64,000 bases of DNA from Bacteroidia bacterium (lineage in GTDB: Bacteria > Bacteroidota > Bacteroidia > B-17B0 > Aurantibacillaceae): positions 124,001 through 188,000 of the forward strand of contig JAEUTN010000014.1 in the NCBI GenBank assembly GCA_016787895.1. Direction: 5' to 3'. This document shows, piece by piece, positions 1 to 64,000 of this stretch (the stretch's first letter is position 1; every line of letters begins with the position of its first letter). A program made the translations under genes and the position numbers. Below the pieces are notes generated by a model. It was not told the DNA's origin and made no database searches. It was given only the letters and a program-made list of their open reading frames with translations.

Positions 1-11
1 GGAGGAAAGCC

Positions 12-1064
12 TTACCTCAAGTCCGCGTTTAAGGCTTCAAGTGCTTCAGCGCCGGGACAAAGTTCAGCCTTGCCTAAAGTATTTAAAGGGTTGTGACTGG
101 TGTCGATGGTGTGATGCAAATCTTTGCTCTCAGAATTCATGTAGAGAAGGCCGGTGAGAATTTCACCTTTTTGTTTGGCCTCATTTAAGGCTTTCATGGC
201 CGAAAAACGGTTTTGAAAATCCCAGTCCTGTGAAAGTTTATGCAGTTGAATAAAAGAACCGTCGTGCATTTTTACTTTTTGCGCGCTGCCCTCGGCATAC
301 GACGTGGTGATTTCTTTCATTTCAGGCACAAAATCAATAGTTGAAGTAGCCTCCACGTGCTCGCGCACATAGTCATAAGATTTGGTTGAACCCACGTTGT
401 TATTAAAAGTGACACAAGGGGAAATGACATTGATAAAGGCAAAGCCCGGATGTTTAATGGCCGCTTTTAACAAAGGCACCAATTGTTTTTTGTCGCCCGA
501 AAAACTTTGAGCCACAAAATCCGCGCCCAATTCCAGAGCCAATCCGGCCAGATCAATGGCATCAAAGGGATTAACATTTCCGCTTTTGTTTTTTGAACCC
601 TGGTCGGCGGTGGCCGAATCCTGACCTTTGGTTAAACCGTAACAGCCGTTGTTCATCACCACATACACCATGTTTAAATTACGGCGTACCACGTGCACAA
701 ATTGTCCCATACCAATACTCGCGGTATCACCGTCACCGCTCACACCGAAATAAATCAAATCGCGATTGGCCATGTTGGCGCCGGTAGCAACCGAAGGCAT
801 ACGCCCATGTACCGAGTTAAAGCCATGGGAGTTACTCAAAAAATAAGCCGGTGTTTTGGAAGAGCAACCAATGCCCGAAAGTTTAGCCAGTTTGTGAGGC
901 TCAATGTTTAACTCGTAACAGGCCTGCACGACCGAAGCCGAAATGGAATCGTGGCCACAACCCGCACAGAGCGTTGAAAGCGAGCCTTCGTAATAATCGA
1001 GCGTGTAGCCCAGTTTGTTTTTTGGGGACTCGGGGTGACGGAATTTTGGTTTCAGGTAACTCAT
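12..1064 (-). CDS. korB: 2-oxoacid:ferredoxin oxidoreductase, beta subunit
   Basis: This is the thiamine-diphosphate subunit of a 2-oxoacid (probably 2-oxoglutarate) ferredoxin oxidoreductase, a cytoplasmic enzyme that decarboxylates a 2-oxoacid to acyl-CoA and passes electrons to ferredoxin. The 350-aa protein shows the TPP/Mg motif GDGD at residues 110-113 followed by RRN and NN (138-139). It also has the family CAGCGH (33-38) and GIGCSS (64-69) cysteine motifs and HGR at 86-88. The length is normal for the family. It lies 4 bp after the alpha subunit and is the third gene of a minus-strand operon. Substrate choice between 2-oxoglutarate and other 2-oxoacids cannot be settled from sequence alone. 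Confidence 0.9.
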   Translation of the reverse strand: MSYLKPKFRHPESPKNKLGYTLDYYEGSLSTLCAGCGHDSISASVVQACYELNIEPHKLAKLSGIGCSSKTPAYFLSNSHGFNSVHGRMPSVATGANMANRDLIYFGVSGDGDTASIGMGQFVHVVRRNLNMVYVVMNNGCYGLTKGQDSATADQGSKNKSGNVNPFDAIDLAGLALELGADFVAQSFSGDKKQLVPLLKAAIKHPGFAFINVISPCVTFNNNVGSTKSYDYVREHVEATSTIDFVPEMKEITTSYAEGSAQKVKMHDGSFIQLHKLSQDWDFQNRFSAMKALNEAKQKGEILTGLLYMNSESKDLHHTIDTSHNPLNTLGKAELCPGAEALEALNADLR

Positions 1065-1068
1065 GCAA

Positions 1069-2922
1069 TCAGGCCTTGTTTAATACTTGGTGTAAGGATA
1101 AATTTTTTGAAATCTCGGCAAAAATATGATCGGCCGTAATTGGCATGCCGTCGTAATTCAAAATGGAGATCAGTTTTGATGGGTCCGTTTGTTCTTCGAT
1201 CAGGATCAGACTTTTCATTTGCGCGTCGCGGTTCTGTTCAATCACAAACACTTTTTTGTGGGATTTGATAAAATCGCTCACGGCTTTGGTAAACGGAAAT
1301 GCTTTTAAACAAAGGGCATCCAACACAGCGCCTTCTTCTTTCATCATGTCCATGGCCTCTTCAGCAGCGTATTGCGAGGTGCCAAAAAACAGGAGTCCGT
1401 ATTCCGATTGATTTTCTTTTTGATACAACACCGATGCCGGCACCATGTCCTTGGCCGTATTCCACTTTTTCATCAAACGGTCCATGTTGCGTTTGTAGGC
1501 ATTGCTGTCCTCGGTGTACACCGCATACTCATCGCGGGAAGTGCCCCGTGTAAAATAAGAGCCTTTGGTGGGATGGGTGCCGGGATAAGTACGGTAAGGA
1601 ATTCCGTCGTTGTCCACATCGTGGTAACGCCCAAAGCGTTCTATTTTTTCAAGGTCTTCGGCAGTTAATACTTTGCCGCGTTTGTATTCTTTCTCCGGAT
1701 TCCATTTTAAAGGAGCCGATACGTGGTCGTTCATGCCCAGATCCAGATCCGTAAGCATAATCACCGGTGTTTGTAATTCCTCAGCGAGATCAAAGGCCTC
1801 TACCGTAAGATCAAAACATTCTTTGGGTGTGGAAGGAAACAACAACACGTGTTTAGTATCGCCATGAGAAGCATAAGCCGCTTCGAGAATATCGGATTGT
1901 TGAGTGCGCGTTGGCATGCCGGTGGAAGGGCCGGTGCGCTGAACATCGATGAGTACCACCGGTATTTCGGCAAAATAAGCCAAACCTAAAAATTCGTTCA
2001 TTAAGGATACACCCGGACCACTGGTTGCTGTGAACGAACGCGCTCCATTCCATCCCGCGCCAATCGCCATACCTATTGCCGCCAATTCATCTTCGGCTTG
2101 TACTATGGCCACATTGCGTTTTCCGGTTACTTTATCCACCCGAAACTGATCGGCATAGTCCATAAACGCTTCTACCACCGACGTGGAAGGTGTGATGGGA
2201 TACCAGGCGGCTACCGTAGCTCCGGCATAAATGGCACCCAAACCGCAGGCTGAGTTTCCGTCCATCATGATGGAATCGCCTAACAACTCTCTTCTTTCCA
2301 CACGAATATCCAGGGGACAGGAAAAATGTTCTTTGATGTAATTGATGCCCAACTCAAGCGCCTTCACGTTGGCCGGAATTAATTTTTCCTTGCCTTTGAA
2401 CTGATCGGCGAGCAATCCTTCGAGTACCGCGAATTCAATATCAAAAAGGGCGGAAAGGGCACCCACGTAAATGATGTTTTTAAACAACTGGCGCTGGCGT
2501 GCATCGCTGTAATTGGCGTTGCACATTTCCATGAGTGGAATGCCAATGTAATTGATGTCTTTGCGAATGTACTCCTCGTGTAATTTTTTAGAGTTGTCGT
2601 AAAGAAAGTAGCCTCCTTTTTTTACCGCCGCTACATCGGTGGCCATGCTTTGAGGATTCACCGCTACCATAAAATCAATGCCTTCTCTGCGGCCCAGGTA
2701 ACCTTTTTCGCTTACCCTTACCTCGTACCAGGTGGGTAAACCCTGAATATTGGAAGGGAAAATGTTTTTTGGTGTTACCGGGATGCCCATTCTGAAAATG
2801 GCTTTGGTGAACAAAAGGTTCGCGCTTGCTGAGCCCGTTCCATTCACGTTGGCAAAACGAATCACAAAATTGTTGAGTCCCGAAGGCTGGGTAAATAAAT
2901 TAGAGCTGTGCTGTTGCGGCAT
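1069..2922 (-). CDS. korA: 2-oxoacid:ferredoxin oxidoreductase, fused gamma-alpha subunit
   Basis: This 617-aa subunit fuses the gamma domain (residues about 15-190, with VNGTGS near 26-31) to the alpha, pyrimidine-binding domain of the 2-oxoacid oxidoreductase family. The alpha part opens with GNSA at 222-225 and the typical YPITPST at 241-247. The fused gamma-alpha layout is the usual KorA form in Bacteroidota. It partners the beta subunit 4 bp downstream. Its ATG at 2922 lies inside the end of the FAD/Fe-S gene, a 23-bp overlap, so the three genes are probably translated together. It acts in the cytoplasm in 2-oxoacid oxidation, or in the reductive direction if ferredoxin is reduced enough. 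Confidence 0.9.
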   Translation of the reverse strand: MPQQHSSNLFTQPSGLNNFVIRFANVNGTGSASANLLFTKAIFRMGIPVTPKNIFPSNIQGLPTWYEVRVSEKGYLGRREGIDFMVAVNPQSMATDVAAVKKGGYFLYDNSKKLHEEYIRKDINYIGIPLMEMCNANYSDARQRQLFKNIIYVGALSALFDIEFAVLEGLLADQFKGKEKLIPANVKALELGINYIKEHFSCPLDIRVERRELLGDSIMMDGNSACGLGAIYAGATVAAWYPITPSTSVVEAFMDYADQFRVDKVTGKRNVAIVQAEDELAAIGMAIGAGWNGARSFTATSGPGVSLMNEFLGLAYFAEIPVVLIDVQRTGPSTGMPTRTQQSDILEAAYASHGDTKHVLLFPSTPKECFDLTVEAFDLAEELQTPVIMLTDLDLGMNDHVSAPLKWNPEKEYKRGKVLTAEDLEKIERFGRYHDVDNDGIPYRTYPGTHPTKGSYFTRGTSRDEYAVYTEDSNAYKRNMDRLMKKWNTAKDMVPASVLYQKENQSEYGLLFFGTSQYAAEEAMDMMKEEGAVLDALCLKAFPFTKAVSDFIKSHKKVFVIEQNRDAQMKSLILIEEQTDPSKLISILNYDGMPITADHIFAEISKNLSLHQVLNKA

Positions 2923-4747
2923 GTTTTCCGGCTTTGGTTACAGAATAAAAGAATTTTTGCATGTCCCAGGCTGAGGTGGGGCAGCGTTCGGCGCATAAAC
3001 CGCAGTGCAGGCAAACGTTTTCGTCTTTCACCATCACCCGCTTGGTATTTAAGCTGCCCGACACATAGAGGTCCTGACTTAAATTAAGGGCCGGCATTTT
3101 TAAGGTTTGACGCAGGTCCTGTTCGTTTTCCTGATTGTCGACAAAACTAATGCAGGAAGTGGGACACACGTCCATACAGGCGTCGCACTCAATGCACTTG
3201 GTTTCGGTAAATACAGTTTGGATATCGCAGTTTAAACAACGTTCGGCTTCTTTGAAACCGGTAGGTAAACTAAAGCCCAGCTCCACTTCCTTTTTTAAAC
3301 TTTTCAGCGCGACTGATTTTTCGGCCATAGGAACTGTATAGCGCTTATCGTTCACCACATGGCTGTCGTAGGACCATTCGTGTATGCCCATTTTTTGGCT
3401 CACCAAATTCACCATGGGAGAGGGGCGGTCCTTTACCAGATCTTTATTGTTGCAAAGCAGGTCGATGGAAATAGCAGCCTGATGCCCGTGAGCCACGGCG
3501 GTGATCACGTTTTTAGGTCCCCAGGCGGCATCGCCTCCAAAAAATACTTTTGGGTTGCTTGAAGCAAAAGTGGTTTTGTCGACTTCAGGCATGCCCCATT
3601 TATCGAATTTCAAATCCAATTCCCGTTCAATCCATGGAAAGGAATTTTCCTGACCAATCGCAATCAGCACATCATCGGCGGGTTCAAACACATCGGGCTC
3701 ACCGGTGGGAATCAATTGGCGTTTGCCGTTTTCATCGCGTATGGCTTTTACCTTTTCAAAGGTCATGCCTTTGAGTTTCCCATCTTCCACCACGAAGGAT
3801 TTTGGAACATGGTTATCTAAAATAGGAATGTCTTCATGCAAGGCATCTTCTTTTTCCCAGGGCGAAGCGCGCATTTCACTGAAAGGGCTGCGCACCAGCA
3901 CACGAACGTTTTCTCCACCCAGGCGGCGGGCGGTGCGACAACAATCCATGGCCGTATTTCCGCCTCCCAGTACTATCACGTTTTTGCCAATGGTTTTGGT
4001 GTGTTCAAAGGCCACACTGCTCAACCAATTGATACCAATGTGAATGTTCGCGTTTGTATCCCAGCGTCCGGGCAAATCGGGAAGATCTTTTCCGCGCGGG
4101 GCTCCGGTGCCAACAAAAATGGCGTCGTAATCTTTATCCAGTAATTCTTTTAAACTCGACACGTAAGTGTTAAAGTGTGTGTGTATTCCTAAATCAAGTA
4201 TATACCCCACCTCTTCGTTCAACACGGTTTCGGGCAGACGAAAAGCCGGAATCTGGCTGCGCATAAAACCTCCGCCGGATTTTTGTTCGTCGTACAAATG
4301 AATTTCATACCCAAAAGGCGCCAGGTCTCTTGCCACCGTGAGGGAAGCGGGACCGCCGCCAATCAAAGCCACCTTTTTTCCATTTGAGGGAAAAGGGCCC
4401 TGGGGCATCCTGCTCATAACATCATCCTTATTATCGGCAGCCACCCGTTTGAGGCGGCAAATGGCTACCGGTTCTTCTCCACCGAGGCGTCCGCGGCGAC
4501 AAGCCGGCTCGCAGGGACGATCGCAGGTACGACCCAAAACACCGGGAAATACATTGGAGTCCCAATTCACCATATAGGCTTCGGAGTACTTTCCTTCAGC
4601 GATTAAACGGATGTAATGAGGAACGGGAGTGTGTGCCGGACAAGCGTACTGGCAATCGACCACCTTGTGAAAATACTCGGGGTCGTGAATATCGGTTGGT
4701 TTCAAATTCTTGGCGTTTAGAAAATAATCTCGGTTTGGCAGAACCAA
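2900..4747 (-). CDS. FAD-dependent NAD(P) oxidoreductase with two C-terminal 4Fe-4S domains (GltD/NfnB-like)
   Basis: This 615-aa protein resembles the small subunit of glutamate synthase and NfnB. It has an N-terminal Cys-rich Fe-S domain (cysteines near 32-36 and 75-83), an FAD Rossmann motif GGGPAS at 130-135, a second nucleotide-binding motif GGGNTA at 261-266, and two ferredoxin-type clusters starting at Cys518 and Cys579. It heads the operon with korA and korB and probably moves electrons between NAD(P)H and the ferredoxin or Fe-S pool used by KorAB; that role is inferred from context. The open frame starts with TTG at 4747 and no in-frame ATG lies nearby. A TAnnTTTG match (4745-4752, minus strand) overlaps that TTG, so the true start could be slightly downstream. 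Confidence 0.85.
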   Translation of the reverse strand: MVLPNRDYFLNAKNLKPTDIHDPEYFHKVVDCQYACPAHTPVPHYIRLIAEGKYSEAYMVNWDSNVFPGVLGRTCDRPCEPACRRGRLGGEEPVAICRLKRVAADNKDDVMSRMPQGPFPSNGKKVALIGGGPASLTVARDLAPFGYEIHLYDEQKSGGGFMRSQIPAFRLPETVLNEEVGYILDLGIHTHFNTYVSSLKELLDKDYDAIFVGTGAPRGKDLPDLPGRWDTNANIHIGINWLSSVAFEHTKTIGKNVIVLGGGNTAMDCCRTARRLGGENVRVLVRSPFSEMRASPWEKEDALHEDIPILDNHVPKSFVVEDGKLKGMTFEKVKAIRDENGKRQLIPTGEPDVFEPADDVLIAIGQENSFPWIERELDLKFDKWGMPEVDKTTFASSNPKVFFGGDAAWGPKNVITAVAHGHQAAISIDLLCNNKDLVKDRPSPMVNLVSQKMGIHEWSYDSHVVNDKRYTVPMAEKSVALKSLKKEVELGFSLPTGFKEAERCLNCDIQTVFTETKCIECDACMDVCPTSCISFVDNQENEQDLRQTLKMPALNLSQDLYVSGSLNTKRVMVKDENVCLHCGLCAERCPTSAWDMQKFFYSVTKAGKHAATAQL

Positions 4748-4809
4748 AAATAAGATATTTTATCAAAAGCAAGAAACCAGCAAAAAACCGGATATTTTGG
4801 TTGCGGGGT

Positions 4810-5211
4810 TTATGCCACCTTGTTTAACCACTGGGGTTTCTGGCGGTTGGTGGCCGAATCGCGTATGGGCAGCTGATACATTTCGGCCAATTGCTGTGCC
4901 ATGGCAAACACCTCCTGTTTGTTTTTGGATTCGTGAATGATGGTGCGGCGCTGGCGGTTGATAAGGCTCACCTGAAAATGTCCACGGTTAACATTTTCAA
5001 ACTCTTCGAGGTTACAATCTTCGCATTTCACGTACACGGTTCGGAACACCAAAATGTATTCGGGTTTGGGCAGAGCTTTCCATTCGCCGGAGCGCAGGCC
5101 AAGTATGGATTCGTAATTCATCACTCTGGCGTTTTTTACATCCAGTAAAACACCTGATTTTCTCAACCAGTTGGAGCCGGCACGGTTGCCGTGAATGATT
5201 CCATTTTCCAT
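4810..5211 (-). CDS. conserved hypothetical protein, 133 aa
   Basis: No family is recognised. The ATG at 5211 was chosen (first residues MENGIIHGNRAG). The frame is open further upstream to 5295, but that extension would put coding sequence across a perfect -7 box (5216-5223). The protein is soluble, without signal peptide or membrane segments. It is rich in beta-forming residues and has a CEDC pair in the middle, which hints at a small beta-rich domain; this is only an impression. It lies 62 bp upstream of the KorAB operon on the same strand. The -7 box ends 5 bases before the ATG, so the transcript may be leaderless. Confidence 0.65.
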   Translation of the reverse strand: MENGIIHGNRAGSNWLRKSGVLLDVKNARVMNYESILGLRSGEWKALPKPEYILVFRTVYVKCEDCNLEEFENVNRGHFQVSLINRQRRTIIHESKNKQEVFAMAQQLAEMYQLPIRDSATNRQKPQWLNKVA

Positions 5212-5215
5212 GTTA

Positions 5216-5223
5216 CAAAGGTA
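5216..5223 (-). promoter_or_regulatory. Bacteroidota -7 promoter box TACCTTTG
   Basis: Read on the minus strand the bases are TACCTTTG, an exact match to the Bacteroidota sigma-ABfr -7 consensus TAnnTTTG. It lies immediately upstream of the ATG at 5211, so transcription would begin at or next to the start codon. No convincing -33 TTTG was found at the usual distance. Confidence 0.45.
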
Positions 5224-5498
5224 CACTGCAAAAACACAAACAGCGGTAACAAAAGTGACACTAAAGCAGAGCAGCAGTGCGCCTTTGGACCACAAGGCTT
5301 AGACCACACACAAAAGTCGTAAACCTATCAATAAAATGCGGATTGCTGTTTGTTTTTCCTATCAGGAACTGATAAGAATCACCAATAATTTAACAGCAAA
5401 AACTTGACAAAGGGTGGCTGCATTGCCGAACTTTGTGCGGGTTCATATGGCGTTGTGTAAACCGGAAATAAAACCGGGGACTTAGCGCCAGGGACGGC

Positions 5499-5517
5499 AA
5501 AAACCCAGTGGGTTTTT
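5499..5517. terminator. perfect hairpin AAAAACCC-AGT-GGGTTTTT
   Basis: An 8-bp perfect stem with a 3-nt loop has an A-tract and a T-tract on its outer sides, like a small bidirectional Rho-independent terminator. No gene is known to end here, so it may instead end an unannotated short RNA or act in the 5' leader of the gene at 5638. Confidence 0.3.
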
Positions 5518-5637
5518 GAGCGGGCAAGTGTGAATGGCAACATCGCTTTTACATGCGTTCCCTCTAAACAGGACTGATTTTTAGCCCGGCCCAAACAAAA
5601 AAACACCATTGAAACAAAACCATAAATACAGAGCACC

Positions 5638-7059
5638 ATGAAAATAGAACAATTGTATACCGGGTGCATTTCGCACGCCGCCTATTACCTGGAAGACCAG
5701 GGTGAAGCTGCCATTTTTGATCCCCTGCGTGAAGTGCAGCCATACATCGATCGCGCGACGAAAGACCATGCCAAAATTAAGTATGTGTTTGAAACGCATT
5801 TTCATGCCGACTTTGTTTCGGGGCATATTGACCTGGCCAAAAAAACCGGAGCAGAAATTGTGTACGGACCCACCACCACCACCACCGGATTTAAAATTAC
5901 CGTTGCCCACGACGGGCAGGAGTTTAAGGTGGGTCGCGTGAAAGTAAAAGTGATTCACACCCCCGGGCACACCATGGAGAGTTCCTGCTTTTTGATTACG
6001 GATGAAAACGGAAAAGAAAACAGCCTGATTAGCGGAGACACCCTGTTTATTGGGGATGTGGGTCGCCCTGACCTTGCCCAGCATGTTATCGCGGAGCTGA
6101 CCCAGGATAAACTGGCAGGTTTTTTATACGATTCCCTGCGCACAAAAATTATGCCTTTGAGTGATGAGCTGATTGTGTACCCCAATCATGGCGCGGGTTC
6201 GGCCTGCGGAAAAAACATGAGCAAAGAAACCAGCGATACCCTGGGGCATCAGAAAAAAACGAATTATGCCCTGAATCCAAATCTTACAAAAGAACAATTC
6301 ATTAAAGAAATATTAAGTGGATTGGTAGCCCCTCCGGGTTATTTTCCACAGAACGTTTTGCTAAACATCAGGGGGTACGAAAGTTTGGACCATGTGATGA
6401 AAAGAGGTCACCGGCCTTTGAGTCCTTTGGAGTTTGAAGTTATTGCGAACGAAAAAGAGGCGGTGGTGATTGACACCCGAAACGCGCAGGATTTTGCCAA
6501 AGCCTTTGTACCCAACTCCATTAACATTGGCATCGACGGGAATTTTGCCACCTGGGTGGGCACTTTGATACCCGATGTGAAACAGGAAATTTTAATTGTG
6601 GCCGATGAGGGCCGGGAGCATGAAGTGATAACCCGATTGGCCAGAGTGGGCTTTGATAATTGTTTGGGCTATTTAAAAGGAGGTATTGCCAGCTGGTTAA
6701 TTGAAGGTAAGGACACTGACAGCATTGTTTCGGTGAACGCGCACAAAATGGCGGAACTGGTGAAAACCGAACACAGGGCCATTTTGGATGTACGTAAAGC
6801 CAGTGAATACAACAGCGAACACATTAAGGACGCCATTAACGCCCCGCTTGATTTCATAAACGACAGCATGAGTAAAATAGACCGGAACAAAAAATATTTG
6901 GTGCACTGTGCCGGAGGATATCGTTCCATGACCTTCATTTCTATTTTACAAGCCAGGGGATTCAGAAACCTGGTGGACGTAAAAGGCGGATTTAAGGAGA
7001 TTAAAGAAAGCAGGGAATTCGAGCTCAGCCAGTACCTGAAGCCAAGCACGATGTTGTAG
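5638..7059 (+). CDS. CstB-like persulfide dioxygenase with two rhodanese domains
   Basis: The 473-aa protein has three parts: a metallo-beta-lactamase persulfide dioxygenase domain (1-235), a first rhodanese-like domain (about 265-350) and a second rhodanese domain (about 370-465). Probable iron ligands are His54 in THFHADF, His111 in HTPGHT and Asp134 in SGDTLF, as in ETHE1-type enzymes. The first rhodanese has VADEGRE (321-327) where the catalytic cysteine should be, so it is likely inactive. The second has CAGGYR with Cys424. This MBL/pseudo-rhodanese/rhodanese order matches Staphylococcus CstB, which oxidises persulfides to thiosulfate. The likely role is detoxification of sulfide or reactive sulfur in the cytoplasm. 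It appears to be a single-gene unit. Confidence 0.85.
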   Translation: MKIEQLYTGCISHAAYYLEDQGEAAIFDPLREVQPYIDRATKDHAKIKYVFETHFHADFVSGHIDLAKKTGAEIVYGPTTTTTGFKITVAHDGQEFKVGRVKVKVIHTPGHTMESSCFLITDENGKENSLISGDTLFIGDVGRPDLAQHVIAELTQDKLAGFLYDSLRTKIMPLSDELIVYPNHGAGSACGKNMSKETSDTLGHQKKTNYALNPNLTKEQFIKEILSGLVAPPGYFPQNVLLNIRGYESLDHVMKRGHRPLSPLEFEVIANEKEAVVIDTRNAQDFAKAFVPNSINIGIDGNFATWVGTLIPDVKQEILIVADEGREHEVITRLARVGFDNCLGYLKGGIASWLIEGKDTDSIVSVNAHKMAELVKTEHRAILDVRKASEYNSEHIKDAINAPLDFINDSMSKIDRNKKYLVHCAGGYRSMTFISILQARGFRNLVDVKGGFKEIKESREFELSQYLKPSTML

Positions 7060-7148
7060 ACAGGTTAAGGCCCGGTTTGAGCTGATTTTTCAGGAGAAAT
7101 TACGGCAGGCTGTTTTTTTGCTTATCTTCACATACATAAGCTTTGAAC

Positions 7149-9209
7149 ATGAAAACGTCATTTCTACCTCTGCTTTTGCTAGGGCTTTTTTGCAGGCCGG
7201 CGATTGCTCAAAATTATTCTCCCATTGTCACTTCAGGTTACAACCTGGATGCAGTGGCTGAAAACACTACGGCCCTCGCAACCACCGGTGGCGCGCTTGA
7301 TGGCAGTGATTACGTGTTGTACAGCGAAGCTTACGGCACCATTTTCAGCATTGTGGGAGGTTTGCCCAATTCCGGTGTAATTACCAGCCCGGGCTACAGT
7401 TTTCAATTACAACCCTATTCCCAAAACAATGTACTGTTTGCGCTGATCGGGCAAACACACACCATAAGCGTAAACACACCTTCTGCCTACGCTTCTATCA
7501 GTTTATTGGGGTTTGCCACCGAAGGTACCGGCAACATGAATGTAACCCTTGGTTTCACCGATAACAGTACCCAAACCTTTTCCAATTTACTGGTAAACGA
7601 TTGGTTTGCCGCCGCAGGCGCGGTAATTAGTGGGTTTGGGCGGGCAGGAAGAACGTCCGGAACAATTGTGAATCCTGCCGGGCAACCCAAACTCTTCAAC
7701 ATCAATCTTCTTTTAAGCTGTGCGAATCGCAGTAAGAATCTGGCGTACATTGCCGTTAACAACGCCTCAGGAAATGCCCGTTTATGTATGATGGCGGTTG
7801 CAGGATCAGGTGCTCCCAGCTACACAGCCAACTCAACGCCGGTGAGTTGTATCGGTGGCACCAATGGAACGGCTTCTGTACAAGTGAGCAACTCTTTACC
7901 ACCAAACACTTACACCTGGAGCAGCACTCCGGTACAATCCGGCGCTCTGGCCAGCAACCTGGTGGCAGGACTTTATAATTACACCGTTGCCGATGGGGCC
8001 GGGTGTACTTTCAGTTCAAGCGTTTCCGTTGGTGTTTCAACCGTGCCGCTCTCTCCCTTATTGATCGGTACTTCCTCCACTTTGGTATGTCCCGGTACTC
8101 CGGTAACTCTTTCCACTTTTGGCGCGGTTTCTTACACCTGGAGCAATGGTTTAAATTCTCCGGTAACGACAGTGAGTCCGCAAACTGCATCAAGCTACAG
8201 CGTGATTGGAACTACCGCTGCTAATTGCGCGGTAAGTGGTTCGGTGAACATCAGCACTCACAGTGTACAACAGGTTACGTTTACTCCCCTACCCGCGTCC
8301 TTTTGTGTTAATTCAGGAAGTATTGCTTTAAGCGCAGTACCGGGTGGAGGTACTTTTTCGGGTTCGGGAGTGAATGGTTCCGCTTTTTTTCCCGGCAACT
8401 CGGGAGCCGGAACTTTTACATTACACTATCAGTTTTCCGACGCCAACAATTGTGTGAGTTCGGGCACCGGTACCACCACCGTGCATGCATTGCCTTTACT
8501 TGGATTCACACTCATACCATCGGTATTTTGTCTTAATTCGCCCACGCTTACTCTTGTTGCGAGTCCATCCGGAGGCAGTTTTTCGGGTAATGGTGTAAAC
8601 GCATCCGTGTTCAGTCCTTCCCTGCATGCCGCTGGCAGCAGCAGCATCACGTATGTTTATACCGACGCGAACAATTGTACTGCCAGCGCATTGGTTGGGG
8701 TAACGGTGAACCCTATTCCGGCAGTGAGTTTTACGGCTCCGGTTTCCACCATTTGTATAAGGGCCGCGAGTATTCCACTTCAGGCCAGCCCAAGCGGAGG
8801 ACAATTTTCAGGAGCAGGCATCAGCGGCTCGGTGTTCACACCCAGTGTTGCAGGGCTTGGAACCCACACACTCACGTATTCATATACCGACATAACCAAT
8901 GCTTGCAGCAACAGCCAATCGCATGCCATTACCGTAAGTGCATGTACGGGATGGTTAGAGGAATCTGATTCTGATGCAACCGCATTAAAGATTTATCCCA
9001 ATCCAAGTGCTTCTTTTATCACCATTCAGGGTGCAATGGATGGAAGTTTGTTTCTTCTCAACGCAATGGGGCAAGTGGTAGCAAGCTACAGCCTTAACCC
9101 GGGAAACGCGCATACAATCAGCATTGATGGATTGGCGGATGGTTTGTATTCAATGGTGTTCAGCACCTCATCGGGCACAAAAGTATACAAGGTGCTGGTG
9201 CGTCAATAA
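7149..9209 (+). CDS. secreted T9SS-sorted protein with Ig-like repeats
   Basis: This is a 686-aa surface or secreted protein. The ATG at 7149 gives a clear signal peptide (MKTSFLPLLLLGLFCRPAIA, cleaved before QNYSP). Residues about 20-215 form an unknown Ser/Thr/Asn-rich beta domain. Then come several PKD/Ig-like units of about 75-80 aa, recognisable by a repeated GGxFSGxGxxGSxFxP motif followed by a YxYTDxxNxC motif. The C-terminus starts with LKIYPNPS, the type A T9SS sorting domain, and ends in KVLVRQ. It is probably exported by the type IX system and anchored or released; the ligand is unknown. A TATCTTCA box at 7123-7130 is a weak promoter candidate. Confidence 0.85.
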   Translation: MKTSFLPLLLLGLFCRPAIAQNYSPIVTSGYNLDAVAENTTALATTGGALDGSDYVLYSEAYGTIFSIVGGLPNSGVITSPGYSFQLQPYSQNNVLFALIGQTHTISVNTPSAYASISLLGFATEGTGNMNVTLGFTDNSTQTFSNLLVNDWFAAAGAVISGFGRAGRTSGTIVNPAGQPKLFNINLLLSCANRSKNLAYIAVNNASGNARLCMMAVAGSGAPSYTANSTPVSCIGGTNGTASVQVSNSLPPNTYTWSSTPVQSGALASNLVAGLYNYTVADGAGCTFSSSVSVGVSTVPLSPLLIGTSSTLVCPGTPVTLSTFGAVSYTWSNGLNSPVTTVSPQTASSYSVIGTTAANCAVSGSVNISTHSVQQVTFTPLPASFCVNSGSIALSAVPGGGTFSGSGVNGSAFFPGNSGAGTFTLHYQFSDANNCVSSGTGTTTVHALPLLGFTLIPSVFCLNSPTLTLVASPSGGSFSGNGVNASVFSPSLHAAGSSSITYVYTDANNCTASALVGVTVNPIPAVSFTAPVSTICIRAASIPLQASPSGGQFSGAGISGSVFTPSVAGLGTHTLTYSYTDITNACSNSQSHAITVSACTGWLEESDSDATALKIYPNPSASFITIQGAMDGSLFLLNAMGQVVASYSLNPGNAHTISIDGLADGLYSMVFSTSSGTKVYKVLVRQ

Positions 9210-9309
9210 ATTTTCTGATTCATTTTTTTTCTTCCAGTAAGTGGTGGATTTTGTGAATAAGCGAAAGAGGCTTTTGATAAGAAATTGCCGGCACGTTTCG
9301 TAATATTTT

Positions 9310-9317
9310 TACCTTTA
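9310..9317 (+). promoter_or_regulatory. candidate -7 box TACCTTTA
   Basis: The bases match the Bacteroidota -7 consensus TAnnTTTG except for the last base. The box lies 4 bases before the GTG start of the 56-aa membrane protein gene, which would make the three-gene cassette transcript nearly leaderless. Confidence 0.3.
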
Positions 9318-9321
9318 GCCC

Positions 9322-9492
9322 GTGCAAAGTGTTTCTCAGTTTATTCTCTACATCGACCCCGGAACCGGGAGTCTTCTTTTACAATTGCTTGCAGGAGGCT
9401 TAATTGCTTCGGCTGTCTTTTTTAAAAAAACCTGGCTCTCTTTTCTGAATTTGTTCAGGAAAAAACCTTCTGACAGTGAAAACGAGGAATGA
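9322..9492 (+). CDS. small membrane protein with IDPGTGS motif, 56 aa
   Basis: A GTG start at 9322 follows an in-frame TAG (9316-9318), so it is the only reasonable start. The product begins MQSVSQFILYIDPGTGSLLL, has one hydrophobic segment (about residues 17-35) and a basic then acidic tail ending SENEE. Its stop overlaps the ATG of the methyltransferase gene as ATGA at 9489-9492, and the third gene starts 4 bp after the second. The IDPGTGS-LLLQ motif is, from memory, conserved in short proteins of many bacteria that often sit beside methyltransferase and sulfatase-fold genes; its function is unknown. The conserved motif and the coupled overlap are the reasons for calling it a gene despite its size. 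Confidence 0.7.
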   Translation: MQSVSQFILYIDPGTGSLLLQLLAGGLIASAVFFKKTWLSFLNLFRKKPSDSENEE

Positions 9493-10862
9493 GCAGCATT
9501 ATTGATCCGGGTTCATTCAGGGATAGGGATGGTTTTGTCTTTTTTAAGGAGGACAAATGTTACCGTGCTATCCGTAAGTGCTTTGCCAAAACCTGGGATG
9601 AATTTTTGGCTTCGGGTGTATATGCCCAACTGCATGACGAAGGAAAATTGGTGGCGCTCAAAGAATGTTCCACTGATTTGTTTCCGGACTTAAAAACTGA
9701 TCTACATAAAGTGTATGAGGTTGAAACCATTCCGTTTATCTCTTACCCCGGGGAATGGAGTTTTTCGCAATTAAAAAAAGCAGCGCTGCTTACCCTGTAC
9801 ATTCAAAAAAAAGCGGTGGACAAAGGTTTTTGTTTAAAAGACGCTTCGGTTTACAACCTGCAATTTATTGGCAACAGGGTGCTGTTTATCGACAGCCTCT
9901 CTTTTGACCCTTACCACGAAACTGAGCCCTGGCAAGCTTACGGGCAATTTTGCAGGCATTTTTTAGCCCCTTTACTGCTGGAAGCTTATGGAGTTCCTGA
10001 ATCGCATGGCTTTTTTCTGAATCATATGGACGGAGTGCCTCTTGAGCTCTGTGCACGGCTTCTGCCCTGGAAAAGCAAATTTGATTTACTGGCCTACACC
10101 CACATACATTTACACGCGAGGATGGAAAAAAAACACGCGGGTGACCGGGAGTTGAAACAAGAGAATTTTCAGTATTCCAAAAAGAAACTGCTTTCCCTGC
10201 TCGAACATCTGGAGATGGGTATTAAAGATTTAAAAAGCACCGGCAAAACCAGCAACTGGACAGATTATTACGATTCCTTTTCCTACTCAAAAGAAGGGTT
10301 TGAGGCTAAACAAGTGTTTGTTAAACGCCATTGCGAAACCCTAAAAGGGCGCCTGTGCCTTGACCTTGGTGCCAACAGCGGGGTGTTTTCCTTTATCGCG
10401 GCCGAACACTTTCAACAGGTGCTGGCCTGCGATTCGGATGCCTCTGTATTACAAAGCATACGTTTACAAAAAAAACCGAACGTGCTTACCTTGAAGGTTG
10501 ATCTTAACAATCCCCTGCCGGCTTACGGCTGGCATTCCAAAGAACGCCAATCGTTTATTGAACGGGCCAAAGGCAATGATCTGACCCTGGCGCTTGCTTT
10601 GGTTCACCATTTGTGTATTGGTAATAATTTGCCTTTCGATTTGCTGGCCAGGTTTTTTAGCGACTTGTCGAAACATCTCATCATCGAATTTGTGCCCAAG
10701 GAAGATGAGCAGGTAAAAAAATTATTGGTGAGCCGCAAAGACGTGTTCAGCGATTACACCCAGGCCCATTTTGAAAAGGCTTTTTTAAATCATTACGAAA
10801 AGCTGGACGAACAGACGCTACCGGGTTCCGCGCGCGTGTTGTATTTCTTCAGGAGGAAATAA
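9489..10862 (+). CDS. class I SAM-dependent methyltransferase, 457 aa
   Basis: The C-terminal half carries a Rossmann SAM-binding motif LDLGANSG (about residue 293) followed by an acidic CDSD. The N-terminal 250 residues form a separate domain beginning FRDRDGFVFFKEDKCYRA, of a type seen in nodulation-like (NoeA-type) methyltransferases. It is cytoplasmic, with no membrane segment. It overlaps the small IDPGTGS gene by 4 bp and is followed after 4 bp by the membrane sulfatase-fold gene. The three most likely act together on an envelope or surface substrate. The methyl acceptor is not known. Confidence 0.75.
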   Translation: MSSIIDPGSFRDRDGFVFFKEDKCYRAIRKCFAKTWDEFLASGVYAQLHDEGKLVALKECSTDLFPDLKTDLHKVYEVETIPFISYPGEWSFSQLKKAALLTLYIQKKAVDKGFCLKDASVYNLQFIGNRVLFIDSLSFDPYHETEPWQAYGQFCRHFLAPLLLEAYGVPESHGFFLNHMDGVPLELCARLLPWKSKFDLLAYTHIHLHARMEKKHAGDRELKQENFQYSKKKLLSLLEHLEMGIKDLKSTGKTSNWTDYYDSFSYSKEGFEAKQVFVKRHCETLKGRLCLDLGANSGVFSFIAAEHFQQVLACDSDASVLQSIRLQKKPNVLTLKVDLNNPLPAYGWHSKERQSFIERAKGNDLTLALALVHHLCIGNNLPFDLLARFFSDLSKHLIIEFVPKEDEQVKKLLVSRKDVFSDYTQAHFEKAFLNHYEKLDEQTLPGSARVLYFFRRK

Positions 10863-10866
10863 GTTT

Positions 10867-12333
10867 ATGCTGAGACGCAAATTAAAACTTTATACCTACC
10901 ACACCTTTTTAGTGGTGCCTTTTATTGTGTTGTTTTTATATGCGCACAATTTAGAACTCAGCAAACTTAACATGACTTACCGCACCTTGCTGTTCGGTAC
11001 GCTTTTTTGTTTGCTTTTGTATGGCATCACACAAGTGATATTTCGGAATCGTTTAAAAACCGGGGTGTTTGTAACCCTGGTTTTATTTGCACTGTTTCAA
11101 TACGGGGTCATTTACGAATTTCTTGAGGCCATGTATTACCGGGGTCTTTGGCCCCTGAAAAATATTCACCGCTATCTGATAGGGTTTTACCTGGTTGTTC
11201 TGTCGGCTGTTTTTTGGTGGGCCAAAAAAACAAAGTATGATTTTATCCGACTCAATTATTTTTTAAACGCACTGGTTATTTTGCTGCTGATGTTTAACCT
11301 GTTTAAAATTGCGGCCTACAATTATCCCGATCCGGCCAAAAAACGCGGTAATCAATACATCCTTGAAAAAACCATCCGTTTCAGGGCCGATGATCGTCCC
11401 AATATATATTATATCATTCTGGATGGTTACGCCAACAACCTGGTGCTTGAAAAATACTACAGCTTCAAAAACACCTCTTTCACCTCACACTTAAAAGAAC
11501 AGGGTTTTGTGTTTTGTGACTCTGCCTTTTCAAACTATTATTATACCTTTCCCTCTCTGGCCTCAACCTTAAATTTCGATTACATCAACGACTCCATCCC
11601 TCAATCGGAACTCATTCGACAAAACCGTTTGTTTTCAATTCTCAAAGCCAATAGGTATACCATTTCTCATTTAAAAAGTGGCTATGCGGTGAGCAGCAGT
11701 TTTATGTTAGCCGACAAAACAATAACGATTGATGGACCCAATGAATTTGAAAAAAGTCTTTTAAAATTTACCATATTGCGACTGGATGATTTAATTGGTT
11801 TTTTCGCCCACAGCCGTCTAAAAAGTCAATTCAAAAAAATGTATGAATTGTCGGCTTCAAATGAAAAACCCAAATTCTGTTTTATTCATATCGTTGCTCC
11901 TCATCCTCCTTACATTTTTGATCGGGAGGGGGGTATACAAATCAAACATCAATTTGCGGAGCATTCCTGGGAGCCCAAATCGTTTTATGTTGATCAACTG
12001 GTGTATGTAAACCGGCAGATGGAAAAATTTACAGCTTCGATTTTAGAGCAGGACAAAAACGCTGTGATTCTGCTTCAGTCAGACCATGGGCCCTGGATAA
12101 AAGGTTCTGCAGATGAAGTGTTTGAGGCGAGGTCCAAAATTTTGTACGCTTATTATTCTCCCAAAAAGCTGAATATTCCATCACGCAGCAGCTCGGTCAA
12201 CACCTTCCGCTATGTGTTAAACGGTGTTTTTAATGCTGAGCTTCCCCTATTGACGGATAGTGCCGCGGGTAAAACCAAACTGATGGCCGACCCTATCTTT
12301 GTGAAAAAAATCGGTGAACTCAAAACTCCTTAA
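10867..12333 (+). CDS. membrane-anchored sulfatase / phosphoethanolamine-transferase-fold protein
   Basis: The first 150 residues form about five transmembrane segments. A large extracytoplasmic alkaline-phosphatase-superfamily domain follows, with PNIYYIILDG near 178-187 carrying the first metal-binding Asp, HPPY around 340 and LLQSDHGPW near 402-410 carrying a second metal Asp-His pair. This layout resembles LTA-synthase-like and phosphoethanolamine-transferase-like enzymes. After ILDGY the expected catalytic Thr/Cys is not obvious (sequence ANN), so the catalytic chemistry is uncertain. It is the last gene of the cassette starting at 9322 and probably modifies an envelope glycan or lipid. 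Confidence 0.7.
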   Translation: MLRRKLKLYTYHTFLVVPFIVLFLYAHNLELSKLNMTYRTLLFGTLFCLLLYGITQVIFRNRLKTGVFVTLVLFALFQYGVIYEFLEAMYYRGLWPLKNIHRYLIGFYLVVLSAVFWWAKKTKYDFIRLNYFLNALVILLLMFNLFKIAAYNYPDPAKKRGNQYILEKTIRFRADDRPNIYYIILDGYANNLVLEKYYSFKNTSFTSHLKEQGFVFCDSAFSNYYYTFPSLASTLNFDYINDSIPQSELIRQNRLFSILKANRYTISHLKSGYAVSSSFMLADKTITIDGPNEFEKSLLKFTILRLDDLIGFFAHSRLKSQFKKMYELSASNEKPKFCFIHIVAPHPPYIFDREGGIQIKHQFAEHSWEPKSFYVDQLVYVNRQMEKFTASILEQDKNAVILLQSDHGPWIKGSADEVFEARSKILYAYYSPKKLNIPSRSSSVNTFRYVLNGVFNAELPLLTDSAAGKTKLMADPIFVKKIGELKTP

Positions 12334-12396
12334 AACTCGTAATTAGCCGGAATTCAGAAACTCTGTGTTTTTATAAGCAGCAGTGGAAGACCTTCG

Positions 12397-14001
12397 TTAA
12401 AGTTTTACCAGCTTATAAAACAGGTTTCCGGTATGCTCGCCCTTTGCCTTTAAAAAATACACACCGGGGGGAATTTCCGACAGATCGATGTACACTGATT
12501 GTTCCCCTTTACCTTGCGTCAGGTCAATGGTTTTAATCAGGCGGGCATTGCCATCAACGATTATCAGGTTCGAAAAACTGCTGCCGGAAGTTTCTATTTT
12601 ACAATAATCAACAACAGGATTAGGGAGTACTTTGATCTGATGCCTCAGACTTTCTTCCTCAGGTAAACTGAGGCAGGGAAACACCTGAACCGTGGCTACC
12701 TGAGGCAGGGAAACACATGTTTGACTATCCGTTACCTCTAAGGAATAAGTGGTGGAATTTTGTGGGAAAACCTGTGTGGTGGGTGTGAGGTAAGAACTCA
12801 TGCTGATGGGCGGAGCATTTAGCGCTTCGATCCAACTATGGGTAAACGCTGAAGGAGAACCAAAAGCTCCGGGGCCCACACTGGAGGTAACCAAAGTTAG
12901 TGTTTCACCCAAACAAATAGAGGCGCTTGCCGGGCTAATGGCCACAGTAAATTGCGGCGTTACGGTAATACATTTAACCGCACTGCCCGAACAAACCGCG
13001 GTAGTGCCCGTTGCAGTATAGCAGGTAGTTGTTTGTGGTCTTACCGCTTTGGTTGCACAATTTCCTATACAAGGATTAAAAGGGTCGTAAGGGAACCAAA
13101 CATAATTAGCTGCTCCATTAGCAACTAAAGTCACTAGTTTAGCAAGTTTTGGAGTATTATTCATTATGCAGGTTGTGGGTGAACTTGCACTTATGTTGAT
13201 GTTGAGCGGTGGATTGATACCTATACTGATGCTGGCGGTGCCGGTGCAACCCATACTGTCAGCTAAAACCTGGTAAATAGTAGGTACACTTGGGCTGGCA
13301 ACAAATATATAGTTATTAGCGTTTGGAACTGAAGCAGGAGAAGGGGATAATATGGAAAAAGTATAACTTGTAAGAGAGGAAGGATAAGCGGTAATCGTTG
13401 AATTGAAGCCTGCACAAACCGATGATGCAGTTAAAGAAAGCATAGGATGGAGTTGAAATTGTTGTCTGGCAACAGAAGCATATCCATAGCATCCGTTTAG
13501 GTCAACACTGACCTGGTAAACAGCCGGAAGAGCAATTGGAGGTATGACCTGAAGAACATTTGAGGTACCATTCGCAACTGTTATTGCACCCGGCAAACCA
13601 AAACTGTAGTTTGCCCCAGCCAAGGGGCTAGCAAAAAGTGAAAAAGTACTCATAGGACAAAGTGAAGCTGGAAAAGTAGTAAGTACCGGACTAGGATTCG
13701 CAATCACATTAACTGTGTTTTGCGTAAAAGCCAAAGCGGTTCCTGAAATGGCAACCAGCAATATGGTGTGATTTCCAACAGCAGTGAAGGTTACATTTGT
13801 GTTTGGTGTTATAGAATTGCTGAAGATGGCATTGGGTGTAGACAGCCAGGTGAATTGGGGATTGGGTAGGGTACCCGAACTTGCACTTAAGGCCAATGAA
13901 CTGTTTAAACAAACATTAGCCGGAAGCGTAAAGCTGACCTGAGCCTTCGATTTTGAAAAACAGAAAGCAATACAAAGCAGGAGAAGTTGAAGGCCTTTCA
14001 T
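12397..14001 (-). CDS. secreted T9SS-sorted protein
   Basis: This is a 534-aa exported protein. The ATG at 14001 (MKGLQLLLLCIAFCFSKSKA, then QVSF) gives a clean signal peptide and is preferred to the TTG at 14016. The body is low in charged residues and rich in Ser, Thr, Pro, Asn and Val, with paired cysteines and adhesin-like beta repeats (for example VCAG and CLG motifs followed by TLT). The C-terminus after LPEEESLRHQIKVLPNPV is a type A T9SS sorting domain ending FYKLVKL. It converges on the sulfatase-fold gene with a 63-bp gap. Its role is likely surface adhesion or recognition; there is no enzyme domain. Confidence 0.8.
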   Translation of the reverse strand: MKGLQLLLLCIAFCFSKSKAQVSFTLPANVCLNSSLALSASSGTLPNPQFTWLSTPNAIFSNSITPNTNVTFTAVGNHTILLVAISGTALAFTQNTVNVIANPSPVLTTFPASLCPMSTFSLFASPLAGANYSFGLPGAITVANGTSNVLQVIPPIALPAVYQVSVDLNGCYGYASVARQQFQLHPMLSLTASSVCAGFNSTITAYPSSLTSYTFSILSPSPASVPNANNYIFVASPSVPTIYQVLADSMGCTGTASISIGINPPLNINISASSPTTCIMNNTPKLAKLVTLVANGAANYVWFPYDPFNPCIGNCATKAVRPQTTTCYTATGTTAVCSGSAVKCITVTPQFTVAISPASASICLGETLTLVTSSVGPGAFGSPSAFTHSWIEALNAPPISMSSYLTPTTQVFPQNSTTYSLEVTDSQTCVSLPQVATVQVFPCLSLPEEESLRHQIKVLPNPVVDYCKIETSGSSFSNLIIVDGNARLIKTIDLTQGKGEQSVYIDLSEIPPGVYFLKAKGEHTGNLFYKLVKL

Positions 14002-14063
14002 TCCCTTAAGGTACAAATTTTTAAGTCCCTAAGCATTTTAATTTTACTTTTAGTTTTTGTAGC

Positions 14064-14984
14064 ATGAACATACGGTATCTGCATACTATGTTTCAATTTC
14101 TGTTTTTTGGAAATGTTTTTTACGGGGCTTGTGTTGTTGCGCTTGCCATCGAATCGTCCCTGCAACAAAAACTTCCGTTGAATCCCTTTCTGTTCTACCT
14201 TTTGTTGTTTGTAAGCACACTGATCTACTATAACCTTGCCTTCTCTAAGATCGATGAAAACAGCAGGGAAGAAAATCCAAGGCTCAGCTGGCACAAAAAA
14301 CATTACAAGGTATTAAGGTTATTGCAACTAGTGTATTTCATCTTGTTCCTTTACCTGGCCCTTGAACCGCTGCACCTGCTGATTCAAAAACTGCCTTATC
14401 TCAGGCCCATAGAACTTGTTCTGCTTCTGCTCTTTCCGTTTACTTCCATTTTGTATTACGGCATTAACACCAGCTATTTTAAAACCGGTAACCTGCGCAA
14501 CATAGGATGGCTGAAACCTTTTATTATTGGTTTTACCTGGGCGGGGGTGGTTGGTATACTTCCACAACTTTATTACCAAATCAGTCAAAACACGCCTTAC
14601 GAACCCAACACAGTGGCCATCTTGCTTTTCCTGAAAAATTTTATGTTCATCTCTGTATTGTCCATTATGTTCGACATTAAGGACTATGCCACGGATTATA
14701 ATTTTGAGCTAAAAACCTTTGTTGTAAAATTCGGCTTAAGAAAAACCATCTTCTATATCCTTATTCCCCTGCTCCTTCTGGGCTGGCTTTCCTTTGTGCT
14801 TTACGGAATCCTGAATGGTTTTTCCTGGATGAGGATTTTTTTAAACACCCTTCCTTTTTTGTTTTGTATTGGGGTGGCCCTGGAACTGAAAAAACGAAAA
14901 TCCATATATTTTTACCTCATCATCATTGATGGTTTAATGTTGGTGAAAGCCCTTTGCGGGAGTTTGGCGATTCTTTATTTCTAA
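14064..14984 (+). CDS. UbiA-like polytopic membrane protein
   Basis: This 306-aa integral membrane protein has about eight or nine hydrophobic segments. The stretch MFDIKDYATDYNF (about 203-215) has the D-xxx-D spacing of the second Asp-rich motif of UbiA prenyltransferases. The first motif, normally NDxxDxxxD, is not intact: the equivalent loop reads YYNLAFSKIDENSREENPR. It may therefore be a divergent UbiA-family enzyme or a non-catalytic relative. It is transcribed divergently from the T9SS gene, with only 62 bp between the start codons. No neighbour belongs to a quinone or carotenoid pathway. Confidence 0.55.
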   Translation: MNIRYLHTMFQFLFFGNVFYGACVVALAIESSLQQKLPLNPFLFYLLLFVSTLIYYNLAFSKIDENSREENPRLSWHKKHYKVLRLLQLVYFILFLYLALEPLHLLIQKLPYLRPIELVLLLLFPFTSILYYGINTSYFKTGNLRNIGWLKPFIIGFTWAGVVGILPQLYYQISQNTPYEPNTVAILLFLKNFMFISVLSIMFDIKDYATDYNFELKTFVVKFGLRKTIFYILIPLLLLGWLSFVLYGILNGFSWMRIFLNTLPFLFCIGVALELKKRKSIYFYLIIIDGLMLVKALCGSLAILYF

Positions 14985-15074
14985 GCCTCTTGAAAAAATC
15001 GAGCTTAAACTATGGAAGTGTCCAACTGATTTCTAATTTCTGATTTCTAATTCGGTCCTATAGAACTTTTTAAA

Positions 15075-15130
15075 CCTTCTAAACCCTTGTGCTGAACTTT
15101 GCACTGAGTTTATCGAAGTGTTGTCGAAGC
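15075..15130 (+). repeat. REP-like 56-bp repeat, copy 1
   Basis: The copy reads from CCTTCTAAACCCTTGTGCTG to GTTGTCGAAGC. It matches 15295-15350 at 55 of 56 positions by hand (GAACTTT here, GAGCTTT there). Shorter relatives built on GTGCTGAGCTTGTCGAAGC occur at 30055-30077 and, inverted, at 37011-37040. Confidence 0.8.
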
Positions 15131-15200
15131 ATTAACCTTATAACCTTTTAGGCTATTCGTGTAATGTAGGCGTAGTGGTAAATTCGTGTAATCAGTGTAA

Positions 15201-15240
15201 CCTGCCCGCTGCAGCGCAGGCCATTGCTCCGGCAGGCGGG
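15201..15240. repeat. 40-bp GC-rich inverted segment inserted in a dispersed repeat
   Basis: This block starts CCTGCCCGCTGCAGCGCAGG and ends GGCAGGCGGG, and its ends can pair. The flanking sequence, read on the minus strand, matches 31205-31264 (AAAAAAGCCAC, then ATTACAC repeats), but the 31-kb copy lacks exactly this block. That makes it look like an insertion. Confidence 0.6.
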
Positions 15241-15294
15241 TTAGTGGCTTTTTTAAATTCAAGATTCATGTGGAGTAATTTAGGCAGCATAGAA

Positions 15295-15350
15295 CCTTCT
15301 AAACCCTTGTGCTGAGCTTTGCACTGAGTTTATCGAAGTGTTGTCGAAGC
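15295..15350 (+). repeat. REP-like 56-bp repeat, copy 2
   Basis: This is a near-perfect direct copy of 15075-15130. Compared with the shorter form at 37011-37040 it carries about 24 extra bases (TGCACTGAGTTTATCGAAGTG and flank) that look like an internal duplication of the core GTGCTGAG-TTATCGAAG pattern. Confidence 0.8.
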
Positions 15351-15387
15351 TTCAAGTTTCTAAACCCAATAAACCCTATAAAATTCC

Positions 15388-15395
15388 TATATTTG
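15388..15395 (+). promoter_or_regulatory. -7 promoter box TATATTTG (pheT)
   Basis: An exact TAnnTTTG match lies 15 bases before the pheT ATG at 15411. It gives a short leader of about 10 bases and is the best promoter candidate for pheT. Confidence 0.5.
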
Positions 15396-15410
15396 GCCTC
15401 CTGAACGCAT

Positions 15411-17828
15411 ATGAAAATTTCCATCAATTGGCTTAAAACCCTGGTTAAAACCGATCTGAGTACTGAAGACATCGCCGCGCGCTTAACTGCAGCCGGACTT
15501 GAGGTAGAAGGGATAGAGCAGTTTGAAAGTATTAAAGGAGGATTGAAAGGCCTGGTAACCGGCCTGGTAACGGACTGCGAAAAACACCCGGATGCCGATC
15601 GTTTAAGCATTACGAAAGTGGACATCGGCAGTGGAGAAGCCCTGAACATAGTTTGCGGAGCTCCCAACGTAGCCAAGGGTCAAAAAGTGATTGTGGCCAC
15701 CGTGGGCACCACACTTTACCCCAGCGGTGGAGAAAACCTGCTCATCAAAAAATCGAAAATACGTGGTGTACCAAGTGAAGGTATGATTTGTGCTGAAGAT
15801 GAAATCGGTTTGGGTAACAGTCACGCCGGCATACTCGTGCTGCCCGAAAATACCCCCATCGGCTCTCCGGCCGCTGAATTTTTTAATATTGAAACCGATG
15901 CTGTGCTGGAAATTGGCCTTACCCCTAACCGCAGCGATGCCGCCTCTCACCTGGGTGTGGCCCGTGATCTGGCTGCGCTTGTGAATAGTCAGGAAACATC
16001 CGAACGATTGCAGGTACAAGTGCCAGGACTTTACCCTTTGCCTGATGAAACCGGAACAAGAAAAATAGCCATTGAGGTACAAACCTCTGAAGCCTGCAAA
16101 CGCTATTCAGGCATGGTCATCAGCGGTATTCAGGTAAAAGAAAGTCCGGTTTGGCTGAAAAACCGTTTGAGTTCCATTGGTGTACGTCCCATTAACAACA
16201 TAGTTGACATCAGTAATTTTGTATTGCACGAATTGGGTCAACCCCTGCACGCGTTTGATGCCGATGCCATCAAAGGTGAACGCATTGTGGTGAGAACAGC
16301 CAAAGCGAAGGAAGTTTTAAAAACACTGGACGGTGTTGTAAGACCTTTAACGGAAAACGATCTGGTGATTTGCGACGAAAAAGAACCCTTGTGTTTGGCC
16401 GGAATTTTTGGAGGAGCGGATAGTGGTGTGAGTGAGAAGACCACTGCTATTTTTCTTGAAAGCGCGTATTTTGACCCGGGATTTATTCGCCGCAGTGCAA
16501 AACACCACGGCTTAAAAACCGATGCCTCCTTTCGTTTCGAACGGGGTACCGATCCCGACATGTGTCTGGAAGCGCTCTACCGGGCTGCCAATTTAATTCT
16601 GGAACTTGCGGGAGGCAACATCAGCATGAGTTATCACGATGTTTACCCTCAGCGCCTGGAAGCGCATAAAGTGGCTTTTTCCTATTCCAATTGCAACGAA
16701 CTCATTGGTAAAGAAATCGACCGCCATAAAATCAGAAGTATATTGGTGAATCTTGGCATAGAAATCAGCAGCGAAGGAGCCGATGGTTTGTTGCTACATG
16801 TGCCTTACTACAAACACGATGTCACCCGCGAGGCCGATGTGGTTGAAGAAGTGATGCGTATTTACGGTTACGACCATGTGGAGCCCAGCAAAGAAATTCG
16901 TTATACCGCCTACAACGAAGCGGCCAATATTGGTTTGTTACTGGAGGAGAAATGCGCTTCGGTGCTTGAATCGATTGGCTTCAGTGAAATCATGAACCTT
17001 TCTCTGTCGAATGAAAAGTTTTATGGAGAGAACTCTTCACTGGTGAAATTACTCAATCCCCTGAGTCAGGAATTGAATGTGCTGCGCGCCGACAGTCTTT
17101 TCAGCGGTTTGGAGAGCATTGCTTATAACCTCAACCGTAAAAACAACAACCTTAAATTTTTTGAGATTGGCAAAACATACAAGGTCAATGTTGATGCTAC
17201 GTATACGGAGGAAAAATTTCTAAGTCTATTTGTAAGCGGCGCTCTTTTTAATGAAAATCCCTACGGCCTAAAACAAAAGTCAGACTTTGCCTACCTGAAA
17301 GCCTGCGTAGACTGCCTGCTTGAAAAATGTGGTGTAAAAAACTACAGCTCTGCCGATGTTAAGTCCCTGCACTTTCAATACGGACTTGAGTACCACATGG
17401 GCAGCAAAAGCCTGGTGCAATTCGGAAAAGTGAGCAAAACGCATTTAAAAACCTCTGATCTCTCACAGGACGTGTATTACGCTCATTTTAACTGGGATGT
17501 TTTGGCCAAAGCCTTTTCAAAACGCAAAATCGAATTTTCAGAACTCAGTCGTTTCCCGGCTGTGCGCCGCGACCTGGCCCTTTTACTCGATAAAAAAATT
17601 CAGTTTAAAGAAGTAAAGGAACTGGCTTTCAGTACTGAGAAAAAATGGCTGGAAAGCGTGAACATCTTTGATATTTATGAAGATGAAAAACTCGGCAACA
17701 AAAAATCCTACGCCCTGAGTTTTACCCTCCTTAACAAAGAAGCCACCCTTACCGATTCACAAATTGAAGGAGTGATGAATAAATTGATTACGGCTTACAA
17801 AGACCAATTGGGTGCCGAACTCCGATAA
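15411..17828 (+). CDS. pheT: phenylalanine--tRNA ligase, beta subunit
   Basis: This 805-aa subunit of the alpha2-beta2 PheRS charges tRNA-Phe. Domains in order are: an OB-fold tRNA-binding domain (about 39-155), the B3/B4 editing domain (about 210-390; GVRPINNIVDISNF near 262), B5 (about 405-480), the catalytic-like core (about 485-690) and the C-terminal FDX-ACB anticodon-binding domain (from RFPAVRRDLALLL near 718). The length is normal. pheS is not in this window, which is usual for genomes with split PheRS genes. It is followed after 2 bp by a CoA transferase gene that may share its transcript. Confidence 0.95.
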   Translation: MKISINWLKTLVKTDLSTEDIAARLTAAGLEVEGIEQFESIKGGLKGLVTGLVTDCEKHPDADRLSITKVDIGSGEALNIVCGAPNVAKGQKVIVATVGTTLYPSGGENLLIKKSKIRGVPSEGMICAEDEIGLGNSHAGILVLPENTPIGSPAAEFFNIETDAVLEIGLTPNRSDAASHLGVARDLAALVNSQETSERLQVQVPGLYPLPDETGTRKIAIEVQTSEACKRYSGMVISGIQVKESPVWLKNRLSSIGVRPINNIVDISNFVLHELGQPLHAFDADAIKGERIVVRTAKAKEVLKTLDGVVRPLTENDLVICDEKEPLCLAGIFGGADSGVSEKTTAIFLESAYFDPGFIRRSAKHHGLKTDASFRFERGTDPDMCLEALYRAANLILELAGGNISMSYHDVYPQRLEAHKVAFSYSNCNELIGKEIDRHKIRSILVNLGIEISSEGADGLLLHVPYYKHDVTREADVVEEVMRIYGYDHVEPSKEIRYTAYNEAANIGLLLEEKCASVLESIGFSEIMNLSLSNEKFYGENSSLVKLLNPLSQELNVLRADSLFSGLESIAYNLNRKNNNLKFFEIGKTYKVNVDATYTEEKFLSLFVSGALFNENPYGLKQKSDFAYLKACVDCLLEKCGVKNYSSADVKSLHFQYGLEYHMGSKSLVQFGKVSKTHLKTSDLSQDVYYAHFNWDVLAKAFSKRKIEFSELSRFPAVRRDLALLLDKKIQFKEVKELAFSTEKKWLESVNIFDIYEDEKLGNKKSYALSFTLLNKEATLTDSQIEGVMNKLITAYKDQLGAELR

Positions 17829-17830
17829 AC

Positions 17831-18907
17831 ATGCAGGAAAATGTTTTCAATAACCTCAGGGTAATTGAATTGGCCGGTGTTTTGGCCGGACCAAGCGTGG
17901 GGTATTTTTTCGCGGAACTGGGTGCAGAAGTCATTAAAATTGAGAATCCAAAAACCAAAGGAGACGTTACGCGAAGCTGGAAACTCAAAACAGAAGACCC
18001 GGCACAACCTGACAGCGCGTATTACTGGAGTGTAAACGCGTTTAAAAAAACGCTCTTTCTCGACCTGAGTTTAGAAAACGACAAAAAGCGTTTGTATGAG
18101 CTCTTGCCTTCAACAGACATCCTCATCAGCAATTTCAAAAAAGGCGACGATAAAAAACTTGGTGTGGATTATGCCACCTTAAGCAAACTTTGTCCCGAAC
18201 TTATTTATGCCTCCATCAATGGATTTGGAAGCGAATCCCCCCGCAGTGCTTACGATCTTATTTTACAGGCCGAAAGTGGTTTTATGGCCATGAATGGGGC
18301 TAAGGAAGGAGAAGTTCTAAAAATGCCGGTGGCACTAATTGATCTCCTGGCCGGGCATCAATTAAAAGAAGCCATACTCATCGCCCTGATTAATAAACTG
18401 AAAAGCGGAAAAGGTGCTCATGTTTCGGTTTCATTGTTCGACAGTGCCATTGCTTCCCTTGCCAACCAGGCCACCAATTGGCTGCAGGCGGCTCACTTGC
18501 CCAAACCTTTGGGTTCATTGCATCCCAACATTGCGCCTTACGGTGAAATTTTTGAAAGTAAAGACCATCACCTGTTTACCTTCGCCATTGGAAGCAATAC
18601 CCAATTTCAAGCCCTTTGTGAATTGATACAGTACCGTGAGCTTGCCGCTGATAAACGTTTTGTGAACAACCCTTCAAGGGTAAGGAACAGAACTGAACTT
18701 TACAGCATACTTTACAATTATTTTCATGCTTTGCCTTTCGAACAAGTGTATGCCTTATGCGCTGAGCGAAATATTCCCATCGGTAAGATTCGCAACCTGA
18801 AAGAAGTATTTGAATTGCCGGAGGCTAAAAACATGCTGCGGCGTTTTGACCTTGGTAAGGAAAGCAAAACTGTTGTATCCTCCATAGCCTTTCGATTTCA
18901 TACATGA
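17831..18907 (+). CDS. CaiB/BaiF family (family III) CoA transferase
   Basis: The 358-aa protein starts with the family pattern LAGVLAGPSVGYFFAELGAE (about 14-33) and then VIKIENP. The conserved catalytic Asp is present in YDLILQAESG at Asp142. Family III enzymes move CoA between organic acids through an aspartyl-CoA thioester. At 358 residues it is at the short end of the family. The stop overlaps the next gene as ATGA (18904-18907) and its start is 2 bp after pheT, so the three form a transcription unit. The substrate is not predictable. Confidence 0.85.
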   Translation: MQENVFNNLRVIELAGVLAGPSVGYFFAELGAEVIKIENPKTKGDVTRSWKLKTEDPAQPDSAYYWSVNAFKKTLFLDLSLENDKKRLYELLPSTDILISNFKKGDDKKLGVDYATLSKLCPELIYASINGFGSESPRSAYDLILQAESGFMAMNGAKEGEVLKMPVALIDLLAGHQLKEAILIALINKLKSGKGAHVSVSLFDSAIASLANQATNWLQAAHLPKPLGSLHPNIAPYGEIFESKDHHLFTFAIGSNTQFQALCELIQYRELAADKRFVNNPSRVRNRTELYSILYNYFHALPFEQVYALCAERNIPIGKIRNLKEVFELPEAKNMLRRFDLGKESKTVVSSIAFRFHT

Positions 18908-19353
18908 AACTGCCTGTGTACATTTCCCAGAACCCTAAGGAATTTGAGAAGATTCTCGAATTGCGCTACAACATTTTACGTGCCCCCTGGAATCAAAGTA
19001 AGACATCGGCCACCGACGAAAAAGAAAACGAAGCGTACAATGCCTTTATTTTGTCGCCTGAAGGCAATGTGATTGCCTGCGGACGTTTACAAGAAAATGA
19101 AAACAAAGCAGGACAAATCCGTTACATGGCGGTTGATGACAACTGGCAGGGCAAGGGACTTGGGAAAACGATTTTAGAAGCGCTTGAAAAAAAAGCGAAG
19201 GAGCTGGGATTGCAAAAAATAGAACTTCAAGCCAGAGAAAACGCTTTGGAGTTTTACAAAAACAACAACTACGCTATTGATGAAAAAAGTTTTTTGTTGT
19301 GGGGACAAATCCAGCATTATAAAATGTCCAAAATCCTGAATTCGCAATCTTAA
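18904..19353 (+). CDS. GNAT family N-acetyltransferase
   Basis: The 149-aa protein has the GNAT core: IRYMAVDDNWQGKGLGKTIL carries the acetyl-CoA pyrophosphate-binding Q-x-x-G-x-G motif at about 84-90. It is followed by LQARENALEFYKNNNY, the typical fourth motif with the catalytic-site Tyr. It resembles the small ElaA/PhnO-like acetyltransferases. It overlaps the CoA transferase gene by 4 bp and so is translationally coupled to it. The acceptor amine is unknown. Confidence 0.8.
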   Translation: MKLPVYISQNPKEFEKILELRYNILRAPWNQSKTSATDEKENEAYNAFILSPEGNVIACGRLQENENKAGQIRYMAVDDNWQGKGLGKTILEALEKKAKELGLQKIELQARENALEFYKNNNYAIDEKSFLLWGQIQHYKMSKILNSQS

Positions 19354-19390
19354 ATCCTGAATCTTGAATTGTGAATCTTGAATCTCCCCC

Positions 19391-21316
19391 CTACTTCCAA
19401 AACCCCCATTTTTCAGGCCAATAGTCAATAACCCGAACGGTAAAATCTTCAATTATAACTTTCTCCCCTGCATTGTTCCAAAGGTAAAAGTTAATCGTGC
19501 AGGGTTTTTTTACCCTACTATTGTGTTTACTTCCGGCAAACATACCGGCCGTTAAAACAAAACCTGAATCTTTTGAAACATAAGCTGATTTAGCCGAAGC
19601 CGCAGTATAGTGCAGGGTTTCTTTGCTCTCATCATCTGTTACCGAAATACAAATCTGCAGGTCTTTTTTATCCATCTTAAGGGCTTTGCCTTTTACGCTT
19701 AACAAAACATAGTTACCCTCCCGGCGAAGCAGTTCAGCATACTTCATCCTGCACTCCATTGGAAACTCATTGGCAGAATCCACTTCTACAACGTATGTCC
19801 CATTCTGTTTTAGCGTTTTACTATGAATGTTGAGTTTTAAACCCGAGTGCATTCCGGCTTCAAACAAGGTGCTGTCGTCTGCCACTGTTTTTTGCTGAGG
19901 CTTTAAGGTTTTGGCAAATACCTTTAAATTGTTGGCTTGAGTGGTGGTGTTTTCAATCAGGTAGGGAAAATACATTCTGGCCGCGGCCACCTGCACGGGA
20001 TTGGCTGAACTCAGGATAAGCAAATCCTGATGAAGTGAAGCCAGCAAGGCATTAAACGCCCGATCGCTTTGCGTTGCTGAATCTGAACTCATTTGAAAAG
20101 CAAACGCTCCATTGTATTTGTCGAAATAGATGTCGCGCATAAATTCATCGGCATCAAAAAACACCGGGTAGATGTTCTGCGCGCCATAGAGTTTTTGGTA
20201 ATCAAAAGTCCTTTGAAACTGGTACTCAAATACGGTAGTCACCGTTTGTTTCAGCACCTCCTTTTTAAAATAGGTAGTATACACCAAACTGGTACTGAGT
20301 AAAAGAAAGGCGGTATAAAAAACCGCCGGCTTTTTAAAATCCAGCAGACTTGCCACAAACAGCACCATGGCCATGCCTGAAAACAACATCACGGAGTGCT
20401 GATACACAGGTGAAAACCATTTCGAATACACATACACCACCAAATAGTTAAACAGAAAAAGTAAAAGAAGATAAAGTTGTTTTCCTGTTAAGTCCGGCAC
20501 TTTATCAAACAGCACTTTGAGAATCAGCAAAACCAAAACCATGATGTAACACCATGAAGTGCCGAACAACATTTTCAAAAAAGAAAACACCACGTACCAT
20601 TCAGGCTTTTCCAACCAGCCCCCTTGCTCAAGGCCAATTCCACCAAGGCCCAATTGGTAAAGGGTAATGGGCAGATGGGGCAAATACGCCAAAACAGTGA
20701 TGCCACAGGTAATTAGATAGGGTTTGACTGTGGTTTTATTCAGGTAAAAAAGGCCGGAGGCGCAGAGGCTCAGGGCAAACAAACCATTGATGTGTTGATT
20801 GAGGGCTGAAAGCAAAGCAAACAGTCCAATGCAAACAAAATCCAGTGTTTTGCTGCTTTTTAAAAAGAAAACGGCATAACAATGGTACAACAATGCCATG
20901 CTGAAAAACACGCCTGAAATGTACATGCGTGCAATTGGCGCATAAAACACAAACACCAGGGAAAATGAAAGGAAAAGTGCTGCAAACAGACCAACGGGTT
21001 TGGAAAAATACCTCCATCCAAAACAATAGGCGTACACCGTAGCGCCCAAACTAAACAACAAAAACGGCAATTTGATGATCCAGGTGCTGTAACCAAATAG
21101 TTTTACCAAAACAAAAATCAAGAGCTGAATCAGGGCCGGGTGAGCATCAATTTTTACGCCCTGTTCCAGCAAATCAGAAAAGGAATCAAAACGGGTGCGG
21201 TTTAAACCACTGAGTTCATCGAGGGTGAACTGATAGTCAAAAAGGGGCAAAAACCTCAGCAAAATGGAGCTGCCCAGCAGAATAAAAAATAAGATATGTT
21301 CCCTGATGAATTTCAA
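19391..21316 (-). CDS. GT39-like polytopic membrane glycosyltransferase
   Basis: This 641-aa protein has about ten hydrophobic segments in residues 1-350 and a soluble extracytoplasmic C-terminal part. TLDELSGLNR places Asp33-Glu34 in the first periplasmic loop, the typical catalytic acidic pair of the PMT/ArnT (GT39/GT83) fold, followed by HPAL near 58. Such enzymes transfer a sugar from a lipid-phosphate donor. The only start in range is TTG at 21316 (next residues KFIREHILFF), with no in-frame ATG nearby. It converges with the GNAT gene across 37 bp of low-complexity TGAATC repeats. The acceptor is unknown. Confidence 0.7.
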   Translation of the reverse strand: MKFIREHILFFILLGSSILLRFLPLFDYQFTLDELSGLNRTRFDSFSDLLEQGVKIDAHPALIQLLIFVLVKLFGYSTWIIKLPFLLFSLGATVYAYCFGWRYFSKPVGLFAALFLSFSLVFVFYAPIARMYISGVFFSMALLYHCYAVFFLKSSKTLDFVCIGLFALLSALNQHINGLFALSLCASGLFYLNKTTVKPYLITCGITVLAYLPHLPITLYQLGLGGIGLEQGGWLEKPEWYVVFSFLKMLFGTSWCYIMVLVLLILKVLFDKVPDLTGKQLYLLLLFLFNYLVVYVYSKWFSPVYQHSVMLFSGMAMVLFVASLLDFKKPAVFYTAFLLLSTSLVYTTYFKKEVLKQTVTTVFEYQFQRTFDYQKLYGAQNIYPVFFDADEFMRDIYFDKYNGAFAFQMSSDSATQSDRAFNALLASLHQDLLILSSANPVQVAAARMYFPYLIENTTTQANNLKVFAKTLKPQQKTVADDSTLFEAGMHSGLKLNIHSKTLKQNGTYVVEVDSANEFPMECRMKYAELLRREGNYVLLSVKGKALKMDKKDLQICISVTDDESKETLHYTAASAKSAYVSKDSGFVLTAGMFAGSKHNSRVKKPCTINFYLWNNAGEKVIIEDFTVRVIDYWPEKWGFWK

Positions 21317-21360
21317 GCCCGCCTGCAGCGTATTAAGATCGGAAACGTTTCAGAAAAAGA

Positions 21361-22428
21361 TCACCCGACCTTTAACATCCAGTGGTGCCGGTCCTCGGCC
21401 CGGCCTTTGCGGATGGCACGCAGGGTTTCATCCACTTTGGTGGAGAACTTGCGCTCCTCAACCGGTGGCAGCATATAATCCTTGCCGTTGTGACCAATGC
21501 CAATGATTTGCGCGATGGTAGCAGCGGTTCCACAACCAAACACCTCTTTCAAAGTACCGTTTTGCTGTGCTTCCAATACTTCTTTGATGCTTACCTTGCG
21601 CTCCTCTACTTTCATGCCCCAATCGCGGGCCAGCGTTAATACAGAATCGCGGGTAATGCCATCGAGTATGGTATCACTTAAACCCGGTGTAAGCAGGGTA
21701 TCACCAATAAAAAACATCACGTTCATGGTGCCACTCTCCTCAAAATAAAGTTTGGTTTCGCTGTCGGTCCAAATCACTTGCTGATATCCCTTTTGCTGCG
21801 CCAGTTTGGTTGGGTATAAACTGCGGCCGTAATTTCCCGCCGCTTTCACAAAACCAACACCACCGTGCACGGCTCTGAAATAGTTGGTTTCAACCAATAC
21901 CTTGATGGGCTCGCTGTAGTATTTTCCGGCAGGACAGGTGATGATGACAAACTTATACGTGTCAGATATTTTAACGCCAATGGCTTCATCGGTGGCAATC
22001 AAAAAAGGGCGTATGTACAAACTCCCGGTATCGCTGCTTGGCACCCAGGCTGAATCCAGTTTCAGTAATTCGTTCAGGCCTTTCATAAACAAATCCTGAG
22101 GCACCTCGGGCATTGCCATACGAATGGCACTTTTGTTCATGCGTTTCAGGTTTTCAACAGGACGAAACATAGACACCTCGCCCTTGTCGTTTTTGTAAGC
22201 TTTCATGCCTTCAAAAATGGCCTGACCGTAATGCAGGGCGCTCATGGCATAACTCATGGGCACATCCTGATAAGGTGCAATGTAAGCCTTGTTCCAGGCT
22301 CCGTTTGAATATTCGGCAACAAACATGTGATCGCTGAAACATTTTCCAAACGGCACGTTATTGATATCGTATTCAGTCACCCGGCTTTTGGGTGTTTTTT
22401 CTATTTTAATGTCCAGAGTGCTTGTCAT
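21361..22428 (-). CDS. ilvE: branched-chain amino acid aminotransferase
   Basis: This cytoplasmic PLP enzyme is the last step of leucine, isoleucine and valine synthesis. The 355-aa protein (ATG at 22428 preferred over TTG at 22449) is a class IV aminotransferase of the longer BCAT-II type. The PLP lysine is Lys195 in GFVKAAGNYGRSL. FEESGTMNVMFF and DGITRDSVLTLARDWG are the other family signatures. No other ilv or leu genes are in the window. A strong stem-loop lies in its upstream region (22510-22577). Confidence 0.92.
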   Translation of the reverse strand: MTSTLDIKIEKTPKSRVTEYDINNVPFGKCFSDHMFVAEYSNGAWNKAYIAPYQDVPMSYAMSALHYGQAIFEGMKAYKNDKGEVSMFRPVENLKRMNKSAIRMAMPEVPQDLFMKGLNELLKLDSAWVPSSDTGSLYIRPFLIATDEAIGVKISDTYKFVIITCPAGKYYSEPIKVLVETNYFRAVHGGVGFVKAAGNYGRSLYPTKLAQQKGYQQVIWTDSETKLYFEESGTMNVMFFIGDTLLTPGLSDTILDGITRDSVLTLARDWGMKVEERKVSIKEVLEAQQNGTLKEVFGCGTAATIAQIIGIGHNGKDYMLPPVEERKFSTKVDETLRAIRKGRAEDRHHWMLKVG

Positions 22429-22509
22429 TACTGTAAACTTGAATAACAAATAAAGTCATTATTTTCCCTTTGAACAAATAAAACGGATAATTTATTACAG
22501 GCTTAATAT

Positions 22510-22577
22510 GAGGGGTTTCAGGCCCTGGAAACGAGTCGTCCCAATGCTCCGGGGAGGGCCTGATCAGGAACCCCCTC
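22510..22577. promoter_or_regulatory. two-part stem-loop between lpxH and ilvE
   Basis: The inner stem pairs TCAGGCCCT (22518-22526) with AGGGCCTGA (22555-22563). The outer stem pairs GAGGGG (22510-22515) with CCCCTC (22572-22577), next to repeated CTTTTAA units (22577-22613). On the minus strand it lies after lpxH and before ilvE, so it could be a terminator or a leader structure, or simply a repeat. No T-run follows it. Confidence 0.4.
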
Positions 22578-22619
22578 TTTTAACTTTTAACTTTTAACTT
22601 TGTGCTTTTAACTTTCCTA

Positions 22620-23369
22620 TCATCCTTCAAACTTCAGCAGTTTCAAATCGCTGCCGTTAAACACCGCGTAGGTATTGTATTGTATCCAATCGCCCAGATT
22701 AATGTATCGGGCGCCCTGCTCAAGTTCAAGCTCAAGCGGCAGGTGGCGGTGACCAAAAATATAATAGTGACGAAATTCTTTTTTCTGCAGCTCCCCGCAA
22801 TACTGGTACAACCACTCCTTTTCTTTTCCTAAAAAAATAGCGTCCTTTTCAGCGCTGCCCTCTTTGCTTCTACGGCTGCTGCCCCTGGCAATGTAAAAGG
22901 CCAGATTGGGATGCAGGCGGCTGTAACACCACTGCAAAAATTTGCTGGCAAAAATCTTTCTCAATAGTTTATACCAGTAGTCGCCGGGCCCCAAACCATC
23001 GCCATGACCAATCATGAATTTTTTACCGGCAAAAGTTCTTTCTATGGATTGGTGATGAACACTCACCCCCAACTCTTTCACAAAATAATCCTTCATCCAC
23101 AAATCGTGGTTGCCCACAAAAAAATGAACAGGTATGCCGGCATCCGTAAATTCAGCTATTTTTCCCAACAAACGCACCGTGCCTTTGGGAACAGTGTATT
23201 TGTATTCCCACCAAAAATCAAATAAATCCCCTACCAGAAACAGTTCGGCGCATGTGGGTTTAATGCTGTCCAACCAACGGCAAATGCGCTTTTCACGCTC
23301 ATGGCTCTTTTCGAGTGTAGGAACCCCAAGGTGAAAATCGGAAGCAAAATAAATGTGTTTGGCACTCAT
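22620..23369 (-). CDS. lpxH: UDP-2,3-diacylglucosamine diphosphatase
   Basis: The 249-aa calcineurin-like phosphoesterase hydrolyses UDP-2,3-diacylglucosamine to lipid X in lipid A synthesis at the inner face of the cytoplasmic membrane. Metal-site motifs are Asp11-His13 in SDFHLG, GDLFDFWWEY (Asp48), GNHDLWM (Asn87-His88), MIGHGDGLG and FGHRHLPLEL near 205. The length suits the Bacteroidota LpxH group. Its start overlaps the end of the M1 peptidase gene as ATGA (23366-23369), so the two are co-transcribed. Confidence 0.88.
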   Translation of the reverse strand: MSAKHIYFASDFHLGVPTLEKSHEREKRICRWLDSIKPTCAELFLVGDLFDFWWEYKYTVPKGTVRLLGKIAEFTDAGIPVHFFVGNHDLWMKDYFVKELGVSVHHQSIERTFAGKKFMIGHGDGLGPGDYWYKLLRKIFASKFLQWCYSRLHPNLAFYIARGSSRRSKEGSAEKDAIFLGKEKEWLYQYCGELQKKEFRHYYIFGHRHLPLELELEQGARYINLGDWIQYNTYAVFNGSDLKLLKFEG

Positions 23370-26300
23370 TCTTTTAAGAGGTTTTGTAACAATTTGCCGG
23401 GGCTGAAGGTATGAATATTTAGTGTGAATCGAATGCGCTGAGCCCCCTCCACCTGATTCAGCTCCAGAGCCTCGCGTATGTCCTTACTGTAGGCCAATGG
23501 AAAATACACTTCCACCATCCCCTTGAAAACACTCAGGTTTAAACCAAAATCCCAGAGAAACGCCTCCTCGTTCAGAAATTGTGAATCGGTGAACACCACA
23601 TCGGCAAACAATTTAATGGGGAGCTTGTACAATTTTGGCGACTTCACATTTACCGAAGCCAGCCAGGTACTTGATTGTCCAAGCGGAGTCCACACTTTCA
23701 GGGCCCCATCTTCTTCGGCAAACTGCGAAAATCCAAGTCCGTTTTTTTCGTTACGGGCAATAAAATTGTGGTCGAACAACTTGTCCTGATAGCCCGTGAA
23801 TCCTCCGGCTCTCAGAGCGTAATACGATTTTTGCTCGTCCTCCCCCGACAAAAAACTGCCGGCAAACACACGTATTTCACCAATGTACCTCGCACTGAAG
23901 CTGATCTTCTGGTTCCAGCTGAGGCTGAGTTTCAAAAGGGAAGCGCTTTGCTGAACATCCGCAAGTACGGTGTATGGATGTAACAAGCGGGTGTTATTCA
24001 GCAGATACTGTATGCCGTTCATGTGAGAACTCCTGTTAATACTCGCAACTCCGGGCCGAATCCCATTGTAAATCAAACTATCGATGAACAGAAGGGTAGT
24101 GCTCAACAACACACTGTGGTTCACCTTTGAATTGGCCGGCGACCGTTTAAAATCAAATTCAACAAAGGGTTTTACACGATAATAATTACAATAGATAGGT
24201 TTTAAATCCATTTGGTAAGTGCTGTTGTAAGTGTCGGGATTAAAATAATCATAAGCAAAACGTTTCAGCTTCAGTCCTGCACTGATGCTGCTGAACCGTG
24301 AACGCGGAAAAAAATTGTACGCCATCTCAGCGAATCCCGTCAGCGATTTTGAATGGAAGGCATACATGGGCGCGAGGTAAAATTCAAAAGGTTTGCGGTA
24401 CACACTATAGTTGTGTAAAACTGCACCCAGCATAAATCCATTGTAATAATTCGCGCCCCAAAAAGGCATGAGGTTCAGATTCATCTTTTCTTCGTTTTCA
24501 ATGGAGGTGATTAAATTCCACTTCCATTCACGGCGACGTTTGAAGAGCCCTTTGGAATGTATCGTATTATTTCTCACCTGCAGCTCAGGCAGCTTCCCTT
24601 CTCCATCCAGTTTAAACACATCCGCATCAAGGGGCGGAAACGTTATGCGCTGTTTACCGGTAAATCCGTTCGACCACACCTTGGCCACAATTTTGTGGTT
24701 TTTGTAAGCCGAAACCACAAAAGGCACAGGAGAAGCCGTTTTGTTTTTCACCAAAAGGCTATAGCCTCCCTGTTCATCGCGTTTCAGTTGTTTGATGCTG
24801 TAATCAAAACGTGACCTGGTGTTTATAAAATAATGCTCAAAGGCGCTCATGTCCACACCGGTGCTGCTACTCAAAGCGCGAAACAGGTCAGCCGCCTGAG
24901 GATGTTTGAAGCGGTAACTTTGGTAATACGCCCTCATGCCCTTGTCAAAAACCTCCTCCCCTAAATAATCCCTCAAATAATCAAACACCAAAGCGGTTTT
25001 GCTGTATACCACCGAACCATAATTAAATGTGGTAAATGCTTCCGAAGGCAAAGCGATAGGCTGATCCAGATTGGCTTTCATGCTCATAAAATAAAGCAAC
25101 TCCTTTTCTTTCCAGTAAGGTTTTTTGTTGAGACCCAAAAGTGGAAAGGCCGAACCAAATCCGGCCAGCTCTGCCAGGGTTTTATCAGGGTATTTTTCGC
25201 GCACGTAAAGCATCTCGTATAAGGAATTCAAACCCTCATCCATAAACGGCTGATCGCGTTCGTTGTTTCCGAGTATGCCATAAAACCAGTTGTGACCGAC
25301 TTCGTGGGTGATGGTAACATCCAGCATCAAATCGTTATTGGTTTCCCCTATCACGGTAATGTTGGGATACTCCATGCCTCCACCCGCCATAATACTGCCG
25401 TCAACCGCCGATACCTGGTTGTACGGATAATCGCCTAAGTGGCGGGAATAAAACAGCACGGCATCATTCACATACGATATGGCCTTTTTCCAGTACCGGG
25501 CATTGCCGGGTGTAAAATACACTCTGGTGTCAACCACCCTGCCACTGGTAGGCAGCTCTACCTGATCTGTTAAAAGCAAAAAGCGTTTATCGGCAAACCA
25601 GGCAAAATCGTGAATACGGCTTTGGCGAAAACGAATGGTTTTGTACAGGCTGTCACTTTTGAGGTTTCTGTTCCTTAAGGTATCCATGGCTCCTGCCTCA
25701 AGTAAATCGCGGCTCCGGTTCTCCAGGTTGTTTAAGAACTGTTCTTCTTCCTCTGCCTCTACCCTGTCGCCGCTTGCAGCCAGTACGTAGTTTTTTGGCA
25801 AACAAATGCTCACGTCAAAACTTCCGAACTCGCTGTAAAATTCACCCTGATCGAGATAAGGCATAGGGTGCCAGCCATTTTGATCAAACACAGCCGGTTT
25901 GGGATACCACTGCGTGATATAATAGGCTTGTTGTATGTGCCCAAGTCGTGAAAAACGGGCGCTCGGAATCTTTACATAAAAGGGAGTGGAAAGCCTTATC
26001 TTCTCCCCCGGTTGTAAGGGGGCAGGAAGTTGTATTTTACAAATGTCGATGTGTTGGGGATGGTACTCCCATTTCACGGTTTGCCCGTTCACTTTAAAAT
26101 CCAGACTATCGATGTATCCTCTTTCCCCGGAATCGGAAAAATACAGACTGCTTTTGTTCTGTTGCAAAAGTTGGCGACACAAGGCGGTGTTTCTGTTCTT
26201 GTAAGCATTGGGCCAAAGGTGCATCCATATAAACCGAAGCGTGGAATCGGATTGATTGCTGTACTCAATGATTTCCTCTGCTTTTAAGCTGTGGTCCTTA

Positions 26301-26455
26301 TCATTCAGTTGAACGGTGATGGTATAATCCACCTGTTGCTGAAAATAATGGTCCTGTGCCGAAATGTCCAAAAGAGGAAACAGGCAAAGACAAATTAAAA
26401 CCGCATGCAACACCGTTGTTTTCCTCAGCTTCAGAAATGAATAGGGGCTGTACAT
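23366..26455 (-). CDS. M1 family (gluzincin) metallopeptidase
   Basis: The 1029-aa protein has an N-terminal hydrophobic signal (about 14-33, ending LLDISAQD), so it is exported to the periplasm or outer surface. The zinc site is HEVGH at 384-388 with the third ligand Glu407 in MDEG, the normal 18-residue spacing. GGGMEYP, the M1 exopeptidase motif in its GxMEN-like form, lies shortly before it. The last 400 residues look like beta strands ending in an outer-membrane-like region, common in Bacteroidota M1 proteins. It is the first gene of a unit with lpxH. A TATCTTCA box at 26462-26469 (minus strand) is 6 bases upstream of the ATG. Confidence 0.88.
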   Translation of the reverse strand: MYSPYSFLKLRKTTVLHAVLICLCLFPLLDISAQDHYFQQQVDYTITVQLNDKDHSLKAEEIIEYSNQSDSTLRFIWMHLWPNAYKNRNTALCRQLLQQNKSSLYFSDSGERGYIDSLDFKVNGQTVKWEYHPQHIDICKIQLPAPLQPGEKIRLSTPFYVKIPSARFSRLGHIQQAYYITQWYPKPAVFDQNGWHPMPYLDQGEFYSEFGSFDVSICLPKNYVLAASGDRVEAEEEEQFLNNLENRSRDLLEAGAMDTLRNRNLKSDSLYKTIRFRQSRIHDFAWFADKRFLLLTDQVELPTSGRVVDTRVYFTPGNARYWKKAISYVNDAVLFYSRHLGDYPYNQVSAVDGSIMAGGGMEYPNITVIGETNNDLMLDVTITHEVGHNWFYGILGNNERDQPFMDEGLNSLYEMLYVREKYPDKTLAELAGFGSAFPLLGLNKKPYWKEKELLYFMSMKANLDQPIALPSEAFTTFNYGSVVYSKTALVFDYLRDYLGEEVFDKGMRAYYQSYRFKHPQAADLFRALSSSTGVDMSAFEHYFINTRSRFDYSIKQLKRDEQGGYSLLVKNKTASPVPFVVSAYKNHKIVAKVWSNGFTGKQRITFPPLDADVFKLDGEGKLPELQVRNNTIHSKGLFKRRREWKWNLITSIENEEKMNLNLMPFWGANYYNGFMLGAVLHNYSVYRKPFEFYLAPMYAFHSKSLTGFAEMAYNFFPRSRFSSISAGLKLKRFAYDYFNPDTYNSTYQMDLKPIYCNYYRVKPFVEFDFKRSPANSKVNHSVLLSTTLLFIDSLIYNGIRPGVASINRSSHMNGIQYLLNNTRLLHPYTVLADVQQSASLLKLSLSWNQKISFSARYIGEIRVFAGSFLSGEDEQKSYYALRAGGFTGYQDKLFDHNFIARNEKNGLGFSQFAEEDGALKVWTPLGQSSTWLASVNVKSPKLYKLPIKLFADVVFTDSQFLNEEAFLWDFGLNLSVFKGMVEVYFPLAYSKDIREALELNQVEGAQRIRFTLNIHTFSPGKLLQNLLKE

Positions 26456-26545
26456 GAAACGTGAAGATAGGAGATTTGATCGTCAAACGAGAGTGTGTCT
26501 GGAAAATCTTGTGTGATTCAATCCCGGCACAAAATTAGCAATCAA

Positions 26546-26608
26546 CAATTAGAAATTAGAAATCAGAAATTAGAAATCAGAAATTAGAAATCAGCAATTA
26601 GAAATCAG
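26546..26608. repeat. low-complexity AGAAATTAGAAATC tandem repeat
   Basis: Imperfect units of about 14 bp (TTAGAAATCAGAAA and variants) repeat through this gap. Similar strings occur at about 15029-15056 (inverted) and 37066-37092. No gene is seen here. Confidence 0.75.
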
Positions 26609-26625
26609 TAACCAGAAATGCGACA

Positions 26626-27753
26626 TCAATTCAACAATTCTTCCAATCGTTTTTCAAGAGCTTCTCCGCGTAAATTTTTATCCAGAATTTTTCCCTCCTT
26701 ATCCAATAACACGGTATAAGGTATACTCTGAACATTGTACAAACGGGCAGGAGCGCTTTCCCAGTACTTTAAATCGCTCACCTGTGGCCAGGTCATGCCA
26801 TCTTTTGCAATGGCTTCTACCCAACGGTCCTTGTCCTGATCAAGAGACACACCCAAAATTTCAAAACCTTTATTTTTAAACTTAGCATAGGCTTTCACCA
26901 CGTTCGGCATTTCCTTGCGGCAGGGACCACACCAACTGGCCCAGAAATCCACCAACACCACTTTACCACGGAAGGAACTCAAAGCAATCTGGGAACCATC
27001 CGGAGAGGGCAGTAAAATCTCTGGCGCGGTTTGCCCAATGCTGGTAGCTACCATTTTTGTCACCACATCGTGAAACATCATTACACTGCGTTCGCTGGGG
27101 TAACGTTTGCTCAATCCCGCGTCAAGTAATTTATACAAATCAGCGTATTTGTCAGGCTCAAGGGCCTGAATGGCAATCAGGGAAGAATATTTATCGGTGT
27201 TTTGTTTTATTTTTTCAACGATGGCCACATTGGCTTGATTCACTATGGCATTGTAAGGGTCTTCAAACAAAGCACTCAGAGAATCCATGCGTTTGCTGTC
27301 CATTTTGTATTGCTCCATGGTGGATTGAAACACCTTGTTCAATGAGTCCAGTCTCAAATCGCGAGCTTTCGACAATTCATTGAATTCCAAAAACACCTTG
27401 GTTTCCGGTGAACCTTCCACTTTATAGGTCGCTTTGAGGTCAGCAGCATCAGCGCTCAGCATCACTTTATCCGAGCTGTCGAGCACCAGCAAAGCGAAAT
27501 TCTGGTTGTTAAATTTTAAACGGTAAAACCCAATCTTTGGAGTATAGCCGGTAAATTCAAACTCCCCGTTTTCATCCAGCACCGCGCTATCCAACACTAC
27601 CGGCTGTGTGCCGCTCAGTTTTTCAAAATAAATGGTTTCGCCATTGCTCCCATTCAGTTTGCCTTTAAATTCAAAACTGCCGTTCTTTGTTTTATCGCTG
27701 CAGGAAAAAGCAAAAAGTGCCGAGGCAAGCACAACTACGTGTAGTGGTTTCAT
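26626..27753 (-). CDS. TlpA-like thioredoxin-fold lipoprotein with N-terminal DUF4369-type domain
   Basis: Starting at ATG 27753 (MKPLHVVVLASALFAFSC) the protein has a lipoprotein signal with a lipobox Cys in AFSCSDK. Residues about 25-125 resemble the DUF4369 beta domain. A helical linker follows (about 125-225), then a TlpA/AhpC-TSA thioredoxin domain with WCGPC (active cysteines 275 and 278) and a cis-Pro in SIPYTVLLD. It is probably a periplasm-facing thiol-disulfide oxidoreductase. The alternative TTG start at 27765 would overlap gatB. ATG leaves 1 bp between the genes, so it is likely co-transcribed with gatB. Confidence 0.85.
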   Translation of the reverse strand: MKPLHVVVLASALFAFSCSDKTKNGSFEFKGKLNGSNGETIYFEKLSGTQPVVLDSAVLDENGEFEFTGYTPKIGFYRLKFNNQNFALLVLDSSDKVMLSADAADLKATYKVEGSPETKVFLEFNELSKARDLRLDSLNKVFQSTMEQYKMDSKRMDSLSALFEDPYNAIVNQANVAIVEKIKQNTDKYSSLIAIQALEPDKYADLYKLLDAGLSKRYPSERSVMMFHDVVTKMVATSIGQTAPEILLPSPDGSQIALSSFRGKVVLVDFWASWCGPCRKEMPNVVKAYAKFKNKGFEILGVSLDQDKDRWVEAIAKDGMTWPQVSDLKYWESAPARLYNVQSIPYTVLLDKEGKILDKNLRGEALEKRLEELLN

Positions 27754-27754
27754 A

Positions 27755-29206
27755 TTATTTTTCAAGAGATTCTTTTACTAATTGATTTAAAAGTTTTGGA
27801 TCGGCCTTGCCTTTGCTGAGTTTCATCACCTCACCAACAAACAATCCCAGCAATCCCACCTTACCATTTTTGTATTCGGCAATTTTATCGGGAAATTTAG
27901 CCAGGGCCTGATCAACAAAACCCTGCAGTTCAGAACTGTTGCTGTTTTGTATAAGGTCCAGCTCCTTAGCCAGCTCTTCGGCACTTTTACCGGTTTGCTC
28001 CGCCAGTTGGGGAAACAAAATCTGAGCCGCTGCCGTATGGCTCACTTTGCCCTCGTCGATCAGCTGAATAATACCGGCTATTTTTGCAGGCGTTAATGCA
28101 AACTCCGTTAAATGCAAAGCGCGTTCGTTTAAAAAGGACTTAACAGGACCCATCAGCCAATTGGCCGCGCTTTTATAATTTTGGGTGTATTTAATCAGCT
28201 CCTGAAAATACGTGGCCAGCTCTTTTGTTTCCGTAATCTGATACGCGTCGTACTCACTGAGCTTGTATTCCTCAGTAAAACGGCGAAACAATTCCGAAGG
28301 CAATTCCGGCAAATCGGCTTTTATTTTGTTGATGTAATCCTGACGAATAAAAATGGGTTGCAAATCCGGCTCCGGAAAATACCGGTAGTCGTTGGCACTT
28401 TCTTTGCTGCGCAGGCTGAAGGTAAGGTCCTTCACCGCGTCGTATGAGCGGGTTTCCCCTGCAATCTCTTCCCCGGCTTCCAGCAAATCAATCTGGCGTT
28501 TAATTTCAAAATCAATGGCGCGTTGCACATTGCGGAAGGAGTTCATGTTTTTCACCTCCACTTTTTTTCCAAAGGTGTTCGAGCCTTTCAGCATCACCGA
28601 AATATTGGCGTCGCAGCGCAGCGAGCCTTCTTCCATGTTGCCATCGCAAATGCCGAGGTACCTCACCAGTTTGCGCACTTCGTTCAAATAGGTATAGGCT
28701 TCTTCTCCGCTTTTAATTACCGGTTCGGTTACCATTTCCAGCAAAGGGGTTCCGGCGCGGTTCAGGTCCACAAGCGTATCATAGGCATCAATGTCGTGCA
28801 AACTTTTTCCGGCATCCTCCTCCATGTGTATACGCGTTAACTCCACCCGTTTTTCACTTCCGTCCTTTAACTTAATGGGTATATAGCCTCCATTGCAAAT
28901 GGGGGTTTTGTCCTGGGTAATCTGGTAACCCTTGGGCAAATCGGCATAAAAATAATTTTTGCGGGCAAATTGGTTTTCTTCGCGAATGGTGGCGTGCACC
29001 GCCAAACCCAAACGCACCGCAAATTCAAGGGCGCGTTCGTTTACCACCGGCAAAGTTCCGGGGTGACCCAAAGTTACCACACTCACATTGGTATTGGGTA
29101 TGCCTCCGTACTCCGCGGGGTCGGAACTGTACATTTTTGTGCGGGTAAGCAATTGAATGTGGCACTCCAGCCCTATCACCGTCTCGTATTTCTCGTAAAT
29201 ACTCAT
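27755..29206 (-). CDS. gatB: Asp-tRNA(Asn)/Glu-tRNA(Gln) amidotransferase, subunit B
   Basis: The 483-aa GatB subunit (ATG at 29206; a TTG at 29212 is less likely) binds misacylated tRNA and activates Glu or Asp for transamidation in the GatCAB complex. It begins YETVIGLECHIQL, and shows the family motifs DLPKGYQITQ and EEGSLRCDANIS. The C-terminal YqeY-like helical tail ends VKESLEK. The length is normal. gatA and gatC are not in the window. An exact -7 box is 11 bases upstream. Confidence 0.95.
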   Translation of the reverse strand: MSIYEKYETVIGLECHIQLLTRTKMYSSDPAEYGGIPNTNVSVVTLGHPGTLPVVNERALEFAVRLGLAVHATIREENQFARKNYFYADLPKGYQITQDKTPICNGGYIPIKLKDGSEKRVELTRIHMEEDAGKSLHDIDAYDTLVDLNRAGTPLLEMVTEPVIKSGEEAYTYLNEVRKLVRYLGICDGNMEEGSLRCDANISVMLKGSNTFGKKVEVKNMNSFRNVQRAIDFEIKRQIDLLEAGEEIAGETRSYDAVKDLTFSLRSKESANDYRYFPEPDLQPIFIRQDYINKIKADLPELPSELFRRFTEEYKLSEYDAYQITETKELATYFQELIKYTQNYKSAANWLMGPVKSFLNERALHLTEFALTPAKIAGIIQLIDEGKVSHTAAAQILFPQLAEQTGKSAEELAKELDLIQNSNSSELQGFVDQALAKFPDKIAEYKNGKVGLLGLFVGEVMKLSKGKADPKLLNQLVKESLEK

Positions 29207-29216
29207 TTTCAAGCCC

Positions 29217-29224
29217 CAAAAGTA
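29217..29224 (-). promoter_or_regulatory. -7 promoter box TACTTTTG (gatB)
   Basis: This is an exact TAnnTTTG match on the minus strand, 11 bases before the gatB ATG at 29206. The expected leader would be about 5 bases. Confidence 0.5.
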
Positions 29225-29321
29225 CGGTTTTTTACTGTTTTACAGCTGGCCGGTTTTAAGTTGAAATAAAGCTATTCTCAAAATCATTAAATGGTGGTTT
29301 TGTTTGTTTTGGGCGCCTCCC

Positions 29322-29371
29322 CCATGAAGTAGAAAAACCAAAATTCACATCGGAGGTTTTTCACTTCATGG
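29322..29371. repeat. long inverted repeat CCATGAAGT...ACTTCATGG
   Basis: The left arm is 29322-29339 (CCATGAAGTAGAAAAACC) and the right arm is 29355-29371. They pair over 17 bp with one bulged A and a 15-nt loop. A GC-rich stretch follows immediately. Confidence 0.6.
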
Positions 29372-29408
29372 CGGGCCGGGCTGCTGCGGGCTCGCTGATC
29401 GCTCGGCT

Positions 29409-29440
29409 TTTTTTGTTGAGGCTGCGCCGCCAACAAAAAA
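29409..29440. terminator. hairpin TTTTTTGTTG / CAACAAAAAA
   Basis: A perfect 10-bp stem surrounds a 12-nt GC-rich loop. It could work as a terminator in either direction but follows no known gene end, so it is more likely part of a repeat. Confidence 0.35.
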
Positions 29441-29698
29441 GAGCTAAACCCTACGCATCCCTGGCGCAGCCCCAGTCGTTTAACATTCTCACATTTCTGA
29501 ATACTTTAGCCAATTGTAAAAAGTCAATTCTAAAGCAACCGTCTAATGCACAGGTGGTTCTGTTGTAAATCAATCTCCGAAAATGGCAGAAGAAATCAAA
29601 TCCCCTTCAGCAAACACAGTAGGTATAGGCCTAGGCAAATACAAAAAATTGATTCACTCCTAAACTCTATAAATCCACCGCTAGCTCCCACAGCAAAC

Positions 29699-29940
29699 GA
29701 CCTTCGAAAAATGGCTTAGCATATCTTAGGAAATTTAAAGCGAAGGCATGTGCTAAGCAGGCAGGGCAAATGTGTTAAGACACATTTGAGCCAGCTTGTG
29801 CGCCTGCGAGCATATTTTAGGTTAAGCGTTTATTTTACTTAACCGCACACCTTGCCTGCTGGGAGGGCAAATGTGCTGTGCACATTTGAGCCAGCCGGTG
29901 TGGTAGAGACTTTAGATTTGCAAGCCATTTTTCGGAAGTC
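29699..29940. repeat. 242-bp element with terminal inverted repeats, copy A
   Basis: The ends are GACCTTCGAAAAATGGCTT (29699-29717) and AAGCCATTTTTCGGAAGTC (29922-29940), inverted repeats matching at 17 of 19 positions. Inside are two hairpins sharing GGGCAAATGTG...CACATTTGAGCC (29767-29788 and 29868-29888) and GGTTAAG/CTTAACC around 29820-29843. A copy of identical length lies at 35141-35382, about 93% identical by hand alignment. No coding capacity is seen; it resembles a MITE-like or structured RNA element. Confidence 0.75.
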
Positions 29941-29980
29941 TTGACCTCTTTGGTTCTTTCTGTGTCAAGACAGAAAGAAC
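29940..29980 (+). repeat. CTTGAC-flanked hairpin H1
   Basis: The flank hexamer CTTGAC (29940-29945) is followed by an 11-bp perfect stem GTTCTTTCTGT/ACAGAAAGAAC (29953-29963 with 29970-29980). The 6-nt loop GTCAAG (29964-29969) is the reverse complement of the flank hexamer. Confidence 0.75.
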
Positions 29981-30030
29981 GGACGAGATATTTCAAGGAA
30001 AAACAAGAGAGCGGAAGCCGATCGCTGCGT

Positions 30031-30094
30031 CTTGACTTCTTTGGTTCTTTCGCAGCTAGTGCTGAGCTTGTCGAAGCATCAAGACAGAAAGAAC
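30031..30094 (+). repeat. hairpin H2 carrying a REP-like insertion
   Basis: CTTGAC (30031-30036) precedes stem GTTCTTTC (30044-30051)/GAAAGAAC (30087-30094). The loop is enlarged by a REP-like unit GCTAGTGCTGAGCTTGTCGAAGC (two parts, 30055-30077) before ATCAAG. Compared with H1 the unit looks inserted into the loop. Confidence 0.65.
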
Positions 30095-30139
30095 GGACGA
30101 AATATTGCTCCGTAGATTTTCAGGCCATTTTTCGGAAGT

Positions 30140-30201
30140 CTTGATTTTTTGCTACTTTGGAACTTGTGCTGAGTTTACCGAAGCATCTAAGGAAAAAGTA
30201 G
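30140..30201 (+). repeat. degenerate hairpin H3 carrying a REP-like insertion
   Basis: CTTGAT (30140-30145) precedes stem CTACTTT (30152-30158)/AAAGTAG (30195-30201). The loop contains CTTGTGCTGAGTTTACCGAAG, a relative of the REP-like unit. A stray right-end inverted repeat (30122-30140) lies directly before it. Confidence 0.55.
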
Positions 30202-30242
30202 AAAAAAGAACGTAATTCGGTATTACTAGATACCTTGCAAAG

Positions 30243-31184
30243 GTGTTTATAAACAAAAATACTGCCCTCGTTAAATCCATCGCCAAACAATTGGGTTTCG
30301 ACTTCTGCGGCATCTCCAAAGCTGAATTTTTGGCGGAAGAAGCCCCGCGTTTGGAAAAATGGCTGAAAGAAAACCGCCATGGCGAAATGCGCTACATGGA
30401 AAATTACTTCGACAAACGCCTTAACCCCGCTCTATTGGTAGAAGGCGCCAAATCGGTGATTTCCCTGCTCTACAATTATTATCCTAATCAGCAGCAAAGG
30501 CCCGATGCGCCGAAACTCAGCAAATACGCCTATGGTAAGGATTATCATTTGGTGATTAAAGATAAACTAAATGAATTTTTGGAACTTCTTAGAAACAAAA
30601 TTGGAGAAATCAATGCCAGGGCTTTTGTGGACTCCGCTCCTGTTTTAGAAAAGGCCTGGGCCGCAAAAAGCGGATTGGGCTGGTTAGGCAAAAACGCCAA
30701 CCTCATTAATAAACAACAAGGCTCCTTTTTTTTTATAGCTGAGCTGATACTCGATCTTGAGCTGGAACCCGACGGGCCCATTAAAGATTATTGCGGCACC
30801 TGCACCAAATGCATTGAGGCCTGCCCAACCGATGCCATTGTTGAACCTTACGTGGTGGATGGCAGCAAGTGCATTTCGTATTTGACCATTGAATTAAGAG
30901 AAGCGATTCCTGAAACTTTTAAAAATAAAATGGACAACTGGGCCTTTGGCTGCGATGTGTGTCAGGATGTGTGTCCCTGGAATTCCTTTTCTTTTCCGCA
31001 TCAGGAAGCGCAATTTACCCCTTCAGCTGAACTCATGAACATGAGTACCCGGGATTGGCAGGAGATGACGGAACTTACCTTTCAAAGGGTGTTTAAAAAC
31101 TCGGCGGTTAAGCGAACCAAATTCCAGGGTTTAAAACGTAATCTGAATTTTTTGAGGCCCTTTGATTCCCCTTCAAAAGGCTAA
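30243..31184 (+). CDS. queG: epoxyqueuosine reductase
   Basis: This iron-sulfur, cobalamin-dependent enzyme performs the last step of queuosine tRNA modification. The 313-aa protein has the DUF1730-like N-terminal region, the probable catalytic acid Asp130 in [10 protein letters not shown], and two 4Fe-4S clusters: Cys184, 187, 190 and 194 ([11 protein letters not shown]) and Cys210, 237, 240 and 244. It lacks the C-terminal HEAT-repeat extension of the E. coli enzyme, as is usual in Bacteroidota. The start is GTG at 30243, with no ATG in range. It appears to be a single gene next to repeat arrays on both sides. Confidence 0.9.
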
Positions 31185-31204
31185 GTGCAAGCTTTTAAAT
31201 TTAT

Positions 31205-31264
31205 AAAAAAAGCCACCAATTACACAGATTACACTAATTTACCATCACGCCTAAATTACACGAA
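31205..31264 (+). repeat. dispersed ATTACAC repeat without the GC-rich insert
   Basis: The sequence runs AAAAAAGCCACCAATTACAC, then AATTTACCA and ATTACACGAA. It matches the minus strand of about 15160-15253, which is the same repeat interrupted by the 40-bp block at 15201-15240. Confidence 0.6.
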
Positions 31265-31284
31265 AAGAAATTCTTAAAATTTTT

Positions 31285-31762
31285 GTCACGTCGAGTAGCT
31301 GCAGTATAGCAAGAGGGAAGGGCAGCGTATCGAGACGCTGAGGGGGTTATCGCATCACTTCTCGATACGGCCCATTTGGTTTACACAGGGGCCTACTCGA
31401 AGTGACAGGGTTAAATAGTTCTTGTCACGTCGATTAGGGCTGGTTGGCTTTGCGGGTAAAGCCCGTATCGAGACGCTGATGGGGTTATTAAAAATCTCGC
31501 ATCACTTCTCGATACGGCCCATTTGGTTTACACAGGGGCCTACTCGAAGTGACAGGGTTAAATGGTCCTTGTCACGTCGAGTAGGGCTGGTTGGCTCTGC
31601 GGGTAGAGCCCGTATCGAGACGCTGATAGGTTTATTAAAAATCTCGCATCACTTCTCGATACGGCCCATTTGGTTTACACAGGGGCCTACTCGAAGTGAC
31701 AGGGTTAAATAGTCCTTGTCACCTCGAGTAGGGCTAGTTGGCTCTGCGGGTAAAGTCCGACG
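31285..31762. repeat. tandem array of palindromic units of about 147 bp
   Basis: Units start with GTCACGTCGAGTAGG at 31285, 31424, 31571 and 31718 (the last partial), so the periods are 139, 147 and 147 bp. Each unit is palindromic: GTCAC-TCGAGTAGG pairs with CCTACTCGAAGTGAC at its end, and CCCGTATCGAGA pairs with TCTCGATACGG inside. Units 2 and 3 are nearly identical. The TCGAGTA...TATCGAGA pattern recalls REP-like elements common in Bacteroidota. Confidence 0.85.
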
Positions 31763-31823
31763 GAGAGTGAAGCTTTGGAAAAACAATCCGGCTGAACCTC
31801 GCCGGCACGCCCAAATTAGCGCC

Positions 31824-33611
31824 CTACTCTGCCTTCACTTTAATCCCATTCTTATCAATGATGACTTTTGCATCGTCGGAGCTCACGCGTACCCCATCAC
31901 TGTCGACTTTTACTTTGGAGGATCTTGATTTGATGTGCACCCCATGAGCGTTGATGTTAATCTCTTTGTGGTCTCTCCAGTCATCTGTTTCCTCGTCGAG
32001 CCCTTCACAATCCACACACTCTAAACCGGCTTCTGTCATAATCCAGCGGCGCTCAATCATGTCGCCATCGTAGGTATTTGTTACGTTTTCGATATCGTAA
32101 ATCAGGTTCTCCACCGTTTTATCCAGATAAATGATTTGACCAACGGGTAATTTTAAAATGGCTGTGACATTCTGAAAACGAAATTTATCGGCATTGTTCA
32201 CTTTAAACAGGTTGTCGAACACCACGGTACTGTCGTTTTGTGTTGCTTTATACACAATGTTTTTTGCACGTTCGTTGGCTGTTAGTTTATCTTCGGCTTT
32301 GGCTTCTTTTACGATGACCAACTCCAACTGATTGTTTTGTGATTTAATGATGTTCAGCTGAGCGTGACCTATCAGGTACTTCATGGCCCCGTGTGAACCT
32401 ATGGCATAATTGCTTTCGCCCCGGTGAGTTCTGTAATTGCGCTCTCCTTCATGGTCCATATCGCTGGTATTAAGTTCTTCGTAATTCAGGGGAATTTCAC
32501 GCATGGTTAAGTTGAGCACTTTGCTTGAATCCAAAGTCACTTTTTCGCGCACCTTGGCGGTTTTATTAAAATCTTTGGCGGTTCTCAGGCCTACGTATAA
32601 AATCAACACTAAACCAATCAGCCAGATAATGCTGGCGCTGAGGTTCATCCAGCGGTTGCTGTATTTAAATTTAAAGAGCAGTTTCATGCCTCCGTAAATC
32701 ATGCCCAGCACCGGCACGGCAATAAATAAAAACAAACCTATGAGGCCCAGGTAAAAATCCTTACCGTCCATTAAAAACATGTCGGCCCAATCGCCAATGG
32801 AAAAATTACTTACAAAGCTGATGCCGAAAGCTGAAGTGATGAGGCCCAGGAAAAAAAGCACGCCAAAAAGTATCAGGAAAAACCCAAGGATTTTGATGAT
32901 GGCTTTGCCTATGCCCATAAACACGGTCACAAAAAAGTCAACAATTTTTTCGGCCCCCGTTCTGTACACATCCGAATTTGAGCCGGACTTGATATCGTTA
33001 CCGTATTTTTCCATACGTTTTTTCAGCTGCTCTGCTTCTTCCTTCACCACTTTGGAGATGTTGTTGATGTCCACCTTCTCCCCTTTCATGGCCAGTTTTT
33101 CGGCAGTAGTGGTGGCTTCGGGTATGGCAATCCAGAGAATGATATAGATAAGCACTCCGGTTCCGGCAAACACCAGCAATAAGGCCAGGGCTATGCGCAG
33201 CCACACGGGATCAAACCCAAAATAATGCCCAACACCTGAACACACCCCACCCAGCACTTTGTTATCGGGATCGCGGTACAAACGTTTTTTAATGGGCTCA
33301 GCGCTGTACTCTTCTTCCTGTGAAGCGTTTGAAGCGTTGTTTACGTTTTCGGCGCCAAAATCCTCGGGCTTACCCATGGTGTCAAGCGCGTAATCCACAT
33401 CCATCAGCAAAATCACCTGCTTGCCGGGGTTCAGCTTTTCCTGCAGCAATTCTGCAATGCGGGCCTCAATGTCGCTCATGATTTCATTGCCCCCTTCGGT
33501 GTGAGAGAAATACGATTTGATGGTACTCAGGTAACGACTGAGTTTATCGTAAGCATCTTCTTCGATGTGAAAAATGATTCCACTGATGTTTATGGTTAAT
33601 GTTTTGTTCAT
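31824..33611 (-). CDS. PspC-domain membrane protein
   Basis: The 595-aa protein has a helical N-terminus (1-100), then a PspC domain (about 110-168) with the motif LYRDPDNKVLGGVCSGVGHY and a hydrophobic helix ending WIAIPEA. About four more membrane segments follow (235-345) and then a long hydrophilic C-terminal domain rich in charged beta strands. PspC domains act in phage-shock and envelope-stress responses. The gene lies 146 bp downstream of a PadR regulator on the same strand, a pairing common in Bacteroidota, so envelope-stress regulation through PadR is likely. The ligand is unknown. Confidence 0.85.
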   Translation of the reverse strand: MNKTLTINISGIIFHIEEDAYDKLSRYLSTIKSYFSHTEGGNEIMSDIEARIAELLQEKLNPGKQVILLMDVDYALDTMGKPEDFGAENVNNASNASQEEEYSAEPIKKRLYRDPDNKVLGGVCSGVGHYFGFDPVWLRIALALLLVFAGTGVLIYIILWIAIPEATTTAEKLAMKGEKVDINNISKVVKEEAEQLKKRMEKYGNDIKSGSNSDVYRTGAEKIVDFFVTVFMGIGKAIIKILGFFLILFGVLFFLGLITSAFGISFVSNFSIGDWADMFLMDGKDFYLGLIGLFLFIAVPVLGMIYGGMKLLFKFKYSNRWMNLSASIIWLIGLVLILYVGLRTAKDFNKTAKVREKVTLDSSKVLNLTMREIPLNYEELNTSDMDHEGERNYRTHRGESNYAIGSHGAMKYLIGHAQLNIIKSQNNQLELVIVKEAKAEDKLTANERAKNIVYKATQNDSTVVFDNLFKVNNADKFRFQNVTAILKLPVGQIIYLDKTVENLIYDIENVTNTYDGDMIERRWIMTEAGLECVDCEGLDEETDDWRDHKEININAHGVHIKSRSSKVKVDSDGVRVSSDDAKVIIDKNGIKVKAE

Positions 33612-33757
33612 TGGGTTTGGTGTTTAATTTTTTTATCTCGTTAACTGGCACTAAATCATGTCAGTCTATTTTTGATTTTTTTAAATTTTAATTTTTAAAT
33701 CGCTACTCAAAATGAAGCGAAATTTCTTTTTGGTAAATTTTATCAGAAATTTCTGCT

Positions 33758-34144
33758 TCATTTACCTTCCTTAATGGTGCTATTGACCGCTTGTACCAAT
33801 TCCAGCCATGACAGCTGAAGTTCTTTAAGGTATTGTTCGCCTATTTCGGTGAGTTTGTAATATTTGCGGGGTGGCCCGCTGCTGCTTTCTTCCCAGCGGT
33901 AGGCCAGCAATCCGGAGTTTTTAAGTCGGGTGAGCAGGGGATAAAGGGTGCCTTCCACCACCACCAGTTTGGTGTCTTTCAGTTTATCGATAATACCGGT
34001 TGGGTAGGCATCGCCCTGAGAGAGTATGGAAAGTATGCACAATTCGAGTACACCTTTTCGCATTTGGGCCTGGGCGGCCGCGCGGAAATTGTCGGATTTA
34101 TCAGATACACCGTCTGTTGATATGTCGTTCTCGGGGTTTAGCAT
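33758..34144 (-). CDS. PadR family transcriptional regulator
   Basis: The 128-aa protein has the PadR winged-helix DNA-binding domain (about 28-105). Signatures are MRKGVLELCILSILSQGDAY, VVVEGTLYPLLTRLKNSGLL and PPRKYYKLTEIG. The first 25 residues are extra and hydrophilic. PadR proteins are usually autorepressors that also control adjacent genes. Here the downstream pspC gene is the obvious target, and the AGTACT sites before the neighbouring gene at 34653 are possible operators (inference). Confidence 0.9.
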   Translation of the reverse strand: MLNPENDISTDGVSDKSDNFRAAAQAQMRKGVLELCILSILSQGDAYPTGIIDKLKDTKLVVVEGTLYPLLTRLKNSGLLAYRWEESSSGPPRKYYKLTEIGEQYLKELQLSWLELVQAVNSTIKEGK

Positions 34145-34281
34145 TTCGTTCGTTTTACCGGTTATTTTATTTTGTTGAAGTACAGTTCTAATGTGTTGAT
34201 GAATGCTGGATTCTTTCAGGTTCTCTCATTTGTACATTCGATTATTTGCACATCTGCACATAGGATCATTTACACATTCAA

Positions 34282-34653
34282 TTAAATTGTTTTAAAATTC
34301 AACACCACTTTGTGCACCACTTCGCTTTTCAGTTGTTTTAATTGCAGGGCCATAAATTGTTTTTCAATTTCTTTTTTTAATTCCTTGTCCTCTGTTTTGG
34401 CCAGAGCAAAATTCACTTTACCGGTTGAATCGGTACTAAATAAAACCTCCACCTTGTTGTTAACGGCTGTTTTGTTTTCGTTCACCGGCATGAGGATGTG
34501 CGGAAACTTAAAATAGTTGCGAATCACTTTTTCGGTTTCAGCGCTTGAGGATGTGCCTTCGTTTGGGTTATGGGCAGAGGTGCCGGCTTGCATTTGGCTG
34601 ATGCTGCAACTGCTTACTATAACCAGGAGCAGGGATTTGATCAGATTTTTCAT
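34282..34653 (-). CDS. small exported protein, 123 aa, possible TonB-C-like fold
   Basis: The N-terminus MKNLIKSLLLVIVSSCSISQ is a signal sequence and could be a lipoprotein signal with Cys16 in VSSC. A Ser/Glu-rich linker follows, then a compact C-terminal domain (about 45-123) starting NYFKFPHILMP, with alternating beta and helix and ending VVLNFKTI. This resembles the C-terminal domain of Bacteroidota TonB-like proteins, but the match is weak. Its promoter region contains an exact -7 box and three AGTACT sites, so it is probably regulated. It may belong with the PadR/PspC group. Confidence 0.6.
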   Translation of the reverse strand: MKNLIKSLLLVIVSSCSISQMQAGTSAHNPNEGTSSSAETEKVIRNYFKFPHILMPVNENKTAVNNKVEVLFSTDSTGKVNFALAKTEDKELKKEIEKQFMALQLKQLKSEVVHKVVLNFKTI

Positions 34654-34686
34654 GGTTTTAAAGTTTTATAATGGTTGTTTTATTTT

Positions 34687-34746
34687 AGTACTATTTGGTG
34701 ATGCAAACATACAACGATATTTCAGTACTTTGCCATGCATAGTACT
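34687..34746 (-). promoter_or_regulatory. regulated promoter: -7 box TATGTTTG with three AGTACT sites
   Basis: On the minus strand TATGTTTG (34704-34711) is an exact -7 match for the gene starting at 34653. AGTACT palindromes lie at 34687-34692, 34724-34729 and 34741-34746, flanking the box on both sides; two extend to TAGTACTA. Such an array suggests a repressor operator, with the nearby PadR as a candidate. Confidence 0.4.
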
Positions 34747-34926
34747 AAATATTTTCAATAAATAATCCATATGCTTGATTATCAATTAATTTAAATTTTT
34801 ATTTAACGTTTTTTAGCAAATAAAACACCAGCTCATCTTTCAAATAGGACAAAACACCCCACTCTTAAGGCATGAAAATGCTTTTAAAACAGTTTTTGAA
34901 GTATTTGCTCAACCTTCCTATCAGCT

Positions 34927-35161
34927 AAAGCAAACAAAGAAGGTCTGTGCCGTGCATTTAAAATTGCTGCCATATTCCCTATGCTAAAATCCACCCTTAG
35001 CCCACCCTGCAATCGACCTTCGAAAAATGGCTTAGCAATTAAAATTCGGGACAGCAAACACATAAGGTCCGCGCGTTGGCATTTAAAAATTGCTGAAATA
35101 TTCCTGATGCTAAATTCTACCGCTAGCCCACCCTGCAATCGACCTTCGAAAAATGGCTTAG
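34927..35161 (+). repeat. direct duplication of about 110 bp
   Basis: 34927-35035 and 35052-35161 share the order AGCAAACA...AAGGTC, CATTTAAAA-TTGCTG, ATGCTAAA, TAGCCCACCCTGCAATCGAC and CGAAAAATGGCTTAG, with moderate divergence. Each unit ends in the left inverted repeat of the 242-bp element, so the first unit carries an orphan end at 35015-35033. Confidence 0.65.
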
Positions 35162-35382
35162 TGAATCAAAGGAAATTTACGGCGCCGGCTCGCGCTAAGC
35201 AGGCAGGGCAAATGTGTTAAGACACATTTGAGCCAGCTTGTGCGCCTGCGAGCATATTTTAGGTTAAGCGTTTATTATACTTAACCGCGCACCTTGCCTG
35301 CTGGGAGGGCAAATGTGCTGTGCACATTTGAGCCAGCCGGTGTGGTAGAGACTTTAGATTCACAAGCCATTTTTCGGAAGTC
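35141..35382. repeat. 242-bp element with terminal inverted repeats, copy B
   Basis: It has the same length, ends and orientation as 29699-29940. The left 60 bp has diverged most; the hairpin-rich right 180 bp differs at only about five positions. The conservation of the hairpins against the diverged left part suggests that structure matters. Confidence 0.75.
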
Positions 35383-35422
35383 TTGATTTCTTTGCTACTT
35401 TCTGCATCAAGGCAGAAAGTAG
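35382..35422 (+). repeat. CTTGAT-flanked hairpin H4
   Basis: The flank CTTGAT (35382-35387) precedes an 11-bp perfect stem CTACTTTCTGC/GCAGAAAGTAG (35395-35405 with 35412-35422). The loop is ATCAAG (35406-35411), the reverse complement of the flank. Both stem and flank differ from H1, yet all pairing is kept. Confidence 0.75.
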
Positions 35423-35482
35423 AGAAAAAGATATTATCATCCCAGATATTGTAGTGAGTCTAAATATTTATTAAACGCTTTT

Positions 35483-35576
35483 GCCACTTTTTCTTGACAC
35501 AAAGTGGCGCAAACCCGCCCGACTGAACGTCCTGCCCGACTGCGTCATTCAGGCGGGCGTTCGGGCGGGAGTCAAG
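35483..35576 (-). repeat. hairpin H5 with a displaced GTCAAG flank
   Basis: Stem GCCACTTT (35483-35490)/AAAGTGGC (35501-35508) has loop TTCTTGACAC containing CTTGAC. The complementary flank GTCAAG is at 35571-35576, separated by a GC-rich inverted block (about 35510-35570, GGGCGGG-type) that looks inserted. Confidence 0.6.
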
Positions 35577-35626
35577 ACGCAGCGATTGGTCTTCGCTCCT
35601 TTGTTTTTCCGCGAGATATTTCGTCC

Positions 35627-35664
35627 GTTCTTTTCCCTTGATGGAAAAGAACCAAAAGATCAAG
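35627..35664 (-). repeat. hairpin H6, loop CTTGAT
   Basis: A 10-bp perfect stem GTTCTTTTCC/GGAAAAGAAC (35627-35636 with 35643-35652) has loop CTTGAT (35637-35642) and downstream flank ATCAAG (35659-35664). H5 to H6 is an inverted relative of the H1 to H2 segment, including the intervening GATATTTC and CGCTGCGTCTTGAC-type sequence. Confidence 0.75.
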
Positions 35665-35724
35665 ACTGCATTAAATTCAACAGAAATCTACGGTCGCTTT
35701 GAGCTGCTCCCCGCTAGCTGGCCC

Positions 35725-35743
35725 AAAGGTGCGCTGCACCTTT
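35725..35743. repeat. hairpin AAAGGTGC-GCT-GCACCTTT
   Basis: A perfect 8-bp stem with a 3-nt loop is set in GCCC...GTCC. It has the same architecture as the GGGCAAATGTGC hairpin inside the 242-bp elements but with different arm sequence. Confidence 0.5.
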
Positions 35744-35754
35744 GTCCTAATCAT

Positions 35755-35781
35755 GTCCTGACGCCCTACCGGGCAGAGGAC
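35755..35781. repeat. hairpin GTCCTGACGCCC-TACC-GGGC
   Basis: The arms GTCCT-GCCC and GGGC-AGGAC pair around loop TACC with a small internal mismatch. A relative lies at 35905-35931. Confidence 0.5.
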
Positions 35782-35808
35782 AATGAATTATGGAAATGAT
35801 TACTTTTT

Positions 35809-35849
35809 TTACTTTTTGTCTTGACACAAAAAGTAACAAAAAAGTCAAG
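35809..35849 (-). repeat. hairpin H7, loop CTTGAC
   Basis: An 11-bp perfect stem TTACTTTTTGT/ACAAAAAGTAA (35809-35819 with 35826-35836) has loop CTTGAC (35820-35825) and downstream flank GTCAAG (35844-35849), again the reverse complement of the loop. Confidence 0.75.
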
Positions 35850-35904
35850 GCTTCTGAAAAATTTGCAGAAACCTGCGGAGGGCTTGAGCTGAAGGTTTGA
35901 TCGT

Positions 35905-35931
35905 GTCCTGACACCCTACCGGGGTCAGGAC
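35905..35931. repeat. hairpin GTCCTGAC...GTCAGGAC with TACC loop
   Basis: An 8-bp perfect outer stem (35905-35912 with 35924-35931) and an inner CCC/GGG stem surround loop TACC, with one bulged A. It is closely related to 35755-35781. Confidence 0.55.
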
Positions 35932-36184
35932 AGCAAACCTTCCACGCACAGGCTGCTCGAAAGCATTTGGTTACCTCCATTACTGGCCAATGTTGTGCTT
36001 TCTTCGGCACGCTTTCAAGCCCTCCTTGCTTTCTAAGCAAATTTTTCAAAGGCCGCTTTGCGTGATGGGCTAGCGGTGGATGTTATGATTCTGTAGCATT
36101 AGGTTCAAACGGTAAATACCTGACGAACAGGCATTGCCCTTACTGAATTTTAACAACCCTATCCACTTAGCCCTAAAAAAATCG

Positions 36185-36192
36185 TATCTTCG
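36185..36192 (+). promoter_or_regulatory. candidate -7 box TATCTTCG (terC)
   Basis: It differs from TAnnTTTG by one base and lies 12 bases before the ATG at 36204, giving a short leader. Confidence 0.35.
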
Positions 36193-36203
36193 CCCCTTCA
36201 ATT

Positions 36204-37004
36204 ATGCACAACTGGTCCGCAGACTTAGACGCCCTCCTATCCGTTCAAGGATTAATAGGTTTATTTACACTCTCCATCCTTGAAATCATCCTTGGCATCG
36301 ACAACATCATTTTCATTTCCATTGCCGTTAATCGCTTACCGCGTATAACGCAAAAAAAAGCCAGAACCATTGGTTTGGCCCTGGCGCTGATTGTGCGTTC
36401 GGTATTGTTGTTGTTTGTGGGTTGGATCGCCGGCTTAAAAGAAGCCCTCTTTTACCTTGGCCCTTATGGCTTTAGTGGTAAGGCTTTGATTTTGGCCGGG
36501 GGAGGTATTTTCCTGTTGATTAAAACCTGGAAGGAATTGATGGAAAAAGTAAACAGTCCTGACGAAACCGAAATTGAACACCTCAAACCCGGTAAAGTCA
36601 CCTTTAAATCGGTGATTATACAAATCATCATCATCGACTTTATTTTTAGTTTCGACAGCATACTGGCAGCCGTGGGCGTAAGTGGCATCGTTTTGATTAT
36701 GATTGCCGCGGTGGTGATTAGTATGATTCTGATGATTATGTTCTCGGGTTTTGTGGCCGACTTCATCAACCGCAATCAGGGCATTAAAACCATAGCCCTG
36801 GTGTTTTTATTGGCCATTGGCGCCATCCTTTTGGCAGAAGGGGTAATGGATGCTTACAACTTCAGTGTGCCTGAGGAGCAGCACCTGCACCTGAACAAAA
36901 ACTATGCTTATGTAGCCCTCGGTTTTGCGCTGCTTGTAGAAGTGTTCAATATGAAGGAGAGGAACGAGAAAAAGAAGAAGGATTTAGGGATTAAGGAAGA
37001 ATAG
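36204..37004 (+). CDS. TerC family integral membrane protein
   Basis: The 266-aa protein has about seven transmembrane segments and the TerC family acidic motifs: SILEIILGIDNIIFISI near 23-39 and IIDFIFSFDSILAAVG near 143-158. The intramembrane Asp residues are thought to bind metal ions. It ends with a charged KKKKDLGIKEE tail. TerC proteins act in metal (Mn) efflux or tellurite resistance and in metallating exported proteins. It appears to be a single gene; an inverted REP-like unit follows it. Confidence 0.88.
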   Translation: MHNWSADLDALLSVQGLIGLFTLSILEIILGIDNIIFISIAVNRLPRITQKKARTIGLALALIVRSVLLLFVGWIAGLKEALFYLGPYGFSGKALILAGGGIFLLIKTWKELMEKVNSPDETEIEHLKPGKVTFKSVIIQIIIIDFIFSFDSILAAVGVSGIVLIMIAAVVISMILMIMFSGFVADFINRNQGIKTIALVFLLAIGAILLAEGVMDAYNFSVPEEQHLHLNKNYAYVALGFALLVEVFNMKERNEKKKKDLGIKEE

Positions 37005-37010
37005 TTGATG

Positions 37011-37040
37011 CTTCGACAAGCTCAGCACAAGGGTTTAGAA
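37011..37040 (-). repeat. REP-like unit, short form
   Basis: CTTCGACAAGCTCAGCACAA then GGGTTTAGAA is the inverse of the core seen at 15075-15130 and 15295-15350, lacking their internal 24-bp extra piece. It lies just after the terC stop. The rest of the 37005-37287 gap is A+T-rich low-complexity sequence without a gene. Confidence 0.65.
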
Positions 37041-37287
37041 AGTTGCGGGTTTTATGCTGCCCAATTAGAAATAAGAAACTAGTAATCAGGAACTCCAAGG
37101 TACTATCCATTGTAGCCCTGTGGGCCTTCAGAGAATAATTCGCAACAAGTTATGTTCTAACCAAGCTTTCCCCTCAATTCAAATTCATATCACAGCAAAA
37201 AATACAATTGAGCCATAAATCCCAACTGCTGTTCCGAATTTTTCCCTTAAATTCATTCACTTATTAAACAATGAACGCCCGCTTACA

Positions 37288-38127
37288 ATGAGAAAACTAT
37301 TAAAGAAAATACTCATCGCCCTATTATCAATTGATGCCGTTGGAAGGTTTAGCTATTGGTTTTCGACTTTCGCCTGGAAAATCAAATTTCAGAGAGAGCT
37401 GATAGAACGGCAGCGCACTGAAAAACCCATACATGATTTGGCATCCAAACTCTTTGCAAATAAAACCGTTTTGCACGGGTCCTTTAAAGGCATGAAATAC
37501 CCGGCATTACGCTCAAAAAGCAGCGCATTGTACCCTAAACTGCTTGGCACCTATGAACAGGAATTGAGTCCAAGTATAGAATCCTTTATCACGAAAAATT
37601 ACGCTCAGCTTTTGGATATTGGCTGTGCTGAAGGGTATTATGCTGTGGGGATGGCTATGCGTTTACCGAACCTTCAGGTATATGCTTATGATATTGACCC
37701 CGAAGCCCGTAAACTGACCGCTGAAATGGCAAAACTAAATGGGGTCGAAAATCGGGTAAAGGTGGAAAGTTCATGTACCACCGAAACTTTAAAAAAGTTC
37801 GACTTTTCGAAAAAAACCCTGATTATCTGCGACGCGGAGGGTTATGAAAAACAACTCTTTACCAACGATTGCCTTGAAAATTTAAAAACGGTGGATCTTC
37901 TCATCGAAACCCACGATTTTATCGACATCCGTATTTCAAGCACACTCGAAAAGTTGTTTTCTTCTTCGCACCAGCTCCACATCATACAAAGTTTGGGGGA
38001 TGTGATTAAAGCAAAAACCTATCAGGTACCCGAATTGGAAGGACAGGACATTGAACTGCGTTACAGAATGCTCGAAGAAGGCAGGCGTTTTGTAGACGAA
38101 TGGCTTTTACTTACGGCAAAATCCTAA
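37288..38127 (+). CDS. class I SAM-dependent methyltransferase, 279 aa
   Basis: The Rossmann SAM motif LLDIGCAEGYYAVGM is at about 108-122, with acidic motif II YAYDID near 132 and the DAEGYEKQLF motif near 192, typical of FkbM-like enzymes. The N-terminus (about 1-45) is basic with one hydrophobic patch and may bind membrane. It is the last plus-strand gene before the minus-strand polysaccharide cluster, so it may methylate a surface sugar, but this is only context. Confidence 0.75.
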   Translation: MRKLLKKILIALLSIDAVGRFSYWFSTFAWKIKFQRELIERQRTEKPIHDLASKLFANKTVLHGSFKGMKYPALRSKSSALYPKLLGTYEQELSPSIESFITKNYAQLLDIGCAEGYYAVGMAMRLPNLQVYAYDIDPEARKLTAEMAKLNGVENRVKVESSCTTETLKKFDFSKKTLIICDAEGYEKQLFTNDCLENLKTVDLLIETHDFIDIRISSTLEKLFSSSHQLHIIQSLGDVIKAKTYQVPELEGQDIELRYRMLEEGRRFVDEWLLLTAKS

Positions 38128-38245
38128 ACCCAAATTATGTAGTGTAAGGCGAAGTATTCGCCACACTATCTGCATTACTTGACTTAAAACAAAAAAGCGC
38201 GGACAACTCTGCCAACGCTTCCTGAACTAATGTTCTATAACTTTT

Positions 38246-39565
38246 CTATTCTCCTTTCAATTCGGGTGAGTGCAGCTTAACCTGAGTTTCTTCCTGACCC
38301 GGCAAGAGGTGTTTATAGGAAAGAAAATTATATATATACAACAGTACAAAAAACGGGAAACCATTTAAAAAGTAATGGCCCTGCCGGAACAGGTTCAACA
38401 ATATCATAACAAGTATGGCATTGCTGATGAGCCAGTGATGGCTGTCGTTTAAAGCATCCCGGCTCACATAACACTTAAGTAGTATAAATAAAAAAATACA
38501 CACCCCAAACAATCCTGTTTCGGAAATCAAACGCAAAAGCATGGAGTTGGCGTCAGCTGAGTTGGAGTTAAATCCCTTTATTTTAAAGTCTCTGGCCAAC
38601 GAATATTTCTTAAAGGCCACAGGATGAGAGCCTATACCCGTACCAAACAAAAAATTCGAACTGAAATTTTTTAATGCTACCCGATAGTTATTGTACAAAA
38701 TAAAAGATGATCCGTGTGTTTTTCCTATTTTGAATTGTTCCCTGCCAGTAAATAAACCTACTGTACTGTCGTACCGGTCCTTAAATTCGTTTACATTATT
38801 GTATAAAAAATTAAACAGGATAATACCCGCCGGAACGGCTATGATGATGTAACGCACCAATCCAAAATTAACGGCCAGCAAAATCAGTGCAAGGAATACC
38901 CCCGTTTGTCCCAGGCCCGAAAAGGAAAGTATATAAACAATCGCGATAATTACACTTTGAATTTTGCTTATCCCAAAACTCTCTTTTCTAAAAAGATTGT
39001 AAAGCGAAACAAAAAAAGCAGCCGATAAGGTACTCGCCAAATAGGTTGGCTCACCAAATATAGAATTGACCCTGATGCCAAAATTTCCACCTCTTACTAC
39101 ACCCCATTTGTTTAATATCCAGGAGTAATCATAACCCGGTGTAAATCCAAACTGAAAGGAAATAAATTGCACCAAACCAATAAGTGCAACAATAAAACTC
39201 CCCTTCAAATACCAGGTAAACAACTTTTCAAGGTCGAAATCAAACTCCAGTATAACGTAATGGTAAAAAAGGTAGGATAAACTAAATCCGGTAAACACCT
39301 TCAGAAAAAGGGGAAATGTGTGATTACCCATGAGTATATTCAAAATTCCGGTAATAAATAAAATACCAAGTATAAAAAACAGCTGGCGGTTAATGCCATA
39401 CCTGAACATTAAAACGGGCAAAAGAAATAAATAGACGAGATACCCGAAATAAAACTCAAAAGGTTCTTTAAAGAAAACAATAGAATTAATGAAAATCGAA
39501 AGGTAGATTAACACAACTAAAACCGGGTTCTTGGCTTGCGATTGATATGGTTTTAGTTCAGTCAA
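38246..39565 (-). CDS. O-antigen ligase/polymerase-like membrane protein (Wzy/WaaL type)
   Basis: The 439-aa protein has about 11-12 hydrophobic segments and a large periplasmic loop (about 260-345, from YNNVNEFKDRYDSTVG to SNSADANSMLLRLISETG). The latter motif with LFGTGIGSHP is typical of the Wzy_C/O-antigen ligase superfamily. It would polymerise or transfer undecaprenyl-linked glycan units at the periplasmic face. It is the last gene of the long minus-strand cluster and overlaps the acyltransferase gene by 8 bp. Confidence 0.82.
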   Translation of the reverse strand: MTELKPYQSQAKNPVLVVLIYLSIFINSIVFFKEPFEFYFGYLVYLFLLPVLMFRYGINRQLFFILGILFITGILNILMGNHTFPLFLKVFTGFSLSYLFYHYVILEFDFDLEKLFTWYLKGSFIVALIGLVQFISFQFGFTPGYDYSWILNKWGVVRGGNFGIRVNSIFGEPTYLASTLSAAFFVSLYNLFRKESFGISKIQSVIIAIVYILSFSGLGQTGVFLALILLAVNFGLVRYIIIAVPAGIILFNFLYNNVNEFKDRYDSTVGLFTGREQFKIGKTHGSSFILYNNYRVALKNFSSNFLFGTGIGSHPVAFKKYSLARDFKIKGFNSNSADANSMLLRLISETGLFGVCIFLFILLKCYVSRDALNDSHHWLISNAILVMILLNLFRQGHYFLNGFPFFVLLYIYNFLSYKHLLPGQEETQVKLHSPELKGE

Positions 39566-40550
39566 AATCCCTTTTGTATTTTATGGAAGAAGATAGGCGT
39601 TTTGATGGGGCCTCTATAATTTTATACATCAACCAGGAAACAAAAAGCGTAACCACTAAGCCAAGTAATATGACCATTGGTTTTTCGAAAGCTTCGCGAT
39701 AGGTATGGGAAAGCAAATTGATGAGAGATGCTCCTAACAATGGGTGAATAAGGTAAATGGAATACGAAAATTTACCCAAACCGGTCAGAACCGGTATTTT
39801 CACATTTTCCCACTTTAACACAAGCACTAAAGGTACGATGGAATAGAGCAGAGAACCTAAAGGGTATCTGAAAAAAGAAAAAACCAATACAATTCCACAC
39901 ACTTTCCCGTATTCCTTCCAAGAAATATATCCGGCCTTATAAAGGAATAACAATATACCCAAAAGAAACACCGGTAACCAATAGGGCAAAAATTCTGAGT
40001 TGTCAAGAAAAGCCGAAATCAGGCATAAGGCATAAAAGCCATACCTCTGCAAACGATTTCCATTTGTTAGCACAACGTAAAACACAGCCATAAAAAGATA
40101 GTATTGGAATTCAATGGCCAGTGTCCAGTATACATTATTCAACCAATCATATTCTCCAAAAAATGGAATCAGGTAAAAAAAATGTAAACCCACCTGGTTC
40201 CAGCTAATAACTTTATGTGCCGCTTCCCTCCCCATATATTCTTCCCTTAAGAAAATGATTAATAGGGCTAATAACACAGAAATAACGTAAGGGGGCTCGA
40301 GCCGAGTTAAGCGCTTTACAAAAAAAATAAAAAAGTTCTTTATGGAATAGCCCCCCGCTTTCATGGACCAAGGAATCACAAAACCAGAAATCACAAAAAA
40401 CAGCTGTACACCATACTGCCCATTGTTAAAAAAGGCTTTAATGCTCTCCGATTCAATATATCCTGTGGTAGTACAAACAAAATGAAAAAAACAAACAGAT
40501 AAAGCCGCAAAAGCTCTAAGAGCATCCAGTATTTCAATTTTATTTCTAAT
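39558..40550 (-). CDS. acyltransferase family 3 (OafA-like) with non-canonical start
   Basis: This is an integral membrane O-acyltransferase of the polysaccharide cluster. In-frame reading upstream of a GTG at 40394 gives ILDALRAFAALSVCFFHF and then NNGQYGVQLFFVISGFVIPW, the conserved N-terminus of the family, with the catalytic His of the FFHF motif. So the gene must start further up. There is no ATG, GTG or TTG between the in-frame stop (40563-40565) and that GTG. The best guess is ATT at 40550, which overlaps the upstream stop by 5 bp; ATT 40538 or CTG 40529 are alternatives. A GTG start at 40394 would delete the catalytic His. About nine membrane segments. Confidence 0.7.
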   Translation of the reverse strand: MRNKIEILDALRAFAALSVCFFHFVCTTTGYIESESIKAFFNNGQYGVQLFFVISGFVIPWSMKAGGYSIKNFFIFFVKRLTRLEPPYVISVLLALLIIFLREEYMGREAAHKVISWNQVGLHFFYLIPFFGEYDWLNNVYWTLAIEFQYYLFMAVFYVVLTNGNRLQRYGFYALCLISAFLDNSEFLPYWLPVFLLGILLFLYKAGYISWKEYGKVCGIVLVFSFFRYPLGSLLYSIVPLVLVLKWENVKIPVLTGLGKFSYSIYLIHPLLGASLINLLSHTYREAFEKPMVILLGLVVTLFVSWLMYKIIEAPSKRLSSSIKYKRDFD

Positions 40551-41607
40551 ATGCCTTTTTACTTAAACTAAACGACTTTACGGTCTTGAGGTAGTGTGAT
40601 AAGGATAGGTTATCCCTTAAACTCATCATAGGATGCTCATAAAATATATAAATAAGCAGAGATAGACCATAAAGAACAATGCCATGTATCACAAGATTTA
40701 AAAATTCAGGTATCGGCAAATAAATCATGTATACCTCGGTATGAATTAAATACATGGCGTAAGTCAGGATACTTGTCCAGGTAAAAAACAAATTCAGGCT
40801 CTTGATCTTTGCAAGTTTTTGGTTAATAAATGTCGACTGCTCAACATAAGGTATGGCAATAAGAATTAAAAGACTGGTTATAAAATACCAAAACACTCTG
40901 TAAAAAGGGGAAAATACCGGAACAACTGAAATGTCCCCCAAAATCGTGGTCATGATGAACAAGCCCGCAACTGATACAATGAGTAGAATTGGTGAATTAA
41001 AGAATTGATACAATTTGTTGAACTTCACCTTGCATAAGGCTAATAAAACTCCCAGCAGCAAACAATCAAACTGATACAAAATAAGCCCTTTTTCAAAGTA
41101 ATTCCAGAAAAATCTGGCAAGCAAAAAGAAAATAGTCCAAAATACTAATACCCCTCCAAAGTGCTTTCCATTTATCCCCTTTGAGCAAAAAACCAGAGTT
41201 ACTATTGGGAGAAAAATATAAAACCACTCCTCCACTACCAGGCTCCATGAAACAGGAAAAAAATCGATTCCAATAAAATTAGCCTGTAGAAAGAAAAAGT
41301 AAACCAGCATTTTCCAGCCATACGGGTTTCCAAAAAACAAAATCTTCAATAACAAAATAAGATAATACAGTGGCAGGGTTCTGTACCACCTCCTCTTCCA
41401 GAATCTAAAAACGGTTGTGAAGTCGCCCCCCCCTGAAAAATCCCTTATCAATATCTGCCCGATTAAAAATCCACTTAGCACAAAAAAAACCTGAACCCCT
41501 AAAAGTCCCCACTCGTATTGATGTGAAAATCGGTGGGCTCTAAGGACAAGAAGTATAGAAATTCCCCTAACCACATCCAATCCGAAATTTCTTTGCTTCC
41601 CTACCAT
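40546..41607 (-). CDS. acyltransferase family 3 (OafA-like), 353 aa
   Basis: This membrane O-acyltransferase starts FGLDVVRGISILLVLRAHRF, the family's N-terminal motif with the catalytic His at about residue 21, followed by GVQVFFVLSGFLIGQILI. About ten hydrophobic segments fill the rest. It probably adds acetyl or another acyl group to a glycan on its way through the membrane. It overlaps the next acyltransferase by a few bases and follows the methyltransferase by 13 bp. It shares general architecture with its neighbour but is not a close copy. Confidence 0.85.
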   Translation of the reverse strand: MVGKQRNFGLDVVRGISILLVLRAHRFSHQYEWGLLGVQVFFVLSGFLIGQILIRDFSGGGDFTTVFRFWKRRWYRTLPLYYLILLLKILFFGNPYGWKMLVYFFFLQANFIGIDFFPVSWSLVVEEWFYIFLPIVTLVFCSKGINGKHFGGVLVFWTIFFLLARFFWNYFEKGLILYQFDCLLLGVLLALCKVKFNKLYQFFNSPILLIVSVAGLFIMTTILGDISVVPVFSPFYRVFWYFITSLLILIAIPYVEQSTFINQKLAKIKSLNLFFTWTSILTYAMYLIHTEVYMIYLPIPEFLNLVIHGIVLYGLSLLIYIFYEHPMMSLRDNLSLSHYLKTVKSFSLSKKAY

Positions 41608-41620
41608 TCTAAGGCATAAC

Positions 41621-42289
41621 TTACTTCACAGCCTCCAGGGCAACAGCGCTTTCAAATCTATCCTTGTTCTCTACAAACTTAAAAGCTCCCTCCGAACTGT
41701 CGTTAAAGCTTGCTTTACGTATGTTTTTAAAACCCACTTTGCTCAATTCCATTTCAAGCGAAACATGGTCCCACATCCACAGGTGTTTGGCGTTTCCGAG
41801 GTAAGACGTCAGGAAACCTTTTATCCCTTTCGGACGTTCTTCTAAACCCAGCAGACTACCCTTTCCCATGAAATTGATACTCCCATTCGGATCTTTACCT
41901 TCCACGGCCTTAAGGTACTCTCTGCATATTACCTCAAGGTCGGGCAATACACACCGAAAGATGCCATTTGGTTTTAATATCTTGTAGGTATTCAATAAAG
42001 CGGTTCTGAAATCTTTCAAAGCCAAATGTTCCAGCACATGTGAACAATACACCGCATCACAACTGTTTTCTTCCAGCGGCAGACCTTTGACAATATCCCC
42101 ATAAAGCACATTTTCAGGAAAAACCGTATTTAATCTTCCTTTTACCAAAGCACCGATAAGCGGCAGTTTCTGCAATCGTAAGGTGGGTGAGGTGTCAAAA
42201 TTTTTCCACTCCTTTGGTGCTGATAAGCCGCAACCATAGTGTATGTATTGTTTTTCTTTTGTCATCTTAAAGTAATTTTGTTCAGCCAT
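41621..42289 (-). CDS. class I SAM-dependent methyltransferase, 222 aa
   Basis: The motif IHYGCGLSAPKEWKNFDTSP near the N-terminus and CDAVYCSHVLEHL at about 78-90 are typical of the predicted SAM methyltransferases in lipopolysaccharide clusters. ATG at 42289 (MAEQNYFKMTKEK) is the upstream start; ATG at 42265 is equally possible. It probably methylates a sugar or capping residue of the glycan. It lies between glycosyltransferase and acyltransferase genes with short gaps. Confidence 0.8.
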   Translation of the reverse strand: MAEQNYFKMTKEKQYIHYGCGLSAPKEWKNFDTSPTLRLQKLPLIGALVKGRLNTVFPENVLYGDIVKGLPLEENSCDAVYCSHVLEHLALKDFRTALLNTYKILKPNGIFRCVLPDLEVICREYLKAVEGKDPNGSINFMGKGSLLGLEERPKGIKGFLTSYLGNAKHLWMWDHVSLEMELSKVGFKNIRKASFNDSSEGAFKFVENKDRFESAVALEAVK

Positions 42290-42304
42290 TTTATACACAG
42301 CGTT

Positions 42305-43447
42305 CTAAATTGCGTAATTGCCTGTGCCCGATTTCATAATTTCCGAATAGGCCTTAGTGTGTATTTTTTTTGTAAAATAGTTTAGAGCCAGTCCCCTCAT
42401 TTTTGCTTTTTCCTGTTGTGAGGGTTTAATTATGGCGAAGCTTATTGGAAAGGCATAACCGCAGTCATGCGTTTGTATAAACTCGCTGTAATCACCCAAA
42501 TGATCTGAAATCACTACCTTCAAACCACAGGCTAAATATTCCGCAAATTTTACCGGAGAAGCCACTCTGTTAGTAATGGTCTGCTCTCGTATCAACAAAC
42601 CATAGTCGGCGCACATTAACATAGCAGGTACTTCTGCAGGCCTTACTTTTCTGCAGATTACTTGCTCAGGGTATTCCACTTCCAATTTTGCTATGTTCGC
42701 ATCCTTATCCGTTAAAAATAAAATTCTAATTTTTCTTTCTGAAGATAATAAAGGTGTAATATAGAAGCGCAGCAAATCAAATGATTGCCAACCGGCCAGG
42801 GAACCGGAATACACAAATACAACATCCTCTTCCTTTATCCCGATTAATTTTCTTTGCCGGGCTATGCTCTGTTCATTCAAATTCATGTGCTCAAAAGCGG
42901 CATTTATAGTACAGGGTATAATAACATGTTTCCTACCCTTATACCCATAGTTTGTTTGCCAAAACTCCAGCAATTGACCTGAAACCGCTATCCGAAAATC
43001 TGAATCAAGAATAGCGGAGCGTTCCAGTCCTTCAATTTCGTTCAGCAGCTTTTGGTCGCTCACCACTTTGTATTCCTTCCATTCTGCCGCAATGGCGCCC
43101 CTTCCGTCATATACCACGCGTTGTTTTGGGTTTTTACTTCTCAAGGCCAGTTGTGTTGCTATAACACTCCTGCCTATAATCAATTTGGGGCGAAATAGTA
43201 CCAGCAGGCAGTATACCGAAAAAATATTCCAACGCCAGCGTCCTATCCCTGGCACCATAGGTAAAACAATGGCCGCAGGTAATTCTTGTTTGATACTTCT
43301 TCTTTGCTTAAGAAAATTTCGGATGGATATGAATGCTACAAGCCGGATAGGGATGTTGAATTCACTTCGGATAAACTTAACCACATCAATTACCTGGCTC
43401 GAAAAAATGCCGGATGGCCCATCGTTATAGCTTAAGTAAAAAATCAT
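42305..43447 (-). CDS. glycosyltransferase, GT-B (GT4-like)
   Basis: ATG at 43447 (MIFYLSYNDGPSGIF) overlaps the wecB stop as ATGA (43444-43447) and is preferred over a longer frame. The 380-aa protein has a GT-B layout: an N-terminal Rossmann half, then VFVYSGSLAGWQSFDLLRFY near 215 and a C-terminal donor-binding half with ASPVKFAEYLACGLKVVISD (about 305-325), the GT4-like E-x7-E region. It most likely adds one sugar of the repeat unit. Donor and acceptor are unknown. Confidence 0.8.
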   Translation of the reverse strand: MIFYLSYNDGPSGIFSSQVIDVVKFIRSEFNIPIRLVAFISIRNFLKQRRSIKQELPAAIVLPMVPGIGRWRWNIFSVYCLLVLFRPKLIIGRSVIATQLALRSKNPKQRVVYDGRGAIAAEWKEYKVVSDQKLLNEIEGLERSAILDSDFRIAVSGQLLEFWQTNYGYKGRKHVIIPCTINAAFEHMNLNEQSIARQRKLIGIKEEDVVFVYSGSLAGWQSFDLLRFYITPLLSSERKIRILFLTDKDANIAKLEVEYPEQVICRKVRPAEVPAMLMCADYGLLIREQTITNRVASPVKFAEYLACGLKVVISDHLGDYSEFIQTHDCGYAFPISFAIIKPSQQEKAKMRGLALNYFTKKIHTKAYSEIMKSGTGNYAI

Positions 43448-44547
43448 GAATTCGCCAGAACTTCCATAATCCTTTCCGTTGCTTTGCCATCCCACAACTG
43501 AGGAATACGGCCCTTTTTGTAGGTGTTGCTCTCAATCTGTTGAATATGCCCTTTTAATTCCTTAAGGTCGAAACTCAACAAGGTGTTGCTTCCTTCATCA
43601 ACGGTTACCGGGCGTTCAGTATTGGGCCGTATAGTTAAACACGGTTTCCTCCTGTAGGTTGATTCTTCCTGTATTCCACCGCTATCTGTAATAATAAAAG
43701 CACAGGTTTTTACCAATTTTTGAAAGGCAAAATAATCCAAAGGCTCGGTACAAATAAGCTGAGGGTTTCCGCTTAAGCGCTCGTATAACATAAATTCCCT
43801 GGCGTTTTTTATTGTTCTGGGATGTATGGGAAAAACCACTTTGTATTTTTCCGATACATGCTCAATCAATTCAATCAACTTTAAAAACTCAGCCTTATCG
43901 TCCACCGTTGCAGGCCGATGCATGGTCATTAATACAAACGGGTAATTGTTCAATTTTAAGTCATCAATAATTCCGGAAGCTTCAATTTCTTTTTCATAGG
44001 CCATCATGGCATCAATCATGGTATTGCCTACAAAATGAATGTTTGTATCTTCCTTTTTTTCCTCCCTGAGATGTTTTAAACCGCTTGGTTCGGTTACAAA
44101 ATAAATATCAGACAATTCATCAGTGAGAACGCGATTAATTTCCTCAGGCATACTCCGGTCGAAACTTCGTAGTCCTGCTTCAATATGCCCAAGTTTGATG
44201 CCTTGTTTATTTGCAAACAGGGCGCCAGCCAGAGTCGAATTTACATCACCGGGCACCAACAGAACCTCGGGTTTACCAATTTGATTTATCAGGTCTTCCA
44301 AACCCATAAGTATTTCGGCAATCTGTTTGTTTTGTGAGCCAGGCTTAATGTTGAGAAAATAATCCGGTTGCAGATTAAATTGCTTAAAAAACACATCCGC
44401 CATCCTCTCATCGTAATGCTGACCGGTATGGATGATAGACACAGTAACTCCAGGATAACCTTGAGCCACTTCCTTAAACCGGGTTACTTTTATAAAATTA
44501 GGACGGGTCCCAACTAGTATGAAAATTGTCTTTTTTTTCTTGCTCAT
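43444..44547 (-). CDS. wecB: UDP-N-acetylglucosamine 2-epimerase (non-hydrolysing)
   Basis: The 367-aa protein interconverts UDP-GlcNAc and UDP-ManNAc. It begins IFILVGTRPNFIKVTRF (the GTRP-x-x-IK motif). Further signatures are TGQHYDERMADVFF, LVPGDVNSTLAGALFA, HIEAGLRSFD-RSMPEEINR and DSGGIQEESTYRRKPC near 285-300. The length is normal. In this cluster it supplies ManNAc or a derived amino sugar. It overlaps the downstream glycosyltransferase by 4 bp. Confidence 0.92.
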   Translation of the reverse strand: MSKKKKTIFILVGTRPNFIKVTRFKEVAQGYPGVTVSIIHTGQHYDERMADVFFKQFNLQPDYFLNIKPGSQNKQIAEILMGLEDLINQIGKPEVLLVPGDVNSTLAGALFANKQGIKLGHIEAGLRSFDRSMPEEINRVLTDELSDIYFVTEPSGLKHLREEKKEDTNIHFVGNTMIDAMMAYEKEIEASGIIDDLKLNNYPFVLMTMHRPATVDDKAEFLKLIELIEHVSEKYKVVFPIHPRTIKNAREFMLYERLSGNPQLICTEPLDYFAFQKLVKTCAFIITDSGGIQEESTYRRKPCLTIRPNTERPVTVDEGSNTLLSFDLKELKGHIQQIESNTYKKGRIPQLWDGKATERIMEVLANS

Positions 44548-44564
44548 TTCGATGACCTACCTAT

Positions 44565-45731
44565 CTATTGCAGTAATAAAGCAATTATCTGAGACAAACG
44601 GCTCTCACGGTTGTTCATTAATTGTATATTAATTCTACCAGCTTTTCCCATACGTTCAGCTAACTGAGGATTCCTAAGTAAATGAATAATTCGTTCAGCC
44701 ATTTTTTCAAAATCAAATTCTGGCACTAAATATCCTGTTATTCCATCTTGAACGTGTTCATTTATGCCATTATGTATAGTCGACACAACTGGCAGCTCGT
44801 GTGCTGCAGCCTCAGCTGGGCTTATAGCATATCCTTCCTGATCACCATTAGGAGCAGTTACACTGTGTTGTGCATAAACCCAGTGTTTATTCAGTATTGG
44901 AAAACTATCAGTTCTTTTTAAACTGCCAAGTAAGAAAACACTATCCTTTATATTCAAGTCCAGTATCCTCTTCTTTAACTCAGGCATTAATGGGCCATCA
45001 CCAATTATTGTCAATATTGCATCTGGTATACTCAATAATACTAGGTTAAAGGCATAAAGAAGCGCAATAGGATGCTTCTTTGCTGTTAGCCTGCCTAAAA
45101 ATATTACAGATGGCTTAAATTTAAGACGACTCTGCCAATCCATTGGAGTAATACTTTTAACATCAATTCCATATCTAATGACACGTATTTTCTCATCTTT
45201 TGCGCCTAATAATAACAGTAGCCTTCTCATATAATCTGAGGCTGCAATTAAATACTTCGCACTATTAAACACATAGCCAAGTTGCTCTAAATAGGCAGGA
45301 TCATTCACCGAAGACGTAATGTCATATCCGTGAACATGTACCACATATGGAATATTATTCTCTTCAAAATACTCCCGCAGCAATACTGCAGAATTTGCAT
45401 AGTCAACATAGGCTAAATCCAATTTTAGCCTAACATTCTTATTGACTGAATAATTTGCTAATTTTCTCTGTGTAAAAGACTTCCACCTAAAGCCTCTGCC
45501 GGAACCAAATACTTGTCCTATTTTGTAAACGAGATAAGATAGTGTTTCACCGGTATCTGAATAACCCGTTAATTTATAATTCAAATTAAAGTCATTATCA
45601 ATTTTTCCTCTTCGTCTTCCAGAGTAATAGATTAAATTAATATCTCTTACTTTACTAAGGTCATTTACCAAATCATAAATGAATGTTTCTGAAACACTAA
45701 AATTAGTATGTGAAAAATAACCTAAATTCAC
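44565..45731 (-). CDS. glycosyltransferase family 4 protein
   Basis: The 388-aa GT-B enzyme has an N-terminal SETFIYDLV motif and the C-terminal GT4 core: FKPSVIFLGRLTAKKHPIAL (about 192-211), LTIIGDGPL and EGYAISPAEAAAHELPVVST (about 300-320) with the E-x7-E catalytic pair. The start is GTG at 45731, 1 bp after the fucosyltransferase stop. From this gene rightward the sequence is clearly more A+T-rich than the core region. Sugar specificity is not predictable. Confidence 0.88.
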   Translation of the reverse strand: MNLGYFSHTNFSVSETFIYDLVNDLSKVRDINLIYYSGRRRGKIDNDFNLNYKLTGYSDTGETLSYLVYKIGQVFGSGRGFRWKSFTQRKLANYSVNKNVRLKLDLAYVDYANSAVLLREYFEENNIPYVVHVHGYDITSSVNDPAYLEQLGYVFNSAKYLIAASDYMRRLLLLLGAKDEKIRVIRYGIDVKSITPMDWQSRLKFKPSVIFLGRLTAKKHPIALLYAFNLVLLSIPDAILTIIGDGPLMPELKKRILDLNIKDSVFLLGSLKRTDSFPILNKHWVYAQHSVTAPNGDQEGYAISPAEAAAHELPVVSTIHNGINEHVQDGITGYLVPEFDFEKMAERIIHLLRNPQLAERMGKAGRINIQLMNNRESRLSQIIALLLQ

Positions 45732-45732
45732 T

Positions 45733-46653
45733 TTAATTTACTTCTTCAAAACTATTATTAATCTTTATCCAGTGCACTGGATATATCTCAGGTGGCACGA
45801 ATGAACTCTCCTTAGCCCATCTCGTTGGTGCAATTACCATTCCTTTTGAATTCTCTGATAACCAAGCTCCCCACCAAGAAAATGTGCTATTCGAAATAAT
45901 ATGATTATGACATTTAGTAATTAAATTAAAATCATTAGCCATTCCCTTCTTCGATCTATCTGTTAAAACAAAATTTGCATTTACAATAAAATCCAAATGT
46001 TTTTGACACCATTCTATATCTTCTGAAAAGACATAAAATATTGCTCCTTTAATAGATTTAGTTGCGTATTCATACGCCTTTACATAATAATCAACATTTA
46101 ATGCTCCAATAGTACGACTATAATAAGGATTGCTCACATAATCACCTCTTCGAACATGAACCGCAACAGCCTTGGTGTTGTTTGTCAGTATCAGTTTAGT
46201 GTAAATACTTTCAGTGAGAAAATGACTGTTGACCATAAAATCTCTCCGTATTTCATTTGTAACAGATTCGAAGTATTTATATGATTGCCATCGGCCAACA
46301 ATACAAATATTATTAGATAGCTTTAGATGTTTTCTGTTGAATTGGTGATTATTCTGAATCCAAAGATTTCGTCTTTTCAGTACTCTATTTAATTTGTGAT
46401 ATATTTTCTTAAGAAAAGAAGCATTCGTATATCCATTGAAATGAGCAATTTCTGATTCTGTAGCGAATTCAACTTTTAAATCGAATATATCCAAATCAAA
46501 TGAACGTTTTACATAATGTTCAATATCAGAATTCCCTTTAAGTAGACTTAAATCCAATTTTAATTCAGTTCCATTTTTTATTGCCAGCATCTTGCCGAAT
46601 GCATACTGAAACATTTGATTCCCCAAGCCACCCATTAACCTTACTACAATCAT
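45733..46653 (-). CDS. alpha-1,2-fucosyltransferase (GT11)
   Basis: The 306-aa enzyme has all GT11 signatures: GGLGNQMFQYAFGKMLA (8-24), HVRRGDYV (165-172), the donor-binding basic motif, and SNSTFSWWGAWLSE near 255-268. GT11 enzymes transfer L-fucose from GDP-fucose to O-2 of galactose, so the glycan probably carries fucose or a related 6-deoxyhexose. GDP-fucose synthesis genes are not in the window. Its ATG overlaps the upstream stop as ATGA (46650-46653). Confidence 0.9.
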   Translation of the reverse strand: MIVVRLMGGLGNQMFQYAFGKMLAIKNGTELKLDLSLLKGNSDIEHYVKRSFDLDIFDLKVEFATESEIAHFNGYTNASFLKKIYHKLNRVLKRRNLWIQNNHQFNRKHLKLSNNICIVGRWQSYKYFESVTNEIRRDFMVNSHFLTESIYTKLILTNNTKAVAVHVRRGDYVSNPYYSRTIGALNVDYYVKAYEYATKSIKGAIFYVFSEDIEWCQKHLDFIVNANFVLTDRSKKGMANDFNLITKCHNHIISNSTFSWWGAWLSENSKGMVIAPTRWAKESSFVPPEIYPVHWIKINNSFEEVN

Positions 46654-47807
46654 TCCAACAAATATGGCTTTAACTCCATAGCTCTGGCTACAAAACTATG
46701 ACTAGTTAATGTTCTTAATTGACCCCTTTTAGCTATTTCTTCTGCTTCACTGGGATTAGCGAGGTAGTACCTGACTTTATATAATAGTTCAGCATTAGTT
46801 TTGAAGGTGACAACCTCCCTATCTATTATAAATAAATCTTTTATATTTTCTTGATGTGACGCTATTAAAAGTGCACCTGCACCTGTTATTTCAAACAAAC
46901 GCTTGGCTCCGGCGTATTTATTCCAATCAAACTGATCATCGTCATACCCGGTTGTATGAATATGAATTGCGATTTTAGACTTTCTATAGACATTGTACAT
47001 TTCTAAGCCAAACAAAGGAGCTTTCATGTATTTAAAGACTAAAGAATTTTTAGGAAGTGACTCTCTTCCTGTGCCATAAACAGATAAATTAATGTTGTTT
47101 TGAAGCAGGAATTCCAGTACCTCAAATCTAAAATTATGGCCGAGGGTAAACCCTCCGATAAAAGTAACGTCAAAATTTTTGTGCTCTATCTTATTCATAG
47201 TTTGTAACAGCGAATCGTCAAAGGCTTGTTGAATATATAGTGTAAAATAAAATTTACCTTTAAAATACTCATGAAGCTGCAAAGCCGCAGTTACAATTAT
47301 ATCAAATTTATGATAAGGAAACTTCGGAAATTCTTTCCATAGTGGAGTAGTCCATTGCAAAATAATTTTTCTACAATAGCTTTTTAAAACAGTTACTTGT
47401 TTTTCAGTTAAATAAATATTTGAATAAACATAAATATATTCGGGTTTTAATAATTCCACTTGTTTCAGTAATACCATAAAATGTGTTGTATTGTAAGCGC
47501 TTCGGTATTGCTTTAAAACACGAGCTTTAAAACTCCGGATTGGCTTTAGTAACCACCATTTCAATAATAAAAGTGTATTGTGCTCTTTTAGCCATTGCAG
47601 CTGCAACGGATTGGCTTCAGGAACAATGATATTAGTCTCAAAACCTATTGACTCAAAAGCGAGTGCTAAACTATTTGATTGATAATATTTCTCTTGAAGT
47701 AATGCATTAAGAGCTTGTAAATATGTGTATTTTATTTTGAAAAGACCAGTGCTCTTACGCGAATAAAAATAATTGTAATCCTCCAGCAGAAATAATATTT
47801 TAGGCAT
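46650..47807 (-). CDS. glycosyltransferase-like protein (CgeB/GT4-like)
   Basis: The ATG at 47807 (MPKILFLLEDYNYFYSRKST) is chosen; it overlaps the upstream gene by 8 bp. The 385-aa protein has a GT-B-like second half: DVTFIGGFTLGHNFRFEVLE near 225, then AKRLFEITGAGALLIASHQE near 310, similar to the spore-maturation/CgeB-type glycosyltransferases. The N-terminal half is more divergent. It likely transfers one residue of the repeat unit. Confidence 0.75.
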   Translation of the reverse strand: MPKILFLLEDYNYFYSRKSTGLFKIKYTYLQALNALLQEKYYQSNSLALAFESIGFETNIIVPEANPLQLQWLKEHNTLLLLKWWLLKPIRSFKARVLKQYRSAYNTTHFMVLLKQVELLKPEYIYVYSNIYLTEKQVTVLKSYCRKIILQWTTPLWKEFPKFPYHKFDIIVTAALQLHEYFKGKFYFTLYIQQAFDDSLLQTMNKIEHKNFDVTFIGGFTLGHNFRFEVLEFLLQNNINLSVYGTGRESLPKNSLVFKYMKAPLFGLEMYNVYRKSKIAIHIHTTGYDDDQFDWNKYAGAKRLFEITGAGALLIASHQENIKDLFIIDREVVTFKTNAELLYKVRYYLANPSEAEEIAKRGQLRTLTSHSFVARAMELKPYLLE

Positions 47808-48993
47808 AATTGTTCCTAGATCTAGCAACTAAACGTTTTATCGGCACCAGAACGTTCACAATTACCTTCAATTTCATTTTATTAAATCCTTTTATCAATT
47901 TTACAATCAACAAATCATCTTCTGTGCCATAATATTCATGTGGGATTGGTTTTTCGCTCATCATTTTATTCCACTCATCTTTCGAAAAATCAAGCTTTTT
48001 TATTACGTATTCTTCTAATTGAACTATTTCATCCTTGGACAAAGGCGGATTATTTTTCAATTCGTTAATGGCCTCGGCCTTTCCTATTTCATTATTCAAG
48101 ATTAGATTTGAGAGGTGAGCCACACGTTTATCAACGCCGAATTTACGAGGCAATATGTAACCTTGATAAAATTTTGTCCATATTGATTCGTAGTGTTTTC
48201 CACCGTAATCACGCCAATCAAACTCCTCAATTATTACCTTTTTTACATCATTTTTTTTGTAATCAATATAATTTATAATATCAACTGATTTTAGTTTATA
48301 AAAGAGCTTGTAAAAAAACAGTTTCATAAATCCTAATTGCGGAAATGTTTTTAAAGGCTTGGTGCCATACCTTTTATGAATGTTTTTTATATTGGTTAGA
48401 TCATTCTTATTATATACCCAATCGCGACCAATAACGTATTCAGTGGCTAAATTTGTGCCTGTTACAATGTATTTAATTTTATATTTTATTGACAATTTAT
48501 ATAATGATGCTACAATCATATGATCGGACAACACTTCAATATCTATTACCGATGCCTTTAAATAGGCTCGTTGCAAATCTTTGAACTCTTCCCAATTCAC
48601 CACATAGGTTTCCAGATCAAATCCAGTCACTTTAATGATATTTTCGATATTTTTTACAGCCAATTCAGAGTTCCAGCCATTATCAAAATGTACAGCGAGC
48701 GCCCGCAGTCCCAAATTCTTAACCAAATAGGCCACATATGTGCTGTCAACACCACCGCTTAAACCAATAATGCAGTCATAGGGTTTACTTTTACCGCTCT
48801 TTCTTATTTTGCTTAGGTGCCTACTCAATTCGCTTTTTAAAATATCTTTTGATCGACCAAATGTATAATTACGCATTTTTTCGAATCCCGTGCAATAACT
48901 GCATAGGCCGATATCATTAAAAGTAATTTCATTGGTGATGGCATTATCCATTAAACAACGCGTACATTGCTGATATTGTTGCTTATCTGCCAT
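47800..48993 (-). CDS. N-acetyl sugar amidotransferase (WbpG/PseA/LegX family)
   Basis: The 397-aa ATP-pyrophosphatase-fold enzyme begins with a zinc-type site (Cys10, Cys13, Cys31, Cys34) and the PP-loop LSGGVDSTYVAY at 78-89. Members such as WbpG convert an N-acetyl group to an acetamidino group on a UDP-sugar. They normally receive ammonia from HisH/HisF-like partners; none is in this window. It overlaps the upstream asnB by one base (TAATG) and the downstream glycosyltransferase by 8 bp. Confidence 0.88.
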   Translation of the reverse strand: MADKQQYQQCTRCLMDNAITNEITFNDIGLCSYCTGFEKMRNYTFGRSKDILKSELSRHLSKIRKSGKSKPYDCIIGLSGGVDSTYVAYLVKNLGLRALAVHFDNGWNSELAVKNIENIIKVTGFDLETYVVNWEEFKDLQRAYLKASVIDIEVLSDHMIVASLYKLSIKYKIKYIVTGTNLATEYVIGRDWVYNKNDLTNIKNIHKRYGTKPLKTFPQLGFMKLFFYKLFYKLKSVDIINYIDYKKNDVKKVIIEEFDWRDYGGKHYESIWTKFYQGYILPRKFGVDKRVAHLSNLILNNEIGKAEAINELKNNPPLSKDEIVQLEEYVIKKLDFSKDEWNKMMSEKPIPHEYYGTEDDLLIVKLIKGFNKMKLKVIVNVLVPIKRLVARSRNNYA

Positions 48994-50870
48994 TATTCTT
49001 TAATAATCATATCAGCATTAAGATAACACCATGCCTTTGAAGCAAGCACTGGAGTCCATCTTTTCGTTTTCGTAAGGTCTTTAAATTCTTTAGCTAATTT
49101 TTTTCCCTTCCAATATGGTGAATTTAAGAATGCTTCTGAAGAAACGGTATCCATAATAAATTGTGAAAGACTTCCGTTGAACCAGTCTGCCGTAGGTGCT
49201 GCTAATCCAATTTTTGTCCTTCGTTTTAATATTTCTTCGGGCACAATGCCCTTCATGGCGTCTCTGAGTATACGCTTTGTAAAACCATTCCCCAATTTTG
49301 AACTTTGTGGTAAACCCCACACAAATTCCACTAATCGATAATCCATCATCGGCATACGTATCTCAATAGAATTTTGCATAGCCGCTCTATCAAAATCTCG
49401 TAAATTATATGGCAGCTCCGTATATTGAAATTGTTTGTATAAAAATCTATTAGCATGGCCTTTGATGCTTTCCGGAATCCAGAAGTCCTCCTTTTTCTCT
49501 CTAAAAAACACCTTTAAGATACTCTTTACCTTATTTTTTATCCCGGGTTTAAATTTATTGGAGAAACGCTCCACTTCAACTTCTAAAGCCGTAATCTGCA
49601 TCGGATCTATCGTTTCATTGGTCATGGCTAAGTAAAGCTCGGCTATTTCTCTTGAGTTTTTATCACCGTTTAAATGAGCTTCAAATAAAGCTTCATATAC
49701 CGAAGATCTGTATCCAAATAATAGTTCATCGCCTGCGTGACCATCAAGTGAAACAATGATATTTTGTTGCCGCATAGCTTTGTAAACGTCTGTAACAGCA
49801 ACAAGCGGTGTACTTGTGATTGAGTCAAAAAGTTTTGTTGTTACTCTTATATCATCTATTAAGTTTGAATAGGAATTTTCAATAATATTAACCTCTGCAT
49901 TACATTCCTTTTGGATCATCTTCACAAATTTTGCTTCATCCAGATCCGTGCCTGGAAAACTGATCGAAAATGCCTTTTGCCAATTTTTTGGTAATCTTGC
50001 GTCTGAGAGTTTTTGTTTTGCCAAGTGCTTAATTGTACAAAACACCGAAGAAGAATCAATTCCTCCACTTAATGCCGATGCAATAGACACGTCACTTCGT
50101 AAACGAAGTTTACACGCGTCTAAAAATAAATTTTTGAATTGTTCTACTTGATCATTATATGCAATATTTATCGGTTTAATGTTAGTAGTTAGTTCATACC
50201 ACTTATCCTCTTTGAAGCAGTTTGGATTAACATATGCGAAGTGCCCAGCTTTAAGTTGATAAATATCCTTAAATATAGTTTTACCAATTGGTTCTAATAA
50301 ACCAGGAGAATGAATTGAATAAATCAGATTTTGATCATTAATTATGCGTTGATAACCATGCAAATACTTAAAAGCCAGAGTTTCAGATGCAAATGCGAAT
50401 AATTTACCCGGAATGTAAATATAATGCAAAGGCTTAACCCCAAAACGGTCACGCGCAATGAATATTTCATTCTTAACCCTATCATATATCGCAAAAGCAA
50501 ACATGCCATTAAACTTATCAAGGCACTTACTACCCCATTTAAGATATGCAGCAAGTATGACTTCGGTATCAGAATTTGATTGAAATTTAAATCCTTCTTC
50601 TATTAATTTTTCGCGGATTTCCAAAAAGTTATAGACTTCTCCATTATATGTTATCCAAAAACCGGTATCAAAATATTGCATGGGTTGTTTACCCATTTCA
50701 CTCAAATCTAAAATAGCTAAACGCCGATGACCTAGCGCAATATTACTTTCATTAAATACTTGATAGCCACTTCCATCAGGCCCACGATGTTTCATGCTGT
50801 CAGTAAATTGGATAATCTCCTCATTTCTTACTTCCAATTTGAATCGCCAAATACCCGCTATACCGCACAT
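48993..50870 (-). CDS. asnB: AsnB-type glutamine-dependent amidotransferase, copy 1
   Basis: The 625-aa protein starts MCGIAGIW with the catalytic Cys2 of the class II glutaminase domain (about 1-210) and RHRGPDGSGYQ-like substrate motifs. The ATP-pyrophosphatase domain (about 225-580) has SALSGGIDSSSVFC. In surface-polysaccharide clusters such enzymes usually amidate uronic acids (as WbpS and WbmE do) rather than make asparagine. It is one of three such genes here and overlaps the glycosyltransferase upstream by 13 bp. Confidence 0.88.
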   Translation of the reverse strand: MCGIAGIWRFKLEVRNEEIIQFTDSMKHRGPDGSGYQVFNESNIALGHRRLAILDLSEMGKQPMQYFDTGFWITYNGEVYNFLEIREKLIEEGFKFQSNSDTEVILAAYLKWGSKCLDKFNGMFAFAIYDRVKNEIFIARDRFGVKPLHYIYIPGKLFAFASETLAFKYLHGYQRIINDQNLIYSIHSPGLLEPIGKTIFKDIYQLKAGHFAYVNPNCFKEDKWYELTTNIKPINIAYNDQVEQFKNLFLDACKLRLRSDVSIASALSGGIDSSSVFCTIKHLAKQKLSDARLPKNWQKAFSISFPGTDLDEAKFVKMIQKECNAEVNIIENSYSNLIDDIRVTTKLFDSITSTPLVAVTDVYKAMRQQNIIVSLDGHAGDELLFGYRSSVYEALFEAHLNGDKNSREIAELYLAMTNETIDPMQITALEVEVERFSNKFKPGIKNKVKSILKVFFREKKEDFWIPESIKGHANRFLYKQFQYTELPYNLRDFDRAAMQNSIEIRMPMMDYRLVEFVWGLPQSSKLGNGFTKRILRDAMKGIVPEEILKRRTKIGLAAPTADWFNGSLSQFIMDTVSSEAFLNSPYWKGKKLAKEFKDLTKTKRWTPVLASKAWCYLNADMIIKE

Positions 50871-52024
50871 AATCGATCTACCTCCCTAAGTATTTTCTTT
50901 TGTTCTTCTGAATCGTTAATAATTCTTGCAGCCTCGTCACTTTTTCTCTTGTAAAAATCAATGTTTTTACTTGCTAACAAGATTGCCTTTGCAAACTCTT
51001 CAGCTGAATAATCTTTAGAAACAACACCCAATTGATATTTTTCAACCAGGTCTTTCATTTCAGGGTTTGGAGAAACAACAATTGCCAATCGAGCCTGAAT
51101 AAATTCGAAAAGTTTGTTGGGGAGGGCATTCAAATAATTAAAATTTAGAGGGGGTAGTAAAAATATACCCAGATCATAAGCATTAATAAAAACTGGTATA
51201 TCGTTAGTTGGAACAGGTGCAAGAAAATTTATGCGAGGATCATTTTTTGCGAGCTCCCTTAATTTAGGATAGACAATACTATCAGGAATCAACATTAAGT
51301 CAAGAAAAAAATTTTTAGGCAAATGCTTCATACACTCAATAGTCAAATCTATCCTACGTGAAGCGTTACATATACCGTGGTGGATCATTCGTATATTATC
51401 TTCTGAATTCTGAGTAGGTTTAAGCTCATAATACGGTTTAGAATTTCTGATTAGTATCTGATTGGTTATCCCAATGTTTTCGTACGACTTAATAATCGAA
51501 TTACACACTACAAAAAAAGAACTCGCTTTTGAAGAATATTTTTTTAGGATATCATCATAAAGCGGTTTTATAGTTTTTACCCAATGTTCGTTATCCTCAA
51601 ATTCAAGTGGATAATATTCATGGAAGTTGAGAATCAAAGGCACATTGAGTTTACTCACGGCATTGCATACCCAGGGTAAATGCATAATTCCATGCAAGAT
51701 AATAATATTAGGCTGGGCCTTCATCAATTGTGCCTCATTCCATTTTTTGAGATTAGTAATTGATAAAACCGCTTTATATGATCTAATTTTCAAATATGCC
51801 CTAAGAACAGCGCTAATGAGTTTTCTTATTGGTAGAGGGTACTTAAAATGAAAATTTATTCTTGCAGGACTTTCTAAATATTTTAGGTTATAAAAAGGAT
51901 AAGGTAATTTACTTTCCTTTCCAAATAATAACAAATGGTAGCTATACTTAAGAGCGTTAATTTCCATCAAAACCCGTGGTTCTGATTGTAAATTGCCGTC
52001 ACTTATAATTGCTACCCTTTTCAA
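50858..52024 (-). CDS. glycosyltransferase, GT-B
   Basis: The 388-aa protein begins MKRVAIISDGNLQSEPRVLM, a common start for GT4-like enzymes of envelope clusters. The C-terminal half has a Rossmann donor domain with DLGIFLLPP and LPNKLFEFIQARLAIVVSPN (about 305-325), where the conserved Glu sits. It lies between two asnB genes, 3 bp after one and overlapping the next by 13 bp. Specificity is unknown. Confidence 0.82.
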   Translation of the reverse strand: MKRVAIISDGNLQSEPRVLMEINALKYSYHLLLFGKESKLPYPFYNLKYLESPARINFHFKYPLPIRKLISAVLRAYLKIRSYKAVLSITNLKKWNEAQLMKAQPNIIILHGIMHLPWVCNAVSKLNVPLILNFHEYYPLEFEDNEHWVKTIKPLYDDILKKYSSKASSFFVVCNSIIKSYENIGITNQILIRNSKPYYELKPTQNSEDNIRMIHHGICNASRRIDLTIECMKHLPKNFFLDLMLIPDSIVYPKLRELAKNDPRINFLAPVPTNDIPVFINAYDLGIFLLPPLNFNYLNALPNKLFEFIQARLAIVVSPNPEMKDLVEKYQLGVVSKDYSAEEFAKAILLASKNIDFYKRKSDEAARIINDSEEQKKILREVDRLCAV

Positions 52025-52027
52025 AAT

Positions 52028-53914
52028 TTAATGTAATAATGCAGCAACATTAAGTGCCTGCCAATCAAGCTTTCTGTTCTTTAAAGCTTCGCTATTTAGA
52101 ATACCCTCTTTCTGCAACTTGATATACGACTCTTGTACCTGATCTTGTAAGACTCGATTTTTCATCCAATTGGCTTGTGGTGGTTCATAACCAACCTTAT
52201 CCACTCGTCTTTCAATCTCCTTTGGTAAAATTCCAATCATTGCATCTCTGAGTAATGCTTTTGTCCAACCTTCCTTAATTTTATAGGAAGACGGCAAGGT
52301 AAACAAGAACTCCACTAATTCAGTACTTAGAAATGGTAAGCGAACTTCTCGGCTATGCGCCATTGAATTACGGTCACTGAATCTAAGCAGATCCTCCAAA
52401 TTATAGGTTTCAACTGAGTACTTTAAGTAATTATTGAGTGTATTTCCATTGAAATTAAAATCAAATAGTTTTTGTTCAGCTACCATCTCAAAAAACTCCG
52501 CGTTGTAATTTGTATTCAATGGCATTTTCATTGCTATACGTTCATACTTGGCTGGATTTATTTTCCTGTATATTGGACGTATTGCAGTTTTTATTTTATC
52601 TTTTAGCGTTGTCTTTAGTGTACTTAATTCGTAATCTGATATTAACTTATACTGAAGTGATTGGTCAAATTGGAGATGAGGATGAATTTGTTTCATGAAC
52701 TCCAATTCAGTATTATATTTTAACTGATCAGTATGGCTCAATTCTTTTAAATAATGGTGGAGGTAAAATTCATAGCCTGCCAGGATCTCATCCGCGCCTT
52801 GACCGTCCAATAGAACGATAACATTTTGTTTTTTCGCTTCGGCCATCACGCAATATTGAGCGTAAATACTAGCTGTTGGAAATGGCTCATCTTGATGAAA
52901 CATCAATTTACCAAGATCGCTTATAAAATCCTGTTCGTTTGGCCACGTTTCATATGCATCAATATTTTTTCCTTCTAAAACATACTTAATAAATTTTCCC
53001 TCATCCCTGTGAAAATTTTTGAAACGTGCAGAAAATGTCTTTTGCCTAATGCTTTTTGCTTTATAAAGCTCCTGTATAACGCAAACAATGCTTGAACTAT
53101 CTAAACCACCCGATAAACTTGATCCAACCGGGACATCGCTGCGCATTCTTCTTGTAATAGACTCGTAGAATAATCTTCTAAATTCTACTATTGCTTCATG
53201 ATAAGAAATTTTAGTGGTAATTCTAAGGTCTATTTTCCAATATCTTTGTTCAGTTAATTCGCAATTGTCATTTATTACAACATATGATGCTTTTGGCAAT
53301 TTCTTTACATGTTTATAAAATGTTTCGTGTTCATCTGAAGGATTTGAAAGTACGTATGGATTTTCCAGGTAATTAAACAATAATATTTCATTAAATTCCC
53401 TTGATATTCCAGCTTCAAACAATTGCTTTATCTCTGACCCAAAAACAAAATGCTTCCCGGGAATATGCACATAGAAAAAAGGCTTCTCCCCAAATCTATC
53501 TCTTGCACAAAACAACTCATCCTTTTCATTGTCATAAATAGCAAAAGCAAACATGCCATCCAATAACTCAAGACAATTATTGCCATACTTACTGTAAAGA
53601 GCAAGTAATACTTCAGTATCAGAATCTGAATTAAATCTAAATCCTTCTTTTATTAGTTCTTTCTTTAATTCAACATAATTATATATTTCTCCATTAAAAG
53701 TAAGAGTATACCTACCGTTATAATGCATAGGCTGCTTTGCGGCATCACTCAGATCAATGATCGACAAACGACGATGGCCTAATGCCAAATTTTCGTCGTT
53801 GTTCATCCAATATCCTTCTCCATCAGGGCCTCTATGATAAATTACATCGGCCATCTTTTTAACCAAGCTAAGATCAACTTTTTTCTTAGAGAATATGCCT
53901 GCTATGCCACACAT
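52028..53914 (-). CDS. asnB: AsnB-type glutamine-dependent amidotransferase, copy 2
   Basis: The 628-aa protein has Cys2 (MCGIAGIFSKKKV), HRGPDGEGYW, the glutaminase domain to about residue 210, and the PP-loop GSSLSGGLDSSSIVC. It ends VDKVGYEPPQANW...LLH. It is homologous to copies 1 and 3 but clearly diverged, so it is not a recent duplicate; each probably acts on a different sugar acid. The stop of the neighbouring epimerase abuts its ATG directly, as it does not overlap. Confidence 0.88.
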   Translation of the reverse strand: MCGIAGIFSKKKVDLSLVKKMADVIYHRGPDGEGYWMNNDENLALGHRRLSIIDLSDAAKQPMHYNGRYTLTFNGEIYNYVELKKELIKEGFRFNSDSDTEVLLALYSKYGNNCLELLDGMFAFAIYDNEKDELFCARDRFGEKPFFYVHIPGKHFVFGSEIKQLFEAGISREFNEILLFNYLENPYVLSNPSDEHETFYKHVKKLPKASYVVINDNCELTEQRYWKIDLRITTKISYHEAIVEFRRLFYESITRRMRSDVPVGSSLSGGLDSSSIVCVIQELYKAKSIRQKTFSARFKNFHRDEGKFIKYVLEGKNIDAYETWPNEQDFISDLGKLMFHQDEPFPTASIYAQYCVMAEAKKQNVIVLLDGQGADEILAGYEFYLHHYLKELSHTDQLKYNTELEFMKQIHPHLQFDQSLQYKLISDYELSTLKTTLKDKIKTAIRPIYRKINPAKYERIAMKMPLNTNYNAEFFEMVAEQKLFDFNFNGNTLNNYLKYSVETYNLEDLLRFSDRNSMAHSREVRLPFLSTELVEFLFTLPSSYKIKEGWTKALLRDAMIGILPKEIERRVDKVGYEPPQANWMKNRVLQDQVQESYIKLQKEGILNSEALKNRKLDWQALNVAALLH

Positions 53915-54970
53915 TTATAATCTAAGGTAATTTTCGTGCTTTTTCATTGTTGACTCAATCCATGATAAATGCTCTTTTGTCCAAGAGATCGTTTTCTGCA
54001 ATCCTTCGTTATATCCCACTCTTGCTCTAAATCCAATTACTCTTTCAGACTTCTCCGTACTTCCATATCGCTTACCTGAGTTATCCCAAATTCGTTTAGG
54101 AAGCAGTTCTACATTAGAACTGCTATCTGCTATTTTTACAATCAAATTTGCCCATTCCGCTATTGTAATATCATTACCAGATGCAATATTGTATACATCG
54201 CCGGGCTTACCATTCAAAGCGCATGCAATCAATCCACGACAGATATCCTCTACATAGATAAAATCACGAGATGCTAAACCAGCGTTTTCTAGAGGTAAAT
54301 CAATACCTTTAATTGCTTTATAAATAAATGTTGGTGTAACATTTCGCCAAACCGTAGCAGGAGTTCCCCTCCATTCCCCTGCACCCAGAATTTCCCCTGG
54401 CCCATAAACGTTTTGAAAACGCGCACGCACTGTAGGCAATTGATGTTGATTAAAATAATATACAGAATAAAATTCGCCAATGATTTTAGAAATAGAATAG
54501 GGCGAATCGTGTTTAATATTGGTAAATTCTTGCTCTGTAGTTGCTTTCGCTTCATCAAAAGTTTTTTCAGCAACAGAGCATCCCGCTGATGAATACACTA
54601 ATTTCTTTAATTTTTTAAATTGCTTCACCCAATCCATTAAGCGCAAAGTTGTGTATGTGTTATTTGCGTGATCAGCTAGAGGGTCGTAAATTGAACTTTG
54701 ATTACCATGATAGGTAGCCAAATGAAAGATATAATCTATATCGTCTTGAAGTTGATCTAATACGCTTTGATCAGCAATAGAGCCATGTATAAACGTTAAT
54801 TGATTGTTATCTAGCGGTAGATTTTCTTTTTCAGCACTCATCAAATTATCAATTGCCACTATGTGTGTTAATGGATTATTTTGTAAGATCATTTTTACAA
54901 GATTGCTCCCAACAAAACCAGCACCGCCTACTACTATAATTTTTGAAGTATTAAATTTTGTTTCAAACAT
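53915..54970 (-). CDS. NAD-dependent sugar epimerase/dehydratase (extended SDR)
   Basis: The 351-aa protein has GGAGFVGSNLVKMIL (about 15-29, NAD binding), YSSAGCSVAE (SDR Ser region) and YSISK (catalytic Tyr-Lys near 156-160), then RFQNVYGPGE and RDFIYVEDICRGLI. This is the UDP-glucose 4-epimerase-like group acting on nucleotide sugars. It lies 10 bp after another SDR gene and abuts asnB copy 2, suggesting that the product sugar is then amidated. Confidence 0.88.
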   Translation of the reverse strand: MFETKFNTSKIIVVGGAGFVGSNLVKMILQNNPLTHIVAIDNLMSAEKENLPLDNNQLTFIHGSIADQSVLDQLQDDIDYIFHLATYHGNQSSIYDPLADHANNTYTTLRLMDWVKQFKKLKKLVYSSAGCSVAEKTFDEAKATTEQEFTNIKHDSPYSISKIIGEFYSVYYFNQHQLPTVRARFQNVYGPGEILGAGEWRGTPATVWRNVTPTFIYKAIKGIDLPLENAGLASRDFIYVEDICRGLIACALNGKPGDVYNIASGNDITIAEWANLIVKIADSSSNVELLPKRIWDNSGKRYGSTEKSERVIGFRARVGYNEGLQKTISWTKEHLSWIESTMKKHENYLRL

Positions 54971-54980
54971 TGTATTAAGT

Positions 54981-55916
54981 TTATTTTTTTGGAACTGCTA
55001 AATGACTAAAAATATCAGTAACACCGTACTTATCATACCATTCTAATTGTCGTTTTATGGTTTGTTTAAAGTTGTATTTTGCCTTCCAATTAAATATATT
55101 TTCAGTGTAAGAAGGGTCTAACACTACTTCTTTTACATCATCTGCACCTACTGCAACAATAGGCACTTCGGGAGCAGAAATACCAAGATGAATGACTACT
55201 TCATCAAATACTTCTTTAATAGAACTACCTACACCAGTTGATACATTGTATGCACCTTTTGGAATTTGTTGAGTAATGGCAATGTGTAAAATATTTAGAA
55301 AATCCTCCATGTCTAAAAAATCACGAAGGCTATCACTGCAAAAACAATTTTTACCTTCTTTTAAACGGGTGTAAAAAGTTGGAATAGGACCTATTGCCAA
55401 ACGAGGTCCACAAATATTTGCCAGACGTAATGATATAACATTTAAGCCTGAATTTAATAAAAACTGCTCACCTGCTGCTTTTGAAATACCATAACTTGTA
55501 AAAGGTTTTGACGCTGCTGTGATAGGAATGGGTGTTGTATCAGGCCGCCCATAATTTAAAGCTGTTTGAAAATTAATTATTTTTTCTACCCCATTTTCCA
55601 AACAGGCTTTTGCGATGTTGATTGAACCAATAGTATTTGTTTCTACATCTTCTCTCCAATTGGTAGGGTCTTTATAAGCAGCAGCACTGTTAATTACAAT
55701 GGTTGGTCTAAATTCCTTTACTAAAACATTTACCAAATCTGCATCAACCACCGAGCCGTCAACAACTCTTAAATTTGACGTATCAGGTAAATTTTGCTTT
55801 TTGCCTGTTGCAAAGTTATCTAACACTAAAATAGTATAGCCCTTGGATAAATATTTATCTACTATACTGGAACCTAAACAACCTGCACCTCCTGTTATTA
55901 ATAATTTGTTTTTCAT
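54981..55916 (-). CDS. NAD-dependent sugar epimerase (extended SDR)
   Basis: The 311-aa protein has GGAGCLGSSIVDKYL (about 8-22), INSAAAYKDPTNW, FQTALNYG (in place of the usual YSSS-YG) and YGISKAAGE with the catalytic Tyr-Lys. It closely resembles the gene at 56857-57798 (shared AAAYKDP, FQTA, RDF-DMEDF patterns) and the WbmF/WbmH type from Bordetella O-antigen loci as I recall them. It lies between a methyltransferase pseudogene and another SDR. It probably epimerises a UDP-amino-sugar. Confidence 0.87.
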   Translation of the reverse strand: MKNKLLITGGAGCLGSSIVDKYLSKGYTILVLDNFATGKKQNLPDTSNLRVVDGSVVDADLVNVLVKEFRPTIVINSAAAYKDPTNWREDVETNTIGSINIAKACLENGVEKIINFQTALNYGRPDTTPIPITAASKPFTSYGISKAAGEQFLLNSGLNVISLRLANICGPRLAIGPIPTFYTRLKEGKNCFCSDSLRDFLDMEDFLNILHIAITQQIPKGAYNVSTGVGSSIKEVFDEVVIHLGISAPEVPIVAVGADDVKEVVLDPSYTENIFNWKAKYNFKQTIKRQLEWYDKYGVTDIFSHLAVPKK

Positions 55917-55918
55917 TT

Positions 55919-56855
55919 TTATTTTTTTATAAATTCAAATATGGTATCAATACAAGCAATGTTTCTTTTATATAAAGGTCTCAATTGATTATCAAGCGTT
56001 AAATCTGTTAAAAACTTGTGATGTGTTTCTGCTAAAAGCAAATCTTTCATGGCTCTGTTTTTTTCCAATACCCAATCCATTTCATCAAGACTAATTGCTG
56101 CTCCTAAAAAACACCACTAAGGCCTGCTTGGCTACAAATGTTTAAAAATTGTTTTGGCTTGTAATTATTAGAGATTGGACAAAACTCACCATCTGTAATA
56201 CGTTTAAAAGCTTCGTATAAAGATAAGTCTTTGTATATAATTTACTTGATTTGTAAGAAATAAGGTACATACAATTTTGGCCATATACTTTCGTGATTAT
56301 AGACTATTATTCTGATAAAGCCGTTGGGCTTTAAAATACAGTGTAATTCTTTTTAATTTCAAGCATATTAGGCGTATGATGTAACACCCCAGAAAAGTGA
56401 ATGTAGTCAATAGAATTATCTTCAAGGGGTAACTTTTCATTTTCTTTAATTAATTTTATTTCTGTAATGTTTGAAGCGTTATGTAATGCAATACGTTTTT
56501 TAGTTTCTTCAAGTGATTAAGAGGATACATCCATCGCAATTACTTTTTTGGGCCGAGATTAATCAAATCCAATTACATCTTGGCCCGGGCCACATCTATA
56601 GTCTGAAATTACATGATCATCGAACCCCTCACAAGGCATTAATGCTTCGTAATTAGGATATTGATCAAAGCGCCAGCGAATATATGTTAAGGACTCTTCT
56701 CTTGTTTTAAAGGCGTGGTGACCATTAACATTATACGCAGTCCAGTAAGCAGCACTCGATTTAGTATTAGCAAGAACTGCGTCTTGTTGCTGAGTTTCTG
56801 TGTCTCCTTTTATGAGGACTTTTGCAGCGTATTTTATTCTTGAACGAATACCCAT
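55919..56855 (-). pseudogene. SAM-dependent methyltransferase pseudogene
   Basis: The N-terminal 98 codons are intact (MGIRSRIKYAAKVL to YRCGPGQDVIGFD). After that the coding sense continues but is broken: in-frame stops at 56559-56561 and 56517-56519, a frameshift near 56335-56350, a stop near 56242 and a second frameshift near 56103-56112. Pieces such as KKVIAMDVSS, LPLEDNSIDYIH, GVLHHTPNM, ILKPNGFIRIIVYNHESIW and ISLDEMDWVLEKNRAMKDLL appear in three frames in the right order. The whole would encode about 312 aa, a cluster methyltransferase with GCGPG-type motif I (here RCGPG). It is flanked by intact SDR genes, so decay is local. Confidence 0.85.
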
Positions 56856-56856
56856 A

Positions 56857-57798
56857 TTATTTGTTTTGCTCTTCAATTTTTAGGTGCGTATACTCACCTA
56901 GTGTGCCATGTAGTTTATAATAATTTATGGCTGCTTTTACAGTTTCTTTTAAAGGGGTGAATTCTATTTTTCCAAAGTCTTTAAACGTTCTGCTTGGATC
57001 TAATAAAATTGAAGGAGCATCGTCTTCGCCAATTAGTTTCATCTCAGCCTCCGGATATGGCGAAATACCCATGGCTTCTACAACTGCGTCATATAACTCT
57101 TTAATAGGTACGTCGGTTCCTGACGAAAAATGATAAGCCCCACTTCCTACACCATCGCATGCCTTTACAACGTTGTGTGCTAAATCCATTACATATACAA
57201 AGTCACGTCGGGCATTGGTAACAAAACATTTTTTACCATCTTTCAGTCGTTGAAAGAAAATTGGTAGTGGGCCACTTACGTTACGAGGCCCTACAACATT
57301 GGCTAATCGGAAGGTTACAAAGTCTAATCCTGATATCTCTAAAAAATCTTCATTAGCGGTTTTGGTAATGGCATAGCTGCTGTTAGCCGGAAACTTTGGA
57401 TGGTCTAACCTTATAGGTTGCTGTAGTGGTTTCACACCATAACATAAGGCAGTTTGAAAATAAATAAAGCGCTTTACACCAAATGTTTTTGCTGCGTGTA
57501 TTAAATTACTACCTCCTACGCAATTGGTTAAAGTGTCATTATACCAATCGTTAGGATCTTTATAAGATGCAGCTGTATGTACAATAACATCTGGTTTAAA
57601 TTCACTTACTAACTTGTCAATTAATCCTTTGTCAGCAATAGTATCTATTACAACAGTAAGATTAGGATGTTCAGCCAAATGCTCTCTCCGCCCTGTTGCC
57701 AAATTATCAATGGCTAAAACTTTATCGCCTCTTTCTAATAGTAATTCTACTACGTGAGAACCAACTTGACCGCAGCCTCCTGATATCAATATATTCAT
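56857..57798 (-). CDS. NAD-dependent sugar epimerase (extended SDR)
   Basis: The 313-aa protein has GGCGQVGSHVVELLL (about 7-21), HTAASYKDPNDWYNDTLTN, FQTALCYG and YAITKTANE (catalytic Tyr-Lys), RDFVYVMDLAHNV and DPSRTFKDFG. It is the paralogue of the gene at 54981-55916; the two flank the methyltransferase pseudogene. It likely works on a UDP-linked hexosamine or uronic acid. Its stop is 1 bp before the pseudogene ATG and its start is 4 bp after asnB copy 3. Confidence 0.87.
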   Translation of the reverse strand: MNILISGGCGQVGSHVVELLLERGDKVLAIDNLATGRREHLAEHPNLTVVIDTIADKGLIDKLVSEFKPDVIVHTAASYKDPNDWYNDTLTNCVGGSNLIHAAKTFGVKRFIYFQTALCYGVKPLQQPIRLDHPKFPANSSYAITKTANEDFLEISGLDFVTFRLANVVGPRNVSGPLPIFFQRLKDGKKCFVTNARRDFVYVMDLAHNVVKACDGVGSGAYHFSSGTDVPIKELYDAVVEAMGISPYPEAEMKLIGEDDAPSILLDPSRTFKDFGKIEFTPLKETVKAAINYYKLHGTLGEYTHLKIEEQNK

Positions 57799-57802
57799 GT
57801 GT

Positions 57803-59716
57803 TTAGGTATTTAGTAATTGTTTAAATTTATAGTGTTGATCGTTAAATTGCTTGTGCCAAATTTCAAGAGATAGTAATCCCCATGCCTTTCTTCCAAATT
57901 TATTTTCACTACTTAGGCCTTTTAGTATTTCGTTGTTATTAATGTAACCTCGTGTTTTTGCCTTTTGGCTTGTAAAAATATCTCCAATAAACTCTTTTAA
58001 CTCGTTGCCTAACCAATCATTTAGTGGTACAGGAAAACCCATTTTATTTTTACGTTCTAATATTTCGATAGGTAATTCATTTCGCATTGTGTTGGTTAAG
58101 ACCATTTTAAGTGTACCGTCTTTAAACTTTATATCTGCAGGCATTGTGGCAGCAAATTCTACTAATGGATGATCTAAAAATGGCACACGTGATTCAATGC
58201 CGTGTGCCATACTCATCCTATCTTCTACCTGTAATAATGCTGGCAATAGAGTTTTAAAATCGAAGTGGGTCATTTTATCGAAATAGGATTCTTTGCCTAC
58301 ATTGGTGCCATTAAATATTTTGGAAAAACTATTAAACGGTTTATACTCTCCTAATTCTTCCCACTTGATCTCAGTTTTTAAATCGGGTGCACGATTAATA
58401 AGACGAAAATAACGTTCATCAATGGGATTGAATAACCCATCTTTAAAAAATTCCTTTAAAAGTGGCTTGTAATTTTGCAACGAAACCAAATTTGGAATAA
58501 TAGATTCGTAGGTTACTACAAAATTCCCGTTATGTAAGGTATTATCGATAGCACCTTTAATACATTGCTCAAAGTAAGCGATAAGGTAGCGTGTGTACCC
58601 TCCAAAAATTTCATCGCCACCTTGCCCACCTAAAACAACTTTGCGGTGTTGCGCCGCTAATTTAGATACATGATATTGTGGAAATGCACCTGGACCAGCT
58701 ACTGGATAATCTAAATGGTAAATAACCTGTTCAATGCTACTAATAAAATCATTACTGGTAATGTCTATTTCATGCAAATTTATACTAGCTTTTTGAGCCA
58801 ACTTACGGGCATATTCACTTTCATCATACAAATCGCTATAAGTAAACTTGCCAGTAAAGCCTAAAAAAGCTTCTGTATTTTGGCTTGTTTTTGATGCTAC
58901 GGATGCAATAATAGATGAGTCTGTGCCACCACTTAAATACGCCCCAATTGGTACATCGCTGCGGGTGTGAAGTTGTATGGATTCGTAAACCAATTCGTGT
59001 AAGCGTTCTTCGAAGTATTTAGGACTTTTGCTAAAATCCAAATTATAGTAAACTTCCCAATATTTCTCAACATTTAAATTCCCCTCCTTGATTTGTAAGG
59101 TATGTGCCGGGGATAACTCCATTACATTATCAATGAGGGTGTAGTTACCTAAGTATAATTGGAAATATAAATAATCTTTTAATGCCGTAGTGTTAATGTT
59201 CAATTCATCAATAAATGGTAATAAAGTTTTAACTTCGGATGCAAAGTAAAACACATTGTTTTGAATAGTATAATAAAATGGTTTAATCCCAAAACGATCT
59301 CGGGCAATAAATACTTCGTTTTTGTTTTCGTCCCAGATCACAAAAGCAAACATGCCACGCAAATAGTTTACACAATTTTTTCCCCATTTTTTATAGGCGG
59401 CTAAAATCACTTCCGTATCAGAATTGGTTTTAAAATCGTAACCAGTTAATTCTTTTTTTAATTCTATGTAGTTATAAATTTCACCATTGTAACATATTGT
59501 ATTAAGGTAAGAATCGGTCATTGGTTGATTTCCGAGGCTCAAGTCAATAATACTTAATCGTTGGTGAGTTAGCCCTATTGTTTCATTTCTATTTATATAG
59601 AAGCCAGATCCATCAGGGCCACGGTGCTTCTGCAACTTATCCATTACCTTTAAATAATGTGAAAGTTGATTTATTTTATCTGAATTTAAGCTTATTGCAC
59701 CTGCAATTCCACACAT
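57803..59716 (-). CDS. asnB: AsnB-type glutamine-dependent amidotransferase, copy 3
   Basis: ATG at 59716 gives MCGIAGAIS with the catalytic Cys2; a TTG at 59719 would place an extra residue before it and is not used. The 637-aa protein has HRGPDGSGFY, a glutaminase domain to about 215 and the PP-loop GAYLSGGTDSSIIAS, and ends HYKFKQLLNT. It follows a glycosyltransferase by 6 bp and precedes an SDR epimerase. It is the most distinct of the three copies by its PP-loop Thr. Confidence 0.88.
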   Translation of the reverse strand: MCGIAGAISLNSDKINQLSHYLKVMDKLQKHRGPDGSGFYINRNETIGLTHQRLSIIDLSLGNQPMTDSYLNTICYNGEIYNYIELKKELTGYDFKTNSDTEVILAAYKKWGKNCVNYLRGMFAFVIWDENKNEVFIARDRFGIKPFYYTIQNNVFYFASEVKTLLPFIDELNINTTALKDYLYFQLYLGNYTLIDNVMELSPAHTLQIKEGNLNVEKYWEVYYNLDFSKSPKYFEERLHELVYESIQLHTRSDVPIGAYLSGGTDSSIIASVASKTSQNTEAFLGFTGKFTYSDLYDESEYARKLAQKASINLHEIDITSNDFISSIEQVIYHLDYPVAGPGAFPQYHVSKLAAQHRKVVLGGQGGDEIFGGYTRYLIAYFEQCIKGAIDNTLHNGNFVVTYESIIPNLVSLQNYKPLLKEFFKDGLFNPIDERYFRLINRAPDLKTEIKWEELGEYKPFNSFSKIFNGTNVGKESYFDKMTHFDFKTLLPALLQVEDRMSMAHGIESRVPFLDHPLVEFAATMPADIKFKDGTLKMVLTNTMRNELPIEILERKNKMGFPVPLNDWLGNELKEFIGDIFTSQKAKTRGYINNNEILKGLSSENKFGRKAWGLLSLEIWHKQFNDQHYKFKQLLNT

Positions 59717-59722
59717 CAATTT

Positions 59723-60958
59723 TTATTCTTTTGAAAAGGCTTCGTTTTGTTTTATTTTCCTGAATCGCTTGTCACTTATTCGATTGCGCCATAAACCCAG
59801 GCAATTTTTAAGACTTCGCTTATGAATTGCCTTTACGGTGTCTATGGATTGACTGATAATTGTTGCTGTATAATTTTCATAAGTGTATTTTTTTGACTCA
59901 ACAACATCTCTGTAAGCTGCTTCAATATACTTTTTTCGTAAGTTTTCATTTTTCATTTGTTGAAACACTGCTTCGAGATTAGAAAAGTCTTTTTTGATTT
60001 CGATATAATGTACATTTGGTTTTAATACATTATTATAATTTCCCTCAATCAAAACTTGACATGTTTTGGTAACACATGCTTCTAAATGCCGCGGTGAAAT
60101 TGCTATTAATCCTAGGTTTCCATCCATTCCCTCAAAAAACAGCTTTTCTAATTCTTCAAACGTTGCTTCTGGATTGAGTTGAAAATAGCTTGTGCCTTTT
60201 TTAAAAATTTCTCCATCTGGGTCAATTATTGTGCTGCCACCCTCTACACCTATAAAGTATTTACAAGAGGCCATAAATTTCAACCAGTCATCCCCAAGTA
60301 TAGTGTCTTCTTCTTCTGTAGAAATATTGACCTCAAAGTTATGTTTAGGCGCTTGCTCTAAAAATATATCTGCAATTTTTGTTTTTAAAAAGCCATGTTT
60401 ACCTAGCCATGGAGGCGATTTGTAAGCACGGTAACCAATATCGATATTTTGATGGGTAATACTATCTGTAATAGCTTTACATTTTTTTATCGTTTCTTCA
60501 GAGAGGTAACCCGTTAACACACTATGAAAATTAACCTTAGAAAAATTAACTCGATTATAAATTTTTTTCCATTCGCTTGGTGGCGCCACAGAAAACACAT
60601 GACTTATCTTAAAATCAATAATAAAATCATTGAGTAAATTGGTATGTATCCATTCATCTTGAGGGTGTATCACTTTTGTAACATTAATAGTTTTCAGATA
60701 ACCTAAAAGTTGATAAACCTTTTTCATTCGCTCTCTCCCTCCCCATCGTTCGCCAGCTAAAATGGTTGTAAAAACAATGAGATCAAATGATACATTTTTC
60801 AAATAGTTTGGAAATGGTCCTTGGTCAACCGAATAAATATATGCATTGCAATTTTTCCTTTCGTGAAAGGAATATACCAAATCCCTAATGCTTGTTCGTA
60901 AGGGGTAAGAAAGACTTCCATTAACTACTAAAATGTTTGGTTTTACTTTAAATAGCAT
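59723..60958 (-). CDS. putative glycosyltransferase, uncharacterised GT-B type
   Basis: The 411-aa protein has no motif I can assign with certainty. It reads like a GT-B enzyme: an N-terminal Rossmann half (NILVVNGSLSYP, FDLIVFTTILAGERW), a middle element IDIGYRAYKSPPWLG and FIGVEGGSTIIDPDGE at about 240-255, and a final ISPRHLEACVTKTCQVLIEG. The last two patterns recur in glycosyltransferases of envelope clusters. It overlaps the next gene by 11 bp. The C-terminal 30 residues are basic. Confidence 0.6.
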   Translation of the reverse strand: MLFKVKPNILVVNGSLSYPLRTSIRDLVYSFHERKNCNAYIYSVDQGPFPNYLKNVSFDLIVFTTILAGERWGGRERMKKVYQLLGYLKTINVTKVIHPQDEWIHTNLLNDFIIDFKISHVFSVAPPSEWKKIYNRVNFSKVNFHSVLTGYLSEETIKKCKAITDSITHQNIDIGYRAYKSPPWLGKHGFLKTKIADIFLEQAPKHNFEVNISTEEEDTILGDDWLKFMASCKYFIGVEGGSTIIDPDGEIFKKGTSYFQLNPEATFEELEKLFFEGMDGNLGLIAISPRHLEACVTKTCQVLIEGNYNNVLKPNVHYIEIKKDFSNLEAVFQQMKNENLRKKYIEAAYRDVVESKKYTYENYTATIISQSIDTVKAIHKRSLKNCLGLWRNRISDKRFRKIKQNEAFSKE

Positions 60959-62309
60959 TGAAAATCTGTTGCTGCTTTTCTAAAATAAGCTTGGAATAAA
61001 TAGAGGCCATTTTTTTTGCAGCTACATCCGAAGCATGCCATTTTTCAGCGAATTGTCGGCTTTTTAAACCCACATCTTTTCGTTTGGCAGGGTTGGTTAT
61101 TAAGTCTATCAAAATGTTTTCGATGGTGCTAGGTGTTGCATTAATAATAGGTAACTCATCTACATATCCCGGAATTTCTGATCGCATTTGCTCAAGCCAT
61201 TCTGGTCGTAAGTAGCATATACAAGGCTTACCAAGCATTAAACCTTCTCTAATGTTGGCGCCAAAAAAACCAAATGTAAGCATGTCTACAATGATATCGG
61301 CTTGTAATTGATAGTATCTTATAATCTTATTAGGTACATCTTTAAAGAATATTAAATCCACATTATAGCCTTTCTCTTTTAACTGTTCTACTGTTTTAAA
61401 ATATATATGCGTAGATTTTATAGTTTGAATATTTAGTTTACTGCGCGAGTCAAAATTACCAACGGAATGAAAAAGTTTAACGGTATCTTTAGAAATAGGT
61501 AATAAGTAATTGGTTGGTATTAATAAATCTGGATTCCAAAAGTTTTTGTCGAGTGCGTATACTTCAGGTCGCTCGTGTATTTTTTTAGATATGTTGTAAT
61601 CAACACGATTACCGCCCAGTAAACATTGGTAATCCGCAACATTATTTCTAAACTCACCCCATTTTTTATTTTTTAAATCACTACAAATGTCTTCACTATT
61701 CTTATAATGACAAATGGTACTACATATAGGATTGTTATCGGGCGTTGACCATTTGTTAAAGGAGCTTCGTAATACACCATCTAAACAACCATTATTCGTA
61801 TATACTATTCTTTTATTTATCTTTTTAATTAATAAAATGTCCCAACGTTCAGGCAAATGATGTGCAAATATTTTTAAAAGCCAGTGCGAGCCCTTAGTAC
61901 CAAATAAATAAACTAGGGCGTAAATACGAGAAAGTCGCCATCGTAGTATTTTTGTAAATAAAAAAGTGAGTACTATATGTGTAATACCATAAAGCAATCC
62001 TTTTTTGCTTTTCTTAATCCCATCATATTGATTCAAAAATACAATACCTTCAGAATTAGCAAAATGAAACAAGTCGTAATGCCGTAGCGCATAAAAGTAA
62101 AAACGTAATCTTTTTTCAGGATTAATAAGTGGTTCTCTAAGAAATGAAAAATTTTCTCCGTGATAAAAATTCGCATTAGAATTATTTAAATCTGTATTTA
62201 AAACATGCGCTTCCCAGTCAATTTTACATAATTCTTGAGCTAAATACCAATGGTTATATAACGCTTGACCAACAAATAAAATACGTTTATTTTTTGTTGT
62301 ATTAGGCAT
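60948..62309 (-). CDS. glycosyltransferase, GT-B, 453 aa
   Basis: The N-terminus RILFVGQALYNHWYLAQELC opens a Rossmann domain. The middle (about 115-190) is basic and Leu/Trp-rich, perhaps for membrane contact. The C-terminal domain has KLFHSVGNFDSRSKLNIQTI and IREGLMLGKPCICYLRPEW (about 375-395), a GT4-like donor region with a conserved Glu. It overlaps the WbqC gene by 8 bp and the next glycosyltransferase by 11 bp. The linkage made is unknown. Confidence 0.78.
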   Translation of the reverse strand: MPNTTKNKRILFVGQALYNHWYLAQELCKIDWEAHVLNTDLNNSNANFYHGENFSFLREPLINPEKRLRFYFYALRHYDLFHFANSEGIVFLNQYDGIKKSKKGLLYGITHIVLTFLFTKILRWRLSRIYALVYLFGTKGSHWLLKIFAHHLPERWDILLIKKINKRIVYTNNGCLDGVLRSSFNKWSTPDNNPICSTICHYKNSEDICSDLKNKKWGEFRNNVADYQCLLGGNRVDYNISKKIHERPEVYALDKNFWNPDLLIPTNYLLPISKDTVKLFHSVGNFDSRSKLNIQTIKSTHIYFKTVEQLKEKGYNVDLIFFKDVPNKIIRYYQLQADIIVDMLTFGFFGANIREGLMLGKPCICYLRPEWLEQMRSEIPGYVDELPIINATPSTIENILIDLITNPAKRKDVGLKSRQFAEKWHASDVAAKKMASIYSKLILEKQQQIFNAI

Positions 62310-63009
62310 TTTTAATTAAGAGTTCGGTTTCTAAAAAGCCAAGGTTCATTAATGCGTCAATTATAGAAAGTCCCGCTACAAAATTTGACGAATTATACTG
62401 TTTATAAACAGGATGTTGAAATTTCTGAGGGCTTAATGCTATCCCATTTTTAATGAATAGTTCATCTTGTTGATAACCTTGTGCACCACCACCTGCTCTA
62501 TAAACAGTGCCTTTTAGCTGTTTTATAATATCGATTAATAATTCATTAGAAGTGCTTTTTAAATATAAACTATCACTATTAACTTTTGTTGTAGTGATAT
62601 TAAGTGTTTTACAAATTTCATCAATGCATGTTATATTACGCTCTGCAATAAATGGACTTGGGTTGTTATAGAAATTTTCGATTAGATGGAACGTATTATT
62701 GAAATAGGGTGCTTTTTTATATGTTAATTCCCAAGTCTTTAGTTGTTTATCTTTAAGCCGTTCAGGATTATCAATTCGCATTTCATTAATGGGCATAAAT
62801 ACAACTTGAGGTTCGCTTTTTAAACTCACGGTTAACCAATATTCTTGCTTGTTTACCAGAATTTTTACACGTTTTGTATAAATTGAAGTGCGTGGATTAT
62901 TTTCTACGTGATTTAAATAAACAAAAGCATCACTATTATAGATTTTATTAAAAAAACCAAGCCATGGAAAAAAATTAGGCTGATGGATAGCTATTATTTT
63001 AGACTCCAT
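62302..63009 (-). CDS. WbqC family protein
   Basis: The 235-aa protein starts IIAIHQPNFFPWLGFFNKIY, the hallmark of the WbqC family, and ends with the family-like SIIDALMNLGFLETELLI. WbqC-like proteins are found in O-antigen loci that make modified amino sugars; their activity is not firmly established. The gene overlaps the formyltransferase gene by 11 bp and the glycosyltransferase gene by 8 bp, so it belongs functionally with them. Confidence 0.88.
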   Translation of the reverse strand: MESKIIAIHQPNFFPWLGFFNKIYNSDAFVYLNHVENNPRTSIYTKRVKILVNKQEYWLTVSLKSEPQVVFMPINEMRIDNPERLKDKQLKTWELTYKKAPYFNNTFHLIENFYNNPSPFIAERNITCIDEICKTLNITTTKVNSDSLYLKSTSNELLIDIIKQLKGTVYRAGGGAQGYQQDELFIKNGIALSPQKFQHPVYKQYNSSNFVAGLSIIDALMNLGFLETELLIKNA

Positions 63010-63802
63010 ACTGCCTTCTCAACTCTTCAATTTTTTGGATACTCAAACGTTCCTTAAAATAAATTCGTGAGTTACTTTCATTAATTATATACGCACCATT
63101 TAATGGCGCTACTTGAGCTCTGATTAAATTATAAATCTCCATATTGCTTTGTTTGTCAAAATTTATGACAGGATAATCACAAGTAAGCCTAAAGTTTGTT
63201 GAACTATATATCTCATTTTGCTTGCATGAAGTATATGCATTATTTAATATTAGAGGTATATATTCTTTAAGCATGTTATTTGATAATTTTTCCAGTTTTT
63301 CAAATAAAGTCATCCAAGTGTCTTCAATACTAATCTCTATTTCCTCTTGAAAAAGAATATCACCAGTGTCCATCCCACTATCCATAAGGTGAATGGTTAC
63401 TCCGGTTTTTTTTTCTCCTTTAATAATTGACCACTGAATAGGGTTAGGCCCTCTGTTTAGTGGTAATAAAGCCCAATGAATATTGATAGCTTTATACTTT
63501 ACAATTTCTAATATCACCTTAGGTATAATCATTGAATATGAATTACACAAAATTAAATCAGGATTTAATTCTTTTATTTCTTCATAAAACTTTTCAAATT
63601 CATCTGATTTTTTTGGAGGCTGGATGATGCATTTTATGCCATGCTCATCCGCAATCATTTTAACTTTATTTATTTGTTCTGGTTTGATTGATGGGGCAAC
63701 AATTGCCACAACATTTTTTCTTGGAAAAAAAGTTAATGATTGATTTATACCAAAATCAGTACCAAATAATATAATATTCTTGTACAACAATGAATTTACC
63801 AA
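62999..63802 (-). CDS. sugar N-formyltransferase (methionyl-tRNA formyltransferase-like)
   Basis: The 267-aa protein carries the formyltransferase fold: LCNSYSMIIP (catalytic Asn), INIHWALLPLNRGPNPIQW (catalytic His in IH) and LMDSGMDTGDILFQEEI (catalytic Asp). Homologues in O-antigen loci, such as VioF and WbkC, formylate 4-amino-4,6-dideoxy sugars with N10-formyl-THF. There is no ATG at the start; TTG at 63802 overlaps the preceding gene by 7 bp, and TTG at 63790 or 63787 (then YKNIILFG) are alternatives. Confidence 0.83.
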   Translation of the reverse strand: MVNSLLYKNIILFGTDFGINQSLTFFPRKNVVAIVAPSIKPEQINKVKMIADEHGIKCIIQPPKKSDEFEKFYEEIKELNPDLILCNSYSMIIPKVILEIVKYKAINIHWALLPLNRGPNPIQWSIIKGEKKTGVTIHLMDSGMDTGDILFQEEIEISIEDTWMTLFEKLEKLSNNMLKEYIPLILNNAYTSCKQNEIYSSTNFRLTCDYPVINFDKQSNMEIYNLIRAQVAPLNGAYIINESNSRIYFKERLSIQKIEELRRQYGV

Positions 63803-64000
63803 TCAATATTTTCTCTGTTATTATTTTTCAAAATGTCATTATACCATTGCTTAGATTTTTCTGATCTTAATTCAGCACAACGGTGCACTCTTTGCCTCGG
63901 TGACATTACCTCGTCTTGCCACAACTCTGGATGGGTTAAAACTTGTAATTGCTTTATACCTTTGTCGCTTAAAACATCTTCTAAACGTTTAAAACGCCAG
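63796..64000 (-). CDS. C-terminal part of a probable polysaccharide deacetylase-like protein (cut by window edge)
   Basis: Only the last 67 codons are present, running in from beyond the right edge and ending at TAA 63796-63798. The visible peptide includes WRFKRLEDVLSDKGIK, then LQVLTHPELWQDEVMSPRQR. The LTHPELW pattern is typical of the end of deacetylase-like proteins in sugar clusters, but the catalytic part lies outside the window, so the assignment is tentative. It overlaps the formyltransferase start by a few bases. Confidence 0.45.
   Translation of the reverse strand, partial: WRFKRLEDVLSDKGIKQLQVLTHPELWQDEVMSPRQRVHRCAELRSEKSKQWYNDILKNNNRENIDW

Follow-up and report, generated by a model that had tools for sequence, protein, structure and literature searches.

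BOX of Streptococcus pneumoniae is a modular intergenic repeat with a predicted stable fold and no known transposase of its own, and its inner module boxB folds alone and may be missing or repeated with the remainder left undisturbed (PMC3049150). The mobilising enzyme is also unproven for ERIC/IRU and other bacterial MITE-like repeats (PMC2229807), and CGTC REPs, too, have no known transposase (PMC3733652). How ERIC- and BOX-like repeats are mobilised has long been an open question. In yeast mitochondria, mobile hairpin DNAs reportedly insert near or inside other repeats.

Here we analyse two 242-bp repeats in a 64-kb stretch of a Bacteroidota genome (henceforth the window; the source genome is G000). 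We consider it probable that the two copies are small non-autonomous mobile elements of Bacteroidota whose fold is kept and which are recognised, most likely in trans, as a folded strand.

Results

Two 242-bp repeats share a fold that extends beyond their inverted arms

The original prediction placed copies of a structured element at 29699-29940 and 35141-35382, about 93% identical, with differences concentrated at the left and a hairpin-rich part nearly unchanged. Both copies are indeed 242 bp long and 93.4% identical: 12 of the 16 differing positions fall within the first 57 bp, only 2 in positions 58-207, and 2 in the right arm (positions 221 and 222). The latter are compensatory with the left arm, since C22-G222 and A23-U221 in copy 1 are replaced by U22-A222 and G23-C221 in copy 2. 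RNA folding of the copies yields -100.8 and -118.1 kcal/mol (z = -6.4 and -9.8), and the end motif occurs 8 times in the 64-kb window versus 0.42 expected (at most 3 mismatches). The element, here termed A, has no conserved ORF, in line with the expectation that no protein is encoded. Copy 1 is located in the divergent gatB-queG spacer (29213-30242) and copy 2 in a divergent spacer (34654-36203) between a small gene of unassigned family and terC. The features at both loci, including the nested hairpins B and the adjoining hairpin D described below, are as follows.

29699..29940, +: copy 1 of element A, including its two nested B hairpins (CM R1 match, 78.6 bits)
29699..29717, +: outer-stem left arm of copy 1, 89% complementary to 29922-29940
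29764..29808, +: copy 1, nested B hairpin 1 with tail (GGGCAAATGTG..GAGCCAGCTTGTGCGCCTGCG)
29865..29903, +: copy 1, nested B hairpin 2
29922..29940, +: outer-stem right arm of copy 1
29940..29987, +: module D of copy 1 (CTTGAC, linker and hairpin with loop GTCAAG)
30031..30096, +: another D-like hairpin (judged by eye), whose loop contains the palindrome TGCTGAGCTTGTCGAAGCA (30060-30078)
30122..30160, +: solo right end (GGCCATTTTTCGGAAGTCTTGATTTTTTGCTAC)
35015..35140, +: relative consisting of a left end alone (GACCTTCGAAAAATGGCTTAGCAATTAAAATTCG...), lying upstream of copy 2, with the same variant on contig C21
35141..35382, +: copy 2 of element A, including its two nested B hairpins (CM R1 match, 86.2 bits)
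35206..35250, +: copy 2, nested B hairpin 1
35307..35345, +: copy 2, nested B hairpin 2
35382..35429, +: module D of copy 2 (CTTGAT, linker and hairpin with loop ATCAAG)
35849..36054, -: diverged A-like element (GGCCTTTGAAAAATTTGC ... GCAAATTTTTCAGAAGCC), then a D hairpin to about 35810, identified by eye

The covariance model search for A missed the diverged element at 35849..36054 on the minus strand. The palindrome TGCTGAGCTTGTCGAAGCA in the D-like hairpin is another small repeat nested in a larger one.

The arms had been read as 19-bp inverted ends of the element. They are real and 89% complementary, but they are the ends of a helix rather than of the element, because the adjoining 3' hairpin (module D, at 29940-29987 and 35382-35429) and the less conserved left flank are repeated as well; in total, the two loci resemble each other over about 410 bp (29568-29977 versus 35011-35419).

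Other repeats occur in the window. A tandem array between queG and a PspC gene (31350-31759) holds 2.8 copies of a 147-bp unit at 95% matches, with its own palindrome (TACTCGAAGTGAC/GTCACGTCGAGTA), and short arrays with 7-bp (or 14/21-bp) periods lie at 19346-19385, 22577-22615 and 26532-26619 (units AATCTTG, CTTTTAA and AAATTAG). A long minus-strand gene run (38200-63800) has a G+C content of 33-37% versus 41-47% to its left. Since the proteins at its left end resemble, by eye, acyltransferases and an O-antigen ligase, this run is probably a surface polysaccharide cluster.

The 242-bp copies are a basic element A carrying two nested hairpins

The 3.6-Mb source genome, 99.99% complete, contains eight A copies: the two in the window and six further complete ones (two on contig C21, three on C24 and one on C17). 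The original prediction depended on copies elsewhere sharing common ends, and the six do carry the same arms; they lack the inner hairpins and measure 165-168 bp. When aligned to these insert-free copies, the 242-bp copies show two extra blocks, each a GGGCAAATGTG..CACATTTGAGCC hairpin, the first in the internal loop of the inner stem and the second in the junction after it. We conclude that the 242-bp copies are the basic element A carrying two B hairpins. The hairpin predicted to be used twice per copy is thus present, but it is no part of the element itself, belonging to a separate dispersed repeat family, B, that is nested in A.

A covariance model built on eight insert-free copies (six from the source genome and two from the relative G013) comprises 54 pairs, with 98.1% of cells paired and 12 pairs changed on both sides. 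Its covariation score of 0.237, versus 0.101 for shuffled alignments, was not reached in any of 500 shuffles, and covariation is strong for modules A, D and B alike. The outer stem starts with GACC and ends with AGTC, followed by TTGA, and the true ends of the element are not sharply defined.

The eight A copies and the five exact B hairpins of the source genome all lie on the plus strand of their contigs (C24, C21, C17 and C2), and local GC skew at these copies is mostly slightly negative, a possible replication-strand bias. We dropped this bias as an argument, as other genomes are mixed and the stretches short.

A short hairpin with a loop complementary to its 5' neighbour adjoins A

Module D is a second hairpin directly 3' of the A outer stem, preceded by CTTGAN; almost every member has it next to the A right arm. 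The 6 nt of its loop, NTCAAG, complement the CTTGAN through which D is joined to A, and pairing of the loop with this tail would be geometrically plausible. The N pair covaries (T-A in 24 cases, C-G in 4 and A-T in 1), as does the stem, and the 16 distinct instances are 100% paired. The pattern by which these instances were chosen prescribes most of the loop and an almost complete stem, leaving free only the N pair and the identity of stem pairs. By a less selective test, a hairpin with a complementary 6-nt loop follows 25 of 84 GTCTTGAN sites versus none of 364 control sites. All these counts are biased upward, as some loci had been fetched with such a pattern. The linker of D can house unrelated palindromes (in the source genome's own copy C21a, G015_26, G034, G225 and G377); in G225 the palindrome occurs in two of nine copies as a clean 20-nt insertion. 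No consensus terminator was found at the A/D junction.

B is an independent repeat nested in several hosts

B is a GGGCAAA-stem-TTTGAGCCAGC hairpin dispersed in several Bacteroidota families. It stands alone at position 302623 of contig C2 and recurs in numerous species of the genus as well as in other families; in families f6, f7, f21 and f25 (loci L205-L234) it makes up a dispersed family of its own, whose stem covaries almost freely. Among 25 distinct B sequences, 97.8% of all cells are paired and 42 are changed on both sides; five stem pairs are free and do change, whereas the constant frame GGGCAAA...TTTGAGCCAGC was set by the search. B is flanked by GGG...GAGCCAGC with a variable tail, and has a 3' tail AGCnnGTGyG; the tail of the first B hairpin in copy 1 is identical to that on unrelated B copies in other families. 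B also resides inside an unrelated, common CTCTCCTTTGGAGAGG palindrome in f21 genomes and inside the linker of a D-like hairpin in G041. B in unrelated hosts, along with the other palindromes in D linkers, makes B in A one example of nesting at unpaired positions.

A+D recurs across Bacteroidota with a changing stem

We searched samples of 60 or 395 genomes with strict filters, so that the resulting counts are lower bounds. Within the genus, the A model together with the D pattern identified A+D in G009, G013, G015, G024 and G034; in other families it was found in f5, f6, f11, f21, f28, f34, f53 and possibly f54. A+D-like elements are thereby known from about eight Bacteroidia families. Most sampled genomes gave no A+D match, and copy numbers are low, at about 2-10 per carrier genome. 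Among named genomes, the exact right-end pattern marked real elements only in the Prado048 MAG of the same genus (JALOMJ01), on two contigs; in the other named-genome matches the arms were absent. Plasmids and phages gave no match. In viral contigs, the D hairpin was present in none of 120 D-pattern matches and the B stem in none of 13 B-pattern loci, and there is thus no sign of a viral origin.

The outer stem can differ entirely, as in G393, where it reads GACCTAGGAAGCGTTGATTG..CAACGCTTCCTAAGTC with GAC..AGTC and D still kept. It also changes within one genome, G377, which has two stem sequences. At six further places in G377 (L235-L238, L240 and L241), two A+D units, one inverted relative to the other, form a composite, which is complete (about 730 bp) at two of them; the remaining four are truncated at contig ends or only partly aligned. 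The composite is non-coding, with a conserved spacer of about 190 bp between the units and further outer inverted ends near TAATAATTTGTTACAATTGATTG. Tandem A+D copies are found in G104.

Syntenic sites in relatives are empty

Mobility is well supported by comparison with relatives. At one convergent gene pair, the spacer is 454 bp with A+D in G000 and 30 bp in the syntenic G009; at a second, it is 459 bp in G000 and 29 bp in G009, and in G034 the element is absent and the genes overlap. The terC spacer measures 1.55 kb in G000 versus about 200 bp in G009, and the block is absent in G034 too. In G013, the flanks of the gatB-queG spacer are shared, but inside there is only a left end and other sequence. 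The short spacers at syntenic sites indicate insertion. Gain rather than loss would account for the three sites; this reading draws on two relatives that lack the element at two of them and on a single relative at the remaining one.

Two companions of a classical transposon had been proposed as checks, target-site duplications and an autonomous transposon with the same ends. No consistent duplication was evident in the G000, G377 or G225 copies, whose ends are not sharply defined, and no such transposon occurs in the 99.99%-complete source genome, where all end matches are A copies or solo ends. Neither transposition nor an excision product nor a responsible enzyme was observed.

Alternative explanations

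The same observations bear on several other origins. A classical MITE, that is a deletion derivative of a DDE transposon moved by sequence-specific recognition of terminal inverted repeats, would be non-coding, long-armed, dispersed in spacers and missing from relatives, as A is. That part of the MITE-like prediction which called the element non-autonomous, protein-less, mobile and strongly structured is borne out by insertion polymorphism and covariation. The classical form with terminal inverted repeats is improbable, though: the arms are internal, flanked by the repeated D and left flank, they vary by compensation between genomes and within G377, no insertion sequence in G000 has the same ends, and no consistent target duplication was seen. 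The hairpins with conserved flanks, the compensatory stems and the clustered or inverted arrangements also recall REP/BIME-type elements moved by a RAYT (Y1) transposase, and Y1 genes are common in the class. Yet neither A nor a true B adjoins any of the 30 Y1 loci that were fetched (one degenerate pattern match, L083), and G015 and G024 carry A+D at 99% completeness without a Y1 match, which makes a Y1/RAYT enzyme unlikely; as the constant GTAG/CGTC tag is missing too, we give this origin very little credence.

A structured non-coding RNA or cis-regulatory element (3' UTR stabiliser, attenuator or terminator), kept in several copies for the benefit of the host, would explain the strong RNA folding and covariation, for fold conservation could equally reflect an RNA role, and it would suit the U-rich stretch after the outer stem and the position of several copies soon after stop codons (C24_222, C24_226, G013_125 and G015_31). 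It is nonetheless unlikely, if less so than the two preceding origins, given that there is no constant gene partner or orientation (four of the eight G000 copies lie in divergent spacers, and some copies in relatives are antisense to their neighbours), that syntenic sites in relatives lack the element, that no Rfam family matches, and that tandem and inverted clusters occur. Least credible of all is that the window's pair is a single segmental duplication with incidental arms. The two copies, 5.4 kb apart, do have the same nested arrangement, and their similarity continues for about 130 bp upstream; but six other copies on three contigs have the same arms without the hairpins, arm changes are compensatory, and similarity ends within about 410 bp, so that the family did not arise by duplication of a larger unit, a possibility the original prediction had raised against itself. 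A local copying event may nonetheless be common to the close pair.

Discussion

Mobile elements kept in shape and probably recognised as a folded strand are thus the reading we prefer. The basic unit would be a long-armed hairpin A of 130-200 nt joined directly to the short hairpin D via CTTGAN, non-coding and intergenic, and most likely recognised and moved in trans by a host-encoded enzyme. Because recognition by sequence fails to explain arms that are fully changed and yet still paired, we infer that the form recognised is a folded strand, which could be DNA that is single-stranded during replication or, possibly, an RNA copy. B-type short hairpins would insert into unpaired junctions and linkers, leaving the fold of A intact.

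More tentatively, and with the balance tipping against it, A+D might be the substrate of a transposition system that reads the folded strand by architecture alone, a long plus a short hairpin, the loop of the latter being able to pair with CTTGAN. If so, the stem sequence would be free to drift completely, and the single-stranded gaps of A+D would be landing sites for other hairpin repeats. Integron attC sites are read by shape, somewhat as A+D would be here; attC and retron-like readings were considered because of the paired ends, and attC-type end boxes were not seen in A+D. In single genomes, and across several bacterial families too, the sequence of A+D changes and its shape stays, and this separation of shape from sequence makes structure-based recognition directly testable.

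The family is widespread in Bacteroidota and apparently undescribed. A search of the window region against Rfam brought up nothing relevant even at E<=5, 12 loci gave no match at gathering score, and no description was found in the literature searched, which took in few subscription journals. A+D and B work like ERIC, BOX or REP repeats. The family departs from defining features of MITEs and REPs on which it was compared, and its likeness to BOX is one of structure only.

With bacterial MITEs, including ERIC/IRU, element A shares small size (165-168 bp, or 242 bp with inserts), lack of a protein, a long hairpin pairing the 5' and 3' ends and insertion polymorphism, with empty syntenic sites in G009 and G034 (PMC2229807). 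Unlike them, its arms are internal rather than at the element's ends, its outer stem lacks 5'-TA-3' termini (the true ends being uncertain), G000 holds no autonomous insertion sequence with matching ends, and A is accompanied by a constant second hairpin, D, whose loop complements the sequence on its 5' side (PMC2229807). No target duplication is evident at element ends that are not sharply defined. B resembles GTAG/CGTC REPs in being a short hairpin with fixed flanks, compensatory stem changes and moderate copy number, but it has no constant tag at one hairpin end, no adjoining RAYT gene (30 Y1 loci; G015 and G024 without a Y1 match) and a 3' tail of its own, AGCnnGTGyG, and A is far longer than a REP (PMC3733652). 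BOX is alike in organisation, being modular and intergenic with an independently folding inner module and no transposase of its own known (PMC3049150). It differs in that boxB forms a tandem module within BOX, whereas B stands as an independent repeat in unrelated contexts, and in that A+D outer stems differ completely between genomes. The mobile hairpins of yeast mitochondria, organellar and unrelated in sequence, offer an analogy only. Independent hairpins nested at unpaired positions in A+D also show a way in which small repeats can add up to large structured intergenic ones.
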